A DNA stretch of 64,000 nucleotides from NCBI RefSeq assembly GCF_003201595.1, contig NZ_QJJS01000008.1, positions 62,001-126,000 of the forward strand, given 5' to 3'. This document shows, in pieces, positions 1-64,000 of this stretch (its first letter is position 1; the number at the start of each line of letters is the position of its first letter). The notes beneath the pieces are model-generated. The model was not told where the DNA came from and did no database searches. It worked only from the letters and a program-made list of their open reading frames with translations. The DNA is from Sphaerotilus hippei (GTDB lineage: Bacteria; Pseudomonadota; Gammaproteobacteria; Burkholderiales; Burkholderiaceae_C). A program made the position numbers and the translations under genes.

Positions 1-441
1 GAACAGCGCGGCGGCCAGCAGGCCGACCCGGTCGGCCCAGCCGGCCGCCTGGCGGGCACCGGACGCGTCGGCCGGCGTGGCCACCACCGCCAGCGCGAGG
101 TCGCGGGCCCAGGCCGCCAGCACCGCGGCCGTCAGCGGATAGGCCAGCACGGTCAGCAGCTTCAGGCCGACCAGGCCGTTGCCGAACAGCGCGGTGGACG
201 CGGCGATCAGCGCCGCGATCACCGGCGGCTTGGAGTAGTAGCCCCACTGCAGGTCGCGTGACCAATGCCAGTACTGCGCCTCGTCGACCTGCAGGGTCAG
301 GTCGCCCGGGGCCATCGCCTCGGCCAGCACCACCACGCGCAGCAGGAACAGCAGCGCGAGCAGCAGCACCAGCACCATCAGGTGCGGCGCGGACCAGCCG
401 GGCACGGGCGGCGCGACGGCGGCGGAACGGGAGGTGTTCAT
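1..441 (-). CDS. GT39-family (PMT-like) glycosyltransferase, partial (3' end outside window)
   Basis: Only the first 147 codons are present; the gene runs off the left edge. The N-terminus has a short polar stretch, a hydrophobic helix at about residues 22-40, then an acidic segment VDEAQYWHW followed by YYSKPP. That pattern is typical of the first periplasmic loop of GT39/PMT_2 integral membrane glycosyltransferases, which use polyprenyl-phosphate-linked sugars at the periplasmic face of the inner membrane. The ATG overlaps the stop of the upstream GT39 gene (ATGA at 438-441), so the two are translationally coupled. Acceptor and sugar cannot be told from the fragment. Confidence 0.85.
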   Translation of the reverse strand, partial: MNTSRSAAVAPPVPGWSAPHLMVLVLLLALLFLLRVVVLAEAMAPGDLTLQVDEAQYWHWSRDLQWGYYSKPPVIAALIAASTALFGNGLVGLKLLTVLAYPLTAAVLAAWARDLALAVVATPADASGARQAAGWADRVGLLAAALF

Positions 442-2180
442 CACGGGGCGGCCGGCACGCCGTGCCAGCGGATCAGGGTGAGGCCGCCGGCGCTGTGGAG
501 CGAGGTCCAGACCGGGCGATCGGCCGGCACGTCCGCGGCCCGGCGGGACGCGGGATCGGCGGCCAGCGTGGTGGTCAGCGCCTGCAGCTGGTCGCTGCGC
601 AGCAGGGCGAGGTCACCCGGCCGCGGCGCGCGGCGCGGGGCTTCGCGGCGCGCGTAGACCGCGACGCTGGGCAGGTGCAGGCCCCACTGCACCAGCGTGG
701 CCCGGGCCGGGGTGTCCGGCGCGGCCAGCTCGATGCGTGCCCGCTGCCCGGCAGCCCGCACCGGGCCCTGCAGCTGCTGGCCCCACCAGGGAGCGAGCAC
801 CCCGGTCAGCACCAGCGCGCCCGCCGCCGCGGCCAACCCGATGCGCACGAGGTCGGGCGTGGCCGACCGCGCCCCCCCGGTGCGGCGCCAGACCGGCGGG
901 CCGGCCAGCACCAGGCTCAGCCCGGCCGCCGCGACCGCGGCGATCCACAGGCCGGTGAGGTCGGCGGGCTGGCCGATCAGCGCCCGGTAGAGCGCATCCT
1001 TCACCCCGTCGAGCGAGCGCAGCACGATCGCCGTGGCGAGCACCGCCAGCAGCGGCAGCAGCATCACGCACAGGCCCAGCGCCGCCTTGAGCACCCGCCG
1101 GTCGGCGCGGCCCGTCAGCTCGCTGCAGCAGCGCCCGGCCAGCAGCGCCAGCGGCGAGATGCCGTAGAGCGCGTAGTGCGGCAGCTTGGTGCCCGACAGG
1201 CTGAAGAACACCAGCACGAAGCCGGCCCACAGCAGCAGGAAACGGGCGGCGGGCTCGGCCCACCAGCGCCGCCAGCCCGCCAGCACCGGCAGCAGCAGCA
1301 CGCTCCAGGGCATCAGCAGCAGCGGCATCATCAGCGCGTAGTAGCCGATGCTGCCACCATGGCCCTCGAGGGTGCCGCCGTAGCGCTGCAGGTTGTGGCG
1401 CACGAAGAAGCCGTCGATGAAGGCCATGCCGTGGCGGTCCAGCGCGTAGACATACCAGGGCAGCGCCACCAGCAGCAGGATCACCCAGGCCGGCGCGTCC
1501 CCCAGCAGCGCTCGGGCACGGGCCAGCCAGGCGGCACGCCCGGCGCACAGCGTCCACAACAGCCAGGCCGCGCCGGGCACGATGATCGCCACCGGGCCCT
1601 TGGTCAGCACGCCCAGGCCGATCCACAGCGCCGCACGCCGCAGCGCGCCACGGTCGCCCTCGCCTTCCAGGTGCCGCCACAGGTCGAGCGCGGCCAGCGT
1701 CAGCCACAGGTTGAGCACCGCATCGGCGGTCGCGGCCCGGCCGATCAGCAGCACCCCCACGCTGGTGCCCAGCACCGAGCCGGCCGCCACCGCGGCGGCG
1801 GCGCCCCAGCGTGGCCAGGCGAACAGCACCAGCGCCAGCGCCCAGCCCCAGGTCGCCAGCGCCGAGGGCAGGCGCAGCGCCAGCTCGCCCAGGCCGAAGA
1901 CGGCCACGCTGGCCGCCTGCAGCCAGTAGATCAGGATGGGCTTGTCGAAGCGGGGCTCGCCGTTGAGCGTGGTGTGGCCCCAGTCCCCGCTGGCGAGCAT
2001 CTCGCGGGTCGCCTCGGAGAAGGCCCCCTCGTCGACGTCGAACAGCGGCGCCGCACCGATGCGCAGCAGCGCCACGATCGCCATGGCCAGCGCCCACCAC
2101 AGCACGAGCCGCGCTCCGCCGGGATCGGTCGCCGCCGTGGCGCGCCAGGAGATCGACGCCCCCTTCGATGGCCCGGCCAT
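441..2180 (-). CDS. ArnT-like GT39 glycosyltransferase (integral membrane)
   Basis: A 579-residue polytopic membrane protein of the GT39/ArnT type, which moves a sugar from a polyprenyl phosphate to lipid A, a glycan or a protein at the periplasmic side of the inner membrane. Residues 48-52 (DVDEG) followed by SEATREM, and FDKP near 78-81, match the conserved first-loop acidic motif and the downstream DKP of ArnT-like enzymes. The rest alternates long hydrophobic helices with a soluble C-terminal part. I chose the ATG at 2180, four bases after the GT2 stop, over an upstream in-frame start lying inside that gene. It sits in a four-gene leftward run with a GT2 donor-forming enzyme and a flippase-like protein. 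The substrate is unknown; calling it ArnT itself would be overreach because no other arn genes are visible. Confidence 0.88.
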   Translation of the reverse strand: MAGPSKGASISWRATAATDPGGARLVLWWALAMAIVALLRIGAAPLFDVDEGAFSEATREMLASGDWGHTTLNGEPRFDKPILIYWLQAASVAVFGLGELALRLPSALATWGWALALVLFAWPRWGAAAAVAAGSVLGTSVGVLLIGRAATADAVLNLWLTLAALDLWRHLEGEGDRGALRRAALWIGLGVLTKGPVAIIVPGAAWLLWTLCAGRAAWLARARALLGDAPAWVILLLVALPWYVYALDRHGMAFIDGFFVRHNLQRYGGTLEGHGGSIGYYALMMPLLLMPWSVLLLPVLAGWRRWWAEPAARFLLLWAGFVLVFFSLSGTKLPHYALYGISPLALLAGRCCSELTGRADRRVLKAALGLCVMLLPLLAVLATAIVLRSLDGVKDALYRALIGQPADLTGLWIAAVAAAGLSLVLAGPPVWRRTGGARSATPDLVRIGLAAAAGALVLTGVLAPWWGQQLQGPVRAAGQRARIELAAPDTPARATLVQWGLHLPSVAVYARREAPRRAPRPGDLALLRSDQLQALTTTLAADPASRRAADVPADRPVWTSLHSAGGLTLIRWHGVPAAP

Positions 2181-2184
2181 GGTT

Positions 2185-3261
2185 TCAGTCCGCCTGCGCC
2201 GCAGGGGCCGAGGACCAGCCGGCGTCGGCTGCCAGGCCGGCCTGCACGACCGCGTTGTCGGGCTTGAGCACATAGGGCGAGCCGTAGCGGCCGCCGTAAT
2301 AGATGCGGATCAGCAGCTCCGACAGCACGCCGGTCATCAGGAACTGCAGCCCGCCGATGACGCTGAAGAAGCCCAGCGACAGCAGCGGCCGTCCGCCGAT
2401 CGACTCGCCCAGCAGCTTGAGCACGCCCAGGTAACCCAGCACCGCCATGCCGAACGAGAGCACGCCCAGGCCCAGCACGCCGAAGAAGTGGCCCGGCCGC
2501 GCGGCGAAACGCAGGAAGAAGGTGACGGCCAGCAGGTCGACGATGACGCGCAGCGTGCGCGAGATGCCGTACTTGGAGGCCCCCGCCGTGCGGGCATGGT
2601 GCAGCACGGCCTCTTCGGCCATGCGGCTGGGCGAGGTCACGGTGGCCAGCCACGCGGGGATGAACCGGTGCATCTCGCCATAGAGCCGCACCTCGCGCAG
2701 CACGTCGGCGCGGAAGGCCTTCAGGCTGCAGCCCAGGTCCTGGAACGGCAGGCCGGTGATGCGGCGGATCAGGCGGTTGGCGATCCTCGAGGGCACCTTG
2801 CGCAGCCACAGCCCGTCCTGGCGGTTCTTGCGCCAGCCCGCGACGATGTCCATGTCGTCGTTGAGCAGCCGGGCGACCACCCGCGGGATGTCGCGCGGAT
2901 CGTTCTGCAGGTCGCCGTCCATCGTGACGATGACGTCGCCTCGGGCGGCATCGATGCCGGCCTGCATCGCCGCGGTCTGGCGGAAGTTGCGCGCCAGACG
3001 CACGACCCGGATGTGCGGGCCGACCGTGGCGGCGTGGCGCTCCAGCGCGAGGCCGGTGCCGTCGCGGCTGCCGTCATCGACCACCACCAGCTCCCAGGGG
3101 TGGGGATAAGCCGCCAGCGCGCCCTGCACCGCATCGATCAGCGGCGCGGCGTTGTCGATCTCGTTGTACATGGGCACGACCACCGACAGGCGGTGCGCCG
3201 GCGCGGGCGGTGCGGAGAAGGCCGACGCGGACCCGGCGGACAGAACGGACGATGTAGACAT
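2185..3261 (-). CDS. GT2 polyprenyl-phosphate glycosyltransferase (DPM1/ArnC/GtrB type)
   Basis: A 358-residue family 2 glycosyltransferase that would charge undecaprenyl phosphate with a sugar on the cytoplasmic face. The N-terminal GT-A domain shows the nucleotide-binding VVDDGS at about 60-65 and the metal-binding DGDLQNDP at about 115-122. Two C-terminal transmembrane segments (roughly 235-275 and 290-325) are as in ArnC/GtrB/DPM1 proteins. It is the natural donor-forming partner of the two GT39 enzymes just downstream. A GTG four codons upstream (3273) abuts the previous stop and could also be used; the ATG at 3261 gives the more usual N-terminus. Confidence 0.9.
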   Translation of the reverse strand: MSTSSVLSAGSASAFSAPPAPAHRLSVVVPMYNEIDNAAPLIDAVQGALAAYPHPWELVVVDDGSRDGTGLALERHAATVGPHIRVVRLARNFRQTAAMQAGIDAARGDVIVTMDGDLQNDPRDIPRVVARLLNDDMDIVAGWRKNRQDGLWLRKVPSRIANRLIRRITGLPFQDLGCSLKAFRADVLREVRLYGEMHRFIPAWLATVTSPSRMAEEAVLHHARTAGASKYGISRTLRVIVDLLAVTFFLRFAARPGHFFGVLGLGVLSFGMAVLGYLGVLKLLGESIGGRPLLSLGFFSVIGGLQFLMTGVLSELLIRIYYGGRYGSPYVLKPDNAVVQAGLAADAGWSSAPAAQAD

Positions 3262-3273
3262 GGCCACAAGCAC

Positions 3274-4332
3274 TCAAAGAGGATTTTCAGAACGGCGGGC
3301 GGCCCACAGCCACGCCAGCAAGGCCGACGCGGCGCTGGTCGCCAGCCACAGCAGGTGCACGATCAGCGCCGCCCCCACCACCGAGGACGCCGTGACGGCG
3401 CCGGACCCACCGCCACCGGCCGCCCCGCCCAGCAGCGCCCCGGCCCAGACCCCGGCCTCGTAGGTACCGAGGCCGGCCGGCCCCTGCACCGGCAGCACGG
3501 CAGCCCACTCGCCGCCGAGCGCACCCCGCCAGGCGGCGGCCAGGTCGAGCGGCCCGATCGCCTGCAGCAGCAGCGCCGCCACCAGCAGCTTGAGCATCCA
3601 GTTGGCGACGCAGAACACCCAGGCCCGCCAGCCCCCGCGGCTGGAACGCAGGGCCTGGGCGATCTTGCGCAGGCCTTGCTGCACCCGTGCACGCCAGCCT
3701 GCGCCGGAGGGGGTGGCGGCCCCGTCGTTCGCCGGATCGGGCAGCGCCGCCTGCCAGCGCCGCCACAGCGGCGGCAGCAGCAGCGCCGCGGCCAGCGCGA
3801 CGGCCGCGGCCAGCGCGGGCCCCCACCAGCCCGGCAGCGGGCTGAGCCCGGCCAGCGCCAGCAGCGCCAGCACCACGGCATCCTGCAGACGCAGCCACAG
3901 CAGGCTGGCCAGCGATTCGGTCAGCGGCACCTGCCAGCGCCGCAGCAGCCACCAAGCATAGCCGAGCTCCCCGCTGCGCAAGGGCAGCAGGCTGACCGCC
4001 GCGTTGTGCAGCACGAAGAGCTGCAGGCAGTCGCCGTAGCGGGCCTGCGTACGCGGACGCCACTCGGCGTGCAGCCGGGCCGCCCTCAGCGCGTAGCTGA
4101 CCAGGATGCCCAGCACCCCGGCGGCCCAGACCCCCGGCGGCACCCGTGCGGCGGCCGCGTGCAGGGCCGGCCCGTCCAGCCCGGCCCCCAGCACCGCCAG
4201 CAGCACGACGGCCAGCACGATGCCCAGACCCAGCAGGATCAGCTTGCGGGTGGAACGGGGCGCGGGGGGTGGCAGGCCGGCGGCCTCGGCCAGCGGCAGG
4301 TCGTGATCGGACCCCGAGGTGCGCGACGTCAT
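3274..4332 (-). CDS. Lysylphosphatidylglycerol-synthase-TM / UPF0104-like membrane protein
   Basis: A 352-residue, very hydrophobic protein with about eight predicted membrane helices, an N-terminal KLILLGLG helix after a proline-rich leader, and the PVQGPAGLGTYEAGV segment near the C-terminal third. That pattern is typical of the LPG_synthase_TM (UPF0104, YbhN-like) family. Many members sit next to GT2 and GT39 genes and are suspected of moving or controlling lipid-linked intermediates. The stop is adjacent to the GT2 start, so the genes form one operon. Function here is inferred only from family and neighbours. Confidence 0.8.
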   Translation of the reverse strand: MTSRTSGSDHDLPLAEAAGLPPPAPRSTRKLILLGLGIVLAVVLLAVLGAGLDGPALHAAAARVPPGVWAAGVLGILVSYALRAARLHAEWRPRTQARYGDCLQLFVLHNAAVSLLPLRSGELGYAWWLLRRWQVPLTESLASLLWLRLQDAVVLALLALAGLSPLPGWWGPALAAAVALAAALLLPPLWRRWQAALPDPANDGAATPSGAGWRARVQQGLRKIAQALRSSRGGWRAWVFCVANWMLKLLVAALLLQAIGPLDLAAAWRGALGGEWAAVLPVQGPAGLGTYEAGVWAGALLGGAAGGGGSGAVTASSVVGAALIVHLLWLATSAASALLAWLWAARRSENPL

Positions 4333-4357
4333 GCGCGAACGGGAGGCACCGGGGCGC

Positions 4358-5317
4358 TCATCGGGCCGGTCCCGGCGCCGACACCGCGGCCGGTCCGGAC
4401 CGCAGCGACACCAGTCGCCACAAGCCCGCGGCCACGCCCAGCGTGCCGAGCACCCACTGCACCGGCTCGGCCAGGGGATAACCGGTGTGGGTGGTGAACA
4501 TGGCCACGCCGGTGGCGATCTGGCCCGCGCCCAGGACCCGCTGGCCCACCGGGCGGGCCAGCCAGGCCGCCGCCGACCAGCGGCGGGTGGCCTGCAGGCT
4601 CAGCTGCGCCGCCACCAGGCCGACCGCGGCACCGGCCAGCACGTCACTGGGCCAGTGGGCGGCGGTGGTGATGCGCGAGCCCACCACCAGCAGCGCGGCG
4701 ATCCAGACCAGCGCCTGCTCGCCACGACCGAGCGAGCGGGTGTGCAGCCACAGCCAGGCCATCGCCAGCGTGGTGATCGCATGGCCCGACGGCAGCGAGT
4801 TGTGCAGCAGCGGCTCGCCGATGACCTGCATCTGGTCGAGCGGCAGCACCGCCTGCGGGCGGGGCGTGCTGAACAGGCGCTTGAGCCCATGGGTCAGCAG
4901 GCCGCCGATCGGAAAACACCACAGCAGGCTGGCCACGACCGCCAGGCGGCGTTCGTCGCGCCCGGGGGACGCGGCCGCCAGCAGGATGAAGGCGCTCAGG
5001 CCCAGCCCGGCCACGCTCAGGCCGGCCCAGAACGCCGGGGCGATGCGCCCGGCGGCGTTGAGCATCAGGAACAGCGGGGCGTCCAGCGCGCCCAGGCGCA
5101 GCGCGGCGCAGCCGGCCAGCAGCAGCAGCGCCACCAGACACAGCGGCCACCAGCGCGGCAGGCAAAGCGTGGGAACCGGAGGAACGGGTGAAGACACGGC
5201 CGGCGGCAACTCGACAAGAAGGGGGTGGGACGGGCGCGTGACAGAAAGAACGATAATTCCGCCCTGAAGTCGGGCCTGCAGACCCGAAGCGGTGCATGGC
5301 ACCCGAAACCCGCGCAT
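4358..5317 (-). CDS. PAP2-superfamily phosphatase, membrane-bound
   Basis: The complete PAP2 signature is visible: K146-x6-R153-P154, PSGH at 176-179 and SR-x5-H-x3-D at 214-225. These are the three motifs of vanadium-haloperoxidase-fold lipid phosphatases such as undecaprenyl-pyrophosphate or lipid A 1-phosphatases. Several hydrophobic segments surround them, so activity is expected at the periplasmic side of the inner membrane. It leads the leftward glycosylation operon and faces the epimerase gene. The true start is uncertain: the first 40 residues read poorly and a GTG at 5197 or TTG at 5209 would remove them; I kept the longest reading. Confidence 0.85.
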   Translation of the reverse strand: MRGFRVPCTASGLQARLQGGIIVLSVTRPSHPLLVELPPAVSSPVPPVPTLCLPRWWPLCLVALLLLAGCAALRLGALDAPLFLMLNAAGRIAPAFWAGLSVAGLGLSAFILLAAASPGRDERRLAVVASLLWCFPIGGLLTHGLKRLFSTPRPQAVLPLDQMQVIGEPLLHNSLPSGHAITTLAMAWLWLHTRSLGRGEQALVWIAALLVVGSRITTAAHWPSDVLAGAAVGLVAAQLSLQATRRWSAAAWLARPVGQRVLGAGQIATGVAMFTTHTGYPLAEPVQWVLGTLGVAAGLWRLVSLRSGPAAVSAPGPAR

Positions 5318-5352
5318 TTTACACGCGCCCCCGATCTGGAGAGCCTGCCCTC

Positions 5353-6333
5353 ATGGGATCCATCCTTGTGACCGGCGCCGCCGGCTTCATCGGCGCCCAC
5401 GTCTCGGCCGCCCTCGCCCGTGCCGGCCACCGCGTGGTCGCCTGCGACAGCTACAACGACTACTACCCGGTCCAGCTCAAGCGCGACCGGGTCGCCGCGC
5501 TGCTCGATCCGCTGGGCGTGCAGGTGCAGCCGCTCGACCTGGCCGACGCCGCCGCCACCCGCGCCTTCTTCGAGGCCAGCGGCTGCGACGTGGTGCTGCA
5601 CCTGGCCGCCCAGGCCGGCGTGCGCTATTCGGTCGAGCACCCGATGGCCTATGTGCAGTCCAACCTGCAGGGCTTCGGCTCGGTGCTGGAGGCCTGCCGG
5701 CACGGCGGCGTGAAGCACCTGCTCTACGCCAGCTCGTCGAGCGTCTACGGCTGGCGCGACAGCGGCGCCTTCACCGAGGACGACCGCACCGACACGCCGA
5801 TGTCCTTCTACGCCGCCACCAAGAAGGCCAACGAGGCCATGGCCTACGCGACGGCCAAGGTGCACGGCCTGCCGGTCACCGGGCTGCGCTTCTTCACCGT
5901 CTACGGCCCATGGGGCCGTCCGGACATGGCGTACTGGAGCTTCTCGCAGGCCATCCGTCGCGGCCAGCCGATCAAGCTCTTCGCCGAAGGCCAGCTGCTG
6001 CGCGACTTCACCTGCGTCGACGACGTCGTCGACGCGCTGCAGCGCCTGATCGCGCGCGGCGGCCCGGCGCCCGACGCCCAGGGCGCCCCCGCCGAGCTGT
6101 TCAACGTCGGCCACCGCCAGCCGGTGAAGGTGGTGGACTTCGTGCGCACGCTCGAGGCCGCGCTGGGACGCCAGGCCTCGATCGAGTTCGCGCCGATGCA
6201 GACCGGCGACGTGCCCACGACCTGCGCCGACCCCTCCCGCCTGATCGCGGCCATCGGCCCGTGGAGCGCCACGCCGCTGGACGTCGGCCTGCCCGGCTTC
6301 GTGCGCTGGCTCGAGGCCTGGGACCCTTTGTGA
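5353..6333 (+). CDS. NAD-dependent UDP-glucuronate 4-epimerase-like enzyme
   Basis: A 326-residue extended short-chain dehydrogenase/epimerase. The NAD-binding GAAGFIG lies at 8-14, SSSSVYG at 127-133, the catalytic Y153-x3-K157 in SFYAATKK, and the segment GRPDMAYWSF at 189-198. That segment is characteristic of UDP-glucuronate 4-epimerases that make UDP-galacturonate for polysaccharides. The ATG at 5353 follows a GGAGAG ribosome-binding site about ten bases upstream. It is transcribed away from the PAP2/glycosyltransferase operon and probably supplies a sugar nucleotide for the same surface glycan. A UDP-glucose 4-epimerase role is less likely. Confidence 0.88.
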   Translation: MGSILVTGAAGFIGAHVSAALARAGHRVVACDSYNDYYPVQLKRDRVAALLDPLGVQVQPLDLADAAATRAFFEASGCDVVLHLAAQAGVRYSVEHPMAYVQSNLQGFGSVLEACRHGGVKHLLYASSSSVYGWRDSGAFTEDDRTDTPMSFYAATKKANEAMAYATAKVHGLPVTGLRFFTVYGPWGRPDMAYWSFSQAIRRGQPIKLFAEGQLLRDFTCVDDVVDALQRLIARGGPAPDAQGAPAELFNVGHRQPVKVVDFVRTLEAALGRQASIEFAPMQTGDVPTTCADPSRLIAAIGPWSATPLDVGLPGFVRWLEAWDPL

Positions 6334-6479
6334 ACCAAGGCCGCGGACGGCAGGTCTGGGCAGTCGTTCACTGAAGCGGCGACCTCGAGAACCCGCGCCG
6401 GGCGACCACTGCAGGAAGCCCTCAGTTTTGTTCACTTCGCGCCGACAATCCGGGCTTGTAACGGATTATTGGTTGTGCC

Positions 6480-8561
6480 GTGACTTCCCATTCCCTGATC
6501 GATCCCCGGCCTGAAGCGGTCGCCCAGCCTGCCCTCCCCGAGGGCGAGCTGAGCGACCGGCGGGATCGTTTCGGGGTGCTGGAGCAGCTGTCGCACGCGA
6601 CCTGGATCTTCGATTTCGACCGCCTGTGCATCCACTGGGCCAACCGCCAGGCACTCAAGCTGTGGCGCGCCGACACGCTGGAAGCCCTGGTGGCACGCGA
6701 CCTGTCGGTGGACCTGTCGGACACCGTGGCCCGGCGGCTGCACCAGTACCAGAGCGACCTGGTCGACACCGACACCCGCTTCACCGAATGCTGGACGATC
6801 TATCCCGAGGGCCGCCCCTGCGCGATGCTGGTCGAGTTCAGCGGCATCCGCCTGGGTGACGGCCGCCTCGCGCTGTTCTGCGAGCACCTGGCCGACCACG
6901 GCAACAACCCGGCCATGCTGCGCAGCACCGAGGCGCTGACCCACACCACGGTGATGATCACGCTCTACAGCCGGGCGGGCGGCGTGCTCTACAGCAACCC
7001 CGCCGCCCGCGAGGCGGCCCCCGCCGGGCGCGAACAGCGGCACCGCTTCGTCCGGGAGCAGGACTACCACGCGCTGATGCTGGCACTGCACCTGCAGGGC
7101 AGGTGCCGGCTGATCGCGCCGGTGCTCACCAGCCGGGGCGAGCGCTGGCACGAGGTCTCGGGACACCGCTGCCGCGACGCGGTCACGGGAGAGCCGTCCT
7201 GGCTGATCAGCGAGGTCGACGTCAGCGACCTCAAGCGCACCGAGGCCCGCGCCCAGCACCTGGCCGACCACGACGCGCTGACCGGCCTGCCCAACCGGCA
7301 CTACGTGACCCACGGTTTCCAGCACCAGCTCGAATCCATCGGCCGGGCCGGCGAGCAGGCCGCGCTGATCTTCATCGACCTCGACCGCTTCAAGCATGTC
7401 AACGACTCGCTCGGCCATGCGGCGGGGGACGAACTGCTGGTCGAGATGGCCAACCGGCTGCGCAGCGCCGTGCGGCACAACGACCGGGTCGCCCGGCTGG
7501 GCGGCGACGAGTTCCTCGTGCTGGCCACGGCCGACGACATCGCCGGCTACGTCGAGCAGCTCTCGAGCCGGCTGCTGAAGGTGCTGTCGCAACCGGGCGC
7601 GGTGCGCAACACCGAGGTGCAGGTCACCCCGTCGCTGGGCGTGAGCATCTACCCGCAGGACGGCACCGACATCCACACGCTGATGCGGCACGCCGACCTG
7701 GCCATGTACCGGGCCAAGGACGCCGGGCGCAACCGGGTCGCCTATTTCGCGCCCGAGATGACCGCGGCCGCGCAGAAGCGGCTGACGATGGAGTCCGAGC
7801 TGCGCCACGCGCTGGAGCGGCGCGAGTTCGTCGTCTACTACCAGCCCAGGGTCGACGTGCGGAGCAACCGCATCTGCGGTGCCGAGGCGCTGGTGCGCTG
7901 GCAGCATCCGAAGCGGGGGCTGATCGCGCCGGGCGTGTTCATCTCCTACGCCGAGGACTGCGGCCTGATCGGCGAACTCGGCGCCCAGGTGCTCGAGATC
8001 GCCGCCCGCCAGCAGGCCCGGTGGCAGGCGCAGGGGCTGGATCTGGCGGTGTCGGTCAACCTGTCGCCGCGGCAGTTCCTGGAAGGCACGCTGGTCGAGG
8101 AGATGCGCCGGACCGTCGAGGCCACCGGCTGCGACCCGCGCCGCATCGAGCTCGAGATCACCGAATCGGTGCTGCTGGGCAACGACGACAGCACGGTCGA
8201 GACGCTGGAACAGCTCGCCGGCATGGGTTTCCGCATCGCCGTGGACGACTTCGGCACCGGCTACTCCAACCTCGCCTACCTGCAGCGCTACCCGATCGAC
8301 TGCCTGAAGATCGACCGCTCCTTCATCAGCAAGGTTGTCGACAGCGCCCAGCCGATCGCCGGGCTGATCATCACGATGTGCCGCATGCTCGGCGTGCAGA
8401 TGGTGGCCGAAGGGGTCGAGACCCAGTCCCAGCTCGACTGGCTCAAGCAGCAGGACTGCCACCAGTACCAGGGCTACCTGTTCAGCCACCCGCTGCCGGC
8501 CACGGCCTTCGAGGCCCTGCTGCCCGGCCGGCTCGAGCCCGCGGCGGGCGGCGCGGACTGA
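6480..8561 (+). CDS. GGDEF/EAL cyclic-di-GMP signalling protein
   Basis: A 693-residue soluble protein starting at a GTG. Residues 1-260 look like two PAS-type sensory domains with no obvious membrane helix. A GGDEF domain follows (DALTGLPNR, then intact RLGGDEF near 338-345), then an EAL domain (AEALVRWQHP near 468-478; DDFGTGYSNL and KIDRSFI downstream). All usual catalytic positions of both domains are present, so it could both make and degrade c-di-GMP. It stands alone between the epimerase and gshB, and no partner receptor is adjacent. The cytoplasmic sensing input cannot be named. Confidence 0.93.
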   Translation: MTSHSLIDPRPEAVAQPALPEGELSDRRDRFGVLEQLSHATWIFDFDRLCIHWANRQALKLWRADTLEALVARDLSVDLSDTVARRLHQYQSDLVDTDTRFTECWTIYPEGRPCAMLVEFSGIRLGDGRLALFCEHLADHGNNPAMLRSTEALTHTTVMITLYSRAGGVLYSNPAAREAAPAGREQRHRFVREQDYHALMLALHLQGRCRLIAPVLTSRGERWHEVSGHRCRDAVTGEPSWLISEVDVSDLKRTEARAQHLADHDALTGLPNRHYVTHGFQHQLESIGRAGEQAALIFIDLDRFKHVNDSLGHAAGDELLVEMANRLRSAVRHNDRVARLGGDEFLVLATADDIAGYVEQLSSRLLKVLSQPGAVRNTEVQVTPSLGVSIYPQDGTDIHTLMRHADLAMYRAKDAGRNRVAYFAPEMTAAAQKRLTMESELRHALERREFVVYYQPRVDVRSNRICGAEALVRWQHPKRGLIAPGVFISYAEDCGLIGELGAQVLEIAARQQARWQAQGLDLAVSVNLSPRQFLEGTLVEEMRRTVEATGCDPRRIELEITESVLLGNDDSTVETLEQLAGMGFRIAVDDFGTGYSNLAYLQRYPIDCLKIDRSFISKVVDSAQPIAGLIITMCRMLGVQMVAEGVETQSQLDWLKQQDCHQYQGYLFSHPLPATAFEALLPGRLEPAAGGAD

Positions 8562-8571
8562 CCGGCTCGGC

Positions 8572-9531
8572 TCAGGCCGCGGCCATCAGCGCGCCCTCGA
8601 GCGCATCGACGAAACAGGCCGCCACGTCGAAGCCGGTCTGGTCGGTGATCTCCTGGAAGCAGGTCGGGCTGGTGACGTTGATCTCGGTGACGCACGCGCC
8701 GATCACGTCCAGCCCGACCAGCAGCAGGCCACGCGCGGACAGCACCGGCCCCAACTGCTCGGCGATCTCGCGGTCACGCTCGCTCAGCGGGCGGGCCACG
8801 CCCTTGCCGCCGGCCGCCAGGTTGCCGCGGATCTCGCTGCCCTGGGGGATGCGCGCCAGGCAGAACGGCACCGGCACCCCGCCGATGATCAGGATGCGCT
8901 TGTCGCCATCGACGATCTCCGGCAGGAAACGCTGCACCATCACCGTGGCCTGGCCATGCTGGTTCAGCGTCTCGATGATGGAGCCCAGGTTCAGCCCGTC
9001 GGCCCCGACCCGGAAGATGCCCATGCCGCCCATGCCGTCGAGGGGCTTGAGGATGATGTCGCCATGCTCGGCATGGAAGGCGCGGATCGCGTCGGCCTCG
9101 CGCGTCACCAGCGTGGGCGCGATCACGTCCGCAAACTCCATGATCGCCAGCTTCTCCGGGTGGTCACGCAGCGCCTGGGGCCGGTTGAACACCCGGGCGC
9201 CCTCACGCTCGGCCTGCTGCAGCAGATGGGTCGCGTAGATGAACTCCGGATCGAACGGCGGATCCTTGCGCATCAGCACCGCATCCGTGTCCGCCAGCGC
9301 CAGCTCGGCGGTGGCCACCACCTCGAACCAGTCGGCCTGCTCCCGCCCGGTCAGGATGATCGTGCGGCAGCGCCTGGCCACCACGCGCCCGCCGCGCACC
9401 CACACCAGGTCCCGGGGCTCGCACACCTGCAGCCGGTGACCACGCCGCGCCGCCTCGCGCATCATCGCGAAGGTGGAATCCTTGCTGGTCTTGAACGTCT
9501 CGATCGGATCGGCAACAAAGAGCAGGTTCAT
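8572..9531 (-). CDS. gshB: Glutathione synthetase
   Basis: A 319-residue ATP-grasp ligase joining glycine to gamma-glutamylcysteine, the second step of glutathione synthesis in the cytoplasm. The N-terminal MNLLFVADPIE, the FNRPQALRDHPEKL segment, the ATP-grasp stretch DIILKPLDGMGGMGIF, and the metal site EINVTSPTC near the end all match the family. I chose the ATG at 9531 because it gives the standard N-terminus; a longer in-frame reading adds 19 unlikely residues. It is likely monocistronic: the neighbours on both sides are more than 100 bases away or convergent. Confidence 0.96.
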   Translation of the reverse strand: MNLLFVADPIETFKTSKDSTFAMMREAARRGHRLQVCEPRDLVWVRGGRVVARRCRTIILTGREQADWFEVVATAELALADTDAVLMRKDPPFDPEFIYATHLLQQAEREGARVFNRPQALRDHPEKLAIMEFADVIAPTLVTREADAIRAFHAEHGDIILKPLDGMGGMGIFRVGADGLNLGSIIETLNQHGQATVMVQRFLPEIVDGDKRILIIGGVPVPFCLARIPQGSEIRGNLAAGGKGVARPLSERDREIAEQLGPVLSARGLLLVGLDVIGACVTEINVTSPTCFQEITDQTGFDVAACFVDALEGALMAAA

Positions 9532-9667
9532 GATCGTCGGGCCGTCCGGGCGGCCGGTGTCTGGGTGGAATGAGGGGCAGTGTTGCACAGGCCACCGGAT
9601 CCTGCCGACCCGCCCGGCCCGGCCCCTGGCACGTCAGGTGCCGACGACCGCACGACCGGCGGCGGGC

Positions 9668-10852
9668 TCAGCCCGCCGCCCGGGCGCTGCGGGCCTGGGC
9701 GAAGACCACGCAGACCGTGCCGGCGACCACGCCCCAGAAGGCCGAGCCGATGCCGGCCATCGACAGGCCGCTGAGCGTGACCAGGAAGGTGACCAGCGCG
9801 GGTTCGCGCCAGCGCAGGTCGGCCATCGCGACCCCGAGGCCCCCGCCGATGGTGCCCAGCAGCGCGAAGCCGGCCACCGCCAGCACCATGGCCTTCGGGA
9901 AGGCGCCGAGCAGGCCCGCGACGGCCCCGGCGACCAGGCCGACCGCCAGGTAGAACACGCCGGCCATGACGGCCGAGGGCCAGCGCCGGGCCGGATCCTC
10001 GTGGGCCTCGCGGCCCATGCAGATCGCCGCGGTGATCGCGGCGAGGTTGAGCGCATAACCGCCGAACGGGGCCAGCAGCAGCGTGGCCAGGCCGGTGGTG
10101 GCGATGACCGGCGAGACCGGCGTGTCGTAGCCGGCCGCGCGCTGGGCGGCCACGCCGGGCAGGTTCTGCGAGGCCATGGTGACGACGAACAGCGGCAGCG
10201 CGACGCCGAACAGGCCCCGCAGCGTGAACTCGGGCGAGGTCCAGACCGGCGTGCCCAGGCGCCAGTCGACCGCGTCGAGGTGCATCTGGCCGAGCGCGGC
10301 GGCCACGACCAGGCCGACCGCCAGCACGCCGGGCACCGCATAACGCGGCCACAGCCGGCGGCCGAGCAGGTAGGACAGGAACATGGCACCGACCAGCACC
10401 GGGTTGCCCGGCATGGCACCGAAGGCATCGAGCGCAAAACGCGCCAGCACGCCCGCCAGCAGCCCGGCGGCCAGCGGCTGCGGGATGCGGTCCATGACCC
10501 GCGCGAACAGACCGGTCGCCCCGGCCAGCGTGATCAGCACGGCGCAGACGACAAAACCCCCGAGCGCCTCGGGCAGGCTCACGCCGGCCGCGGCGCTGAC
10601 GAGCATCGCCCCGCCGGGGGTGGACCAGGCGGTCAGCACCGGGCGGCGGTACCACAGGCTCAGGCCGATGCTGGTCAGCCCGGTGCCCACGCAGATGGCC
10701 CAGATCCAGGAGGTGACCTGGGCCGGCGTGGCGCCCAGCGCCTGCGCCGCCTGGAAGACGACCACGATCGAGCTGGTGACCCCGACCAGCATGGCCACGA
10801 AGCCGGCCACGACGGCCGACAGCGACAGGTCGCGCCAGAACAGCCGGCGCAT
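9668..10852 (-). CDS. BenE-family benzoate/H+ symporter-like transporter
   Basis: A 394-residue polytopic protein with about twelve hydrophobic helices. It matches BenE-type transporters, with a WSTPGGAML segment in the second helix pair, an MPGNPVLVGA stretch and NLPGVAAQRAAGY followed by PFGGYALNLAAI. The family is annotated as benzoate-proton symporters, but many members have no aromatic degradation genes nearby, as here, so the substrate is open. Its ATG overlaps the amgK stop (ATGA, 10849-10852), so it is co-translated with amgK in the slot that murU occupies in pseudomonads. Confidence 0.85.
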   Translation of the reverse strand: MRRLFWRDLSLSAVVAGFVAMLVGVTSSIVVVFQAAQALGATPAQVTSWIWAICVGTGLTSIGLSLWYRRPVLTAWSTPGGAMLVSAAAGVSLPEALGGFVVCAVLITLAGATGLFARVMDRIPQPLAAGLLAGVLARFALDAFGAMPGNPVLVGAMFLSYLLGRRLWPRYAVPGVLAVGLVVAAALGQMHLDAVDWRLGTPVWTSPEFTLRGLFGVALPLFVVTMASQNLPGVAAQRAAGYDTPVSPVIATTGLATLLLAPFGGYALNLAAITAAICMGREAHEDPARRWPSAVMAGVFYLAVGLVAGAVAGLLGAFPKAMVLAVAGFALLGTIGGGLGVAMADLRWREPALVTFLVTLSGLSMAGIGSAFWGVVAGTVCVVFAQARSARAAG

Positions 10853-11904
10853 CAGAAGGTGTAGCCGAACTTGACCTCGACGTTCTCGATGTGCTCGAGC
10901 AGGCGCGACAGCGGCCGCAGCACCGAGTAGCGCGAGGCGACGTGGTGGGCGTAGCGCCAGACCAGCGGGAGGTCCTTGAGGTAGCCGTCCTTGCCGTCGC
11001 GGTGGTTCAGGCGCGCGAAGATGCCGAGCACCTTCAGGTGGCGCTGCAGGCCCATCCATTCAAAATCGCGCCAGAAGGTGCCGAAGTCGTCGCCCACGGG
11101 CAGCCCGGCCTTGCGGGCCCGTTCCCAGTAGCGGGCTGCCCAATCGATCTGGATCGCCTCGTCCCACTCGATGTAGGCATCCCGCAGCAGCGAGGCCAGG
11201 TCGTAGGTGACGGGGCCGCGCACGGCATCCTGGAAGTCGAGCACGCCAGGCGCACCGCCGGTCACCATCAGGTTGCGGCTGTGGAAATCGCGGTGCACCA
11301 GCACGGTCGGCTGCACCTCGCAGACCTTGATGATGAGCTCGAAGGCGTCCTCGAGCAGCTGGCGCTGCGTGTCGTCGAGGGTGACGCCGCGGTGGCGGTG
11401 GACGTACCACTCGGGGAACAGGTCGAGCTCGCGCCGCAGCAGGGCGCGGTCGTAGGCGGGCACCGAGGTCGCCTCGATCCGCTGGAGCTGGATCAGGGAT
11501 TCGAGCGCCGAGTGGTAGAGCCCGTCGACCACCTTCAGGCCGTCGCGGCTCGAGAAGTCCTGCGCCTGCAGCTCGGCCAGGAAGGTGCGGCTGCCCAGAT
11601 CGCTCAGCAGCAGGAAGCCCTGCGCCTCGTCCCGGGCCAGCACCTCGGGTGCGTTCAGGCCGCCGTCGCGCAGCAGCGCGGCCACCTGCACGAACGGACG
11701 GCAGTCCTCGTGGCCGGGCGGCGCGTCCATGATGATGAAGGAGCCGCCCTCGCGGCCGTCGACGCGGAAATAGCGCCGGAAGCTGGCGTCGGCGCTGGCG
11801 GGGCGCACGCTGGACGGCTCGAGCCGGTGCGGGCCGGCCTGTTCACCCAGCCACTGTTGAAAGGCTCGCTGGCGGGCGCCATCGGCCCAGAGGATGTCTG
11901 ACAC
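10852..11904 (-). CDS. amgK: Aminoglycoside-phosphotransferase-fold kinase, AmgK-like anomeric MurNAc/GlcNAc kinase
   Basis: A 350-residue kinase of the APH fold with catalytic HRDFHSRNLMV and metal-binding LDFQDAVRGPVTYDL. AmgK phosphorylates MurNAc and GlcNAc at the anomeric position in peptidoglycan recycling, bypassing de novo UDP-MurNAc synthesis. Position supports the call: it is divergent from lptD, the arrangement known for amgK in pseudomonads and betaproteobacteria. The start is GTG (GTG TCA GAC). The nucleotidyltransferase gene murU, usual next partner, is not here; a BenE-like transporter gene takes its place. Confidence 0.85.
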   Translation of the reverse strand: MSDILWADGARQRAFQQWLGEQAGPHRLEPSSVRPASADASFRRYFRVDGREGGSFIIMDAPPGHEDCRPFVQVAALLRDGGLNAPEVLARDEAQGFLLLSDLGSRTFLAELQAQDFSSRDGLKVVDGLYHSALESLIQLQRIEATSVPAYDRALLRRELDLFPEWYVHRHRGVTLDDTQRQLLEDAFELIIKVCEVQPTVLVHRDFHSRNLMVTGGAPGVLDFQDAVRGPVTYDLASLLRDAYIEWDEAIQIDWAARYWERARKAGLPVGDDFGTFWRDFEWMGLQRHLKVLGIFARLNHRDGKDGYLKDLPLVWRYAHHVASRYSVLRPLSRLLEHIENVEVKFGYTF

Positions 11905-11978
11905 GGCTTGTGGTCCTGCCCATGAAATAATCGATCGATTCTAGCGAGCGCCGCTCGCGGCCCCTGCCCGTCCGATTC

Positions 11979-14516
11979 GTGCCCCACACCCTGCCTGCCC
12001 GCTTGCGCACCCCGGCGATCGCCGCCATGGCGCCGACGCCCCCGCTGACCCCCCTGTCGCTGGTCCTGCTGATGGCCTGGCCGCTGCTGGCCACGCCCGC
12101 CCGGGCGGCCGATCCGGCCGAACCGTCGGCTGCCTCGACGGGTCTGCGGGCCGCAGCCCCGGCCGGTCTGTGCCGCCCGGTCACGCGGGGCAAGACCCGA
12201 CCGGCGACCGGCAGCAGCGTGCAGGCCGGCCGCAACAACACCGGCGAGCTGGAGCTGGAAGCCGACCAGGTGCGCGGGCGCATCGGCGAGCAGCTGCTGG
12301 CCGAGGGTCATGTGCAGCTGCGCCGGGGCGTGCTGTCGCTGGAGGCCGACCAGCTCGAATACACCCAGGCCAGCGACCTGGCCCGGGCCACCGGCTCGGT
12401 GCACCTGCGCCGCGGCGACGACGTGTTCACCGGACCGGAGCTGGCGCTGGACACGACCCGGCTGGAGGGCCATTTCGACCGGCCGACCTACCGCTTCGGC
12501 CGCACCGATGCAGGCGGGCAGGCCGAGCGCATCGACTTCCTGGGCGCCAACCGCATGGCGGTGACCGGCGCGACCTACAGCAGCTGCGAGCCGAGCGAAG
12601 GCGAGACGCTGCCCTGGGTGCTGAGCAGCCGCCGCGTGCGCCTGGACTTCGACGCCAACGAGGGCATCGCCGAGGATGCGGTGCTGCGCTTCTACGGCGT
12701 GCCCATCCTCGCCGCCCCGGTGCTGAGCTTCCCGGTCACCGACGAGCGCAAGTCGGGCTGGCTGCCACCCACGATCGGCACGACCAGCTCGTCGGGCCTC
12801 GAGGTGTCGGTGCCCTACTACTGGAACATCGCGCCCCAGTACGACGCCACGATCACGCCGACGATGTCGTACAAGCGCGGCCCGGGCGTGGATGCCGAGG
12901 TCCGCTACCTGCAGCCCGGCTGGAGCGGCGAACTGGGCTTCTACGCCTTGCCCGACGACCGGGTGGCCGACCGCGAGCGCTGGGCCTGGCGCGCGCAGCA
13001 CCGCGGCCAGATCGGCCCGGACATCGACTACCAGATCGGCGGCCTGCGGGTCTCGGACGACAACTACTACACCGACGACCTGCGGGGCGCGGACTTCCTG
13101 ACCCCGCGGCTGCTGCCCACCCGGGCCCAGGCCCAGCGCCGCAGCAGCCTGCGCCTGGGTGGCGCCGAGGTGGAGCAGACGATCTACGCCCAGGTGCACA
13201 CCTGGCAGCTGCTGCAGGACCGCTCCGACAGCACGCTGGTGACCACCCCCTACCGGCGCCAGCCCCAGGTCGGCGCCCGCTGGCGCACGGTCGACGGCCC
13301 GCTCGACTGGAGCCTGCAGACCGAGGCCAGCCGCTTCACCAATGCCGACACCTCGCTGATCTCCGGCGACCGGGTGCACCTGCAGGGCAGCGTCGCCTGG
13401 CCGCTGGGCGACGGCGGCTGGAGCCTGACGCCACGGCTGGCCTTCAACGCCGCCAGCTACCAGACCGACACCGCCATGTCCGACGGCCTGCGCTCGCGCA
13501 GCCGCTTCATCCCGACCTTCACGCTCGACAGCCGCTGGACCTTCGAACGCCCGACCGAGGCCTTCGGACGGGCGCTGACGCAGACGCTCGAACCCCGGCT
13601 GCGCTACGTGAAGACCCCTTACCGCGACCAGTCGACGCTGCCCAACTTCGACAGCGCCGGACTGGACTTCAACACCGACTCGGTCTTCGCCGACAACAGC
13701 TTCTCCGGCACCGACCGCATCTCGGACGCCCACCAGATCACCGCCGGGGCGAGCACCCGCTTCCTGGCCAGCGACACCGGCGGCGAGCTGGCCCGCTTCA
13801 CGGTCGCCCAGCGCTTCCTGCTGTCGGACCAGCAGATCACGCCCGAAGGCACGCCGCAGACCCGCCGCTTCTCCGACCTGCTGCTGCAGGCCTCGACCAG
13901 CGCGCTGCGCAACCTGAACCTCGACGGCATCGTCCAGTACGACACCGATCAGCAACGGGTCAAGCGCACCATCGGCAGCGTGCGCTACACGCCCGGGCCC
14001 TACCAGGCGCTGAGCGCGTCCTATCGCCTGCAGCGTGGCTCCAGCGAGCAGCTCTCGCTGGGCTGGCAATGGCCGCTGGCGGGCTGGGGCACCGGGCGCC
14101 GCACACCCGCGGCCGAGGCCGTGCAGCAGACGTCGACCCTGGCGCTGGACCGCACGCCACGCGGCGGCAATGACTGCAAGGGTGCGCTCTACGGCGTCGG
14201 CTGGGTCGACTACAGCCTGCGCGACCAGCGGCTGACCAGCACCGTGCTCGGACTGGAATACGATGCCGGCTGCTGGATCGGCCGCCTGGTCGCCCAGCGC
14301 CAGTCGGTGGCCAACAGCTCGTCGAACACCAAGCTGATGCTGCAGATCGAATTTGTCGGCCTGTCGAGGCTGAGCCTGGGCTCGAACCCGCTGTCGTCGT
14401 TCAAGGACAATATCCCCGGCTACCAGATGCTGCGCGACCCGCAAGGTCGCAACGACGTCAGCGACGACATCACCCCCTACAACCGGTCCTTCAAAGGCGT
14501 GAACCTTTTCCCATGA
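11979..14516 (+). CDS. lptD: LPS-assembly outer membrane protein LptD
   Basis: An 845-residue outer membrane barrel that inserts lipopolysaccharide into the outer leaflet together with LptE, also found in this window at 31297. A signal peptide ends near ATPARAADP. An OstA/LptA-like N-domain (about 85-200) precedes the barrel. Four cysteines sit at about 64, 202, 732 and 765, two near the N-terminus and two close together near the C-terminus, the spacing needed for the disulphides of mature LptD. GTG at 11979 is the longest start; an ATG at 12027 also keeps a full signal peptide. The gene is translationally coupled to surA by an ATGA overlap. Confidence 0.95.
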   Translation: MPHTLPARLRTPAIAAMAPTPPLTPLSLVLLMAWPLLATPARAADPAEPSAASTGLRAAAPAGLCRPVTRGKTRPATGSSVQAGRNNTGELELEADQVRGRIGEQLLAEGHVQLRRGVLSLEADQLEYTQASDLARATGSVHLRRGDDVFTGPELALDTTRLEGHFDRPTYRFGRTDAGGQAERIDFLGANRMAVTGATYSSCEPSEGETLPWVLSSRRVRLDFDANEGIAEDAVLRFYGVPILAAPVLSFPVTDERKSGWLPPTIGTTSSSGLEVSVPYYWNIAPQYDATITPTMSYKRGPGVDAEVRYLQPGWSGELGFYALPDDRVADRERWAWRAQHRGQIGPDIDYQIGGLRVSDDNYYTDDLRGADFLTPRLLPTRAQAQRRSSLRLGGAEVEQTIYAQVHTWQLLQDRSDSTLVTTPYRRQPQVGARWRTVDGPLDWSLQTEASRFTNADTSLISGDRVHLQGSVAWPLGDGGWSLTPRLAFNAASYQTDTAMSDGLRSRSRFIPTFTLDSRWTFERPTEAFGRALTQTLEPRLRYVKTPYRDQSTLPNFDSAGLDFNTDSVFADNSFSGTDRISDAHQITAGASTRFLASDTGGELARFTVAQRFLLSDQQITPEGTPQTRRFSDLLLQASTSALRNLNLDGIVQYDTDQQRVKRTIGSVRYTPGPYQALSASYRLQRGSSEQLSLGWQWPLAGWGTGRRTPAAEAVQQTSTLALDRTPRGGNDCKGALYGVGWVDYSLRDQRLTSTVLGLEYDAGCWIGRLVAQRQSVANSSSNTKLMLQIEFVGLSRLSLGSNPLSSFKDNIPGYQMLRDPQGRNDVSDDITPYNRSFKGVNLFP

Positions 14517-15886
14517 CGGTGCTGCTGCCCTTCCTTCGCCGCCACGCGCCCCTGACCGGTCGCGTGCCCGCCACCCCCTGGCGCCGCCTGGGACGACTCG
14601 CCGGCCTGGCCCTCGTGCTGGGTGGCGCCGCCCTGGCCGCTCCGCCGGACGCGCTGGCGCAGCGCCGGGGTGGTGACTACATCGTCGCCGTGGTCAACCA
14701 GGAGCTGGTCACCAACAACGAGGTCCAGCAGCGCATCGCCCGCGCCGAGCAGGAAGCCGAGCGCACCAGCGCCCGCCTGCCTGCACGCAGCGACCTGCAG
14801 CAGCAGATCCTCGACCAGCTGATCGACGAGCGCACCCAGCTGAGCTACGCCCGCGACACCGGCGTCAAGGTCGAGGAGGCCGAGGTCGATCGAGGCCTGG
14901 CCAGCATCGCCTCGCAGAACCAGCTGACGCTCGCGCAACTGCGCGAGCGGCTGCAGAACGAAGGCCTGGACTACTTCCGCTTCCGCAGCAACCTGCGCGA
15001 CCAGATCGCGCTGGACCGGGTGCGCGAGCGTGAGGTGCAGGCCCGCATCCGCATCACCGACACCGACATCGAGAACTGGCTGGCCGAGCAGCGCCAGCGC
15101 TCGGGGGCGGCGACCGAGTACAACCTGGGCCAGATCCTGATCGCCGTGCCGGAGAACGCCACGCCGGCGCAGGTGGCCGAACGGCGCGCCCGCGCGGTGC
15201 AGGCGCTGCAGCGCCTGCGGGCCGGCGAAAGCTTCGGCGCGCTGGTGCGGGAGCTGTCGGACGGCCCCAAGGAGCGCGACGGCTCGCTCGGCCTGCGACG
15301 TGCCGACAAGCTGCCGGACCTGTTCGTCGATGCCGTGCGGCCGCTGCGCACCGGCGAGGTCGCTCCGCAGGTGCTGCGTTCGGGCGCGGGCTTCCATGTG
15401 CTGAAGGTCATCGAGCGGCTCGAGGCCGCGCTGTCGGTCCAGCAGCACCGGGCACGCCACATCCTGCTGCGTCCCGGCCCGCAACTGAGCGAAGCCGCGA
15501 TCGTCAGCCGCCTGCAGGACTACCGGCGCCGCATCACCGCGGGCACCGCCCGCTTCGACGACCTCGCGCGCCGCAACTCCGAGGACGGCAGCGCGGCCAG
15601 CGGCGGCGACCTGGGCTGGGCCGGCCCGGGGCAGTTCGTGCCGGAATTCCAGCGGGTGCTGGAGCAGCTGAACCCCGGCGACCTGTCCGAGCCGGTGGTG
15701 TCGCGTTTCGGCGTGCACCTGATCCAGCTGATGGAGCGGCGGGAGGTGCGGCTGGACGTGCGCGAGCAGCGTGAAGCCGCCCGCAACGCGCTGCGTGAAC
15801 AGAAGTACGAAGAGGCCTACCTCGAATGGGCGCGCGAGCTGCGCGCCCGGGCCTATGTCGAATTGCGCGAACAGCCGGGACAGTGA
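14513..15886 (+). CDS. surA: Periplasmic chaperone / peptidyl-prolyl isomerase SurA
   Basis: A 457-residue periplasmic folding factor for outer membrane proteins. The N-terminus has a basic region and hydrophobic signal segment ending near DALAQRR. A SurA N-domain follows ([14 protein letters not shown]), then two parvulin domains, one from about residue 200 ([11 protein letters not shown]) and one from about 315 (ARHILLRPG). The start ATG overlaps the lptD stop, which ties production of LptD to its own chaperone. Length is slightly above the usual 430 residues because of a long signal region. Confidence 0.95.
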
Positions 15887-15893
15887 CCCCCAC

Positions 15894-16685
15894 GTGAAAC
15901 AGCACCTTGCCCGCAAACGTTTCGGCCAGCATTTCCTGACCGACATCGCCATCCTCGAGGACATCGTCCGCGCCATCGACCCGCAGCCGGGAGAGGCGCT
16001 GGTCGAGATCGGACCCGGCCTGGGCGCGATGACCGATCCGGTCGTCGCGCTCAGCCGACAGCTGACCGTGGTCGAGCTCGACCGTGATCTGGCCGCCCGC
16101 CTGCGCAAGCGGCCGGAGCTGTCGGTGGTCGAGTCCGACGTGCTGAAGGTCGATTTCCGCGCCCTGGCCGCGGCGGCCGGGCAGAAGCTGCGCATCATTG
16201 GCAACCTGCCCTACAACATCTCCAGCCCGATCCTGTTCCACCTGCTCGACCAGGTCGACGTCGTGATCGACCAGCATTTCATGCTGCAGAAGGAAGTCGT
16301 CGACCGCATGGCGGCCCGCCCGGGCTGCAAGGATTTCGGCCGCCTGTCGGTGATGCTGCAGTGGCGCTACGACATCGAGGCGCTGTTCGACGTCGGCCCC
16401 GAATGTTTCGATCCGCCACCGCGGGTCGATTCGGCCATCGTGCGCATGCAGCCGCTGGCCCATCCGCCGGAACTCGACAGCCGACGCTTCAGCGAGATGG
16501 TCGCCATCGCCTTCTCGCAGCGCCGCAAGATGCTGCGCAACACGCTGGGCCACTGGATCGAGGCCCAGGGGCTGGACACCGACTTCGACCTGCAGCGCCG
16601 GGCCGAGGAGGTTCCGGTCGAGGACTACGTGGCGCTGGCCCAGCTGGCCGGCCCGATCCCGGCGCCGGAGACGGCCGGACACTGA
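15894..16685 (+). CDS. rsmA: 16S rRNA dimethyladenosine transferase
   Basis: A 263-residue methyltransferase that dimethylates two adjacent adenines near the 3' end of 16S rRNA. It shows KRFGQHFL at the start, the SAM motif [11 protein letters not shown], and the catalytic [10 protein letters not shown]. The start is GTG at 15894, seven bases after the surA stop, which gives the standard N-terminus; longer readings run through surA. In many proteobacteria pdxA lies between surA and rsmA; it is absent here. A hairpin terminator follows about 35 bases after the stop. Confidence 0.96.
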
Positions 16686-16715
16686 CTCCTGCGATCTGCA
16701 GACCGGCCGCACACG

Positions 16716-16750
16716 AAAAACGGCCCGCCGAGGCGGGCCGTTCGTTCGTT
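16716..16750. terminator. Bidirectional intrinsic terminator after rsmA
   Basis: The arms cggcccgc (16721-16728) and gcgggccg (16733-16740) form an eight-base-pair GC stem with a four-base loop. Rightward it is followed by a T-rich ttcgttcgtt. Leftward it is followed by five T (16716-16720 on the minus strand), a classical tract. It can therefore end both the lptD-surA-rsmA transcript and the leftward RNase/barstar transcript. Confidence 0.8.
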
Positions 16751-16808
16751 CAGAGGTTCGACGCCAGATCCTGCGGCACCCCGGACCCGGGTGGCCGCCT
16801 GATCCTGC

Positions 16809-16994
16809 TCACGCCGCCGCGAGTGCCGCGGTGTCGAAGGCGCTGCTCATCACCGGCATGTGCGGTGCAAAAGCCGGCGCGGCGTTCTTGGTCGGCTTCG
16901 GTGCCGGCTTGACCGGCTGCTCGACCTGGGCTCCATCAGCCCGCTCCCATTGCCCTTGGTCCTGGGAGCGGGCTACTGAAAAGAATAGAAACAT
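16809..16994 (-). pseudogene. Orphan coding-like tail downstream of barstar (possible gene remnant)
   Basis: This leftward frame of 61 codons ends in a low-complexity but protein-like sequence (PVKPAPKPTKNAAPAF, then MPVMSSAFDTAALAAA) and a TGA. Its first third is merely barstar read out of frame and through the hairpin at 16938-16974, so the whole frame is not a real gene. The last 40 or so codons resemble the C-terminal linker and tail of a larger alanine/proline-rich protein whose 5' part may have been replaced by the RNase/barstar cassette. I do not recognise the parent family, and the region may simply be non-coding. Confidence 0.25.
16938..16974. repeat. Perfect 12-bp inverted repeat at the barstar stop codon
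   Basis: The arms agcccgctccca (16938-16949) and tgggagcgggct (16963-16974) are perfectly complementary with a 13-base loop. The right arm overlaps the barstar stop codon (16973-16975). There is no following T tract, so it may be a 3'-end stabilising or attenuating hairpin rather than an intrinsic terminator; the terminator at 16716 would end the transcript. Confidence 0.75.
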
Positions 16995-17368
16995 CGGAAG
17001 GGTATCTTGCGTTCCCCCCAGAAGTCGGCCGCGTCACGGAACACGTCGAGCAGCTGCTCGCGCCCTTCACGATCGAACTTGGCGTTGTCAGGCAGCTGCT
17101 CGAGCACGACGATGAAACCCTGCTGCACCCCCGACTTGTTGACCGTGTCGGTCATGCAGTCGTAGAGCGCATCCAGGTTCTTGCCGAAGTGGGCAGGGAA
17201 CAGGAAGGCCTCGGCAATGCCTTCGAGCACGTCCTGCTTGGTCTGTGCGTCGGACAGGTTGGCGTAGAGAAAGTGATGGCCCATGTCTCGGGCGGCGTCC
17301 AGCAGGTCATCCACGCGGAACGCGCGGATCGCCTGGACGATGTTGGGTCGGACAGTCTGCAAAAGCAT
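16973..17368 (-). CDS. Barstar-family ribonuclease inhibitor
   Basis: A 131-residue cytoplasmic protein of the barstar family, with the conserved core FPAHFGKNLDALYDCMTD at about 65-82 and the closing strand IPFRCFYSF. Barstar proteins bind tightly to barnase-type RNases and block them in the cytoplasm before secretion. It is longer than Bacillus barstar (about 90 residues), as is usual for proteobacterial members. The ATG at 17368 follows AAGGGA. It lies 35 bases after the barnase-family RNase gene on the same strand, the expected enzyme/inhibitor arrangement. Confidence 0.92.
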   Translation of the reverse strand: MLLQTVRPNIVQAIRAFRVDDLLDAARDMGHHFLYANLSDAQTKQDVLEGIAEAFLFPAHFGKNLDALYDCMTDTVNKSGVQQGFIVVLEQLPDNAKFDREGREQLLDVFRDAADFWGERKIPFRCFYSFQ

Positions 17369-17403
17369 GGTGGTCCCTTGGGGCTCTTCAATCCTCGTCG
17401 GAA

Positions 17404-17838
17404 TCATGGCGCGATGCGGCGGAAGCTCGCGTAATGGTCCTGCGTGTAATAACAGATGTCGGGAGCCGTGGCCTGTCGTCCGCCGCAGACGATGCGCCTG
17501 GCTCCCCGATCCCGGGATCTTGGGGTCTTCACGGTATATTCCAAGTAGTAGCCTCGACGCTGCTTCGGAAGCAGCCGTTCCCGGTTGCCGAAGACGCTGC
17601 CATCCTTGTCCCGGTAAGGGAAGGGTCCGCCGGCCAGGATCAGCTCGTGCGTGCGCTGCGCCTCCACCGGCAACGCGCTCAATGCGACCGCGTCGAGGGG
17701 CTGTGACTCTTCCCGGGCCTGCACAGTTCCCGCGGCCAGCCAGAACAGGACCACCAGCACGAACAGCTGCAGCCACTGGCCAGGCCAGAGGAAACGACCG
17801 CCGGTGTGACGGGTCGACAGGGCGATCCATTTGTTCAT
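17404..17838 (-). CDS. Secreted barnase/RNase Sa-family ribonuclease
   Basis: A 144-residue guanyl-specific RNase of the N1/T1/barnase family with a cleavable signal sequence (hydrophobic WLQLFVLVVLFWL, cut near TVQARE). The mature part shows the family signature GYYLEYTVKTP with the general base E100, then RGARRIVCG with R111 and R115, then YYTQDHYASF with H135. These match, as I remember it, Glu54, Arg65, Arg69 and His85 of RNase Sa. The nuclease would act outside the cell or be released into the periplasm, with the downstream barstar protecting the producer. ATG at 17838 is chosen because it begins the signal peptide. Confidence 0.92.
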   Translation of the reverse strand: MNKWIALSTRHTGGRFLWPGQWLQLFVLVVLFWLAAGTVQAREESQPLDAVALSALPVEAQRTHELILAGGPFPYRDKDGSVFGNRERLLPKQRRGYYLEYTVKTPRSRDRGARRIVCGGRQATAPDICYYTQDHYASFRRIAP

Positions 17839-18160
17839 CTGCCCGCTCCGCTGGCGACCTGACCGGTCAGGGAAAGACCGGTGAATTTCACGCCGATCTG
17901 CAAAGACCATGGGGGTCTTCCAAAAATCCGAAGGGTCTATGGTACAGAAACCATGCCCGGAGCTCAAGGCTGCGCCTTCTTTTTCAGCACAGGCCCAAAG
18001 ACAAGAGGCCGAGCCGGGATACCTCCCGACTCGGCCTATCTATTTGATTCAATTGAATTTTTTCAGCTGTTTCAGCGATTCAGCCTGACCCTGAAAATTC
18101 CGGGCACCACCCCCGATCGCCCGGGCAGGCAACCCGAGATAGTACCCGAATTCAGCAAGG
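17839..18160. other. AT-rich intergenic stretch between RNase gene and maeB
   Basis: About 320 bases without a gene. Base composition departs from the surroundings, especially at 18040-18100, where runs of A and T dominate. It holds the presumed promoter region of the RNase/barstar operon, a strong hairpin at 18006-18037, and a perfect 12-base palindrome attcaattgaat at 18047-18058 followed by a T run. I see no tRNA, integrase remnant or insertion-sequence end. Confidence 0.6.
18006..18037 (-). terminator. Hairpin terminator downstream of maeB
   Basis: The arms aggccgag (18006-18013) and ctcggcct (18030-18037), with an inner ggg/ccc pairing, form a strong stem. On the minus strand it is followed by a T-rich stretch (cttgtcttt). 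It lies about 125 bases past the maeB stop and would end that leftward transcript. Confidence 0.6.
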
Positions 18161-20458
18161 TCACTCCTGGACGGTGTTGGCGTTGGCCACCGTCACGGCC
18201 GTCATGTTGACGATGCGGCGCACCGTCGCCGACGGCGTCAGGATGTGCACGGCCTTGGCCGCGCCCAGCAGGATCGGGCCGATCGCGATGCCACCACCCG
18301 AGCTGGTCTTGAGCAGGTTGTAGGCGATGTTCGCCGCGTCGATGTTGGGCAGCACCAGCAGGTTGGCCTCACCCGTCAGCGCGCTGTGGGGCATGGTCTC
18401 GGCGCGGTAGGCCGGATCGAGCGCGGTGTCGCCGTGCATCTCGCCGTCGACCTCAAGCCACGGCGCACGCGCCTGGATCAGCGCCAGCGCCTCGCGCATC
18501 TTCTGCGCCGACGGGTGGTTGCTCGAGCCGAAGTTGGAGTGCGACAGCAGCGCCGCCTTGGGCTGGATGCCGAAGCGCATCAGCTCCTCGGCCGCCATCA
18601 CCGTGATCTCGGCCAGCTCCTCGGCGGTCGGGTCGTAGTTGACGTGCGTGTCGACCAGGAAGACCTGGCGGCCCGGCAGGATCAGGCCGTTCATGCACGC
18701 ATAGGTGTGCACGCCCGGCCGGCGACCGATCACCTGATCGACGTACTGCAGGTGGCCCGAGGTGGAGCCCCAGGTGCCGCAGACCAGGCCGTCGACCTCG
18801 CCCTTGTGCAGCATCATCGTGCCGATCAGGGTCAGGCGGCGGCGCATCTCGATCTTGGCGAGCTGCTGGGTCACGCCCTTGCGCTCGCCGATGCGGTGAT
18901 AGGTCTGCCAGTAGTCGCGGTAACGGTGGTCCTGCTCGGTGTTGACGACGTCGTAGTCACGCCCCTCTTCCAGGCGCAAGCCGAACTTCTCGATGCGTTG
19001 GGCGATGATGCCCGGGCGGCCGATCAGCGTGGGGCGGGCCAGGCCTTCGTCGACCACGATCTGCACGGCACGCAGGACGCGCTCGTCCTCGCCCTCGGCG
19101 TAGGCGACCCGGCGCTTGAGCGCCCGCTTGGCCCGCGTGAAGATCGGCTTCATCATCGTGCCGGAGGCGTAGACGAAGGCCTGCAGGCGCTCGCGGTAGG
19201 CGTCGAAGTCCTCGATCGGCGCCTGGGCGACGCCGGAGGCGGCCGCCGCTGCGGCCACCGCCGGAGCGATCTTGATCATCAGCCGCGGATCGAAGGGCTT
19301 GGGGATCAGGTATTCGGGGCCGAAGCTCAGGTTCGCGCCGGCGTAGGCCGCCGCCACCACCTCGCTCTGCTCGGCCTGGGCCAGCTCGGCGATCGCATAC
19401 ACCGCGGCGATCTCCATCTCGTCGGTGATGGTGGTGGCCCGGCAGTCCAGCGCGCCGCGGAAGATGTACGGGAAGCACAGGACGTTGTTGACCTGGTTCG
19501 GGAAGTCGGTGCGGCCGGTCGCCATGATGACGTCGTCGCGCACCGCCTTGACCTCCTCGGGCATGATCTCCGGCGTCGGGTTGGCCAGCGCGAACACCAG
19601 CGGCCGCGGGCCCATGGAGGCGACCATGTCGGCCTTCAGCACCCCGCCGGCGGACAGGCCCAGGAAGATGTCGGCACCGACGATGGCCTCGCGCAGCGTG
19701 CGCATCGAGGTCGGCTGGGCGAACTCGGCCTTGTCCGGGTCCATCAGTTCGGTGCGGCCCTGGTAGACCACGCCGGCCAGGTCGGTCACCCAGATGTTCT
19801 CGCGCGGCAGGCCCAGCTTGACCAGCAGGTTCAGGCAGGCCAGCGCCGCCGCACCGGCGCCCGAGGACACCAGGCGGACCTGCTTGATGTCCTTGCCGAT
19901 GACTTTCAGGCCGTTGAGCAGCGCCGCGCCGACGACGATGGCCGTGCCGTGCTGGTCGTCGTGGAAGACGGGGATGCTCATGCGCTCGCGCAGCTTGCGC
20001 TCGACGTAGAAGCAGTCGGGGGCCTTGATGTCCTCGAGGTTGACGCCACCGAAGGTCGGCTCCAGCGCCGCGATGATGTCGACCAGCTTGTCGAGGTTGT
20101 TCTCGTTGATCTCGAGGTCGAAGACGTCGATGCCGGCGAACTTCTTGAACAGCACGCCCTTGCCTTCCATCACCGGCTTGGAGGCCAGCGGGCCGATGTT
20201 GCCCAGGCCCAGCACGGCGGTGCCGTTGGTCACGACCGCGACCAGGTTGCCGCGCGAGGTGTAGCGGAAGGCGTTGGCCGGGTCGGCGACGATCTCCTCG
20301 CAGGCCGCGGCCACGCCGGGCGAGTACGCCAGCGCCAGATCGCGCTGGTTGATCAGCTGCTTGGTCGGCGTGACCGCGATCTTGCCCGGGGTCGGGAACT
20401 CGTGGTATTCGAGTGCACTGCGGCGCAGTTCTGCTTGCTTTTCTTCTTGCTTGGACAT
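18161..20458 (-). CDS. maeB: NADP-dependent malic enzyme with phosphotransacetylase-like domain
   Basis: A 765-residue MaeB-type enzyme decarboxylating malate to pyruvate with NADP reduction. The malic domain shows [36 protein letters not shown] and the nucleotide fold [15 protein letters not shown]. From about residue 430 a PTA-like domain follows ([14 protein letters not shown] to the end), which in this family is regulatory rather than catalytic. The ATG at 20458 begins [22 protein letters not shown], matching the usual N-terminus; longer readings run into the intergenic region. The gene stands divergent from a C4-dicarboxylate-type sensor pair, consistent with a shared role in dicarboxylate use. 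Confidence 0.96.
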
Positions 20459-20577
20459 GTAGACAGCTTCCGGACAGGTCAAAGAGGAGCGCCAGGACAC
20501 CGCGGCATCGAGACAGGGAGGGCTGCGGATTGTAGGAATCGGTGCACGCCCGTGCCTGTTCGATTGAGGCGCGTGAC

Positions 20578-20593
20578 GGCATGACGTCATGCC
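20578..20593. promoter_or_regulatory. Perfect 16-bp palindrome, candidate operator between maeB and sensor kinase
   Basis: The sequence ggcatgacgtcatgcc reads identically on both strands and lies 120 bases upstream of maeB and 133 bases upstream of the sensor-kinase ATG. Perfect symmetry without a loop suggests a dimeric-protein binding site rather than an RNA hairpin. The protein is unknown; the adjacent FixJ-type regulator is one candidate. Confidence 0.5.
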
Positions 20594-20725
20594 ACAAGCG
20601 CATGCCCTGTCGTGGAGCATGACCGCCCGGGCGCCGATCGGGTTTCAGTGTGACGCCGCCCGGCCCCGATGGCATGCGCATTAGTGCGTAGTCCCGGGCG
20701 GCGGCCCGCCGGATACTGTGCGGCC

Positions 20726-22765
20726 ATGAACCACCTGCTCGCCCTGCTGAAGTCCCTGCCCGTGCGGCGCTGGCGGCGGCTCAGCCTGTGGGGCGTGCTG
20801 TTCCTGCTGATCGCCGTGGCCGAGGGCACGCTGCTGTGGCTGACCTGGCAGCACGAGCACAACCGCCTCCAGGAGGAGACGGAGCAGACGGCGGTGACGG
20901 CGGCCGCCTCGGTGCGGCGGCTGCTGGCCACCGACGTGCAGGCGATCCAGCAGCTGCAGTGGGTCGACAGCGCGTCGACCTGGCAGAGCCTGGCCACGCT
21001 GATGCTGCGGGAGCACCCCGAGATGATGCGCATCGAGCTGCGCGACGAGCAGCTGCGCCCGCTCGCGCTGGCCGGCTCGCTGGAGCACCCGCTCCAGTTC
21101 ACCGGCCTGCCGCGGGAGTCGATGCTGATCGAGGCCGATGCGGCCTGCACGACCGCCCGGCGGCTGGCCACGCCGCTGTTCTCGCGCAGCTACTTCGTGC
21201 CCACGGCATCGGGCCAGGGCTCCGAGGTCGTCGACCTCTGCCTGCCCTACCAGGTGGACTCGAGGCCGGCGTCGCTGCTGGTCACCGTCTCGCTGCGGCA
21301 CCTGCTGGAGCACAGCCTGCCGCAGGAGCTGACGCACCGCTACCAGGTCATGCTGATCGAGGCCGACGGCACGCGGCTGGCGCTGGCCGGCGCGGTGCGT
21401 GGCGCAGGCGTCTACCGCTCGGACCGGCTGATCGACGTGGCCGGATTCACCCAGGTGCTGCGGCTCGACAGCATCACCGAGACGCCGGGCCTGCTGCCCA
21501 ACCGCAATGCGGCGCTGGTGGCGGGACTGTCGCTGGCGCTGAGCGCGGTGGTGCTGCTGCTGGCGCACGACGTGCGCCGCCGCTCCGAGGCCGAGCAGGG
21601 GCTGGCCGATGCGCTGTCCTTCCGCAAGGCGATGGAGGACTCGCTGGTCACCGGCCTGCGCGCCCGCGACCTGAGCGGGCGCATCACCTACGTCAACCAG
21701 GCGTTCTGCACGATGGTGGACTGCAGTGCCGAGCAGCTGGTCAACGCCACGGTGCCGCCCTACTGGCCCCCCGAGATGATCGAGACCTACAGCAGGCGCC
21801 AGGCGCTGCGCATGGCCGGTGACGCCCCGCCGCGCGAGGGCTACGAGACCGTCTTCATGAACCGCAAGGGCGAACGTTTCCCGGTGCTGATCTTCGAGGC
21901 CCCGCTGCGCGACAGCCGGGGCCGGCAGACCGGCTGGATGAGCACGGTGCTCGACGTGCGTGCCCAGCGCCGCATCGAGGAGCTGTCGCGCCAGCAGCAG
22001 GAGAAGCTGCAGGCCGCCGCCCGGCTGGCGACGATGGGCGAGATGGCCACGCTGCTCAGCCACGAGCTGAACCAGCCGCTGGCGGCCATCGCCAGCTACG
22101 CCACCGGCACGCTCAACCTGCTGCCCGAGCAGCCGGAGGACCCGCCCGCCGATGCCGAGACCCAGCAGATGATCCGCCAGGCGATCTCGCGGGTGGCCGA
22201 GCAGGCAGAGCGGGCCGGCCGCATCATCCGCAGCGTGCACCAGTTCGTGCGCCGGCGCGAACGCCTGCGCGAGAACGTGCGCTGCAACGAGCTGATCGAC
22301 GCCATCCTGCCGCTGGCCCGGCTGGCCGCCCGGCGCAGCAACACCCGGCTCGACATCGACCTGCCCACCCCGCCACCGCGGGTCAACTGCGACCGCACGA
22401 TGGTCGAGCAGGTGCTGCTGAACCTGGTGCGCAACGGCATCCAGGCGATGGAGGAGGACGACACGACGCTGGAGGAGCGGGTGCTGATCCTGCGCGCGCA
22501 GCCCAGCGGCGACCGCTGGGTGGAGCTCAGCGTGATCGACCACGGCCCGGGCATCCCGGAGGCGGTGGCCGGCCAGCTGTTCACGCCTTTCTTCAGCACC
22601 AAGCCCGAGGGCATGGGCATCGGCCTGGCCATGTGCCGCACCGTCGTCGAGCAGCACGGCGGGGCACTGGAATTCACCAGCACGCGCGAGCCCCGGCAGA
22701 CGGTGTTCCGGTTTACGCTTCCGGCTGTTGTCGCCCCGACTCCGCCTTCCCCTCCTGATCCATGA
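20726..22765 (+). CDS. PAS sensor histidine kinase, DctS-like
   Basis: A 679-residue membrane sensor kinase. Two membrane helices (about 18-38 and 265-285) flank a periplasmic domain of some 225 residues. A PAS domain follows (about 305-425), then the HisKA box LLSHELNQPLAAIASY with H446 and the HATPase motifs LLNLVRNGIQAME, DHGPGIP and GMGIGLAMC. This architecture, with a FixJ-type partner, matches Rhodobacter DctS, which senses C4-dicarboxylates. The divergent malic enzyme gene supports that guess, but no TRAP transporter genes are seen here. The ATG at 20726 is preferred over an upstream start that adds 19 residues. Confidence 0.85.
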   Translation: MNHLLALLKSLPVRRWRRLSLWGVLFLLIAVAEGTLLWLTWQHEHNRLQEETEQTAVTAAASVRRLLATDVQAIQQLQWVDSASTWQSLATLMLREHPEMMRIELRDEQLRPLALAGSLEHPLQFTGLPRESMLIEADAACTTARRLATPLFSRSYFVPTASGQGSEVVDLCLPYQVDSRPASLLVTVSLRHLLEHSLPQELTHRYQVMLIEADGTRLALAGAVRGAGVYRSDRLIDVAGFTQVLRLDSITETPGLLPNRNAALVAGLSLALSAVVLLLAHDVRRRSEAEQGLADALSFRKAMEDSLVTGLRARDLSGRITYVNQAFCTMVDCSAEQLVNATVPPYWPPEMIETYSRRQALRMAGDAPPREGYETVFMNRKGERFPVLIFEAPLRDSRGRQTGWMSTVLDVRAQRRIEELSRQQQEKLQAAARLATMGEMATLLSHELNQPLAAIASYATGTLNLLPEQPEDPPADAETQQMIRQAISRVAEQAERAGRIIRSVHQFVRRRERLRENVRCNELIDAILPLARLAARRSNTRLDIDLPTPPPRVNCDRTMVEQVLLNLVRNGIQAMEEDDTTLEERVLILRAQPSGDRWVELSVIDHGPGIPEAVAGQLFTPFFSTKPEGMGIGLAMCRTVVEQHGGALEFTSTREPRQTVFRFTLPAVVAPTPPSPPDP

Positions 22766-23412
22766 CCGCAGCACGCATCCAGTCCCAGCCCGGCACCGTC
22801 TATGTCGTCGACGACGAGGAGGTGGTGCGCGACGCGCTGGCCTGGATGCTGCGCTCGCGCCGCCTGCTGCCACGCACCTTCGCCTCGGCCGACGCGTTCT
22901 GGGCGGCGGTGGGCAGCGGCGACGTGCGGGCCGACAGCCCCGGTTGCCTGCTGCTGGACATGCGCATGCCCGGCATGAACGGCATGGCGCTGTTCGAGCA
23001 CCTGATCGAGAAGCAGTGGACCTCGCTGCTGCCGGTGATCTTCCTGACCGGTCACGCGGACGTGGCCACCGCGGTCGCGGCGGTCAAGCGCGGGGCCTTC
23101 GACTTCGTCGAAAAGCCGTTTTCCGACAACAGCCTGGTCGACCGCATCATCGAGGGCCTGGCCGTCAGCGAGACCGCCCTGAAGGCGGCGAGCGGGCAGT
23201 CGCAGATCCGGCGCCTGATGGCCGAGCTCACCGAGCGCGAGCGTGAGGTCATGGAGCTGATCGTGCTGGGGCGCGCCAACAAGCAGATCGCCGACGAGCT
23301 CGACATCAGCGTGCGCACCGTCGAGGTCCACCGCGCCCGGGTGTTCGACAAGATGGGCGTCAAGTCGGCGGTGGAGCTCGCCAACGTGCTGCGCCTGGGC
23401 GGGGCGGACTGA
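22762..23412 (+). CDS. FixJ/LuxR-type response regulator, DctR-like
   Basis: A 216-residue two-domain regulator. The receiver domain has acidic residues D17-D18, phospho-acceptor D66 in LLLDMRMPG, TG at 96-97 and K118 in FVEKPF. A LuxR-type helix-turn-helix lies at about 150-210 (LTEREREVMELIV, ANKQIADELDISVRTVEVHR). Its ATG overlaps the kinase stop (ATGA), so the two are made together as a pair. Targets are unknown; dicarboxylate transport genes or maeB are the likely ones by analogy with DctS/DctR. Confidence 0.93.
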   Translation: MTAARIQSQPGTVYVVDDEEVVRDALAWMLRSRRLLPRTFASADAFWAAVGSGDVRADSPGCLLLDMRMPGMNGMALFEHLIEKQWTSLLPVIFLTGHADVATAVAAVKRGAFDFVEKPFSDNSLVDRIIEGLAVSETALKAASGQSQIRRLMAELTEREREVMELIVLGRANKQIADELDISVRTVEVHRARVFDKMGVKSAVELANVLRLGGAD

Positions 23413-23452
23413 ACGGCACCCATAATCGGCCGTTTGCTCCGGACACGCTGGC

Positions 23453-24469
23453 ATGTCTCTTGGTGAATTCGATCTGATCGCCCGCTACTTCGACCGCCCG
23501 GTCAGGCGCAGCCCGCTGGGCATCGGCGACGACTGCGCGCTGCTCGCGCCCTCGCCGGGCATGCAGCTGGCCGTGTCGACCGACATGCTGGTCGAAGGCC
23601 GGCACTTCCTGTCCACCGTCGCCCCCGACCGGCTGGGGCACAAGGCCCTGGCGGTCAACCTGTCGGACCTGGCCGCCTGCGGCGCCCGGCCGCTGGCCTT
23701 CACGCTGGCGCTGTCGCTGCCGCGCGCCGAGGCGCCGTTCCTCGCCGGGCTGGCCCGCGGCCTGTTCGCGCTGGCCGACCGGCACGACATCGAGCTGGTC
23801 GGCGGGGACACGACCTCCGGGCCGCTGAACCTGTGCATCACCGTCTTCGGCGAGGTGCCCGCCGGTGGCGCGCTGCTGCGCAGCGGCGCCCGGCCCGGCG
23901 ACGAGCTGTGGGTCAGCCACCCGCTGCACGACGACGAACCCGGCTGGCTCGGTGACGCCCGGCTGGCGCTGGAGGTGTTCCGCGGCACGCCCGGCCTGCA
24001 CGTGCCGGGCGAGGCCTTCGAGCGGCTGCGCCTGGCGATGGAGTGTCCGCAGCCGCGGGTCGCGCTCGGGCAGGCGCTGCGCGGGCTGGCCACCAGCACG
24101 ATCGACATCTCCGACGGCCTGATGGGCGACCTCAGCCACGTGCTGAAACGCTCGGGTGCCGTGCACGGCGAGGCCGGCCGGCCGCTCGGCGCGCGCCTCG
24201 AGGCCGACTGGCTGCCGCGCAGCCCGCTGATGCGGGCACAGGACGACGGCCGGCAGCTCGAATGCCTGCTGGCCGGCGGCGACGACTACGAACTGCTGTT
24301 CACCGCCGCGCCCGAACGCCACGAGGCGGTGCTGGCGGCCGGCCGCCACAGCGCCACCGGGGTGCGCCGCATCGGCCACCTCACGACCGGCGGCGGCCTC
24401 GAGGTCGTCGGCCACGACGGCCAGCGCCTGGCCACGCCCTGGGCCTCGTTCGACCATTTCCGCGCCTGA
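23453..24469 (+). CDS. thiL: Thiamine-monophosphate kinase
   Basis: A 338-residue ThiL, which phosphorylates thiamine monophosphate to the active diphosphate. It begins MSLGEFDLIARYF, then shows GIGDDCALL, the metal-binding STDMLVEGRHF and NLSDLAACGA, and GGDTTSG. All are conserved in the AIR-synthase-like kinase fold. A candidate -10 (cataat, 23421-23426) lies 27 bases upstream. It heads a compact rightward run with pgpA, pncC and ghrA; thiL-pgpA linkage is widespread in proteobacteria. Confidence 0.95.
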   Translation: MSLGEFDLIARYFDRPVRRSPLGIGDDCALLAPSPGMQLAVSTDMLVEGRHFLSTVAPDRLGHKALAVNLSDLAACGARPLAFTLALSLPRAEAPFLAGLARGLFALADRHDIELVGGDTTSGPLNLCITVFGEVPAGGALLRSGARPGDELWVSHPLHDDEPGWLGDARLALEVFRGTPGLHVPGEAFERLRLAMECPQPRVALGQALRGLATSTIDISDGLMGDLSHVLKRSGAVHGEAGRPLGARLEADWLPRSPLMRAQDDGRQLECLLAGGDDYELLFTAAPERHEAVLAAGRHSATGVRRIGHLTTGGGLEVVGHDGQRLATPWASFDHFRA

Positions 24470-24486
24470 GCACGATCGACTGCGCC

Positions 24487-25074
24487 ATGCCCGCCTCTCC
24501 CCCCGACGACATCATCGACATCGAGCCGATCCGCACCGTCTCGAACGCGGCCGATGCGGCCCCGCCCCCGCGGGTCGACGCCAGCTTCCTGCTGTCGCAC
24601 CCGGCCCACCTGATCGCGCTGGGGGGTGGCAGCGGCCTGAGCCCGATGGCGCCCGGCACCGTCGGCACGCTCTGGGCCTGGGCCTCCTTCCTCGTGCTGA
24701 GCCACTGGCTCGATGCGTCGGCCTGGGGCTGGACGCTGCTGGGCGGGCTGGTGGTCGGCTGGTGGGCCTGCACCGTCACCGCCCGCCACGCCCGCAGCGC
24801 CGATCCCGGCTTCATCGTCTGGGACGAGGTGCTGGCCTTCTGGCTGGTGCTGTGGCTGCTGACGCCGGCCAGCGGCTGGGCCCAGCTGGCCGCCTTCGGG
24901 CTGTTCCGCTACTTCGATGCCGCCAAGCCCGGCCCGGTGCGCTGGGCCGACCAGGTGTTCAAGGGCGGCGGCTGGCGCGGCGGCTTCGGCATCATCTTCG
25001 ACGACCTGGTGGCGGCCCTGTGCACGCTGCTGGTGATCTCGCTGTGGGTGGCCCTGCAGCGTGCCTGGGCCTGA
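24487..25074 (+). CDS. pgpA: Phosphatidylglycerophosphatase A
   Basis: A 195-residue inner membrane phosphatase that removes phosphate from phosphatidylglycerophosphate in phosphatidylglycerol synthesis. After a 40-residue polar leader, the family stretch GGSGLSPMAPGTVGTLWA is clear, followed by WDEVLAFWLVL and a C-terminal DQVFKGGGWRGGFGIIFDDLVA with the conserved aspartates. About four hydrophobic helices are present. It lies 17 bases after thiL in the same transcription unit. Confidence 0.94.
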   Translation: MPASPPDDIIDIEPIRTVSNAADAAPPPRVDASFLLSHPAHLIALGGGSGLSPMAPGTVGTLWAWASFLVLSHWLDASAWGWTLLGGLVVGWWACTVTARHARSADPGFIVWDEVLAFWLVLWLLTPASGWAQLAAFGLFRYFDAAKPGPVRWADQVFKGGGWRGGFGIIFDDLVAALCTLLVISLWVALQRAWA

Positions 25075-25088
25075 ACCGGAGCCACCTG

Positions 25089-25622
25089 ATGAAGTCCACC
25101 GAAGCACGCACTCACGACACCACGGCGCCAGTCGCCGCCTGGGTGGAGGCGCTGGCCGGGCGGCTGCGCCAACGCGGCTGGCAGCTGGCGACGGCCGAAA
25201 GCTGCACCGGCGGCCTGATCGCCGCGGCCTGCACCGACCTCGCCGGCTCCAGCGACTGGTTCGAGCGCGGGCTGGTGACCTACAGCAACACCGCCAAGCA
25301 GCAGCTGCTGGGCGTGCCGGCCGGGACGCTGCACACCGACGGCGCGGTCAGCGAAGCCACCGCCCGGGCCATGGCGCAAGGCCTGCTGCAGCACGCGCCG
25401 GTGCAGGCCACGCTGGCGGTCACCGGCATCGCCGGACCGGGGGGCGGCAGCGACGACAAGCCCGTGGGCACGGTCTGGTTCGCCTGGGCGCTGCCCGGCC
25501 GCTGCTGGACCGAGCGGCGCGTCTGGCCGGGTGATCGGGCCGCCGTGCGGGCGCAGACCACGCGGCATGCGCTGCGCACGCTGGTGCAGGCCCTCGACGA
25601 GGACGAGAGCAGCACGCCATGA
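25089..25622 (+). CDS. pncC: CinA C-terminal-domain nicotinamide-nucleotide amidase
   Basis: A 177-residue stand-alone CinA C-terminal domain. It shows the family signatures ATAESCTGGLIAAA (catalytic Ser/Cys region), GLVTYSN, VTGIAGPGGGSDDKPVGTVW and a final helix. Such proteins deamidate nicotinamide mononucleotide in pyridine nucleotide recycling. It starts 14 bases after pgpA and its stop overlaps the ghrA start (ATGA). Confidence 0.92.
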   Translation: MKSTEARTHDTTAPVAAWVEALAGRLRQRGWQLATAESCTGGLIAAACTDLAGSSDWFERGLVTYSNTAKQQLLGVPAGTLHTDGAVSEATARAMAQGLLQHAPVQATLAVTGIAGPGGGSDDKPVGTVWFAWALPGRCWTERRVWPGDRAAVRAQTTRHALRTLVQALDEDESSTP

Positions 25623-26626
25623 GCCTCGAGGCGCACGCTCGCCCCGCCACCGACCAGGGCCAGGGCCAGGGCCAGGGCGGCATCCTGCTGGCCTGCCGTT
25701 TCGACGCGGCCGAATGGGCACGCTGGATGCCGGCGCTGCAGGCGGCCCTGCCGGGGGAGGCACTGTGGCGCCTGGACCGGCCGCAGGACTGGCCGTTCGA
25801 CGTGCGGCAGCAGGCCGACGTGGCCATCGTCGCCAACCCGCTGCCGGGGGCGCTGGTCGACTGCCCGCGCCTGGGGCTGGTGCAGTCGCTGTGGGCGGGC
25901 GTGGAGCGGCTGATGGCCGACGACAGCTTGCCCGAGGGGGTGACGCTGGCGCGCATGGTCGATCCGGTGATGAACCAGGCGATGGCCGAGACCGCGCACT
26001 GGGCGGTGCTCGGGCTGCATCGCCGGATGTTCGACTACGCCCGCCAGCAGCAGGCGCGCCATTGGGCCGCGCAGCCACAGCGTCGGGCCGACGAGGTGCC
26101 GGTCGGCGTGCTCGGCCTGGGCGAGATGGGCCGCACCACCGCGCGGCGCCTGCAGCAGGCCGGCCATCCGGTCCTCGGCTGGAGCCGCCGCCCGTGCGAG
26201 CTGCCGGGCGTGCACACCTGCCACGGGGCCGCCGGGCTCGACCGGCTGCTGGCCTCGGTGGAGATCCTGATCAACCTGCTGCCGCTGACGCCGGACACCC
26301 ACCACCTGCTCGATGCCGCGCGGCTGGACCGGCTGCCACGCGGCGCCGGGCTGGTGAACCTGGCGCGGGGCGCGCATGTGGTCGAGGCCGACCTGCTGGC
26401 GGCGCTGGCACGGGGCCAGATCGGCCACGCGGTGCTCGACGTGTTCGCCACCGAACCGCTGCCGGCCGAGCATGCCTTCTGGCAGCACCCGCAGGTGACG
26501 GTGCTGCCCCACGCGGCGGCACAGACCGACCCACGATCGGCCGCCCGGCTCGCCGCCGACAACATCCGCGCCTGGCGCCAGGGCCGGCCGGTGATGCACC
26601 CGGTCGACCGGCAGGCCGGTTACTGA
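25619..26626 (+). CDS. ghrA: Glyoxylate/hydroxypyruvate reductase A-like D-isomer 2-hydroxyacid dehydrogenase
   Basis: A 335-residue member of the D-2-hydroxyacid dehydrogenase family resembling GhrA. The NAD(P)-binding GVLGLGEMGR begins near residue 161, the LLPLTPDTHHLLD stretch near 222, the catalytic Arg in LVNLARGAHVV, the Glu in DVFATEPLP, and the His in LPHAAAQTDP. It would reduce glyoxylate or hydroxypyruvate in the cytoplasm. The N-terminus carries a Gly-Gln repeat coded by tandem ggccag hexamers (around 25657-25678). Exact substrate is not certain. Confidence 0.87.
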   Translation: MSLEAHARPATDQGQGQGQGGILLACRFDAAEWARWMPALQAALPGEALWRLDRPQDWPFDVRQQADVAIVANPLPGALVDCPRLGLVQSLWAGVERLMADDSLPEGVTLARMVDPVMNQAMAETAHWAVLGLHRRMFDYARQQQARHWAAQPQRRADEVPVGVLGLGEMGRTTARRLQQAGHPVLGWSRRPCELPGVHTCHGAAGLDRLLASVEILINLLPLTPDTHHLLDAARLDRLPRGAGLVNLARGAHVVEADLLAALARGQIGHAVLDVFATEPLPAEHAFWQHPQVTVLPHAAAQTDPRSAARLAADNIRAWRQGRPVMHPVDRQAGY

Positions 26627-26660
26627 GCCGCGTCACCACGGCCCGGCACGGCGGCCCGGC

Positions 26661-29168
26661 TCAGAGCAGGCGGGTGAAATCGGTGTCGAGGTGCACCGCT
26701 TCGGTGGCCGGAGCCTGCCAGGTCGCGACCCAGGCCAGCCACTGATCCGCCGGCATCGGCCGGCCGATGCCGTAGCCCTGGCCCTCGTCGCAGCCCAGCC
26801 GGGCCAGCAGCGCCCAGGCCTTGTCGGTCTCGATCCCCTCGGCGACGACGCTCAGGCCGAGGTGGTGGGCCAGGCCGATGGTCGACTGCACGATGCGGGC
26901 ATCGTCGAGGTCACGCTCCATGTTCATCACGAAGCTGCGGTCGATCTTCAGTTCGTCGACCGGCAGGCGCTTCAGGTAGGCCAGCGACGAATAGCCGGTG
27001 CCGAAGTCGTCGATCGACAGCCGCAGGCCCAGGTCGTGCAGTTTCTGCAGGGTCTGCAGGGCGCGCTGCGGATCGTCCATGATCGTGCTCTCGGTGATCT
27101 CCAGGCACAGCCGGGTGGCCGGCACCTGGTGGCGCTCCAGCAGCAGGCTCACCCGAGCGGGCAGATCGGGGTCCAGCAGGTCACGCGTGGACAGGTTGAT
27201 GCTGAGCTTGTGGGCATGGCCCTGGTCCTGCCAGCGGCGCATCTCTCGGATGCCGGCCTCCAGCATCCAGATCGTGATCTGGCGGATGAAGCCGGTCTGC
27301 TCGGCGAACGGGATGAACTGCATCGGCTGCACCAGGCCGCGCTGCGGGTGCTGCCAGCGCACCAGCGCCTCGCCCCCCAGCACCTCGCCGGTGAGCAGAT
27401 CGACCTTGGGCTGCACGTACAGGCGCAGCTCCTGCTGCTCGATGGCCCGGCGCAGCTCGCTCATCAGCGACAGCGACGCCTCGCTGCGGTGGTCCATCGA
27501 CGGCTCGTAGAGCACCACCCCGAGCTGGCGGCGCTTGGCCGCGTACATCGCCACCTCGACCAGGCTCAGCAGTGCCTCGGGATCATCACCCTGCCCGGGG
27601 GCGAGCACGATGCCCAGGCTCGCGCTCAGATCCACCGTGTGCTCGTCCAGCCGCAGCGGCTCGTCCAGGCACTGCAGCAGCGCACGGGCGAACTGCAGCG
27701 CCGGCTCACGATCGGCATTCGACAGCAGCAGCGCGAACTCGTCACCGCTCAGGCGCGCCAGCAGCACGCCGTCGGGACGGCCCTGCCGTGACAGGCGGCG
27801 GGCGACCTCGCACAGCAGCCGGTCACCCAGCTCGTGGCCGAGCACATCGTTGACATGCTTGAAGCGGTCCAGGTCGAGCATCAGCACCGCCACGGGCAGG
27901 CGTGCCGGGCTGGCGGACCGGCCCTGCAGCACGGACCGCAGCGCATCGACGAACTGGGCCCGGTTGGGCAGGCCGGTCAGCGTGTCCCAGTAGGCCAGCC
28001 GGCGGATCTCCCGCTCGCGCCGCTGCACGGCCAGACGCATCGACTCGAAGGACTGCGCCAGCTGCGCGAGCTCCCGGCCGGCGCGGCGCCGGTCCGGAAT
28101 CGGCACCGGGCTGTCGTAGTCACCCAGCCGCAGCCGCTCGGCCGACAGGCGCAGGCCGCGCAGGGGGGTGCTCAGGCGCCGGGCCGTCACCACGCTGCCC
28201 ACCGCGAACACCAGCGCCCCGCCGAGCGTCAGCAGCAGCAGGGTCAGCTGCAGGCGCTGGAATGGCGCGATGACCGGATCCACCGAACGGGCCAGCACCA
28301 GCTGAAGGCGCACGGCCTCGGGGGTGGCTGCGGACCCGACGGTGTCCAGCGTGAAGCGGCAGTTGCGCCAGCGCTGGCCGGCTTCACGGAACGCCTGGCC
28401 GCAGGCCTCGAGCGTGGGGTCGGGTGCTGCCGCCGGGTCCGTCACGTCCGCCTCCATCGGCGGCAGCGGGCCCGGGGCCCGCGTGGCCGCCAGCACCTGC
28501 TGGGGCGACGAGCCCAGCAGCACGGCCGCCCGCAGGTCGGTGATGTCCGCCAGGGGTTTCAGCACGGCCTCGTCGAGCACGAAACCCATCAGCACCCAGC
28601 CGATCGTCGAGGGCGCCTTCACCGGCACGGCCACGATCTGGTAGGGCTGTCCCTCGATCAGGGTCAGCACCGCCGGCCCGGTCATGCCGGCCACCGCCGC
28701 GGGGGCCATCGCCGCCAAGTGCGCGGCCGGCAGCAGCGCCACGACCCGCGCCACGCTCAAGCCGGCGGCGGCCAGCGGCGTCCAGGCGGTGTCGGTGTAG
28801 ATCACCAGCGATGCGCCGATGCGCTGGCCGTGGCGGTCCAGCGCGTCGGCCAGGGTCGTGACCTCCTGGCGGCTGGCGGCCCACTGGAAGCCCTCGTCCG
28901 ACGCCAGCAGGGCCGCCGCCTCCGACAAGCGCTCGGCCCGCTGCAGCAGCAGCTGGTTGAAGACCCGCAAGCCGGTGTGCAGCTCGGCCTCGACCGTGCG
29001 GGAGGCACTGCGCTCGATCGAGCAGTGCACCAGCCACAGGCTCATGCCCTGCACCAGCACGAGCAGCAGCAGGAAGGGCCAGACGATGCGCCGCTCCAGC
29101 CCGCTCAGGCGCCAGCGGAACCAGCGCCCGGACAGGCGCAGCGCATCGGTTCGGCCGTTCGGTTTCAT
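26661..29168 (-). CDS. Membrane GGDEF/EAL protein with periplasmic CACHE-like sensor and degenerate SGDEF motif
   Basis: An 835-residue membrane protein. A helix at about 30-50 and another near 300-325 bound a periplasmic domain of about 250 residues resembling double CACHE sensors, and a HAMP-like segment (LSTPLRGLRLSAERLRLGDYD) follows. The cyclase domain has DTLTGLPNR but reads RLSGDEF near 470-477, with Ser in place of the first Gly, so cyclase activity is uncertain. The EAL domain is intact (GGEALVRWQHP near 595-605, DDFGTGYSSL, KIDRSFV), so the protein may act mainly as a c-di-GMP phosphodiesterase. ATG at 29168 is chosen; a longer reading adds 38 residues. Confidence 0.92.
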   Translation of the reverse strand: MKPNGRTDALRLSGRWFRWRLSGLERRIVWPFLLLLVLVQGMSLWLVHCSIERSASRTVEAELHTGLRVFNQLLLQRAERLSEAAALLASDEGFQWAASRQEVTTLADALDRHGQRIGASLVIYTDTAWTPLAAAGLSVARVVALLPAAHLAAMAPAAVAGMTGPAVLTLIEGQPYQIVAVPVKAPSTIGWVLMGFVLDEAVLKPLADITDLRAAVLLGSSPQQVLAATRAPGPLPPMEADVTDPAAAPDPTLEACGQAFREAGQRWRNCRFTLDTVGSAATPEAVRLQLVLARSVDPVIAPFQRLQLTLLLLTLGGALVFAVGSVVTARRLSTPLRGLRLSAERLRLGDYDSPVPIPDRRRAGRELAQLAQSFESMRLAVQRREREIRRLAYWDTLTGLPNRAQFVDALRSVLQGRSASPARLPVAVLMLDLDRFKHVNDVLGHELGDRLLCEVARRLSRQGRPDGVLLARLSGDEFALLLSNADREPALQFARALLQCLDEPLRLDEHTVDLSASLGIVLAPGQGDDPEALLSLVEVAMYAAKRRQLGVVLYEPSMDHRSEASLSLMSELRRAIEQQELRLYVQPKVDLLTGEVLGGEALVRWQHPQRGLVQPMQFIPFAEQTGFIRQITIWMLEAGIREMRRWQDQGHAHKLSINLSTRDLLDPDLPARVSLLLERHQVPATRLCLEITESTIMDDPQRALQTLQKLHDLGLRLSIDDFGTGYSSLAYLKRLPVDELKIDRSFVMNMERDLDDARIVQSTIGLAHHLGLSVVAEGIETDKAWALLARLGCDEGQGYGIGRPMPADQWLAWVATWQAPATEAVHLDTDFTRLL

Positions 29169-29401
29169 CGGATCGGGGCAGGCCGGGCACCGGCAGCGGC
29201 CAGGACCGGCACCATCCACGGCACCCGCGGACGTGACCTCGATGTCAGGCGATGGAACATGTCGGGACTCTCGAAGCGGCACGGACAGGAGGACATGATC
29301 AGCATCTCACCTCCACCGCGCCAAGCAGGGCCTGAAAACGCGGCTGAAGGGCGTGTTTATCCCCCGGTCGACCGACCGCTGGTGGTCGCACGCTTCAGGG
29401 C

Positions 29402-30181
29402 ATGCAACACCTCGCCCATCCTGCCGCCGATCCGGCAGTCCCGCGGCTGCGCTGCGCGCCCGGCCGCCGCCTCGTGCTGGCCCTCGTGCTGCTGTCGGGC
29501 CTGTGCACGGCCCGCGCCGGCGAGGCCCTGGACGCGCTGATCGTGCGGGATCCGACGGGCGCAGGCGCCCTGGCCGGTGGGATCGAGGAACCCTGGGAAG
29601 CCTCGCTGTCGCCACCGCGCCTCGGTCTGGACGAGACGGGGCCGGACGATCCGCGACGCCTGCACGACACGACGGCCCGCTGGCGCCGGCTGGGAAATGC
29701 CGCCCCGCGCGACGACCGCTGGCCACAGATCACGCTGGGATCGACCTCCCGGCGCACACGGAGCCCCGCCGCGGGCGCCGGTCCGCGCAGCCCGCGCAGC
29801 ACCGAGCTCTACCTGGCGGCGACCAAGGTCTGGCTGGGCGGCGTGCTCGGTCGCCACGTGGTCGTCGACCTGGCGCTGCGCCACCGTCCGTCCGACCGCT
29901 TCGACCTGCCGGGACCCGGCGGCGGCGCCCGCCCCGCCACACGCCTGCTGCCCGAAGCCTCGGTGGCACTGCTGCTGCACGACGACCTCGCCGTCGGCCT
30001 GGAGTGGCGGCGCCGGCAGGATCCGCTGGACGCCTGGCGCGAGGACAGTGCCGCCGACGTGTTCGTCGCCTGGTGGCCGAACCGCCAGTGGAGCCTGTCG
30101 GCCGCGTCGCTGCACCTGGGGCAGATCGGCGACAAGCCGGCGCAGCGCGGCTGGTACCTGTCGGCCCAGACCCGCTACTGA
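29402..30181 (+). CDS. DUF3034-like exported protein
   Basis: A 259-residue exported protein with an N-terminal signal segment (LVLALVLLSGLCTARAG). The C-terminal half (ELYLAATKVWLGGVLGRHVV, LPEASVALLLHDDLAVGLEWR, AADVFVAWWPNRQWSLS and the closing QRGWYLSAQTRY) looks like the beta-strand-rich C-terminus of DUF3034 proteins, predicted outer membrane or periplasmic proteins of proteobacteria. The N-terminal half is shorter and more arginine/proline-rich than usual. Function is unknown. It converges on holA with a seven-base gap. Confidence 0.6.
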   Translation: MQHLAHPAADPAVPRLRCAPGRRLVLALVLLSGLCTARAGEALDALIVRDPTGAGALAGGIEEPWEASLSPPRLGLDETGPDDPRRLHDTTARWRRLGNAAPRDDRWPQITLGSTSRRTRSPAAGAGPRSPRSTELYLAATKVWLGGVLGRHVVVDLALRHRPSDRFDLPGPGGGARPATRLLPEASVALLLHDDLAVGLEWRRRQDPLDAWREDSAADVFVAWWPNRQWSLSAASLHLGQIGDKPAQRGWYLSAQTRY

Positions 30182-30188
30182 CGCGGGA

Positions 30189-31280
30189 TCACCGCAGGCG
30201 CGGCCCGCCGGTCAGCGCCAGCACGGTGGCCGGAGCGCGGGGGGACAGCGCCTGCACGGTCATCAGCACCAGACGCCGCAGCGACTGCCAGGGATCGGCC
30301 GGCCAGGCCGGATCGCGCAGGCCCTTGACCAGCCCGTCGCAGGTGTGGGCTGCCTGCACCAGCGTGGCCAGGGCCTCGCGGTCCAGCCGGGGCGCCAGCC
30401 GCTCGACCAGCTTCTCCTTGGCGCCCCAGACCCGCTGCTCGCGCAGCACCATCGGCAGCGGCTGCCCGCGGTCGAGCGCCTGGCTCACCCGCCACAACAT
30501 GCGCAGGTCCTCGGCCAGCGTCCAGTGCACCAGCACCGCGGCCTCGCCTTCGGCCGCCAGGCCGTCGAGCATGCGCAGCGCCCGGTCGACCTGACCCGCC
30601 AGCACCGCCTCGCCGAGCTTGAAGACGTCGTAGCGCGCCACGTTCAGCACCGCCTGCTCGACCTGCTCCTGGCCCAGCACGCCACCCGGGTAGAGCAGGC
30701 CCAGCTTGGTCAGCTCCTGGTGGGCGGCCAGCAGATTGCCCTCGATGCGGTCGGCGAAGAAGGCCAGCGTGCGCTGCCCGGCCTCACCCTCCTCGACCCG
30801 CTGGCCCTGCGCCGCCAGGCGCTGCGCCAGCCACTGCGGCAGCGCGCGTCGCTCGACCGGATCGACCCGCACGCTGACGCCCGCGCCGTCGAGCGCCAGG
30901 AACCAGGCGCTGCCCTGCTGCGTGCGGTCCAGGCGCGGCAGGGTCACGATGGTGAGCACGTCGTCGCAAAGCAGCTCCACGTAACGCTGCAGGGCCTCGG
31001 AGCCGTCCTTGCCCGGCTTGCCACCCGGGATGCGGATCTCGATCAGCCGGCGGTCGGAGAACAGGCTCATCGCCCCGACCTCGCCCAGCAGCGACGACCA
31101 GTCGAAGTGCGCGCCGGCGACGGTGTGCACGCTGCGTTCGGTGTGGCCGGCCCGCCGGGCGGCCGCCCGCACGCTGTCGGCGGCCTCCTGGGCCAGCAGC
31201 GGCTCGTCGCCGTGGATGACGTAGAGCGGCCTCAGGCCTCGCGCCAGCTGGGCATCGAGCTGATCGGAGCGGACCTGCAT
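30189..31280 (-). CDS. holA: DNA polymerase III delta subunit
   Basis: A 363-residue clamp-loader subunit that opens the sliding clamp. It begins MQVRSDQLDAQLARGLRPLYVIHGDEPLLAQEA, the typical HolA N-terminus, and carries the RRLIEIRIP strand and a C-terminal helical collar domain. It lies downstream of leuS and lptE, the conserved leuS-lptE-holA order of proteobacteria, with a 16-base gap to lptE. Confidence 0.95.
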   Translation of the reverse strand: MQVRSDQLDAQLARGLRPLYVIHGDEPLLAQEAADSVRAAARRAGHTERSVHTVAGAHFDWSSLLGEVGAMSLFSDRRLIEIRIPGGKPGKDGSEALQRYVELLCDDVLTIVTLPRLDRTQQGSAWFLALDGAGVSVRVDPVERRALPQWLAQRLAAQGQRVEEGEAGQRTLAFFADRIEGNLLAAHQELTKLGLLYPGGVLGQEQVEQAVLNVARYDVFKLGEAVLAGQVDRALRMLDGLAAEGEAAVLVHWTLAEDLRMLWRVSQALDRGQPLPMVLREQRVWGAKEKLVERLAPRLDREALATLVQAAHTCDGLVKGLRDPAWPADPWQSLRRLVLMTVQALSPRAPATVLALTGGPRLR

Positions 31281-31296
31281 GCGTGCGTCCGTCCGC

Positions 31297-31875
31297 TCAG
31301 GGCGCCGACGCGGACGCGGCCGGTGCCACCAGCGCCGCCGGGCCCAGGATGGCCAGCCGGCGCACGACCTGGGCGGCGATGTCGACCGACATCGCGCGGT
31401 AGAGCAGCAGCGCCTCGTGCTCCTTGGCCAGCGCGTCGGTCTCGGTGTAGCTCATGTCACGCTGCTGCTGCAGCAGCGTCGGAGCGATCAGCTCGAGCCC
31501 CGAGGGCGTCTGCGCCCGGAAGCGCAGGCGCGAACGCAGCGTCAGCTCACGCACCAGGCCGGCCGAAGTCGAGACGGCGACCACCTCGTCGCGGCTGTCC
31601 TCCAGCACCTGCAGCACCACGTCGGCCCCCGGTGGGGCCTCCAGCAGTTCGACACCGGGGCTGGCGCGCAGCTGCCGGCGCAGCTCCTCGCCCAGCAGCG
31701 ACGAGCCGACCAGCCCGCGCAGGTGGATGCGCCGCAGCTGCAGCGCCGGCGGGCGGCGCAGCTGGAAGCCGCAGCCCGTGGCCACCAGCGCCAGCGTGGC
31801 CACCGCGCCGAAGCTCAGCAGGCGGCGCCGGACATCGGCAGCCACCGGGCCGTCCGCAGGGGATCGCACAGTCAT
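31297..31875 (-). CDS. lptE: LPS-assembly lipoprotein LptE
   Basis: A 192-residue outer membrane lipoprotein that plugs the LptD barrel. The lipobox LVATGC gives a lipid-modified Cys35, followed by the family opening GFQLRRPPALQLRRIHLRG. The ATG at 31875 sits at good distance from a GGGGAC ribosome-binding site; an in-frame GTG at 31884 is too close to it. It is located between leuS and holA as usual. Its partner LptD is encoded at 11979-14516. Confidence 0.93.
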   Translation of the reverse strand: MTVRSPADGPVAADVRRRLLSFGAVATLALVATGCGFQLRRPPALQLRRIHLRGLVGSSLLGEELRRQLRASPGVELLEAPPGADVVLQVLEDSRDEVVAVSTSAGLVRELTLRSRLRFRAQTPSGLELIAPTLLQQQRDMSYTETDALAKEHEALLLYRAMSVDIAAQVVRRLAILGPAALVAPAASASAP

Positions 31876-31891
31876 GCTCGTCACGTCCCCG

Positions 31892-34564
31892 TCAGACCAC
31901 CACGTTCACCAGGCGGCCCGGCACGACGATGATCTTCTTCGGCGGCTTGCCCTCGGCAAACCTGGCCACCTCGGCACTGGCCGCGGCCGTCGCCTCGATG
32001 GTGGCCTTGTCGGCGCCGGCAGGCACCTTGATCGAGCCGCGTGTCTTGCCGTTGACCTGCAGCACCAGCTCGAGCTCGTCCTGGACCAGGGCCGCCTCGT
32101 CCACGGCAGGCCACGGCGCGTCGAGCAGGTCGCCCTGGCGTGCCGCGAAACCCAGCTCGCTCCACAGGCTCCAGGTGATGTGCGGGCAGGCCGGGTAGAG
32201 CATGCGCAGCAGCAGCGAGACGCCTTCGCACAGCACGGCACGATCGCCATCGCTGCCGTCGGACTTGAAGCCTTCCAGCGCGTTGAGCACCTTCATGCAG
32301 CCCGACACCACGGTGTTGTACTGCATGCGCTCGTAGTCGTGGCTCACCTGACGCAGGGCCAGGTGCAGCTCGCGGCGCAGGGTCCTGGCGTCGCCACGCA
32401 GTTCGGCCTGGCTGAAATCGCCGGCCGTGGCGGCCTTCAGGACGGCCTCGTTCTTTGCGGCAAAGCCCCAGACCCGCTTGATGAAGCGGTGCGCACCCTC
32501 GACGCCCGAGTCGTTCCACTCCAGCGTCTGCTCCGGCGGCGACGCGAACATCACGAACAGGCGGGCGGTGTCGGCGCCGTGCTGGTTGATCAGGTCCTGC
32601 GGATCGACGCCGTTGTTCTTCGACTTGGACATCGTGCCGACGCCCTGGTAGTCGATGGCCGTGCCGGCCGGCAGGTCGCCCTTGGCCTCCTTGAGCTGCG
32701 CGCCGACGATCTTGCCGCCGGCATCGAACACGTTCTCGACCTCGTGCGGCCAGAAGTACTCGATGCCGCCCTTGTCGGTGCGGCGGCTGTAGATGTGGTT
32801 GAGCACCATGCCCTGCGTCAGCAGCTTCGTGAAGGGCTCGTTGACCTTCACCAGCTTCAGGTCGCGCATGACCTTGGTCCAGAAGCGGGCGTACAGCAGG
32901 TGCAGGATCGCGTGCTCGATGCCGCCGATGTACTGGTCCATCGGCATCCAGTAGTCGGTGCCGCCGGCGACCATCTGCTCGCTGTTCTGCGCGTCGCAGT
33001 AGCGCATGAAGTACCACGACGAATCGACGAAAGTGTCCATCGTGTCCGTCTCGCGCTGCGCGGGCTTGCCGCAGCAGGGGCAGGCGACGTTCAGGAAGTC
33101 GGTGCGCTTCTTCAGCGGATTGCCGCTGCCATCGGGCACGCAGTCGATCGGCAGCACGACCGGCAGATCCTTGGCCGGCACCGGCACCGCACCGCAGTCG
33201 TCGCAGTGGATGATCGGGATCGGCGTGCCCCAGTAGCGCTGGCGGCTGATGCCCCAGTCGCGCAGGCGCCAGGTGGTCTTCTTCTCGCCCAGGCCCCGGG
33301 CAGCCAGGAGTTCGGCCACCTTGGAGACGGCCTCCTTGTACGGCAGCCCGTCCAGCGCGCCCGAGTTGACGCAGACGGCGCGCTGCTTGTCGCCGTACCA
33401 GTCGGCCCAGGCGTCGAGCGAGAACACCTCATCGCCGGCCTTCACGACCTGCTTGATGGCAATGCCGTACTTCTTCGCGAACGCGAAGTCGCGCTCGTCG
33501 TGCGCCGGCACGCCCATCACGGCGCCGTCGCCGTAGCTCATCAGCACGTAGTTGCCGACCCAGACCTCGACCTGCGCGCCCGTCAGCGGGTGGGTGACGA
33601 ACAGGCCCGTGGCCATGCCCTTCTTTTCCTGGGTCGCGAGCTCGGCCTCGGTCGTGCCGCCCTGGGCGCATTCAGCGATGAAGGCAGCCAGCGCGGGATG
33701 GCTCGCGGCGGCGTGCGCGGCCAGCGGGTGTTCCGGCGCGACGGCGCAGAAGGTCACGCCCATGATGGTGTCGGCGCGCGTCGTGAAGACGTACATGCGA
33801 CCGTCGCCGATCAGCGCGCCCGCCGCGTCCTGGATGTCGTGCGTGAAGGCGAAGCGCACGCCCTCGCTCTTGCCGATCCAGTTCTCCTGCATCAGGCGCA
33901 CGCGCTCGGGCCAGCCGGCAAGGTAGTTCGGGTCTTCCGGGTTGGCGACCGCGCCGAGCAGCTCGTCGGCGTACTGGACGATGTTCAGGTAGTAGCCGGG
34001 GATCTCGCGCTTCTCGACCACCGCGCCCGAGCGCCAGCCGCGGCCGTCGATGACCTGCTCGTTGGCCAGCACGGTCATGTCCACCGGATCCCAGTTGACG
34101 ACCTGCGTGCGGCGCTCGGCGATGCCGGCCTCCAGCATCTTCAGGAACAGCCACTGGTTCCACTTGTAGTACTCGGGGTCGCAGGTGGCGACCTCGCGGC
34201 TCCAGTCGACCGCCAGACCCATCGCCTGCATCTGGGTCTTCATGTAGGCGATGTTCTCGCGCGTCCACTTCTCCGGCGGCACGGCGTTCTTCAGCGCGGC
34301 GTTTTCCGCCGGCAGGCCGAAGGCGTCCCAGCCCATGGGCATCAGGACGTTGAACCCCTTCATCCGCAGCTGACGCGTCAGCATGTCGTTGATGGTGTAG
34401 TTGCGCACGTGGCCCATGTGCAGCTTGCCCGACGGGTAAGGCAGCATCGAGCAGGCGTAGAACTTGGGCTTGTTCTGGTCCTCGGTCACGCGATAGGCAT
34501 CGGCGGCACGCCAGGCGGCCTGCGCGGCGGACTCGACGGCGGCGGGATCGTATTTCTCGTTCAT
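31892..34564 (-). CDS. leuS: Leucyl-tRNA synthetase
   Basis: An 890-residue class I aminoacyl-tRNA synthetase charging tRNA-Leu. The HIGH-type motif appears as [11 protein letters not shown] near residue 47, the editing domain spans the middle third, and the KMSKS-type motif as TMSKSKNNG near 645. A zinc-type cluster (CPCC, with upstream CDDCG) is present. Length and order are normal. It leads the leftward leuS-lptE-holA operon. Confidence 0.97.
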
Positions 34565-34655
34565 GGGGCAGCTCGCTCCAGCCGGAGCACGAGGCTGCGG
34601 CCAGCGGTCAGAGATCAGGGCACAAGTCGTGGATTATCGCGTGCCCGGCGCCCGC

Positions 34656-35090
<435 letters not shown>

Positions 35091-35093
35091 GGC

Positions 35094-35780
35094 TCAGTCC
35101 CCGTCCGGCGCCGCGGTGCGGGTGCGCTGCGGATCCAGCTGGTCGAGCACCATCTCGCGCAGGTCGTGGGCATGGCCCTCGAGTTCGGTCTCGCAGGCGT
35201 GCACCCACTGGCCGAACAGGTTGTAGGCCAGCACGGCCGGAATGGCCACCGCCAGGCCGGCGGCGGTCATGACCAGCGCCTCGCCGACGGGGCCGGCCAC
35301 CTGGTCGATGCTCATCGTGCCGGCAGCCGACACCCCCAGCAGCGCGTGGTAGATGCCCCAGACGGTGCCGAACAGGCCGATGAACGGCGCCGTGGCGCCG
35401 ACCGACGCCAGCAGCACCTGCCCGAAGCGCAGCTGGGTCACGACCCGGTGCAGCGCATCTCGCAGGTGGCGCGTCAGCTGCGCCGCGCTGTGGCCGGCGG
35501 CCTCCAGCGTGCCCGAGGGCGCGCGGTACTGCGCCGCATCGAGCAGCGGCATCAGCACCTGTTCGCGGTCGAGCCGCTGCAGCTGGGCGCGGGCGGCGTC
35601 GAGCGTGCCGGCCGACCAGAACGCGGGCACCGCCCGGGCCAGGTCACGGCGCACCCGGGTCAGCACCCAGGACTTCCAGAAGATCAGCACCCACGCCGCC
35701 ACCGACATCACCATCAGCAGCAGCGCCACGACACGGGAGACGCCGTCGCCTTCGGACCAGATCTGCGCAAAGCTCCCCAT
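35094..35780 (-). CDS. exbB: MotA/TolQ/ExbB-family proton channel protein
   Basis: A 228-residue inner membrane protein with three hydrophobic helices (about 15-37, 125-148, 165-190). It has the family signature LLASVGATAPFIGLFGTVWGIYHAL and the third-helix stretch GEALVMTAAGLAVAIPAVLAYN. It forms the pentameric channel around ExbD. It is located between dapB and exbD on the minus strand, within a compact cluster starting at bamE. Confidence 0.91.
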   Translation of the reverse strand: MGSFAQIWSEGDGVSRVVALLLMVMSVAAWVLIFWKSWVLTRVRRDLARAVPAFWSAGTLDAARAQLQRLDREQVLMPLLDAAQYRAPSGTLEAAGHSAAQLTRHLRDALHRVVTQLRFGQVLLASVGATAPFIGLFGTVWGIYHALLGVSAAGTMSIDQVAGPVGEALVMTAAGLAVAIPAVLAYNLFGQWVHACETELEGHAHDLREMVLDQLDPQRTRTAAPDGD

Positions 35781-35800
35781 CGTGGTTCAGCCGGGCGCGC

Positions 35801-36610
35801 TCAGCCGAGGCCCAGCACGTCGTTCATGTCGAACAGGCCGGCCGGCCGGCCGGCCAGGAACCGCACCGCCCGCAGGCTGCCCTGGGCGTAGGTCGCGCGG
35901 CTGGAGCTCTTGTGGGTGACCTCGATGCGCTCGCCGGTGCCGGCGAACAGCACGGTGTGGTCACCGACGATGTCCCCGCCACGCACGGTCGCGAAGCCGA
36001 TCGTGCTCGGGTCACGCTCGCCGGTGACGCCTTCGCGGCCGTAGACGGCGCAGGTCTTCAGGTCACGACCGAGCGCACCGGCCACGACCTCGCCCATCGC
36101 CAGCGCCGTGCCGCTGGGGGCATCGACCTTGTGGCGGTGGTGGGCCTCGATGATCTCGATGTCATAGCCTTCGCTGAGCGCCCGCGCGGCCATGTCCAGC
36201 AGGCGCATCACCACGTTGACGCCCACGCTCATGTTGGGCGCCATCACGATGGCGATGTCCTGGCCGGCGGCACGGATCTGCGCCTTCTGCTCGTCGCTGA
36301 AGCCGGTCGTGCCGATCACCAGCTTGACGCCCAGCTCGCGGCAGACCGCCAAGTGGGCCATCGTGCCTTCGGGGCGGGTGAAGTCGATCAGCGCATCGGC
36401 GCCCTGCAGCGCGGCACGCAGGTCGGCGGTGATCGCCACGCCGCTGGCCTGGCCCAGGAAGGCGGCCGCGTCATGGCCGAGGGCCGGACTGCCCTCGCGG
36501 TCGAGGGCACCGGCGAGCACGCAGTCGTCGGCCGCCTGCACGGCCTCGATCAGCATGTGACCCATGCGGCCGGTGCAGCCGGCCACGGCGATACGGAGAG
36601 GAGCGGTCAT
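35801..36610 (-). CDS. dapB: 4-hydroxy-tetrahydrodipicolinate reductase
   Basis: A 269-residue NAD(P)H-dependent reductase of lysine and diaminopimelate synthesis. It shows the Rossmann motif [11 protein letters not shown] near residue 9, [17 protein letters not shown], and the signature [18 protein letters not shown] containing the catalytic His and Lys. The start ATG overlaps the bamE stop (ATGA), so the two are translationally coupled. Confidence 0.97.
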
Positions 36611-37170
36611 CGGTCGGGAGATTCAAGGGGCGGAAAGGCGCGCAGCGGGCCGCTGGCGGGAGCGGCTGCCGCGGCAGCTGCACGACTCGGGCCCGGCAGG
36701 GGCAAGGCGCTGAGCTGTCGGTCGTCGAGTTCGAGCGGGGTCTTGCGCGGCTCAATCCGGGTCACGTCGATGGAGGCGACGAACTCCTGCTCGGACGGCA
36801 GGCCGTCGGCATCGAAGCGGCTGACACGGTCGGCATCGAAGAAGACCGTGACCACGCGGCGCTGCGGCTGCGCACCCTGGCGGCGGATCGTGAAGACGTA
36901 GTCCCAGCGGTCGCCGTGGAACACGTCGGCCAGCAGCGGCGAGCCGAGCAGGCCGCGCACCTGTTCGCGGGTCAGGCCGGCGCGCAGCTGCGCGGCCATC
37001 TCGCGGGTCACGACATTGCCCTGCACCACCTCGACGCGGTAGGGCGTGATCAGGCCCAGCAGATCGCCGGTGCGGCTGACGGCACACGCCCCCAGCAACG
37101 AGGACCCGATCACGCTGGCCAGCAGGGCAAGGACAGGAACAGGGCGGCGGATCCGGGACAGTGCAGGCAT
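36607..37170 (-). CDS. bamE: Outer membrane assembly lipoprotein BamE
   Basis: A 187-residue lipoprotein of the BAM complex. The signal peptide ends in a lipobox LLGAC, giving lipid-modified Cys29. The mature domain has [29 protein letters not shown] and the DRWDYVF strand typical of SmpA/OmlA. The C-terminal third is an alanine-rich extension absent from short homologues. It lies divergent from fur, a pairing conserved in beta- and gammaproteobacteria. Confidence 0.93.
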
Positions 37171-37257
37171 CGTATGGACATGAACGGAGGCTCACGAGGG
37201 TGAACGCATCCCGATATCATCATGGATTCTAGCGAGACAACCTGCCCTTCTGCATTC

Positions 37258-37689
37258 ATGACCAACGCCGACGAACTCAAGAGCTCCGGGCTGAAGGCCA
37301 CCCTGCCTCGCATCAAGATCCTCGAGATCTTCCAGCGCGCCGCCCAGCGACACATGACCGCCGAGGACGTCTTCAAGGTCCTGCTGGTCGACGGCTCGGA
37401 CATCGGCCTGGCCACGGTCTACCGGGTGCTGATGCAGTTCGAGCAGGCCGGCATCCTGTCGCGCAACCATTTCGAGAGCGGCAAGTCGGTCTTCGAGCTC
37501 AACGAGGGTCAGCACCACGACCACCTCGTCTGCCTCGACTGCGGCCATGTCGAGGAATTCTTCGACGCCCAGATCGAAGCCCGCCAGCGTGCGGTCGCGA
37601 TCGAGCGCGGCTTCGCTCTGCAGGAACACTCGCTGGCGCTCTACGCCCACTGCACCCGCAAGAACTGCCCGCACCGCCCGAGCAAGTGA
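37258..37689 (+). CDS. fur: Ferric uptake regulator Fur
   Basis: A 143-residue metal-responsive repressor. The winged helix (LKATLPRIKILEIFQ to VYRVLMQFEQAGI) is followed by the metal-binding HHDHLVCLDCGHVEEF and a C-terminal CTRKNCPH, so both structural-zinc cysteine pairs are present. ATG at 37258 gives the standard MTNADELKSSGLK start; an upstream in-frame ATG at 37222 adds 12 residues. Divergent from bamE with an 87-base gap that must hold both promoters. Confidence 0.96.
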   Translation: MTNADELKSSGLKATLPRIKILEIFQRAAQRHMTAEDVFKVLLVDGSDIGLATVYRVLMQFEQAGILSRNHFESGKSVFELNEGQHHDHLVCLDCGHVEEFFDAQIEARQRAVAIERGFALQEHSLALYAHCTRKNCPHRPSK

Positions 37690-37728
37690 GACACGCCGCC
37701 ACTGGGCGGCGCCGCCTGCGGGCGGCTC

Positions 37729-38688
37729 TCAGAGGCCGGTGTCGCCCCGCTCCATCAGTTCACGGTGGCGCTGGATGAATTCGCGGTAGGTATCGATGCC
37801 GCGCAGCTGCAGCACGGTGTTGCGCACGGCCGCCTCGACCAGCACCGCCAGGTTGCGGCCGGCATCGACGGCGATGACCACCTTGCGCACGTTCATGCTG
37901 AGCAGCTCCTCGTAGAGCGGCTCGTAGGGCAGGCGCTCGAAGTCGCGGTCCAGCGTCTCCTTGCGCACCAGGTGCACGATGAGCTTGAGCCGCATCTTCC
38001 GGCGCACCGCCGTCTCGCCGAAGATGGCCTTGATGTCGAGCAGGCCGATGCCCCGCACCTCGAGCAGGTTGCGCAGCAGGTCGGGACAGCGCCCCTCGAT
38101 CGCCGACTGCGAGACCCGGTAGAGGTCGACCACGTCGTCGGCCACCAGGCCGTGGCCACGCGAGACCAGTTCCAGGCCGAGTTCGCTCTTGCCCAGCCCC
38201 GATTCGCCGGTCAGCAGCACGCCCAGGCCCAGGATGTCCATGAACACCCCGTGGCGCGAGGTGCGTTCGGCGAAGTGCTGGCCGAGGTAGCCTCGCAGCA
38301 CGTCGATCACGTGCCCCGCCGAGTCGCGGGTGCTGAACAGCGGGATGTCGGCGCGCTCGCACATGGCCACCAGCCGGTCGGGAGCGGCGCAGCCATCGGC
38401 CACGATCAGCACCGGCGGCTCGAGCGTGACGATGCGCGAGATGCGGCGCTCCTGGGTCTCCTGGTCGGTGGCCTCCAGATAAGCCACCTCGCGACGCCCG
38501 ACGATCTGAACCCGGTAGGGATGGATGTAGTTGAGGTAGCCGACCAGATCGGCCGACGACTGGGCGTCGCGCACCGCGACCTCGTCGAAGCGGCGCTCCG
38601 GGTGGGCATGCCCGGCGATCCACTCCCACTTGAGCGACGCCCGATGGGCGTCGAACAAGGCTTCAGCGCTGATGACGGTCGGCTTCAA
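37729..38688 (-). CDS. hprK: HPr kinase/phosphorylase
   Basis: A 319-residue bifunctional enzyme acting on Ser46 of HPr in the truncated PTS of proteobacteria. It shows the P-loop [14 protein letters not shown], the following [11 protein letters not shown], and the HprK signature [18 protein letters not shown] chose TTG at 38688 because [12 protein letters not shown] aligns with remembered homologue starts; another TTG at 38712 adds eight residues, and no ATG is available. It follows ptsN, as in other Burkholderiales. HPr itself is not encoded in this window. Confidence 0.93.
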
Positions 38689-38724
38689 GCCCGGACCCGT
38701 GGAGGCGTACAAACCGTTCGCCGT

Positions 38725-39195
38725 TCAGGCGACCGATTTCAGCGGTTCCCACCGCGAGATCAATTCATGGACCTGCAGCGGATCGGTCTCGGTCTTGAGT
38801 CGCTCGCGCAGGTCACGATCGGACAGCAGCTCGGCGATCTCGGAGAGGATCTCCAGGTGGCGCTGCGTGGCGGCCTCGGGCACCAGCAGGAAGATCATCA
38901 GCACGACCGGCTCGTCGTCCGGCGCCTCGAAGGCGATCGGCTGGCTGACACGGATGACGGCCGCCAGCGGATTCTTCAGGCCCTTGATGCGGCCGTGCGG
39001 AATGGCGACGCCATGCCCCAGACCGGTCGAGCCCAGACGCTCGCGGGCGAACAGGTTGTCGGTGACCGTGGCACGGGCAATGGCGTGCTGGTTCTCGAAC
39101 AGCAGACCGGCCTGCTCGAACGCGCGCTTCTTGCTGGAGGCTTCAACGTTCACCAGAACGTTGGCGGCCGGGAGGATAGCGGCTAGACGGTTCAT
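38725..39195 (-). CDS. ptsN: PTS IIA-like nitrogen-regulatory protein
   Basis: A 156-residue EIIA-Ntr protein, phosphorylated on the conserved His67 in GHGVAIPHGRI. It begins MNRLAAILPAANVLV and retains the closing ILSEIAELLSD region. It is a regulator rather than a sugar transporter component. It lies upstream of hprK and downstream of hpf, but a strong terminator separates it from hpf, so it probably has its own promoter in the 175 bases before its ATG. Confidence 0.94.
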   Translation of the reverse strand: MNRLAAILPAANVLVNVEASSKKRAFEQAGLLFENQHAIARATVTDNLFARERLGSTGLGHGVAIPHGRIKGLKNPLAAVIRVSQPIAFEAPDDEPVVLMIFLLVPEAATQRHLEILSEIAELLSDRDLRERLKTETDPLQVHELISRWEPLKSVA

Positions 39196-39369
39196 CGAGG
39201 ACAAAGCGCCGTTTCAGACTGAGACTTTGGCGAGCGCTGCGCAGGTGGTCGGGAGTGGGATTATAAGAATCACGCGGAAACCAGTGCGAACCAGATCTCC
39301 CGTATTTCATGGGTCATGGAGCCGGGTTGCCTGTGAACAACACCGCCAGATCGCGAAGACCTGCACAAA

Positions 39370-39398
39370 ATGAAAAACGGCCCTGCTTGACAGGGCCG
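39370..39398 (-). terminator. Intrinsic terminator after hpf
   Basis: The arms cggccctg (39378-39385) and cagggccg (39391-39398), with a five-base loop, form a perfect eight-base-pair stem. On the minus strand it is followed directly by five T (39373-39377), then cattttg. It lies 29 bases past the hpf stop and separates hpf from ptsN. Confidence 0.9.
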
Positions 39399-39426
39399 CC
39401 CTCGCATGATCAGGACCGCAGGGGCA

Positions 39427-39774
39427 TCACGCCGCCTCGTCGGCCATCACTTCACGCTTGAGCGTGTGGTGGTGGTGGTCCTGAAGCTTGTCCTTGTGTC
39501 GCATGACCTGACGGTCGAGCTTGTCCATCAACTGATCGATGGCCGCATACAGGTCCTCGTTGCTGGCTTCGACAAAGATCTCCTTGCCCTTGGTGTGGAG
39601 AGTGACTTCGGCACGCTGACGACGATCCTTCTCCTTCTGCTTTTCCACTGTCAACAGGACGTTGATATCGACGACTTGATCAAAATGTCGGGTGACCCGG
39701 TCCATCTTCGTGAGCACGTATTCGCGCAGCGAAGAGGTCACTTCCAGATGATGTCCGCTGATCGTCAGATTCAT
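39427..39774 (-). CDS. hpf: Ribosome hibernation promoting factor (short form)
   Basis: A 115-residue short HPF that promotes 100S ribosome dimers in stationary phase. It begins [20 protein letters not shown], the standard opening, and ends with a histidine-rich [12 protein letters not shown] tail common in betaproteobacteria. A near-perfect GGAGG ribosome-binding site precedes the ATG at 39774. In many Burkholderiales rpoN lies directly upstream; it does not here. Confidence 0.95.
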
Positions 39775-40247
39775 GGAGCCTCCATTCAAGAGGTTGGTGG
39801 GGAAGATCTGTTCGCTCTCTGGTTCCACCGGGCCGTCTGCCCTTGTGTGAAGCCAGTGTGACAAGTCCCCCTGCGTCTGGCAAGACGGCCGATGCACTTC
39901 CACGTTACGGTGTGTGGGAATGCGCCTGTGCACCGTTTTTGGGATTAATCTGCTGGTTTTCGAGCATTCAGCAGCGCTGGAAAAAGACGCTGCGATGCGG
40001 TGCAGGCCTCCCGGCGTGCAGCCCGTCCACGCAAGAGTGATGCCGCCCGAGGCGGTGCCATAATCGAGTCGTTACCCGGCTTTTGGAGCGCGACATGGAC
40101 CACAGTCACTCTCGGTGACCGTCCCTCCCGTGTCGACCTGGCCCGCCCAGGTCCGACCCAGACAGGAGTGAGACGGGTTTCCTCATTTTTCTCGTCTTGC
40201 TTGTCTGGTGCACGCTCCGCGTGCACGCCCTCCGCCCAGGAGCCTCG
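39775..40247. promoter_or_regulatory. Divergent intergenic region of hpf and corA with structured corA leader
   Basis: A 473-base region with no supported gene. A candidate -10 (cataat, 40059-40064) faces corA and would leave a leader of about 180 bases. In that leader two hairpins are evident: gacctgg/ccaggtc around 40136-40154, and gtgcacgc/gcgtgcac at 40209-40227. A ccgtccc-type segment near 40121 can also pair with gacggg near 40170. This could be a metal-responsive or thermosensitive leader, but it matches no riboswitch consensus I can name. Confidence 0.45.
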
Positions 40248-41210
40248 ATGCTCAATGTTTTCACGCTGTCCAGCGGCCGTCTGTTCCAGGAAGAGATCGA
40301 CACGCCCGAGGGGCTGGCGCATGTCAGTCCGGTCTGGGTCGACCTCGAAGCCCCGACACCCCAGGAAAAGGGCTGGGTCCAGAGCCGCTTCGGCCTGACG
40401 ATCCCCGATGACGTCGTCGACGAGGACCTCGAGGAATCCGCCCGCTTCTACGAAGAGGACAACGGCGAACTGCACATCCGCTCGGACTTCCTGATCGATG
40501 ACGGCGAGACCCCGCGCAACGTGCGGGTCGCCTTCATCGTGCGCAACAACATCCTCTTTTCGGTGCATGGCGAGGACCTGCCGGTCTTCCGCCTGCTGCG
40601 CCTGCGGGCGCGCCGCATCCCCGCGCTGATCGAGGATGCGAAGGACGTGCTGCTCAAGCTCTACGACGCCGACGCGGAGTACTCGGCCGACGCGCTCGAA
40701 GGCATCTACGACTCGCTGGAGAAGGTCAGCGCGCGGGTGCTCAAGCACGACGTGGACGACCGGGCAGCGGGCGAGGCCCTGTCGGCCATCGCGCACGAGG
40801 AGGATCTGAACGGCCGCATCCGGCGCAACGTGATGGACACGCGCCGGGCGGTCAGCTTCATGCTGCGCAGCCGCATGCTCAACGCCGAACAGTTCGAGGA
40901 AGCCCGCCAGATCCTGCGCGACATCGACTCGCTGGACAGCCACACCGCCTTCCTGTTCGACAAGATCAACTTCCTGATGGACGCCACGGTCGGCTTCATC
41001 AACATCAACCAGAACAAGATCATCAAGATCTTCTCGGTGGCCAGCGTGGCGCTGCTGCCGCCCACGCTGATCGCCAGCGTCTACGGCATGAACTTCCAGC
41101 ACATGCCGGAGCTGAGCCAGCGCTGGGGCTATCCGTTCGCGCTCACGCTGATGGCGCTGTCGGTGGCGGCTCCGCTGCTGTACTTCCGCAAGAAGGGCTG
41201 GATGCGCTGA
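40248..41210 (+). CDS. corA: CorA-family magnesium/cobalt transporter
   Basis: A 320-residue CorA-type divalent cation channel. A cytoplasmic alpha/beta and helical domain occupies residues 1-255. Two C-terminal membrane helices (about 260-285 and 293-313) are joined by the selectivity loop YGMNFQHMPEL, with the GMN signature, and followed by the basic YFRKKGWMR end. AGGAG precedes the ATG at 40248. It forms a homopentamer in the inner membrane. It converges on the NTF2-like gene with a 16-base gap. Confidence 0.95.
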   Translation: MLNVFTLSSGRLFQEEIDTPEGLAHVSPVWVDLEAPTPQEKGWVQSRFGLTIPDDVVDEDLEESARFYEEDNGELHIRSDFLIDDGETPRNVRVAFIVRNNILFSVHGEDLPVFRLLRLRARRIPALIEDAKDVLLKLYDADAEYSADALEGIYDSLEKVSARVLKHDVDDRAAGEALSAIAHEEDLNGRIRRNVMDTRRAVSFMLRSRMLNAEQFEEARQILRDIDSLDSHTAFLFDKINFLMDATVGFININQNKIIKIFSVASVALLPPTLIASVYGMNFQHMPELSQRWGYPFALTLMALSVAAPLLYFRKKGWMR

Positions 41211-41233
41211 GCGGCCGCTCGCCGGCTCAGCGC
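41204..41233. repeat. Inverted repeat containing both convergent stop codons
   Basis: The arms gcgctgagc (41204-41212) and gctcagcgc (41225-41233) are perfect nine-base complements. The corA stop (41208-41210) lies in the left arm and the NTF2-like gene's stop (41227-41229) in the right. There is no T tract, so it may act as a shared transcript 3' end without being a classical terminator. Confidence 0.6.
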
Positions 41234-41682
41234 GAGCGCAGCCGGCGCTGCAGCCAGCGCATCAGCACCCCGAGCACCGGCAGCTGGGCGTACAGCTCCT
41301 CGGCCGCATCCCAGTAGTCGCGGTGCCAGGCCACCCGCCCGTCGGGCGCAAAACGCAGCTGTGACGTGCCACGCACCTGCAGCGGCACGGCACGAGGCGA
41401 CAGGGCGAAGCTGAACGTCCAGGTCAGGAAACACTGGTCCCCCTCAGCCACGATGTCGTGCACCACGAAGCGGGGTCCGTGCAGCACCTCGAACATGTGC
41501 GCGAAGATCCGGCGGATCGCGGCCAGGCCACTCACCTCGTTGAACGGATCCTTGAACCAGGCCTGTTCGCTGTAGAGCTGCGCCAGCCGGTCCAGATCGG
41601 CGGGCTGCAGGGCCTCGTAGAAGCGCACCACCGCCTCGACCCGCGGATCGGCATGGCGCAGGGCGGACCCAGGGCCGCTCAC
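41227..41682 (-). CDS. NTF2/SnoaL-like protein
   Basis: A 151-residue protein with the NTF2-like cone fold. It opens with a helix (VEAVVRFYEALQPADLDRLAQLYSE), then AWFKDPFNEVSGLAAIRRIFAHMFE, then beta strands ending with VAWHRDYWDAAEELY. Such proteins bind small hydrophobic ligands or act as isomerases or hydrolases; the reaction here is unknown. Its start overlaps the SDR stop (ATGA), and it is the last gene of the lipid-modification operon. Confidence 0.8.
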   Translation of the reverse strand: MSGPGSALRHADPRVEAVVRFYEALQPADLDRLAQLYSEQAWFKDPFNEVSGLAAIRRIFAHMFEVLHGPRFVVHDIVAEGDQCFLTWTFSFALSPRAVPLQVRGTSQLRFAPDGRVAWHRDYWDAAEELYAQLPVLGVLMRWLQRRLRSR

Positions 41683-42452
41683 AGGCCGGTCCCCTTGCGG
41701 ATCAGCCCAAAGTACAGCCGGTCGGGCAGCAGCCCGAGCAGCTTCAGGAACCGGCTGAAGCGTTTCGGGAAGTGGATCTCGAAGTCTCCGGCCGCCCAGC
41801 CACTCAGGATCTGCCGGGCCGCCTCGTCGGGCGTGATCAGCGCGGGCATCACGAACGGGTTCTGCGCCGTCAGCGGCGTCGCCACGAAGCCGGGGTTGAT
41901 CACCGACACGCCCAGACCCTGGTCATGCAGGTCCATCCACAGCACCTCGGCCAACCCGATCAGCGCGGCCTTGGTCGGCCCGTAGGCCAGTGCATTGGGC
42001 AGGCCGCGGTAGCCGGCCACGCTGGCGACCAGGCTGAGGTGACCGGCCCGCTGGCGCAGCAGCACCGGCAGCACGGCATCCAGCACGTTCAGCGCGCCGA
42101 CGTAGTTGACCTGCTGATGGCGCAGCATGTCCGCCAGGTCAAAGGCCGTGGCGCGCTGGGGCCGGTAGTGGCCGGCGCAGACCATCACCAGGTCGAGCCG
42201 ACCGGTGGCGGCCAGCAGGTCGTCGCAGGCCTGGCCGATCTGCTCGCGCGAGGTCACGTCCGCCGGCAGCGCCAGCGCGCCCGGATGGCGCTGCACGAAC
42301 TGCTGCAGCGGGGCGGTCTGCCGGGCGCTGACCACGACCCGGGCGCCACGCGCGGCCAGCAGCCCGGCCGTGGCCAGGCCGATGCCGCTGGAGGCGCCCA
42401 CCACCCAGGCCACCTGGCCCGACCAGTCGCGCAATGCGGGATTGAGGCTCAT
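41679..42452 (-). CDS. Short-chain dehydrogenase/reductase
   Basis: A 257-residue classical SDR. The cofactor motif GASSGIG is at 19-25, catalytic Ser144 lies in LVASVAGY, and Y157-x3-K161 in AYGPTKAAL. An Asn-Tyr-Val-Gly-Ala helix precedes them. The C-terminus is hydrophobic (FLKLLGLLPDRLYFGLI), suggesting contact with membrane or lipid. SDR genes recur in fatty-acid-modification operons of this composition; the substrate is probably a lipid-derived alcohol or ketone, by inference. Confidence 0.88.
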   Translation of the reverse strand: MSLNPALRDWSGQVAWVVGASSGIGLATAGLLAARGARVVVSARQTAPLQQFVQRHPGALALPADVTSREQIGQACDDLLAATGRLDLVMVCAGHYRPQRATAFDLADMLRHQQVNYVGALNVLDAVLPVLLRQRAGHLSLVASVAGYRGLPNALAYGPTKAALIGLAEVLWMDLHDQGLGVSVINPGFVATPLTAQNPFVMPALITPDEAARQILSGWAAGDFEIHFPKRFSRFLKLLGLLPDRLYFGLIRKGTGL

Positions 42453-42467
42453 GTGCTGATCCTGCGC

Positions 42468-43018
42468 TCAGGGCTTGTGGAAGGACAGCGTGACCTCGCC
42501 CAGGCGGATGCCGAACTTGCTCATCGTCGCGCGGTTGAGCATCACCTGGCGATCCATCAGGTACATCCAGTCGTCGAACTGCACCTCGTAGGTCGTGCCG
42601 TCGACCGGCAGCCGCAGCGTGTACTGCCAGCGCAGTGCATTGCCCGCCGCTTCCCCCTTCGCCTCGCCCAGCACGTCGTCGGCCCGGCCGACATAACGGC
42701 CGTCGGCCTGGCGCGAGAGGCGCCAGACCCGGCGCTCGGTCTGGCCATCGCTGTAGGTGAAGTCCTCCTCGAGCACACCCTGGTCACCCTGCCAGCGGCC
42801 GACCATGCGCACCGTGAAACGCCGCTTGACCGCTCCGGAGCGGTCGGTGAACAGGCCATGGGCGGTGAGTTCGCCGTTGAAATACTCGCGCAGGTCGAGC
42901 ACCGGCGTCTGGCCCGTGTAGTCCTGCACCTGCGGGCCGGCGCAGCCCCCCAGCACGAGCGAACCCGCCAGGGCCGCCGCCGCCAGCAGGGACCGTCGCC
43001 ACGCACATCGTCTTGCCA

Positions 43019-43019
<1 letters not shown>
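42468..43019 (-). CDS. DUF3833-like lipoprotein
   Basis: A 183-residue lipoprotein: the signal peptide ends in LVLGGC, giving Cys26. The mature part begins YTGQTPVLDLREYFNGELTAHG and contains repeated beta strands (RRFTVRMVGRW, EEDFTYSDGQTERRVWRL, WMYLMDRQVMLNRATMSKFG), the pattern of DUF3833 proteins. The family is lipocalin-like in outline and is commonly linked to CFA-synthase operons. The start overlaps the MFS stop. Function is unknown, plausibly carrying or binding a modified lipid. Confidence 0.82.
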
Positions 43020-44337
<1,318 letters not shown>

Positions 44338-44341
<4 letters not shown>

Positions 44342-44919
44342 GGCGTGCCCAGCAAGGCCGCCCGCAGCGCCGGCTCGGGGCTGCGGGTCGACAGCCAGAT
44401 GCCGAAGAACAGCCGGGCGAATTCCGCATCGGCCACCGAGCCGACCGGGCGGCCGTTGAACAGGAAGGTCGCCACGCCCGACGCACTGCGGTGGTGGCCG
44501 ACCAGCCGGTCACCGGCCTGCACATCCGGGAAGATCGATTTCATCGCGGCCAGCCAGGCCGACTCCTGTGCCGGCTCGATGCGGCCGACCCGCCGCATCT
44601 CCTGCAGTGAACGCTCGGCGATGCCCGCCCCGTCGAGCGTGCGGGCATAGGCCAGCTCGAGCGCGAAGTCCCCGGCGGCATAACGCTCGGCCGTCAGCGC
44701 CGGCGCCGACTCGGGCACCCAGAGCCGGGCCTCGTAGATGCGCAGACCGAACCAGCGGAACTGCATGCGGCCCTGCTGCCGCACCGGGCCGAGCAGCGCG
44801 CCCAGTTCGGCCGGTGCGGTGGCCGCGCGGGCCGGCCGGGCGGCCCAGGGCAGTGCCGACAGCGCTGCCAGGCGCAGCAGCTGCCGGCGCCGCTGGAGGT
44901 GACCGGGCTGCGCAGCCAT
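44338..44919 (-). CDS. Chalcone-isomerase-like periplasmic protein
   Basis: A 193-residue protein with an arginine-rich signal region (RRRQLLRLAALSALPWAARPARA) suggesting export. The mature part fits the chalcone isomerase-like family: FRWFGLRIYEARLWVPE, then LELAYARTLDGAGIAERSLQEMRRVG, then ATFLFNGRPVGSVADAEFARLFFGIWLS. Bacterial members are mostly non-catalytic fatty-acid-binding-type proteins. The ATG at 44919 lies one base before the CFA stop; longer readings overlap CFA. Confidence 0.85.
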
Positions 44920-44920
44920 C

Positions 44921-46273
44921 TCAGACCCGTTCCGGCTTGCGCAGCGTGAACTGCATGACATTGGTGTTGCCAGTATCGAAGGCGGCTTCGCAGTAGCAGA
45001 GATAGAACGCCCAGGTCCGGGCAAAACGCTCATCGAAGCCCAGGCGCTGCACCGAGACCTGCTCGGCCAGGAAACGCTGGCGCCACCGGCGCAGGGTCTC
45101 GGCATAGTCCGCACCGAAGGCGAAGCTGCGCTCGACGATCAGTCCGGCCCGCTCGGCGGCGCGGCGGAACTCGGTCTCGCTGGGCAGCAACCCGCCCGGG
45201 AAGATGTACTGCTGGATGAAGTCGGTCGAGCGTGCATAGGACTCGAACAGGTCGTCGCGGATGGTGATGCTCTGGATGCAGGCCCGGCCGCCCGGCTTCA
45301 GGCAGCGCGCGACGGTCTCGAAATAGGACGGCCAGTAGCTGCGGCCCACCGCCTCGAACATCTCGATGGACAGCACCGCGTCGAAGGGCTCGTCGCGGAT
45401 GTCGCGGTAGTCCTGCAGGCGCAGGTCGGCCCGATCGCTCGTGCCCACGCGCCGCAGGCGTTCCTGCGCCCAGGCCAGCTGCTCGGTCGACAGCGTCACG
45501 CCGGTGACCGAGGCCCCGGCATCGCGCGTGGCGATCTCGGCCAGCGCCCCCCAGCCGCAGCCGATCTCGAGCACCCGCGGTGCGGGTGACGCCGCATCGG
45601 TCGGACCCCCGACCGGCACTCCGGCCTCGCGCAGCGCGCGGTGGACCTTGGCGTGCTGCGCCCGGACCAGATCGCCGTCGAGCCGCCCCTCGAACCAGGC
45701 GCTGGAGTAGTTCATCGTCTCGTCCAGCCAGCGGGCATAGAACGCGTTGCCCAGGTCGTAGTGGGCGTGGATGTTGCGCCGGCTGCCGGCGCGGGTGTTG
45801 CGGTTGCGCCAGTGGCGCAGGCGGCTCAGCAGCGAGCCCCACCAGGAGCCGTAGACCAGCGACTCGAGCTGGTCGCGGTTGTGGATGAACAGGCGCAGCA
45901 GGCCGGCCAGGTCGGGCGTGCTCCAGTCTCCGGCGATGTAGGTCTCGCCCACGCCGACATCACCGCGGGCCGCCGCCGCACCGAACAGCGACCAGTTGTG
46001 CAGGCGCAGCACCGCCAGCGGCTCGGCACCCTGGCCCAGGTGCAGGTGTCCGCCGCCCGGCAGGTGCAGCTCCAGCTGGCCATGCTGCATGCGGTCGAGC
46101 AGGCGCAGGGCCGCACGCGCGATCGCCGGTGCGTCGGCGGGAACGGTGGCCGGCGACACCGCAGCGGCGGTCGCCACCGCATGGGGCCAGTCGGAGGAGC
46201 AGGGACGGGTCGTGGCGGTGGTGCTCATGGGGAAGGACGGGTTGGAGAGACGGGACACGGGCGCTCGGCTCAT
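44921..46273 (-). CDS. cfa: Cyclopropane-fatty-acid-synthase-like SAM methyltransferase
   Basis: A 450-residue CFA-synthase-family enzyme methylating unsaturated acyl chains of membrane phospholipids. An N-terminal lipid-binding domain (about 35-140) precedes HYDLGNAFYARWLDETMNYSSAWF, the SAM motif VLEIGCGWGALAEIA, SIEMFEAVGRSYW and QYIFPGG. The start at 46273 overlaps the DUF1365 stop (ATGA), supporting it over an internal ATG at 46228. In Rhodobacter a homologue in a similar operon (UfaM) makes the methylated intermediate of furan fatty acids, so classical cyclopropane formation is not the only possibility. Confidence 0.88.
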   Translation of the reverse strand: MSRAPVSRLSNPSFPMSTTATTRPCSSDWPHAVATAAAVSPATVPADAPAIARAALRLLDRMQHGQLELHLPGGGHLHLGQGAEPLAVLRLHNWSLFGAAAARGDVGVGETYIAGDWSTPDLAGLLRLFIHNRDQLESLVYGSWWGSLLSRLRHWRNRNTRAGSRRNIHAHYDLGNAFYARWLDETMNYSSAWFEGRLDGDLVRAQHAKVHRALREAGVPVGGPTDAASPAPRVLEIGCGWGALAEIATRDAGASVTGVTLSTEQLAWAQERLRRVGTSDRADLRLQDYRDIRDEPFDAVLSIEMFEAVGRSYWPSYFETVARCLKPGGRACIQSITIRDDLFESYARSTDFIQQYIFPGGLLPSETEFRRAAERAGLIVERSFAFGADYAETLRRWRQRFLAEQVSVQRLGFDERFARTWAFYLCYCEAAFDTGNTNVMQFTLRKPERV

Positions 46274-47043
46274 CGGGTGACCGGGAGCACCGGCGGGGCG
46301 GGCTTGCGGAAGAACGGCACCCGCTTGAGCCACAGTCGCACGGCCTGCAGGTGGATGCGCACGAGGACACCCGCCGTCAGGAAAGGCATCGAGGCCCAGA
46401 GGCGCACGAGGCTGCCGGCCTGCAGCGGCTGCAATTCACCGCTGATGCTGGTCTGCAGCAGCGGCCCTTCGGCATCGTCGTGGTCGACACGCACGACCAG
46501 GCGCCCGGGCTGCGCGCCCCGGTCCGGCGAGCGCATGAACCGGAAGCGGTAGCAGCCCTGCACCGAGCAGAAGGGCGAGACATGGAAGACCTTGGCGGCC
46601 ACCTGCTCGCGGCCCCAGCCCAGCTGAGGCCCCTGCAGCAGGTAGCAGTGGCGCTCGCCGAAGGTGTTGTTGACCTCGGCGACCACCGCCGCCAGGCTGT
46701 CGTCGCGCCGGTGCACGAACCAGAAACTGACCGGCTTGAAGACCACGCCGAACACGCGCGGAAAGGTCTGCAACCAGACCTCGCCGTCACCGTCGTGCAC
46801 GCCCTGCTGCAGCAGCAGGGATTCGAGCCAGGCCAGCGCATCGTCGCCCCCCTCGCCGTGGTCACGATCGTGGAAGCTGACCAGGGCACGGCGATTGCGC
46901 GGCAGTGCCGTGTCGGGTCGCTCCCGCCACGTCCGCATCGGCAGCATCAGGAACCACGTCGGGTAGTGGAAGGCGTGGTGCGCCGGGCGCAGCCGGGTGT
47001 GGCGCACCACGCCCCGGCCGAGCAGCGGTGCAGGCGGCTTCAT
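46270..47043 (-). CDS. DUF1365 family protein
   Basis: A 257-residue protein with the DUF1365 opening GRGVVRHTRLRPAHHAFHYPTWFLML. It then shows LQTFPRVFGVVFKPVSFWFVHRRDD, VAEVNNTFGERHCYLL and KVFHVSPFCSVQGCYRFRF. The family is almost always found between an FAD amine-oxidase-like gene and a CFA-like methyltransferase, as here. Its reaction is not established. Coupled by ATGA overlaps on both sides. Confidence 0.9.
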   Translation of the reverse strand: MKPPAPLLGRGVVRHTRLRPAHHAFHYPTWFLMLPMRTWRERPDTALPRNRRALVSFHDRDHGEGGDDALAWLESLLLQQGVHDGDGEVWLQTFPRVFGVVFKPVSFWFVHRRDDSLAAVVAEVNNTFGERHCYLLQGPQLGWGREQVAAKVFHVSPFCSVQGCYRFRFMRSPDRGAQPGRLVVRVDHDDAEGPLLQTSISGELQPLQAGSLVRLWASMPFLTAGVLVRIHLQAVRLWLKRVPFFRKPAPPVLPVTR

Positions 47044-48359
47044 GCGACCCGCCGTTCGGGCGCCGAGGCCCAGGCCCGCTTCAGGCCGTCGAGCACCCGC
47101 AGGCCGGAGGACAGGCCGTCCTCGTGGAAGCCGTAGCCTCCCCAGGCGCCGCAGAACCAGGTGTGGCGCCGGCCCTGCAGCTCGGCCACCCGGGGCTGGG
47201 CGGCGATCGCGGCCTGGTCGAACACCGGATGGGCGTAGTCGAAGGTGGCCAGCACCTGGTCGGGCCGGGGCTCGCGCACCGGGTTCAGCGACACGATCAC
47301 CGGCTGTGCGAACGGCAGCGGCTGCAGGCGGTCGAGCAGGTAGTGCAGGCAGACGCCCGACTGCTCGAGGGCCTCGGTGGGCGCGTGCTCGTAGTTCCAG
47401 GCGGCCCAGGCCTTGCGGCGGCGCGGCAGCAGCGCCGTGTCGGTGTGCAGCACGGCCCGATTCGGGTGGTAGGTGATCGCACCGAGCACGGCCCGCTCGT
47501 CGGCATCGGCCTGCTCGCCCAGCAAGGCCAGCGCCTGATCCGAATGGCAGGCCAGCACCACCTCGTCGAAGACCTCGGCGCCATGCCGGCTGTGCACCGT
47601 CACCGGCCCGCCGCCGGCCGGCCGATGCAGGCCGGTCACCGGCGACGACAGGCGCACGTCCTGCAGGCGCGGCAGCATGCGACGGATGTACTCGCGTGCA
47701 CCACCGGTGACCGTGTACCACTGCGGCCGGTCGGTCACCTGCAGCAGACCGTGGTTGTGGCAGAAGCGGATCATGGTCGCGATCGGGAAGCGCAGCATCT
47801 GCTCGGTCGGGCAGGACCAGATGCAGCCGATCATCGGCAGGAAATACCAGCGCCGGAACGCGTCGCCGAAGCGGTGTTCATCGAGGAAATCGGCGATGGG
47901 CTGCTGCAGTTCGGCGTCGGCGCCCTGCACCGCCAGGCGGGTGGTCAGCCGGTTGAAACGCATCAGGTCGGCCAGCATGCCGAGGAAGCGGGGCCGCAGC
48001 AGGTTGCGGCGCTGCGCGAAGACGGTGCCGAGGTCACAGCCGCTCCACTCCAGCCCGCCCCCGTCGGCCTGGACCGAAAACGACATGTCCGACGCCGACG
48101 TGTGCACCTGCAGTTCGGCGAACAGCTCGAGCAGCCGCGGGTAGGTGCGGTGGTTGAACACCAGGAAGCCGGTATCGACCCCATGGGTCACGGGCCGCCC
48201 CAGCGCATCGGGCAAGGTCACGTCGACGGTGTGGGTGTGGCCGCCCAGGCGGTCCTCGGCCTCGAACAGGGTGACGCGGCAGCGCTCGTCGGGATGGCTC
48301 AGACGCCACGCCACCGACAGCCCGGCAATGCCCGAGCCCACCACGGCCACCCGTTTCAT
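47040..48359 (-). CDS. FAD-dependent amine-oxidase-like oxidoreductase
   Basis: A 439-residue flavoprotein with the Rossmann motif VVGSGIAGLSVAWRL (GxGxxG at 8-13), GGHTHTVD, and DTGFLVFNHRTYP. The family signature FHEDGLSSGLRVLDGL lies near the C-terminus, where FAD binding closes. It resembles the NAD/FAD-binding proteins that head CFA-associated operons and is likely to oxidise lipid-linked substrates. The ATG at 48359 follows GGAGG by seven bases. It is the first gene of the leftward operon and its transcript would carry an unusually long leader of about 420 bases. Confidence 0.88.
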   Translation of the reverse strand: MKRVAVVGSGIAGLSVAWRLSHPDERCRVTLFEAEDRLGGHTHTVDVTLPDALGRPVTHGVDTGFLVFNHRTYPRLLELFAELQVHTSASDMSFSVQADGGGLEWSGCDLGTVFAQRRNLLRPRFLGMLADLMRFNRLTTRLAVQGADAELQQPIADFLDEHRFGDAFRRWYFLPMIGCIWSCPTEQMLRFPIATMIRFCHNHGLLQVTDRPQWYTVTGGAREYIRRMLPRLQDVRLSSPVTGLHRPAGGGPVTVHSRHGAEVFDEVVLACHSDQALALLGEQADADERAVLGAITYHPNRAVLHTDTALLPRRRKAWAAWNYEHAPTEALEQSGVCLHYLLDRLQPLPFAQPVIVSLNPVREPRPDQVLATFDYAHPVFDQAAIAAQPRVAELQGRRHTWFCGAWGGYGFHEDGLSSGLRVLDGLKRAWASAPERRVA

Positions 48360-48462
48360 GCCCACCTCCGCCGTGCCGCGCGGCGCGCCTGACGGCGGCG
48401 CTTTGCGCCGTCAGGGCCGAGGGGGGAAGGGGGGGATAGAGAAATCGCCGTGCAGCGCCCCA

Positions 48463-48483
48463 GGGGGAATGAGGGAGGGAGGG
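48463..48483 (+). other. G-quadruplex-type motif in a polypurine tract
   Basis: Four runs of at least three G (48463-48467, 48473-48475, 48477-48479, 48481-48483) with loops of five, one and one bases meet the usual G-quadruplex pattern. More G runs occur at 48420-48435. The tract lies in the 5' leader of the leftward operon, where the RNA would carry the C-rich strand. The remaining part of 48360-48750 holds no gene I can support. Confidence 0.55.
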
Positions 48484-48793
48484 AGGAGGAGGAGAACCGC
48501 CCCGGGATTCCGGCCGGCATGACCGGCCGTCTGCACGACGACAAAAACCTGTCGGGACCTGCGCTGGTCAAGCCCCTGACCGAAGGTTGCGCCCTGGCGC
48601 CGGAAACCGGCATGCGCAACTTCCCGTATGTGAACGCGGACGCGCGGAAAAGTTCCGGTCCGGCGACGTACTTTTCCGTACCAGTCGAACGGGTCCGGCA
48701 GCGATGGTCCCCGGCGCTCCATCGAAGGTCGATCGCCACGCTCACATCAGGATTGATCATCTTTTGTCTAGGTCAAATGGCAAGATTGATCGA

Positions 48794-48842
48794 ATACTAG
48801 TTGGACAAATAACTTTGTACAAGCATTTGTCCAAGACATAAT
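48794..48842. promoter_or_regulatory. Divergent promoter and operator region of the LitR/CarH-like regulator
   Basis: A perfect 10-bp inverted repeat, ttggacaaat (48801-48810) and atttgtccaa (48825-48834), brackets the palindrome ttgtacaa (48815-48822). Rightward, TTGTAC (48815-48820) with a 16-base spacer and CATAAT (48837-48842) forms a sigma-70-like promoter for the MerR gene. Leftward, TTGTAC (48822-48817) with a 17-base spacer and TAGTAT (48799-48794) can drive the FAD/CFA operon. MerR-type regulators bind such repeats, so binding would cover both promoters. Confidence 0.65.
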
Positions 48843-48848
48843 TGCCGC

Positions 48849-49793
48849 ATGGCCGAACTTGTCCCCCTCCTCGCTCCGCCGCTGACCATCGCCGCCGTCG
48901 AGCGCGACACCCGCATCGGCAAGGACACCCTGCGGGTGTGGGAGCGGCGTTACGGCTTTCCCAACCCCGACCGCGACAGCAACGGGGAGCGCCTCTACCC
49001 GGCCGATCAGGTGGAGCGGCTGCGACACGTCAAGCGGCTGCTGGACGCCGGTCACCGCCCCGGTCGCATCGTCAGCCTGGGCCTCGACGTGCTGAAGGGC
49101 TTTGGCGACCTGGCCCCCTCACCCGCCCGCACCTCCGCGGCCTACCCCGAGCCGGGTTCGGACGTCACCCTGCTCGTGGACCTTCTACGCAGACACGAGC
49201 TGCTTGGATTCAGGCGCCATCTGACGCAGTGCCTGCTGCGGCGCGGCCTCGGCCGTTTTGTCACCGACGTGGCCCTGCCGCTGGTGCACGAGATCGGCAC
49301 GGCCTGGTCACGTGGCCAGATGGACATCTTCGAGGAGCACCTGTGCAGCGACACGCTGGAGACGGTGCTGCGTGCGGCCATCGCCGGCGCCCCGGAGGCC
49401 GACGAATCCAGCACGCCCCGGGTGCTCAGCAGCACCTTTCCCGACGAGCCGCACGGCCTGGGCCTGCTGATGGCCGAGGCGCTGATGTCGGTGGAAGGCT
49501 GCTGGTGCACGAGCCTGGGCCGCCAGACCCCGCTGCGCGACCTGGTGATGGCCGCGCAGGCCTTCCGCTCACAGATCATCGTGCTCAGCTTCACGGCGGT
49601 GAACAACCCCAACCAGACGCTGGAAGGCCTGCTGGAACTGCGCACGCAGTTGCCCGACCACATCGAGATCTGGGCTGGCAGCGCCCTGCCCGTGCTGCAG
49701 CGCCGCGCCGGACCGGGCATCCGGCTGATGACGTCGATGCACCAGATCGCCCCGGCCGTGGCGGAGTGGCGCAAACGCCAGGGCGACCGGTGA
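48849..49793 (+). CDS. litR: MerR-family cobalamin-binding photoreceptor regulator (LitR/CarH-like)
   Basis: A 314-residue regulator. A MerR winged helix occupies about 12-80 (IAAVERDTRIGKDTLRVWERRYGFP). The middle four-helix domain has W153 and, nine residues on, E163-H164, the W-x9-EH signature that caps adenosylcobalamin in CarH. The C-terminal Rossmann domain has E200-P-H202-G-L-G205, the ExHxxG motif whose His binds cobalt. These residues are seen directly; light-dependent repression by AdoCbl release is known for the family and inferred here. Its ATG lies just past the divergent operator, implying autoregulation. It overlaps the Nudix gene by ATG/TGA sharing. Confidence 0.88.
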   Translation: MAELVPLLAPPLTIAAVERDTRIGKDTLRVWERRYGFPNPDRDSNGERLYPADQVERLRHVKRLLDAGHRPGRIVSLGLDVLKGFGDLAPSPARTSAAYPEPGSDVTLLVDLLRRHELLGFRRHLTQCLLRRGLGRFVTDVALPLVHEIGTAWSRGQMDIFEEHLCSDTLETVLRAAIAGAPEADESSTPRVLSSTFPDEPHGLGLLMAEALMSVEGCWCTSLGRQTPLRDLVMAAQAFRSQIIVLSFTAVNNPNQTLEGLLELRTQLPDHIEIWAGSALPVLQRRAGPGIRLMTSMHQIAPAVAEWRKRQGDR

Positions 49794-50731
49794 TGGCCAT
49801 GCCGGCGGACGCAGGTCGGATCCGGGACCTGCTGCACGCGGCCCGGGCCCATGATCCGACGTCCCGGCAGCCGCTGTTCCTGCTGGACCGGGGCCGACCC
49901 GTGCCGGTGGGCAGCGTGGCACACCGGCACCGGGCGCCGGTGCTGCACTGGGCCGGCTGGTCCGGGCTCGGTGCCCGGTGCTCGGTCCATGACGGCGGCC
50001 TGCTGCTCGATGCCGGTGCACAGGCCGATGTCCGGCAGGCGCTGCTCGCCCGCCTCGCCGCCGACCTGCGCCGGCAGGGGCTGATCGAGGGCTGGCGCGA
50101 CGAGCTGTTCCCGGTCCAGGCGCTCGATGCGCTGCCCACCCACGCGGGCGGTCCCCCGGCACTGACCCGGATCGAGCGGGCCAGCGCGCGCTTCTGGGGC
50201 ACGCTGACCTTCGGCGCCCACTGCAACGGCTACGTGGCCGATGCCGATGCCCGCCCGGTAGCGCTGTGGATCGGTGAACGGGCCGCCGACAAGGCGGTCG
50301 ATCCCGGTCGGCTCGACAACCTGATCGGCGCCGGCGTGCCCGACGGTCAGACGCCCGCCCAGGCGCTGCTGCGCGAGGCCTGGGAAGAGGCCGGCCTGCA
50401 CCCCGCCCAGCTTCAGCGGGTCCGCACTGGCAGCGTGCTGGAGCTGCTGCGTGACCGGCCGGAAGGACTGCAGCGCGAACACCTGCATGTGCACGACCTG
50501 GAGCTGCCCGCCGGGCTGCAGCCGGTCAACCAGGACGGCGAGGTCGCCCGCTTCCACCTGCTGCCGATCGCCGAGGCCCTCGAGGCGGCCCGTGACGGCC
50601 GCATGACCGTGGACGCGGCACTGGCCACGCTCGACTTCGCGCAGCGCCACCGACTGCTCGACGCGGCCGGGCTGTGCGCCGAGGACCTCGAGGGCCTCGA
50701 CGCCCTGCGCTGGCAGCCGCCGCGCCCTTGA
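49793..50731 (+). CDS. DUF4743/Nudix hydrolase
   Basis: A 312-residue protein with an N-terminal DUF4743-like domain (about 1-115) and a Nudix domain. The catalytic half of the Nudix box, REAWEEAGL (near 196-204), is intact, while the box's leading Gly and Glu read Ala and Gln. The family includes predicted nucleotide or thiamine-diphosphate-related hydrolases. The ATG shares a base with the regulator's TGA (49791-49795), so it is co-translated with the light-sensor gene; an oxidised or cofactor-derived diphosphate is a plausible but unproven substrate. Confidence 0.85.
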   Translation: MAMPADAGRIRDLLHAARAHDPTSRQPLFLLDRGRPVPVGSVAHRHRAPVLHWAGWSGLGARCSVHDGGLLLDAGAQADVRQALLARLAADLRRQGLIEGWRDELFPVQALDALPTHAGGPPALTRIERASARFWGTLTFGAHCNGYVADADARPVALWIGERAADKAVDPGRLDNLIGAGVPDGQTPAQALLREAWEEAGLHPAQLQRVRTGSVLELLRDRPEGLQREHLHVHDLELPAGLQPVNQDGEVARFHLLPIAEALEAARDGRMTVDAALATLDFAQRHRLLDAAGLCAEDLEGLDALRWQPPRP

Positions 50732-50836
50732 GCGGGTCGAGCGTTCAGAGATTTACAACGCCGGCGACAAGCCCGGTGAACCTGCCGCCGCCCACCGGCT
50801 CTTAAAGTCCGGTTCACCGAATGACGCTTGGCCGAC

Positions 50837-51409
50837 ATGACCACTTCACCTGCCCCGATCCCCGCCAGCCGCTACAACACCGTGGCCATCGCCCTGCACT
50901 GGCTGCTGGCGCTGCTGATCATCGCCTCGCTGGGGCTGGGTCTGTACATGGCCGATCTGCCGTTCTCGATGACGCGCCTGAAGCTCTACAACTGGCACAA
51001 GTGGGCCGGGGTCACGATCCTGCTGCTGTCGGCCGCCCGCCTGCTGTGGCGCCTGACGCACCGCCCGCCGGCCCTGCCCGCGGCCATCAACGCGGCGATG
51101 CCGGCCTGGCAGCGCGCTGCCCACCACGGCACGCACCACCTGATGTACCTGCTGTTCTTTGCCATCCCGCTGACGGGCTGGGCCTACAGCTCGGCCGCCG
51201 GCTTCCCGATCGTCTGGTTCGGCGTGCTGCCGCTGCCTGACTTCGTGCCCGCCGACAAGGCCCTGGCCGAGCTGATCAAGCCGCTGCACGAGATCACCGC
51301 CAAGGCCCTGGCCGCGCTGATTCTGCTGCACATCGGCGCCGCACTGAAACACCAGCTGATCGACCGGGACCGGCTGCTGGCACGCATCGGCATCGGCCGT
51401 GCCGACTGA
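50837..51409 (+). CDS. Cytochrome b561-family membrane protein
   Basis: A 190-residue diheme-type membrane protein with four helices. Candidate heme-binding His lie in ALHWLLALLII (helix 1), NWHKWAGV, HHGTHHLMYLLFFAIPLTGWAY, and LHEITAKALAALILLHIGAALKHQ. It likely passes electrons from the quinone pool to periplasmic partners. ATG at 50837 is chosen; a TTG three codons upstream is possible. It precedes two yceI genes, a linkage common in proteobacteria. Confidence 0.92.
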   Translation: MTTSPAPIPASRYNTVAIALHWLLALLIIASLGLGLYMADLPFSMTRLKLYNWHKWAGVTILLLSAARLLWRLTHRPPALPAAINAAMPAWQRAAHHGTHHLMYLLFFAIPLTGWAYSSAAGFPIVWFGVLPLPDFVPADKALAELIKPLHEITAKALAALILLHIGAALKHQLIDRDRLLARIGIGRAD

Positions 51410-51445
51410 ACCGTCCCGCCTCCACGCCCAACCGGAGTCCACCGC

Positions 51446-52027
51446 ATGAGCAAGCACACCCTCGCCCTGGCCCTCACGGCCGCCCTGACCGTGTCGACCC
51501 TGCCCTTCGCCGCCTCGGCGGCCGGCCAGGCCGTCGATCTCGCCAAGAGCGAGATCGGCTTCACCGCCAAGCAGATGGGCGTGCCGCTGCAAGGCCAGTT
51601 CGGCAAGTTCGACGCCCAGATGGCGTTCGACCCCGCCAAGCCCGAGACCGGCAAGGTGAGCTTCTCGATCGACCTGGGCAGCGCCAGGCTGGGCTCGGCC
51701 GAGACCGAGGCCGAGCTGGTCAAGGCCGAGTGGTTCAACACCGCGAAGTTTCCGCGTGCCACCTTCCAGAGCACGGCCATCAAGGCCAGCGGCCCCAACA
51801 AGTTCGACGTCACCGGCAAGCTGACCATCAAGGGCCAGAGCCGTGACGTGGTCGTGCCGGTGACGCTGGCCGCGGCCGGCGCCCAGCAGAGCATCGCCAC
51901 CGGCGGCTTCGCGATGAAACGCCTCGATTTCAAGATCGGTGACGGCGACTGGACCGACACGTCCATCGTCGCCAACGACGTGCAGGTGAAGTTCAAGCTG
52001 CAGCTTCAGGGCGTGGCCGCTCGCTGA
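51446..52027 (+). CDS. YceI-family periplasmic protein (first copy)
   Basis: A 193-residue exported protein with a signal peptide ending near ASAAGQAVDL and a YceI lipocalin-like barrel. Signature stretches are SEIGFTAKQMGVPLQGQFGKF, AEWFNTAKFPRATFQSTAI and FDVTGKLTIKGQSRDVVVPV. YceI proteins bind isoprenoid-type molecules such as polyprenoids or quinones in the periplasm. A GGAG site precedes the ATG. It is cotranscribed with cytochrome b561 and the second copy, with which it shares only moderate similarity. Confidence 0.94.
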   Translation: MSKHTLALALTAALTVSTLPFAASAAGQAVDLAKSEIGFTAKQMGVPLQGQFGKFDAQMAFDPAKPETGKVSFSIDLGSARLGSAETEAELVKAEWFNTAKFPRATFQSTAIKASGPNKFDVTGKLTIKGQSRDVVVPVTLAAAGAQQSIATGGFAMKRLDFKIGDGDWTDTSIVANDVQVKFKLQLQGVAAR

Positions 52028-52083
52028 GCACCACGCCGGTTTCCTTCCGATTTCCCGACCCTGACCAACCCAAGGATCCGTCC

Positions 52084-52656
52084 ATGAAAAAAGCCCTCCT
52101 GCTGGCCCTCGTGCCGACCCTGTTCGCCGCTGCCGGCGCTGCCCAGGCCGCGACCTACGCGATCGACCCGACGCACACCTACGTGACCTTCGAGGCCAAG
52201 CACTTCGGCACCTCGACCAACCGCGGTCGTTTCGACAAGAAGAGCGGCAGCGTCGAGTTCGACCGCGCCGCCAAGACCGGCAAGGTGGACCTGACGCTGG
52301 AAACGGGCTCGATCAGCACCGGCCTCGCACAGTTCGACACCCACCTCAAGAGCGCGGACTTCTTCAACGCCGCCACCTTCCCGACCGCCAAGTTCGTGGC
52401 CGACAAGTTCGTGTTCGACGGCGACAAGGTGAGCGAGGTCACGGGTTCGCTGACGATGCTGGGCAAGACCAACGCCGTCACGCTGAAGGCCAACAGCTTC
52501 AACTGCTACGAGAACCCGATGCTCAAGCGTGAAGTGTGCGGCGGCGACTTCGAGACCACGATCCAGCGCAGCCAGTGGGGCATCAACTACGGCCTGACCT
52601 ACGGCATCCCCGATGCCGTCAAGCTGCTGATCCAGGTCGAAGCCGTCAAGCAGTGA
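52084..52656 (+). CDS. YceI-family periplasmic protein (second copy)
   Basis: A 190-residue YceI protein with a signal peptide cut near GAAQAATYAID. The barrel shows THTYVTFEAKHFGTSTNRGRF, SADFFNAATFPTAKF, VTGSLTMLGKTNAVTLK and a CYENPMLKREVCGGDFE segment with a cysteine pair. It is closer to the E. coli YceI type than the first copy. It ends in convergence with the small membrane-protein gene on the other strand, the two stops overlapping by about ten bases. Confidence 0.94.
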   Translation: MKKALLLALVPTLFAAAGAAQAATYAIDPTHTYVTFEAKHFGTSTNRGRFDKKSGSVEFDRAAKTGKVDLTLETGSISTGLAQFDTHLKSADFFNAATFPTAKFVADKFVFDGDKVSEVTGSLTMLGKTNAVTLKANSFNCYENPMLKREVCGGDFETTIQRSQWGINYGLTYGIPDAVKLLIQVEAVKQ

Positions 52657-52963
52657 GGCGTCGCGGCCGCTCCAGCGTGTCGCGCTCGGCACGCCGGAGG
52701 CGGCGGCCCATCAGGTGATGCGGCACGGGCGGACGGGACATCACCCGTGCGCCCGTGAGCAGGGCCAGCGGCAGGCTGAGCAGCCACAGGGCCATCACGG
52801 CCACGCTGGCCAGCACGACGGCCGGCAGCGTCAGGCAGACCAGCAGCGCACGCACCCAGGCACTCGGGCTGCGCAGCGCCTGCTGCCAGCTGAGCGAACG
52901 TCGGCCGCGATCACCATCAAGGTCATCTGCATCGAGCCGGAATTCGGGATCTTGCCTGGGCAT
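52646..52963 (-). CDS. Small hypothetical membrane protein
   Basis: A 105-residue protein of no family I recognise. It has an acidic N-terminus (PEFRLDADDLDGD), a long hydrophobic segment at about 37-70 that could form one or two helices, and an arginine-rich C-terminus. A strong GGAGGAGA ribosome-binding site eight bases upstream of the ATG at 52963 argues that it is real. It converges with the second yceI gene. Confidence 0.65.
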   Translation of the reverse strand: MPRQDPEFRLDADDLDGDRGRRSLSWQQALRSPSAWVRALLVCLTLPAVVLASVAVMALWLLSLPLALLTGARVMSRPPVPHHLMGRRLRRAERDTLERPRRLTA

Positions 52964-53155
52964 CTCTGTTCTCCTCCGCCACCGCGGATCTCCTGTCTGG
53001 AATCAGGTTAGCCGCTCCCATCGACCGATCCGTGACATATGACCGGTCGGTTACATGTCGATGCCACGGTGCCCTCGGCGCCTCGGCAGGCGTCACAAGA
53101 AATACAAGTTGTTTCAGTTTGGGTTCAGGCTCGCCGGGCGTGGATACTCGAGCCC

Positions 53156-53746
53156 ATGAACGCCCCCTCCTCGACCCCCGCCGCGGCCGACGTGATCGCC
53201 GCCACCGAACAATGGCTGCTCCAGGCCGTGATCGGCCTGAACCTGTGCCCCTTCGCCAAGGCCGTGCAGGTCAAGCGCCAGATCCGCTGGGTCGTCAGCG
53301 ACGCCACCGACGCCGAAGGCCTGCAGGCCCAGCTGCAGGACGAGCTGCAGCGCCTGGCCGACACCGATCCGGCCGTGGTCGAGACCACGCTGCTGATCCA
53401 CCCGCGGGTGATGGGCGACTTCCTCGACTTCAACGATTTCCTCGACATCGCCGACGGCACGATCGAGGCGCTCGGCCTGGAGGGGGTGCTGCAGGTCGCC
53501 AGCTTCCACCCCGACTACCAGTTCGCCGACAGCGATCCGGACGATGTCGCCAACTGCACCAACCGCTCGCCCTACCCGACGCTGCACCTGCTGCGCGAAA
53601 GCAGCATCGAGGCGGCCATCGACAGCCTGGCCGATCCGGACGAGATCTACGAGCGCAACATCGAGACGCTGCAGCGCCTGGGCCCCGAAGGCTGGCGCCA
53701 GCTGTGGGTCGGACCGGCCACGGATCCGGCCGCCGATCCGCGCTGA
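53156..53746 (+). CDS. DUF1415 family protein
   Basis: A 196-residue cytoplasmic protein matching DUF1415, with the conserved TEQWLLQAVIGLNLCPFAKAV near the start. Next come ETTLLIHPRVMGDFLDFNDFLD, VASFHPDYQFAD and NCTNRSPYPTLHLLRE. The Cys in LNLCPFA and the histidines are family-conserved; function is unknown. The ATG at 53156 is preferred; a longer frame lies in an AT-poor leader. It precedes the ABC transporter genes by 160 bases. Confidence 0.88.
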   Translation: MNAPSSTPAAADVIAATEQWLLQAVIGLNLCPFAKAVQVKRQIRWVVSDATDAEGLQAQLQDELQRLADTDPAVVETTLLIHPRVMGDFLDFNDFLDIADGTIEALGLEGVLQVASFHPDYQFADSDPDDVANCTNRSPYPTLHLLRESSIEAAIDSLADPDEIYERNIETLQRLGPEGWRQLWVGPATDPAADPR

Positions 53747-53906
53747 AGCGTCCCGGGTGTCGCGGCCGGCCGACGCTCACCCGGCTCCAGAGGGCTGTCA
53801 CGTCGATCGGCACCGATGCGAGGGCCGCCGCGGCGGCCGTGGCCACTAGACTGTGGCCGACTTCCCGGGACTGGCATCGGCTGCCGGTCGGGACACGCAA
53901 GCTTCC

Positions 53907-54845
53907 ATGGCCGCCTACCTGATCCGTCGACTCTGGCAGATGATCCCGACCCTGTCGGGGGTCGTGCTGCTGGTCTTTTTCCTGTTCAAGTCCTTCGGCG
54001 GTGATCCGGCCGAGATCCTGGGCGGCCTGGATGCGTCGGACCGGCAGATCGAGCAGATCCGCGAACAGCTCGGCCTGAACCGGCCGGTGTGGGAGCAGCT
54101 GGGCCTGTTCGTGATGCGCATCGTCACCTTCGACTGGGGCCAGTCCTGGGCGACGCATGAATCGATCGCCGACCTGTTCGCCAGCCGCCTGCCGGCCACG
54201 CTGACGGTGATGCTGCCCATCCTGGTGCTCGATGCGCTGCTGGCCATTCCGCTGGCGCTGGCCGTGGCGGCGGTGCGCGGCTCCCTGACCGACCGCACGA
54301 TCATGGTGCTGACCACGGTGGCGCTGTCGATCAGCTTCCTCGTCTACGTCATCGTCGGCCAGTGGCTGTTCGCCTTCCAGCTCGGCTGGTTTCCGGTGCA
54401 GGGCTGGTCCTCGAGCACCTGGACCAACCTGACGACCTACGCCCCGCTGCCGGTGCTGCTGGCAGTGCTGGTGGGCGTGTCGCCGCAGACGCGGCTCTAC
54501 CGCAGCTTCTTCCTCGACGAGATCGGCCACGACTACGTGCGCACCGCCCGCGCCAAGGGGCTGACCGAGCGGCGCATCCTGCTGCGCCACGTGCTGCGCA
54601 ACGCGCTCATCCCCATCCTCACCAACATCGGCGTGCAGCTGCCCGGCGTCTTCGTCGGCTCCTTCCTGATCGAGGTGTTCTTCTCCATTCCCGGCCTGGG
54701 CCGCGAGGTGATGCTGGCGGTCAACCGCAGCGACTACCCGGTGATCCAGGCCGTCACGATCTACCTGGCCGTGCTGACGATGGGCATCAACCTGCTGACT
54801 GACCTGCTCTACCAATGGGTCGATCCCCGGGTGGTGCTGAAATGA
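53907..54845 (+). CDS. Peptide-type ABC transporter permease (DppB/OppB class)
   Basis: A 312-residue inner membrane permease with six helices, opening YLIRRLWQMIPTLSGVVLLVF as in DppB-type proteins. The coupling-helix region reads EIGHDYVRTARAKGLTERRILLRHVLRNALIP, the EAA loop that contacts the ATPase. It would import oligopeptides or similar solutes with the permease and ATPase downstream. The ATG at 53907 gives the standard N-terminus. Its stop overlaps the next permease start (ATGA). Confidence 0.92.
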   Translation: MAAYLIRRLWQMIPTLSGVVLLVFFLFKSFGGDPAEILGGLDASDRQIEQIREQLGLNRPVWEQLGLFVMRIVTFDWGQSWATHESIADLFASRLPATLTVMLPILVLDALLAIPLALAVAAVRGSLTDRTIMVLTTVALSISFLVYVIVGQWLFAFQLGWFPVQGWSSSTWTNLTTYAPLPVLLAVLVGVSPQTRLYRSFFLDEIGHDYVRTARAKGLTERRILLRHVLRNALIPILTNIGVQLPGVFVGSFLIEVFFSIPGLGREVMLAVNRSDYPVIQAVTIYLAVLTMGINLLTDLLYQWVDPRVVLK

Positions 54846-55891
54846 GCGCGACACCGGACACGCGCCACCACTGGACCCGCCGATCGCGCGGCGTGTGGTC
54901 GACCGCCTGGATGCGCCTGCGGCAGGACCGCGTGGGCATGGGCGCGCTGGTCGTCGTGCTGGCCTACGTGCTGCTGCTGCTCGCGGTCGTGGCCGGTCTG
55001 CTGGGCCGCGACTGGCAGGCCGAGAAGGCCGTGTCCTGGGCCCCTCCGACCTGGATCGGCGGCGCGGCCGGGCCGGCCGCCGCGGTCGCCGGCCCCCCGG
55101 CCGGCCCGCTGGTCGACCTGAGCGACGTCGACCCGCTGGCGCCGCGCTACGCCGAATGGCAGGCGCTGGCAGCGCGCGGCAGCGACAGCCGGGCCACGCT
55201 GGCCACCCACCTGCCGATGGGCGCCGACCGGCTCGGCCGCGACGTGCTCGCCAAGGCCATCCAGGGCACGCAGATCTCGATCACCGTCGGCCTGCTGGCC
55301 GCCACGCTGGCCGCGCTGATCGGCACGGTGCTGGGCGCCTGTGCGGGTTTCCTGGGCGGACGGGTCGGCGATGCGCTCGAGTGGCTCTACAACGTCTTCA
55401 CGTCCATCCCCGGCATCCTGCTGATCTTCGCCTTTGCCGCGGTGACCGGGCGTGGCGTGGGCGGCGTGGTGCTGATCCTGGGCCTGACGGGCTGGACCGG
55501 CATCTACCGCCTGGTGCGCGCCGAGTTCATGAAACACGCCTCGCGCGACTACGTGCGGGCGGCCGAGGCCATCGGGGCGAGCCGGCGCTCGCGCATGTTC
55601 GGCCACATCCTGCCCAACGTCAGCCACGTCGTGCTGGTGCAGCTGTCCATCCACGTGGTGGGCTTCATCAAGTACGAGGTCATCCTGTCCTACCTGGGCC
55701 TGGGCGTCAGCGTCGACCAGGTCAGCTGGGGCACGATGCTGGCCGAGGCGCAGAGCGAGCTGATCATGGGCCACTGGTGGCAGCTCGCGACGGCCACCAC
55801 GATGATGGCCGTCTTCGTCACCGCCTTCTCGCTGATGACCGATGCGCTGCGTGATGCGCTCGACCCCAAGCTGCGCGGACTGGAGCACTGA
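54842..55891 (+). CDS. Peptide-type ABC transporter permease (DppC/OppC class)
   Basis: A 349-residue permease with the OppC-type N-terminus (MRLRQDRVGMGALVVVLAYVLLLL), a large periplasmic loop, then the GADRLGRDVLAKAIQGTQISI motif that opens the core. The EAA loop reads EFMKHASRDYVRAAEAIGASRRSRMFGHILPN. It pairs with the preceding permease. The periplasmic insertion between helices 1 and 2 (about 45-130) is longer than in DppC and recalls YejE. Confidence 0.92.
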   Translation: MSATPDTRHHWTRRSRGVWSTAWMRLRQDRVGMGALVVVLAYVLLLLAVVAGLLGRDWQAEKAVSWAPPTWIGGAAGPAAAVAGPPAGPLVDLSDVDPLAPRYAEWQALAARGSDSRATLATHLPMGADRLGRDVLAKAIQGTQISITVGLLAATLAALIGTVLGACAGFLGGRVGDALEWLYNVFTSIPGILLIFAFAAVTGRGVGGVVLILGLTGWTGIYRLVRAEFMKHASRDYVRAAEAIGASRRSRMFGHILPNVSHVVLVQLSIHVVGFIKYEVILSYLGLGVSVDQVSWGTMLAEAQSELIMGHWWQLATATTMMAVFVTAFSLMTDALRDALDPKLRGLEH

Positions 55892-55894
55892 GCC

Positions 55895-57601
<1,707 letters not shown>

Positions 57602-57605
57602 TTCA

Positions 57606-57670
57606 CGGTCGGATCGCCCCGATCTGAACAGGGGTACCGCCACGGTCCTGTTCCGCGGAACACCCGACCG
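57606..57670 (+). other. Predicted branched RNA structure upstream of the first microprotein
   Basis: An outer stem cggtcg (57606-57611) with cgaccg (57665-57670) encloses hairpin gatcg/cgatc (57612-57624) and the perfect palindrome tgttccgcggaaca (57649-57662). Together they could fold as a three-way junction just after the ABC operon. The palindrome is also a 7-of-8 match to a LexA-type CTGT-N8-ACAG arrangement, so a protein operator is an alternative. Confidence 0.4.
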
Positions 57671-57721
57671 CGGCGCCGGCACCATCAGGCCATCGACAAA
57701 TGACCTGAGGGAGAACCTGAC

Positions 57722-57844
57722 ATGAAGACTCGCTGGAGCGATTGGCTGGCCGCGGTGGCGGTGGTGGTGGCACTGGGCAGCTTCGCCGCCGCCGACCAGA
57801 GCGGCAACGACGCCTTCCTGCACGCGGCCATCGCATCGCGCTGA
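57722..57844 (+). CDS. Microprotein A, 40 residues, membrane or exported
   Basis: A 40-residue frame (MKTRWSDWLAAVAVVVALGS, then FAAADQSGNDAFLHAAIASR) with a strong AGGGAG ribosome-binding site eight bases upstream. The N-terminus is basic and aromatic, followed by a hydrophobic segment (about 9-23) ending in an alanine run. It is either a single-pass membrane peptide or a short signal peptide releasing a 15-residue tail. A similar frame follows 137 bases downstream, which supports real selection. No family is recognised. Confidence 0.6.
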   Translation: MKTRWSDWLAAVAVVVALGSFAAADQSGNDAFLHAAIASR

Positions 57845-57981
57845 CACAGCCGTTGCCAACCGTCACACCTGAGCGCCCGGCGACCCGGTCCGGGCGCTGC
57901 ATGATGCAACAGGTGCATGCCGGCTGCAGGACCGATCGATCCGACGGTCCACCCGCCCGGCACCTGGACGGGAGACACACG

Positions 57982-58095
57982 ATGAAGATCGGTTTGGCGG
58001 AATGGGTCGCAGCACTGGCCGTCGTGCTGGCGATGAGCGCGATGGCCGCGTCGGACAGCGAGAGCGACGCGCCGAAGGTCACGCAGCCACGATGA
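57982..58095 (+). CDS. Microprotein B, 37 residues, paralogue of microprotein A
   Basis: A 37-residue frame (MKIGLAEWVAALAVVLAMSA, then MAASDSESDAPKVTQPR) with GGGAG nine bases before the ATG. It aligns without gaps to microprotein A over the first 25 residues: MK, an acidic residue then Trp at 7-8, AA, AVV, and an alanine run before an aspartate. The tail is acidic and differs from A. The pair looks like a tandem duplication with diverged C-termini. Function unknown. Confidence 0.6.
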   Translation: MKIGLAEWVAALAVVLAMSAMAASDSESDAPKVTQPR

Positions 58096-58249
58096 ACAAG
58101 CCGGCCCGGGCGACACCCGACGGGCCGACCCCGGACGCGACGGTCGCGTCCGCACTCACCCACGCCCCGGATCGACCGGTCCGGGGAGCGGCAAGGAACT
58201 TCTCTGGCGACTCCTCCAGGAGAGGTCTTCGGGATCCGGTGAGGTCCCA

Positions 58250-58315
58250 GGGGAGCGGGCGCCCCGGGTTTTGAGAGCGAGCACCCGGCTCAGCGTCCCG
58301 CTCCCCTTCTTTTTT
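58250..58315 (+). terminator. Strong intrinsic terminator closing the microprotein patch
   Basis: The arms ggggagcggg (58250-58259) and cccgctcccc (58297-58306) are perfect ten-base complements. An inner ccgggt/acccgg stem stacks within, and the hairpin is followed by ttcttttttg (58307-58316). The rest of 58096-58433 holds no supported gene; a run of smaller G/C-rich hairpins lies at 58170-58245 and could be part of a small RNA ending at this terminator. Confidence 0.85.
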
Positions 58316-58433
58316 GCCCGCCCCGGCCCGGCAGGGCCCGCTTCGGCGCCACCGGGCGCGCGCGCGCAAGCACAATCACGGCCGACAGCAGCATCGACCC
58401 CCGTTGCCTGCGCCCCCCTCGAACGGAAACACC

Positions 58434-59345
58434 ATGCCCGCACTGATCTGTGGCTCGCTCGCCTTTGACACCATCGCCAACTTCAACGGCCGTTTTGCCC
58501 AGCAGATCCTGCCCGAGCAGATCCACATCCTGAACGTCTCGTTCCTGGTGCCCACGCTGCGCCGCGAGTTCGGCGGCTGCGCCGGCAACATCGCCTACAC
58601 CCTGAAGGCGCTGGGCGGCGAGCCGCGCGTGATGGCCGCGCTGGGCGAGGACGGCGACAAGTACCTGGCCCGCATGCGGCAGCAGGGCATCGACGTGCGC
58701 CACGTGCTGCAGGTCGAGGACAGCTACACCGCCCAGGCGCACATCATCACCGACCAGGACAACAACCAGATCACCGCATTCCACCCGGGCGCGATGTCGC
58801 ACGCCGGACAGATCGACGTGCCGCAGGACGGCAAGGACCTGGCCGTGGCCATCATCGCCCCCGACGGCCGCGACGCGATGCTGCGCCACGCCGCGCAGTT
58901 GCAGCAGGCCGGCGTGCCTTTCGTCTTCGATCCGGGCCAGGGCCTGCCGATGTTCGACGGGGAGGAGCTGCGTGCCTTCGTCGACCAGGCCACCTGGGTC
59001 ACGGTGAACGACTACGAGGCCCGCATGCTGTGCGAGCGCATGGGCACCGACCTGGCCACGCTGTCGCGTTCGCACCTGAAGGCGGTGATCGTCACGCTCG
59101 GCGCCGAAGGCTGCGACCTGTGGATCCAGGGCGAGGTGCGCCGCATCGACGGCGTGCCGGCCTCGGCCGTGCTCGATCCGACCGGCTGCGGCGACGCCTT
59201 CCGCGCCGGCCTGCTGTTCGGCCTGGAACGCGGCTGGGCACTGGATCGCTGCGTGAGCCTGGGCAACCGCCTGGGCGCGATCAAGATCGCCTGCCACGGC
59301 CCGCAGAACCACCAGCTGCCGCCGGCACTGATCGAGGACCTGTGA
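58434..59345 (+). CDS. PfkB-family carbohydrate/nucleoside kinase (adenosine-kinase-like)
   Basis: A 303-residue ribokinase-fold enzyme. It opens MPALICGSLAFDTIANFNG, with the FGGCAGNIAYTLKALGG substrate-binding stretch near 45-61 and the PfkB signature LDPTGCGDAFRAGLLFG near 243-259 containing the catalytic Asp in TGCGDAF. Betaproteobacterial proteins of this type are annotated as adenosine or carbohydrate kinases; the substrate is not proven. The ATG at 58434 follows the upstream terminator by 118 bases, so it has its own promoter. Confidence 0.9.
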   Translation: MPALICGSLAFDTIANFNGRFAQQILPEQIHILNVSFLVPTLRREFGGCAGNIAYTLKALGGEPRVMAALGEDGDKYLARMRQQGIDVRHVLQVEDSYTAQAHIITDQDNNQITAFHPGAMSHAGQIDVPQDGKDLAVAIIAPDGRDAMLRHAAQLQQAGVPFVFDPGQGLPMFDGEELRAFVDQATWVTVNDYEARMLCERMGTDLATLSRSHLKAVIVTLGAEGCDLWIQGEVRRIDGVPASAVLDPTGCGDAFRAGLLFGLERGWALDRCVSLGNRLGAIKIACHGPQNHQLPPALIEDL

Positions 59346-59357
59346 GCCCCCAATGAA

Positions 59358-59380
59358 AAGGCCCGGCATGGCCGGGCCTT
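59358..59380 (-). terminator. Terminator between kinase and histone-like gene
   Basis: Perfect arms aaggcccggc (59358-59367) and gccgggcctt (59371-59380) with a three-base loop. On the minus strand the stem runs into TTTTCATT, so it best serves the H1-like gene, whose stop is 38 bases away. It may also stop the kinase transcript. Confidence 0.85.
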
Positions 59381-59417
59381 GAACCTGCAAAGTGACGCGG
59401 GCCCGCAAGCCCGGGAC

Positions 59418-60077
59418 TCAGGGCTTCTCGCCGGTCGGGAAGGGCCAGGCGGCCTGCGGGCTCAGCGTGGTCTTGGCCGTGGTGCTCGATGCCGCGGTCT
59501 TCTTCGCTGCCGCCTTCTTGGCCGGCGCCGTCTTCACCGCGCCCTTGGCGGCGGGCTTGGGCGTGGCGGCCTTCTTGGCCGGGGCCTTCTTCGCTGCGGC
59601 CTTGGGTGCTGCGGCCTTGGGTGCTGCGGGTGCGGCGACGGGCTCGGCCTTGACCACGGCCTTCGCGGCCGGCTTGGGTGCGGCAGCCTTCTTCGCGGGG
59701 GCCTTCTTGGCCGGCACGACGGCCTTTTCAGCCGCCTTCACGGCCGGCTTCGGCGCCGCGGCGACGGTCTTGGCCACGGCCTTCTTGGCCGGCGCCTTCT
59801 TGGCTGCAGCCTTGACCGCCACCGGCTCTTCCTTGGCGACCGCCTTCACCACCGGCTTCGGCGCGGCCTTCTTGGCCACGACCTTCTTGGCCGGCACGAC
59901 CGGCGCAGCGGCCTTTTCAGCGGCCTTCACGGCCGGCTTGGGCGTGGCGGCCTTCTTCGCCGGGGCCTTCTTGGCCGCAACGACTTCCACCTTCTCGGCG
60001 GCCTTCACAGCGGACTTGGGTGCTGCCGCCTTCTTGGCGGGGGCCTTCTTGGCCGCAGCCTTCTTTGCAGTTGCCAT
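59418..60077 (-). CDS. Histone H1-like DNA-binding protein (lysine/alanine-rich)
   Basis: A 219-residue low-complexity protein built of repeats such as AAKKAPAKKAA and KPAVKAAEKA, very rich in Lys, Ala and Pro, with a distinct tail SPQAAWPFPTGEKP. It resembles the C-terminal domain of eukaryotic H1 and bacterial relatives (AlgP, BpH1, HctB type), which bind and compact DNA in the nucleoid. AAGGAG lies seven bases before the ATG at 60077. The repeats make the gene prone to in-frame length change. Confidence 0.9.
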   Translation of the reverse strand: MATAKKAAAKKAPAKKAAAPKSAVKAAEKVEVVAAKKAPAKKAATPKPAVKAAEKAAAPVVPAKKVVAKKAAPKPVVKAVAKEEPVAVKAAAKKAPAKKAVAKTVAAAPKPAVKAAEKAVVPAKKAPAKKAAAPKPAAKAVVKAEPVAAPAAPKAAAPKAAAKKAPAKKAATPKPAAKGAVKTAPAKKAAAKKTAASSTTAKTTLSPQAAWPFPTGEKP

Positions 60078-60281
60078 CACGGTTCTCCTTGATCAAGTTG
60101 ACTACACATCCCGGCCCACCGTCGGTCGGGATGCATCACGGTCCGCGAGACTGTCCTGGAGTAACGCTCGGGCACCGTGAACACGGGAAAGGCTGCAACG
60201 ACTTTCGCCGCTGCAGCCCACATTGCACAGGGGACAACCCCGCTCATCGAACCGACAGGAGACACCGCAGCCATCAGGACC

Positions 60282-61406
60282 TCAGTCCCAGGACAGCGCC
60301 CCACCGGTCTGGTATTCGATGACACGGGTCTCGAAGAAATTGCGCTCCTTCTTCAGGTCGATCATCTCGCTCATCCACGGGAACGGGTTTTCCTCGTTCG
60401 GGAACAGCTCGTCGAGTCCGATCTGCGTGGCACGCCGGTTGGCGATGTAGCGCAGGTAGCCCTTGAACATCGCGGCATTCAGGCCCAGCACGCCACGCGG
60501 CATGGTGTCCTCGGCGTAACGGTATTCGAGCTCGACCGCTCGTTCGAACAGGCCCTTGATCTCGGCCTTGAACTCGGCCGTCCACAGGTGCGGGTTCTCG
60601 AGCTTGATGGCGTTGATCAGGTCGATGCCGAAGTTGCAGTGCATCGACTCGTCACGCAGGATGTACTGGTACTGCTCGGCGGCACCGGTCATCTTGTTCT
60701 GGCGGCCCAGCGCCAGGATCTGCGTGAAGCCGACGTAGAAGAACAGGCCTTCCATCAGGCAGGCGAAGACGATCAGCGACTTCAGCAGCGTCTGGTCGTT
60801 GGCAGGCGTGCCGGTGTGGAAGTGCGGGTCCATGATCGCCTCGATGAAGGGGATCAGGAACTCGTCCTTGTCACGGATCGACTTCACCTCGTTGTAGGCG
60901 TTGAAGATCTCGCTCTCGTCCAGGCCCAGCGACTCGACGATGTACTGGTAGGCGTGGGTGTGGATCGCTTCTTCAAACGCTTGGCGCAGCAGGAACTGGC
61001 GGCATTCGGGCGCCGTGATGTGGCGGTAGGTGCCCAGCACGATGTTGTTGGCGGCCAGCGAGTCGGCGGTCGTGAAGAAGCCGAGGTTGCGCTTGATGAT
61101 GCGGCGCTCGTCGTCGGTCAGGCCGTTGGGATCCTTCCAGAGCGCGATGTCGCGGCTCATGTTGATCTCCTGCGGCATCCAGTGGTTCGAGCAGGTGGCG
61201 AGGTACTTTTCCCAGGCCCACTTGTACTTGAACGGCACCAGCTGGTTGACGTCGGTCTGGCCGTTGATGATGCGCTTGTCGGCGGCATTGACCCGGCGCT
61301 GAGGAGCCGATCCCGAAGCTGGCGTGGCTGCAGCCGAGGACGGCTTGGCAACAGGGGAGACTGCAGGTTCGGCTTGCAGGGGAAGGTCGTCTTCGAAGCT
61401 CAGCAT
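60282..61406 (-). CDS. nrdB: Ribonucleotide reductase class Ia beta subunit
   Basis: A 374-residue R2 subunit that houses the diiron-tyrosyl radical. An N-terminal extension of about 40 residues precedes the core. Metal ligands appear as D115 in [11 protein letters not shown]146-x2-H149 in EEAIHTH and the later [10 protein letters not shown], and the radical tyrosine corresponds to Y153, four residues after H149, as in E. coli. It follows nrdA after a 167-base gap that contains its own promoter-like sequence. It ends in a normal C-terminal tail needed for R1 binding. Confidence 0.96.
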
Positions 61407-61439
61407 TTTTTTCTCGCGGTCTGTGACCGTTCATCGATC

Positions 61440-61467
61440 ATTATCGTTGTTCGTTGCTCTTTTTCAA
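61440..61467 (-). promoter_or_regulatory. Sigma-70-type promoter for nrdB
   Basis: On the minus strand TTGAAA (61467-61462), a 16-base spacer and GATAAT (61445-61440) precede the nrdB ATG by about 33 bases. The match suggests nrdB can be transcribed apart from nrdA. No NrdR-box consensus is recognisable at this site. Confidence 0.6.
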
Positions 61468-61508
61468 CGCGAAACAAGGGGGTACGGCACGTTGCCGCAC
61501 CCCTTTGA

Positions 61509-61561
61509 TCACACATGTTCCATCAGGGGGCAGCCCGTGCCCATGCTGGAACACATGTTCC
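61509..61561 (-). other. Repeats and a 15-codon frame between nrdA and nrdB
   Basis: The unit acacatgttcc occurs at 61511-61521 and again at 61551-61561, and the second copy is part of the palindrome ggaacacatgttcc (61548-61561). Between them a minus-strand frame of 15 codons (MCSSMGTGCPLMEHV, 61556-61509) could be read. Its ribosome-binding site is poor, so it may be accidental. The palindrome could be an operator or a small hairpin. Confidence 0.35.
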
Positions 61562-61573
61562 CGCGGCCGGCCT

Positions 61574-64000
<2,427 letters not shown>

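What the first reader, a model, noticed from the sequence alone, without database searches (positions are those of the whole stretch)
41227..50731. Cobalamin/light-sensor-controlled membrane-lipid modification module
A MerR regulator with both AdoCbl signatures (W153-x9-E163-H164 and E200-x-H202-x2-G205) faces an eight-gene operon: FAD oxidoreductase, DUF1365, CFA-like methyltransferase, chalcone-isomerase-like protein, MFS permease, DUF3833 lipoprotein, SDR and NTF2-like protein. The gene set recalls, from memory, the Rhodobacter singlet-oxygen operon that includes the furan-fatty-acid methylase UfaM. Here sensing would be by a photoreceptor instead of RpoE/ChrR. Most joins are ATGA overlaps, so the products are probably made in fixed ratio. 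The idea is that light triggers remodelling of membrane fatty acids, perhaps to quench photo-oxidants, in a non-phototrophic or facultative bacterium.
Basis: partly seen in the sequence, partly recalled or inferred. Interest (0 to 1): 0.8.

Follow-up and report, generated by a model that had tools for sequence, protein, structure and literature searches.

The report
B12-type light-regulator beside furan-lipid operon
A vitamin-B12-type light-sensor gene sits back to back with a complete gene set for making protective furan fatty acids; the pairing recurs across one bacterial order, and the DNA between them holds a precisely spaced pair of likely switch sites and an uncatalogued structured RNA.

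Summary
A LitR/CarH-type regulator (48849-49793, +) with the TtCarH cobalamin ligands faces eight minus-strand genes. The first three correspond to the known furan-fatty-acid (FuFA) enzymes UfaD, UfaO and UfaM. The host belongs to the Sphaerotilus/Leptothrix group. The LitR-UfaD pairing recurs: 25 of 28 related genomes, 66 of 69 named loci. Light control of FuFA genes by a LitR is published for Pseudomonas, so the kind is known; here the regulator keeps cobalamin ligands that Pseudomonas-type LitRs lack: a new variant.

(2) In 7 of 11 congeners a glutathione peroxidase starts 2 nt after the distal palindrome; the window lacks it. (3) Upstream of UfaD lies a covarying RNA with a CU-rich loop and an RpoE-type promoter, absent from Rfam, found once in each of 27 of 36 genomes of the family. 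So "photoreceptor instead of RpoE" is doubtful; both inputs look wired in. Light response, FuFA product and RNA function are untested.

The parts
48849..49793 (+). LitR/CarH-type MerR regulator, 314 aa
   Evidence: MerR_1 and B12-binding_2; TtCarH 3whp E 6e-26; W153, E163, H164, H202 invariant in a 30-row alignment
49793..50731 (+). NUDIX hydrolase with N-terminal DUF4743-like part; start overlaps the LitR stop (TGATG)
   Evidence: DUF4743 below its curated cut-off; beside LitR also in L033 and L050
48826..48840 (.). proximal palindrome O2, TTTGTCCAAGACATA
48763..48777 (.). distal palindrome O1, TTTGTCTAGGTCAAA, 63 bp from O2
48629..48656 (-). RpoE-type promoter GGAACTT-N16-TCACA upstream of the RNA element
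48441..48542 (-). structured RNA element (outer stem, variable hairpin 1, hairpin 2 with CU-rich loop)
   Evidence: no Rfam match
48356..48760 (-). 134-codon frame opening 2 nt after O1 and ending in ATGA with the UfaD start; status unclear
47040..48359 (-). UfaD homologue (FAD/NAD oxidoreductase)
   Evidence: assignment from gene order and PMC7380195
46270..47043 (-). UfaO homologue (DUF1365)
   Evidence: E 4.5e-76; assignment from gene order and PMC7380195
44921..46273 (-). UfaM-type methyltransferase (CMAS fold)
   Evidence: Gln at the E. coli Cfa His266 position; trio clade 100/99
44338..44919 (-). chalcone-isomerase-like protein (Chalcone_3)
   Evidence: E 2.4e-10
43019..44341 (-). MFS_2/GPH-type transporter
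42468..43019 (-). DUF3833 protein
   Evidence: E 5.6e-73
41679..42452 (-). short-chain dehydrogenase
41227..41682 (-). NTF2/SnoaL-like protein

Best explanation
This is a furan-fatty-acid defence operon under at least two inputs. In the dark, AdoCbl-loaded LitR, probably a tetramer like CarH (inferred), binds the two palindromes O1 and O2, which lie on one DNA face 63 bp apart, and shuts the promoters between them: its own, and the divergent one that in relatives leads to glutathione peroxidase and then the FuFA genes. Light breaks the Co-C bond, LitR lets go, and transcription starts both ways (inferred from CarH). UfaM, UfaD and UfaO then methylate, desaturate and oxygenate cis-vaccenoyl chains to a methyl-furan fatty acid that scavenges photo-oxidants (inferred from R. 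sphaeroides). A second input is an RpoE-type promoter just upstream of UfaD that makes a structured small RNA and may read through into the operon (inferred). Shown here: gene content, ligand residues, conservation of the pairing, operator pair and spacing, RNA structure by covariation, promoter motif. Not shown: any light, B12, lipid or RNA activity.
For: Gene content. Complete UfaM-UfaD-UfaO trio; 65 methyltransferases linked to UfaO form one clade (100/99) that includes the window and excludes E. coli Cfa and six distant rows; all 65 have Gln at the E. coli Cfa His266 position, which is His in the seven others. Regulator ligands: 35 of 36 clade rows keep W-x9-EH and the axial His; W-x9-EH in 80 of 80 named loci and E-x-H-x2-[GA] in 79 of 80, L206 having D-x-H; eight regulators of one unnamed family with Pseudomonas-like gene order lack them. 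Pairing: 25 of 28 genomes, 66 of 69 named loci, and an Azoarcus sp. KH32C plasmid with the same eight-gene order. Operators: 21 of 33 loci hold a pair with at most 5 mismatches in total, spacing 63/62/64 in 18/2/1; 0 of 165 control regions had fewer than 8. A site with at most 1 mismatch in 52 of 77 named loci against 1 of 770 controls; spacing 63 is the commonest (14 pairs of 38, next 3). O1 ends 2 nt before the glutathione peroxidase ATG in 7 congeners, so its promoter most likely lies at or between O1 and O2. A PduO-type adenosyltransferase is encoded.
Against: No functional data. Genome-wide the palindrome is not enriched (27 sites at up to 2 mismatches, reversed-pattern control 26), so a wider regulon is not shown. 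A copy upstream of hemH in this genome is absent in 10 of 10 readable congeners. The GxxH element of the published photoreceptor signature reads DxxH in the window and varies in the clade, and the TtCarH His132 position is Ser. No Rossmann-type B12-binding Pfam model is matched. In the window UfaD lies about 400 nt from O1 with the RNA between, so LitR control of UfaD itself is an inference. 12 of 33 loci and 44 of 77 named loci lack a clear O1/O2 pair. The window's own -10 between O1 and O2 departs from the ATATTAG found in 11 of 18 loci.
Confidence: 0.62

Rival explanations
1. LitR controls only itself (and glutathione peroxidase where present); the FuFA operon is driven by RpoE through the promoter in front of the RNA, and the LitR-UfaD neighbourhood is historical.
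For: GGAACTT-N16/17-TCnnA upstream of the RNA in 11 of 27 loci against 0 of 2700 controls; shorter U runs at the RNA 3' end where UfaD follows (17 loci) than elsewhere (10 loci), p 0.005 uncorrected for kinship, which would favour read-through; RpoE encoded.
Against: The LitR-UfaD pairing persists in families where the RNA was not found (0 of 24 genomes outside the window's family) and in loci with short gaps such as L044 and L045, where the O1/O2 region lies between the two genes with little room for another promoter.
Confidence: 0.25
2. The regulator senses something other than light: it binds cobalamin but acts as a B12 or redox sensor.
For: Signature element GxxH and the His132 position differ; V. 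cholerae MerR is modelled as ROS-responsive (PMC5241685 passages); no experiment exists here.
Against: W, EH, axial His and the GxxxP element are kept; CtMerR lacks the His132 equivalent and its Co-C bond is still cleaved by light (PMC11796333 passages).
Confidence: 0.1
3. UfaM here makes cyclopropane or only methyl-branched chains, not furan fatty acids.
For: Product never measured; UfaM alone gives 11Me-12t-18:1 (PMC7380195 passages).
Against: UfaD and UfaO are adjacent; R. palustris homologues did the full pathway in R. sphaeroides (PMC7380195 passages); the His266 position differs from Cfa.
Confidence: 0.12

Closest known systems
Pseudomonas PplR1/PmlR1 light-inducible cluster (class II LitR; PMC9758184, passages seen)
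   Same: MerR/LitR regulator gene region with SDR, FAD oxidoreductase and ufaM; ufaM is 25-33-fold light-induced in P. mendocina; at the PME6650 promoter one PmlR2 site overlaps -35 and one lies downstream of the start site
   Different: Class II LitR is described as unable to bind B12 and takes the signal from a LOV protein; the operator is TGTACA-N12-TGTACA; phrB in the cluster. Here cobalamin ligands are kept, the likely operators are TTTGTC-N3-GACAAA 63 bp apart, there is no photolyase gene between regulator and operon, and symporter and chalcone-isomerase-like genes (and in many relatives glutathione peroxidase) are in the block
Rhodobacter sphaeroides RSP1091-1087 plus ufaM under RpoE/ChrR (PMC7380195, PMC3818230, PMC7074977, passages seen)
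   Same: UfaD, UfaO, GPH symporter, hypothetical protein and SDR in the same order
   Different: Control by RpoE/ChrR; ufaM (RSP2144) elsewhere; five genes only, and no LitR is described there
Thermus thermophilus CarH (L138, PDB 3whp/5c8d)
   Same: Domain order and W-x9-EH, ExHxxG residues; divergent genes beside the regulator
   Different: Divergent genes are phytoene/squalene synthase and photolyase; His132 and GxxH present
Shewanella RpoE2/ChrR regulon (PMC4336711, passages seen)
   Same: Periplasmic glutathione peroxidase and a cfa-type operon in one photo-oxidative regulon
   Different: ECF-sigma/ChrR control with TGATC promoters

Membership tests
CarH/LitR class I (AdoCbl photoreceptor) | MerR HTH plus cobalamin-binding light-sensing part homologous to TtCarH | tested here: met
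   E 6e-26 over residues 12-258; B12-binding_2; Rossmann-type B12 model not matched
CarH/LitR class I (AdoCbl photoreceptor) | Residues W-x9-EH and axial His (ExHxxG) | tested here: met
CarH/LitR class I (AdoCbl photoreceptor) | SignatureFinder set GxxW, EH, GxxH, GxxxP (PMC11796333) | tested here: inconclusive
   GxxW, EH and GxxxP present; GxxH is DxxH in the window and variable in the clade
CarH/LitR class I (AdoCbl photoreceptor) | AdoCbl binding and light-dependent release of DNA | not testable with these tools
   needs protein
LitR class II (Pseudomonas) | Loss of the cobalamin site | tested here: not met
UfaM/UfaD/UfaO furan-fatty-acid pathway | All three genes together | tested here: met
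   orthology to the R. sphaeroides and R. palustris proteins is by family and order, their sequences were not fetched
UfaM/UfaD/UfaO furan-fatty-acid pathway | Methyl-furan fatty acid product | not testable with these tools
   needs FAME analysis
Cyclopropane fatty acid synthase (Cfa) | Cys139 and His266 of E. coli Cfa (residue roles recalled) | tested here: not met
   Ser and Gln in the window; only Gln separates the trio proteins from the other rows
RpoE/ChrR singlet-oxygen operon | Sigma factor gene beside the operon | tested here: not met
   none of the 8 Sigma70_r2 matches of the genome lies on the window's contig C8
RpoE/ChrR singlet-oxygen operon | TGATC-N18-CGTAT-type promoter upstream | tested here: not met
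   not found in the window LitR-UfaD gap
RpoE/ChrR singlet-oxygen operon | ChrR anti-sigma factor in the genome | not tested
   no ChrR search was made
RpoE-dependent small RNA | GGAACTT-N16/17-TCnnA promoter in front of a structured RNA | tested here: met
   sequence features only
RpoE-dependent small RNA | RpoE-dependent transcription | not testable with these tools
   needs RNA
Any Rfam family (for the RNA) | Match to a curated model | tested here: not met
   none at E up to 5, window copy; five relatives: four weak hits, none at gathering score

The most novel reading that the evidence does not exclude
A cobalamin-photoreceptor switch in which a LitR tetramer clamps two palindromes six helical turns apart, locking two divergent promoters at once, and so gates a lipid-peroxide and furan-fatty-acid defence operon; wedged into the same locus is a new RpoE-dependent small RNA family with a Shine-Dalgarno-complementary CU-rich loop, which joins light sensing, envelope stress and membrane-lipid remodelling in one regulatory hub across many Burkholderiales.
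Probability: 0.35. Interest if true: 0.78.

Novelty: new variant of a known kind. Interest (0 to 1): 0.6.

Why it matters
Furan fatty acids act as scavengers of photo-oxidants, and their control is known in few bacteria. If right, vitamin B12 would be the light antenna for membrane-lipid defence in a large group of bacteria, and the 63-bp operator pair would give a clean, testable model of how a CarH-type tetramer represses two promoters. The RNA is a candidate new small-RNA family with strong covariation and a specific promoter class, so its role can be tested directly in culturable Leptothrix, Sphaerotilus and Rubrivivax.

Tried and rejected
Rejected or left open: (1) hemH as a LitR target. 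One 1-mismatch palindrome lies upstream of ferrochelatase in this genome, but 0 of 10 readable congeners keep it (G012 could not be read by the script, G006 has no match). (Shewanella pairs hemH2 with glutathione peroxidase under RpoE2, PMC4336711, so the idea had a precedent.) (2) A wider regulon from genome-wide palindrome counts: no enrichment. (3) The published PplR/PmlR operator T(G/A)TACA-N12-TGTA(C/T)A: no match in the 260-nt stretches scanned (L046, L049, L058, L059 not scanned); the window has a lone TTGTACAA between O1 and O2. (4) The RNA as a cis-only leader of UfaD: in 10 of 27 genomes no UfaD lies within about 1.5 kb; eight of these ten share neighbours that look by eye like GST and purB genes. 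(5) Phototrophy of the host: no reaction-centre (Photo_RC) match. (6) The 134-codon frame after O1 as a conserved gene: open frames also in L050, L033, L037, short ones in L038 and L047; left open. (7) Weak Rfam hits are below gathering score; taken as chance.

Limits. The scripts printed 70, 51 and 78 as denominators because L240 was given a stale upstream length; without it they are 69, 50 and 77. The 33 loci include near-duplicates (L039, L040, L042). In one search the Caballeronia sp. NK8 row was framed wrongly by me, and L063 and L064 are short fragments; all three were left out of counts and of the tree. Loci without a readable motif were skipped (L043, L055). Organism names come only; gene names for neighbours are by eye unless a Pfam call is cited.
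Full report
What is there. The regulator at 48849-49793 (+) and eight minus-strand genes at 48359-41227 are real and match the families named. The window lies in a 4.43-Mb, 46-contig genome. A NUDIX/DUF4743-like gene overlaps the regulator's stop.

Regulator. It aligns with T. thermophilus CarH over residues 12-258 (E 6e-26). W153, E163, H164 and H202 are invariant in a 30-row alignment. Of 36 clade rows, 35 keep W-x9-EH and the axial His; the exception, L052, is aberrant over both stretches. The window clade is separate from them and from TtCarH. Against a simple class I label: no Rossmann-type B12 model in Pfam is matched, GxxH of the published photoreceptor signature (PMC11796333, passages) reads DxxH, and the TtCarH His132 position is Ser.

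Enzymes. PMC7380195 (passages) reports that UfaM, UfaD (RSP1091, NAD/FAD-binding) and UfaO (RSP1090) suffice for a methyl-furan fatty acid in vivo and that single deletions of RSP1087-1089 leave the profile unchanged. The PMC7074977 table annotates RSP1089 as a GPH-family symporter and RSP1087 as an SDR. The window operon has that order with UfaM and the chalcone-isomerase-like gene inserted and an NTF2-like gene added. Its methyltransferase falls in a clade of 65 proteins linked to UfaO in genomes of the same order, class and phylum (100/99; seven rows outside). All 65 have Gln where E. coli Cfa has His266; the seven others have His. At Cys139 the 65 have Ser 50, Ala 10, Cys 4, Gly 1, and the six distant others Ser, so only position 266 separates the groups (residue roles recalled). 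The own genome has two further CMAS matches, one weak; they are not in the tree because the script did not find a frame.

Conservation of the pairing. Of 60 genomes (own included), 28 have a near-full-length regulator. 25 of these have UfaD divergently next to it; one is cut by a contig end (G006), and in G040 and G051 it was not in the 20 kb fetched, although both carry a trio beside another LitR type. Of 80 named loci, the best matches to the window regulator, 69 have at least 3 kb upstream and 66 of these show UfaD on the opposite strand; of 50 with at least 9.5 kb, 34 show all eight families. Azoarcus sp. KH32C carries the same nine genes in the same order on a plasmid. Cupriavidus pinatubonensis carries the eight beside a TetR-type regulator. 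Eleftheria terrae and Comamonas endophytica plasmids hold the regulator without the operon in the stretch seen.

Operators. Upstream of the regulator lies TTTGTC-N3-GACAAA. Of 33 regulator loci, 21 have two copies with at most 5 mismatches in total, 63 bp apart in 18, 62 in two and 64 in one; none of 165 first-order Markov controls had fewer than 8. Of 77 named loci, 52 have a site with at most 1 mismatch (1 of 770 controls), and 63 is the commonest pair spacing (14 of 38; next 3); 33 of 77 have a pair with at most 5 mismatches. In the window, O1 is 48763-48777 and O2 48826-48840; three matches in 64 kb against 0.25 expected. In 11 of the 18 loci with 63-bp spacing ATATTAG, a likely -10, lies between the sites; the window reads AATACTAG there. 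O1 ends 2 nt before the glutathione peroxidase start codon in seven of eleven congeners, and 2 nt before an ATG in the window, so a promoter toward UfaD most likely lies at or between the two sites. The layout, not the sequence, resembles the two PmlR2 sites at a P. mendocina promoter (PMC9758184, passages).

Glutathione peroxidase. A GSHPx gene (Pfam on L035; tblastn on the rest) lies between regulator and UfaD in 12 of 26 gaps examined, not in the window. Shewanella groups a periplasmic glutathione peroxidase and a cfa operon under RpoE2/ChrR (PMC4336711, passages), so the association has precedent.

RNA element. At 48441-48542 (-), 14 homologues align with a 10-bp outer stem and a 10-bp hairpin that closes a CU-rich loop. 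96.8% of 280 cells pair and 14 of 20 pairs show two-sided changes; none of 500 shuffles reached either value (a third measure, further pair types, was reached in 6 of 500); slid structures pair 39-51% (the structure was drawn on this alignment). RNAalifold on its own gives the same two helices, 16 of 21 pairs with two-sided changes. The window copy folds at z -4.0. A covariance model finds one copy in each of 27 of 60 genomes, all in the window's family (27 of 36; 0 of 24 outside; stricter filters), and in 28 of 80 named loci, each on the strand opposite to the regulator, with UfaD visible in 27 of the 28. UfaD lies within about 1.5 kb in 17 of 27; in 12 of these 17 the regulator is in the same stretch. 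Upstream, GGAACTT occurs within 200 nt in 17 of 27 (28 of 2700 controls) and GGAACTT-N16/17-TCnnA in 11 of 27 (0 of 2700). Genome-wide the N16 pattern has 4 hits against 11 in the reversed control, so position and conservation count, not frequency. The genome has an RpoE above the curated cut-off (TIGR02939, 262 against 236 bits). No Rfam family matches. Two searches of the paper library for CU-rich-loop small RNAs listed one paper each, neither on this RNA by title and abstract start. The loop is complementary to Shine-Dalgarno sequences, so a trans-acting small RNA is the likeliest role (inference); small RNAs are part of the R. sphaeroides singlet-oxygen response (PMC7074977, passages).

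Verdict. Light control of FuFA genes by LitR is published for Pseudomonas (PMC9758184), so this is a new variant: a cobalamin-ligand LitR, a new operator architecture and an embedded RNA. The listings showed no paper that I recognised as reporting a B12-type LitR with the FuFA operon; only passages of seven papers were seen, and the 2018 and 2020 J. Bacteriol. LitR papers were not read.

Noticed in passing
window 50828-52656: A cytochrome b561-type gene and two tandem frames that look by eye like YceI proteins follow the LitR-NUDIX pair; T. thermophilus also has a YceI gene near carH (L138).
   Followed up: partly
L317:616-8239 (own genome C1): A second MerR-type gene without a cobalamin model match sits near a peroxidase gene, an SDR and a photolyase-family gene: a possible second light-response locus.
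   Followed up: partly
window 48356-48760 (-): A 134-codon frame starts 2 nt after O1 and ends in ATGA with UfaD; L050 has a frame of equal length ending at the same distance from UfaD, crossing the RNA element.
   Followed up: partly
window 48471-48494: The + strand reads GAGGGAGGGAGGGAGGAGGAGGAG, a run that could form a G-quadruplex on the template strand of the operon.
   Followed up: no
window 43697-43735: A run of 13 CAG codons (poly-glutamine) sits in the MFS_2 transporter; not checked in relatives.
   Followed up: no
L052 (G024): The regulator of this locus lacks W-x9-EH and the axial His in an otherwise complete module; frameshift, misread frame or real loss not resolved.
   Followed up: no
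L060, L061, L062: Another LitR type (26-30% identity) that keeps the cobalamin ligands lies near a UfaD-UfaO-UfaM trio and a second, distant CMAS protein in other families of the order.
   Followed up: no
L179, L183-L186, L188-L190: Where the RNA is not beside UfaD it often lies near genes that look by eye like GST and purB, and in some loci glutathione peroxidase, suggesting an older home for the RNA.
   Followed up: partly
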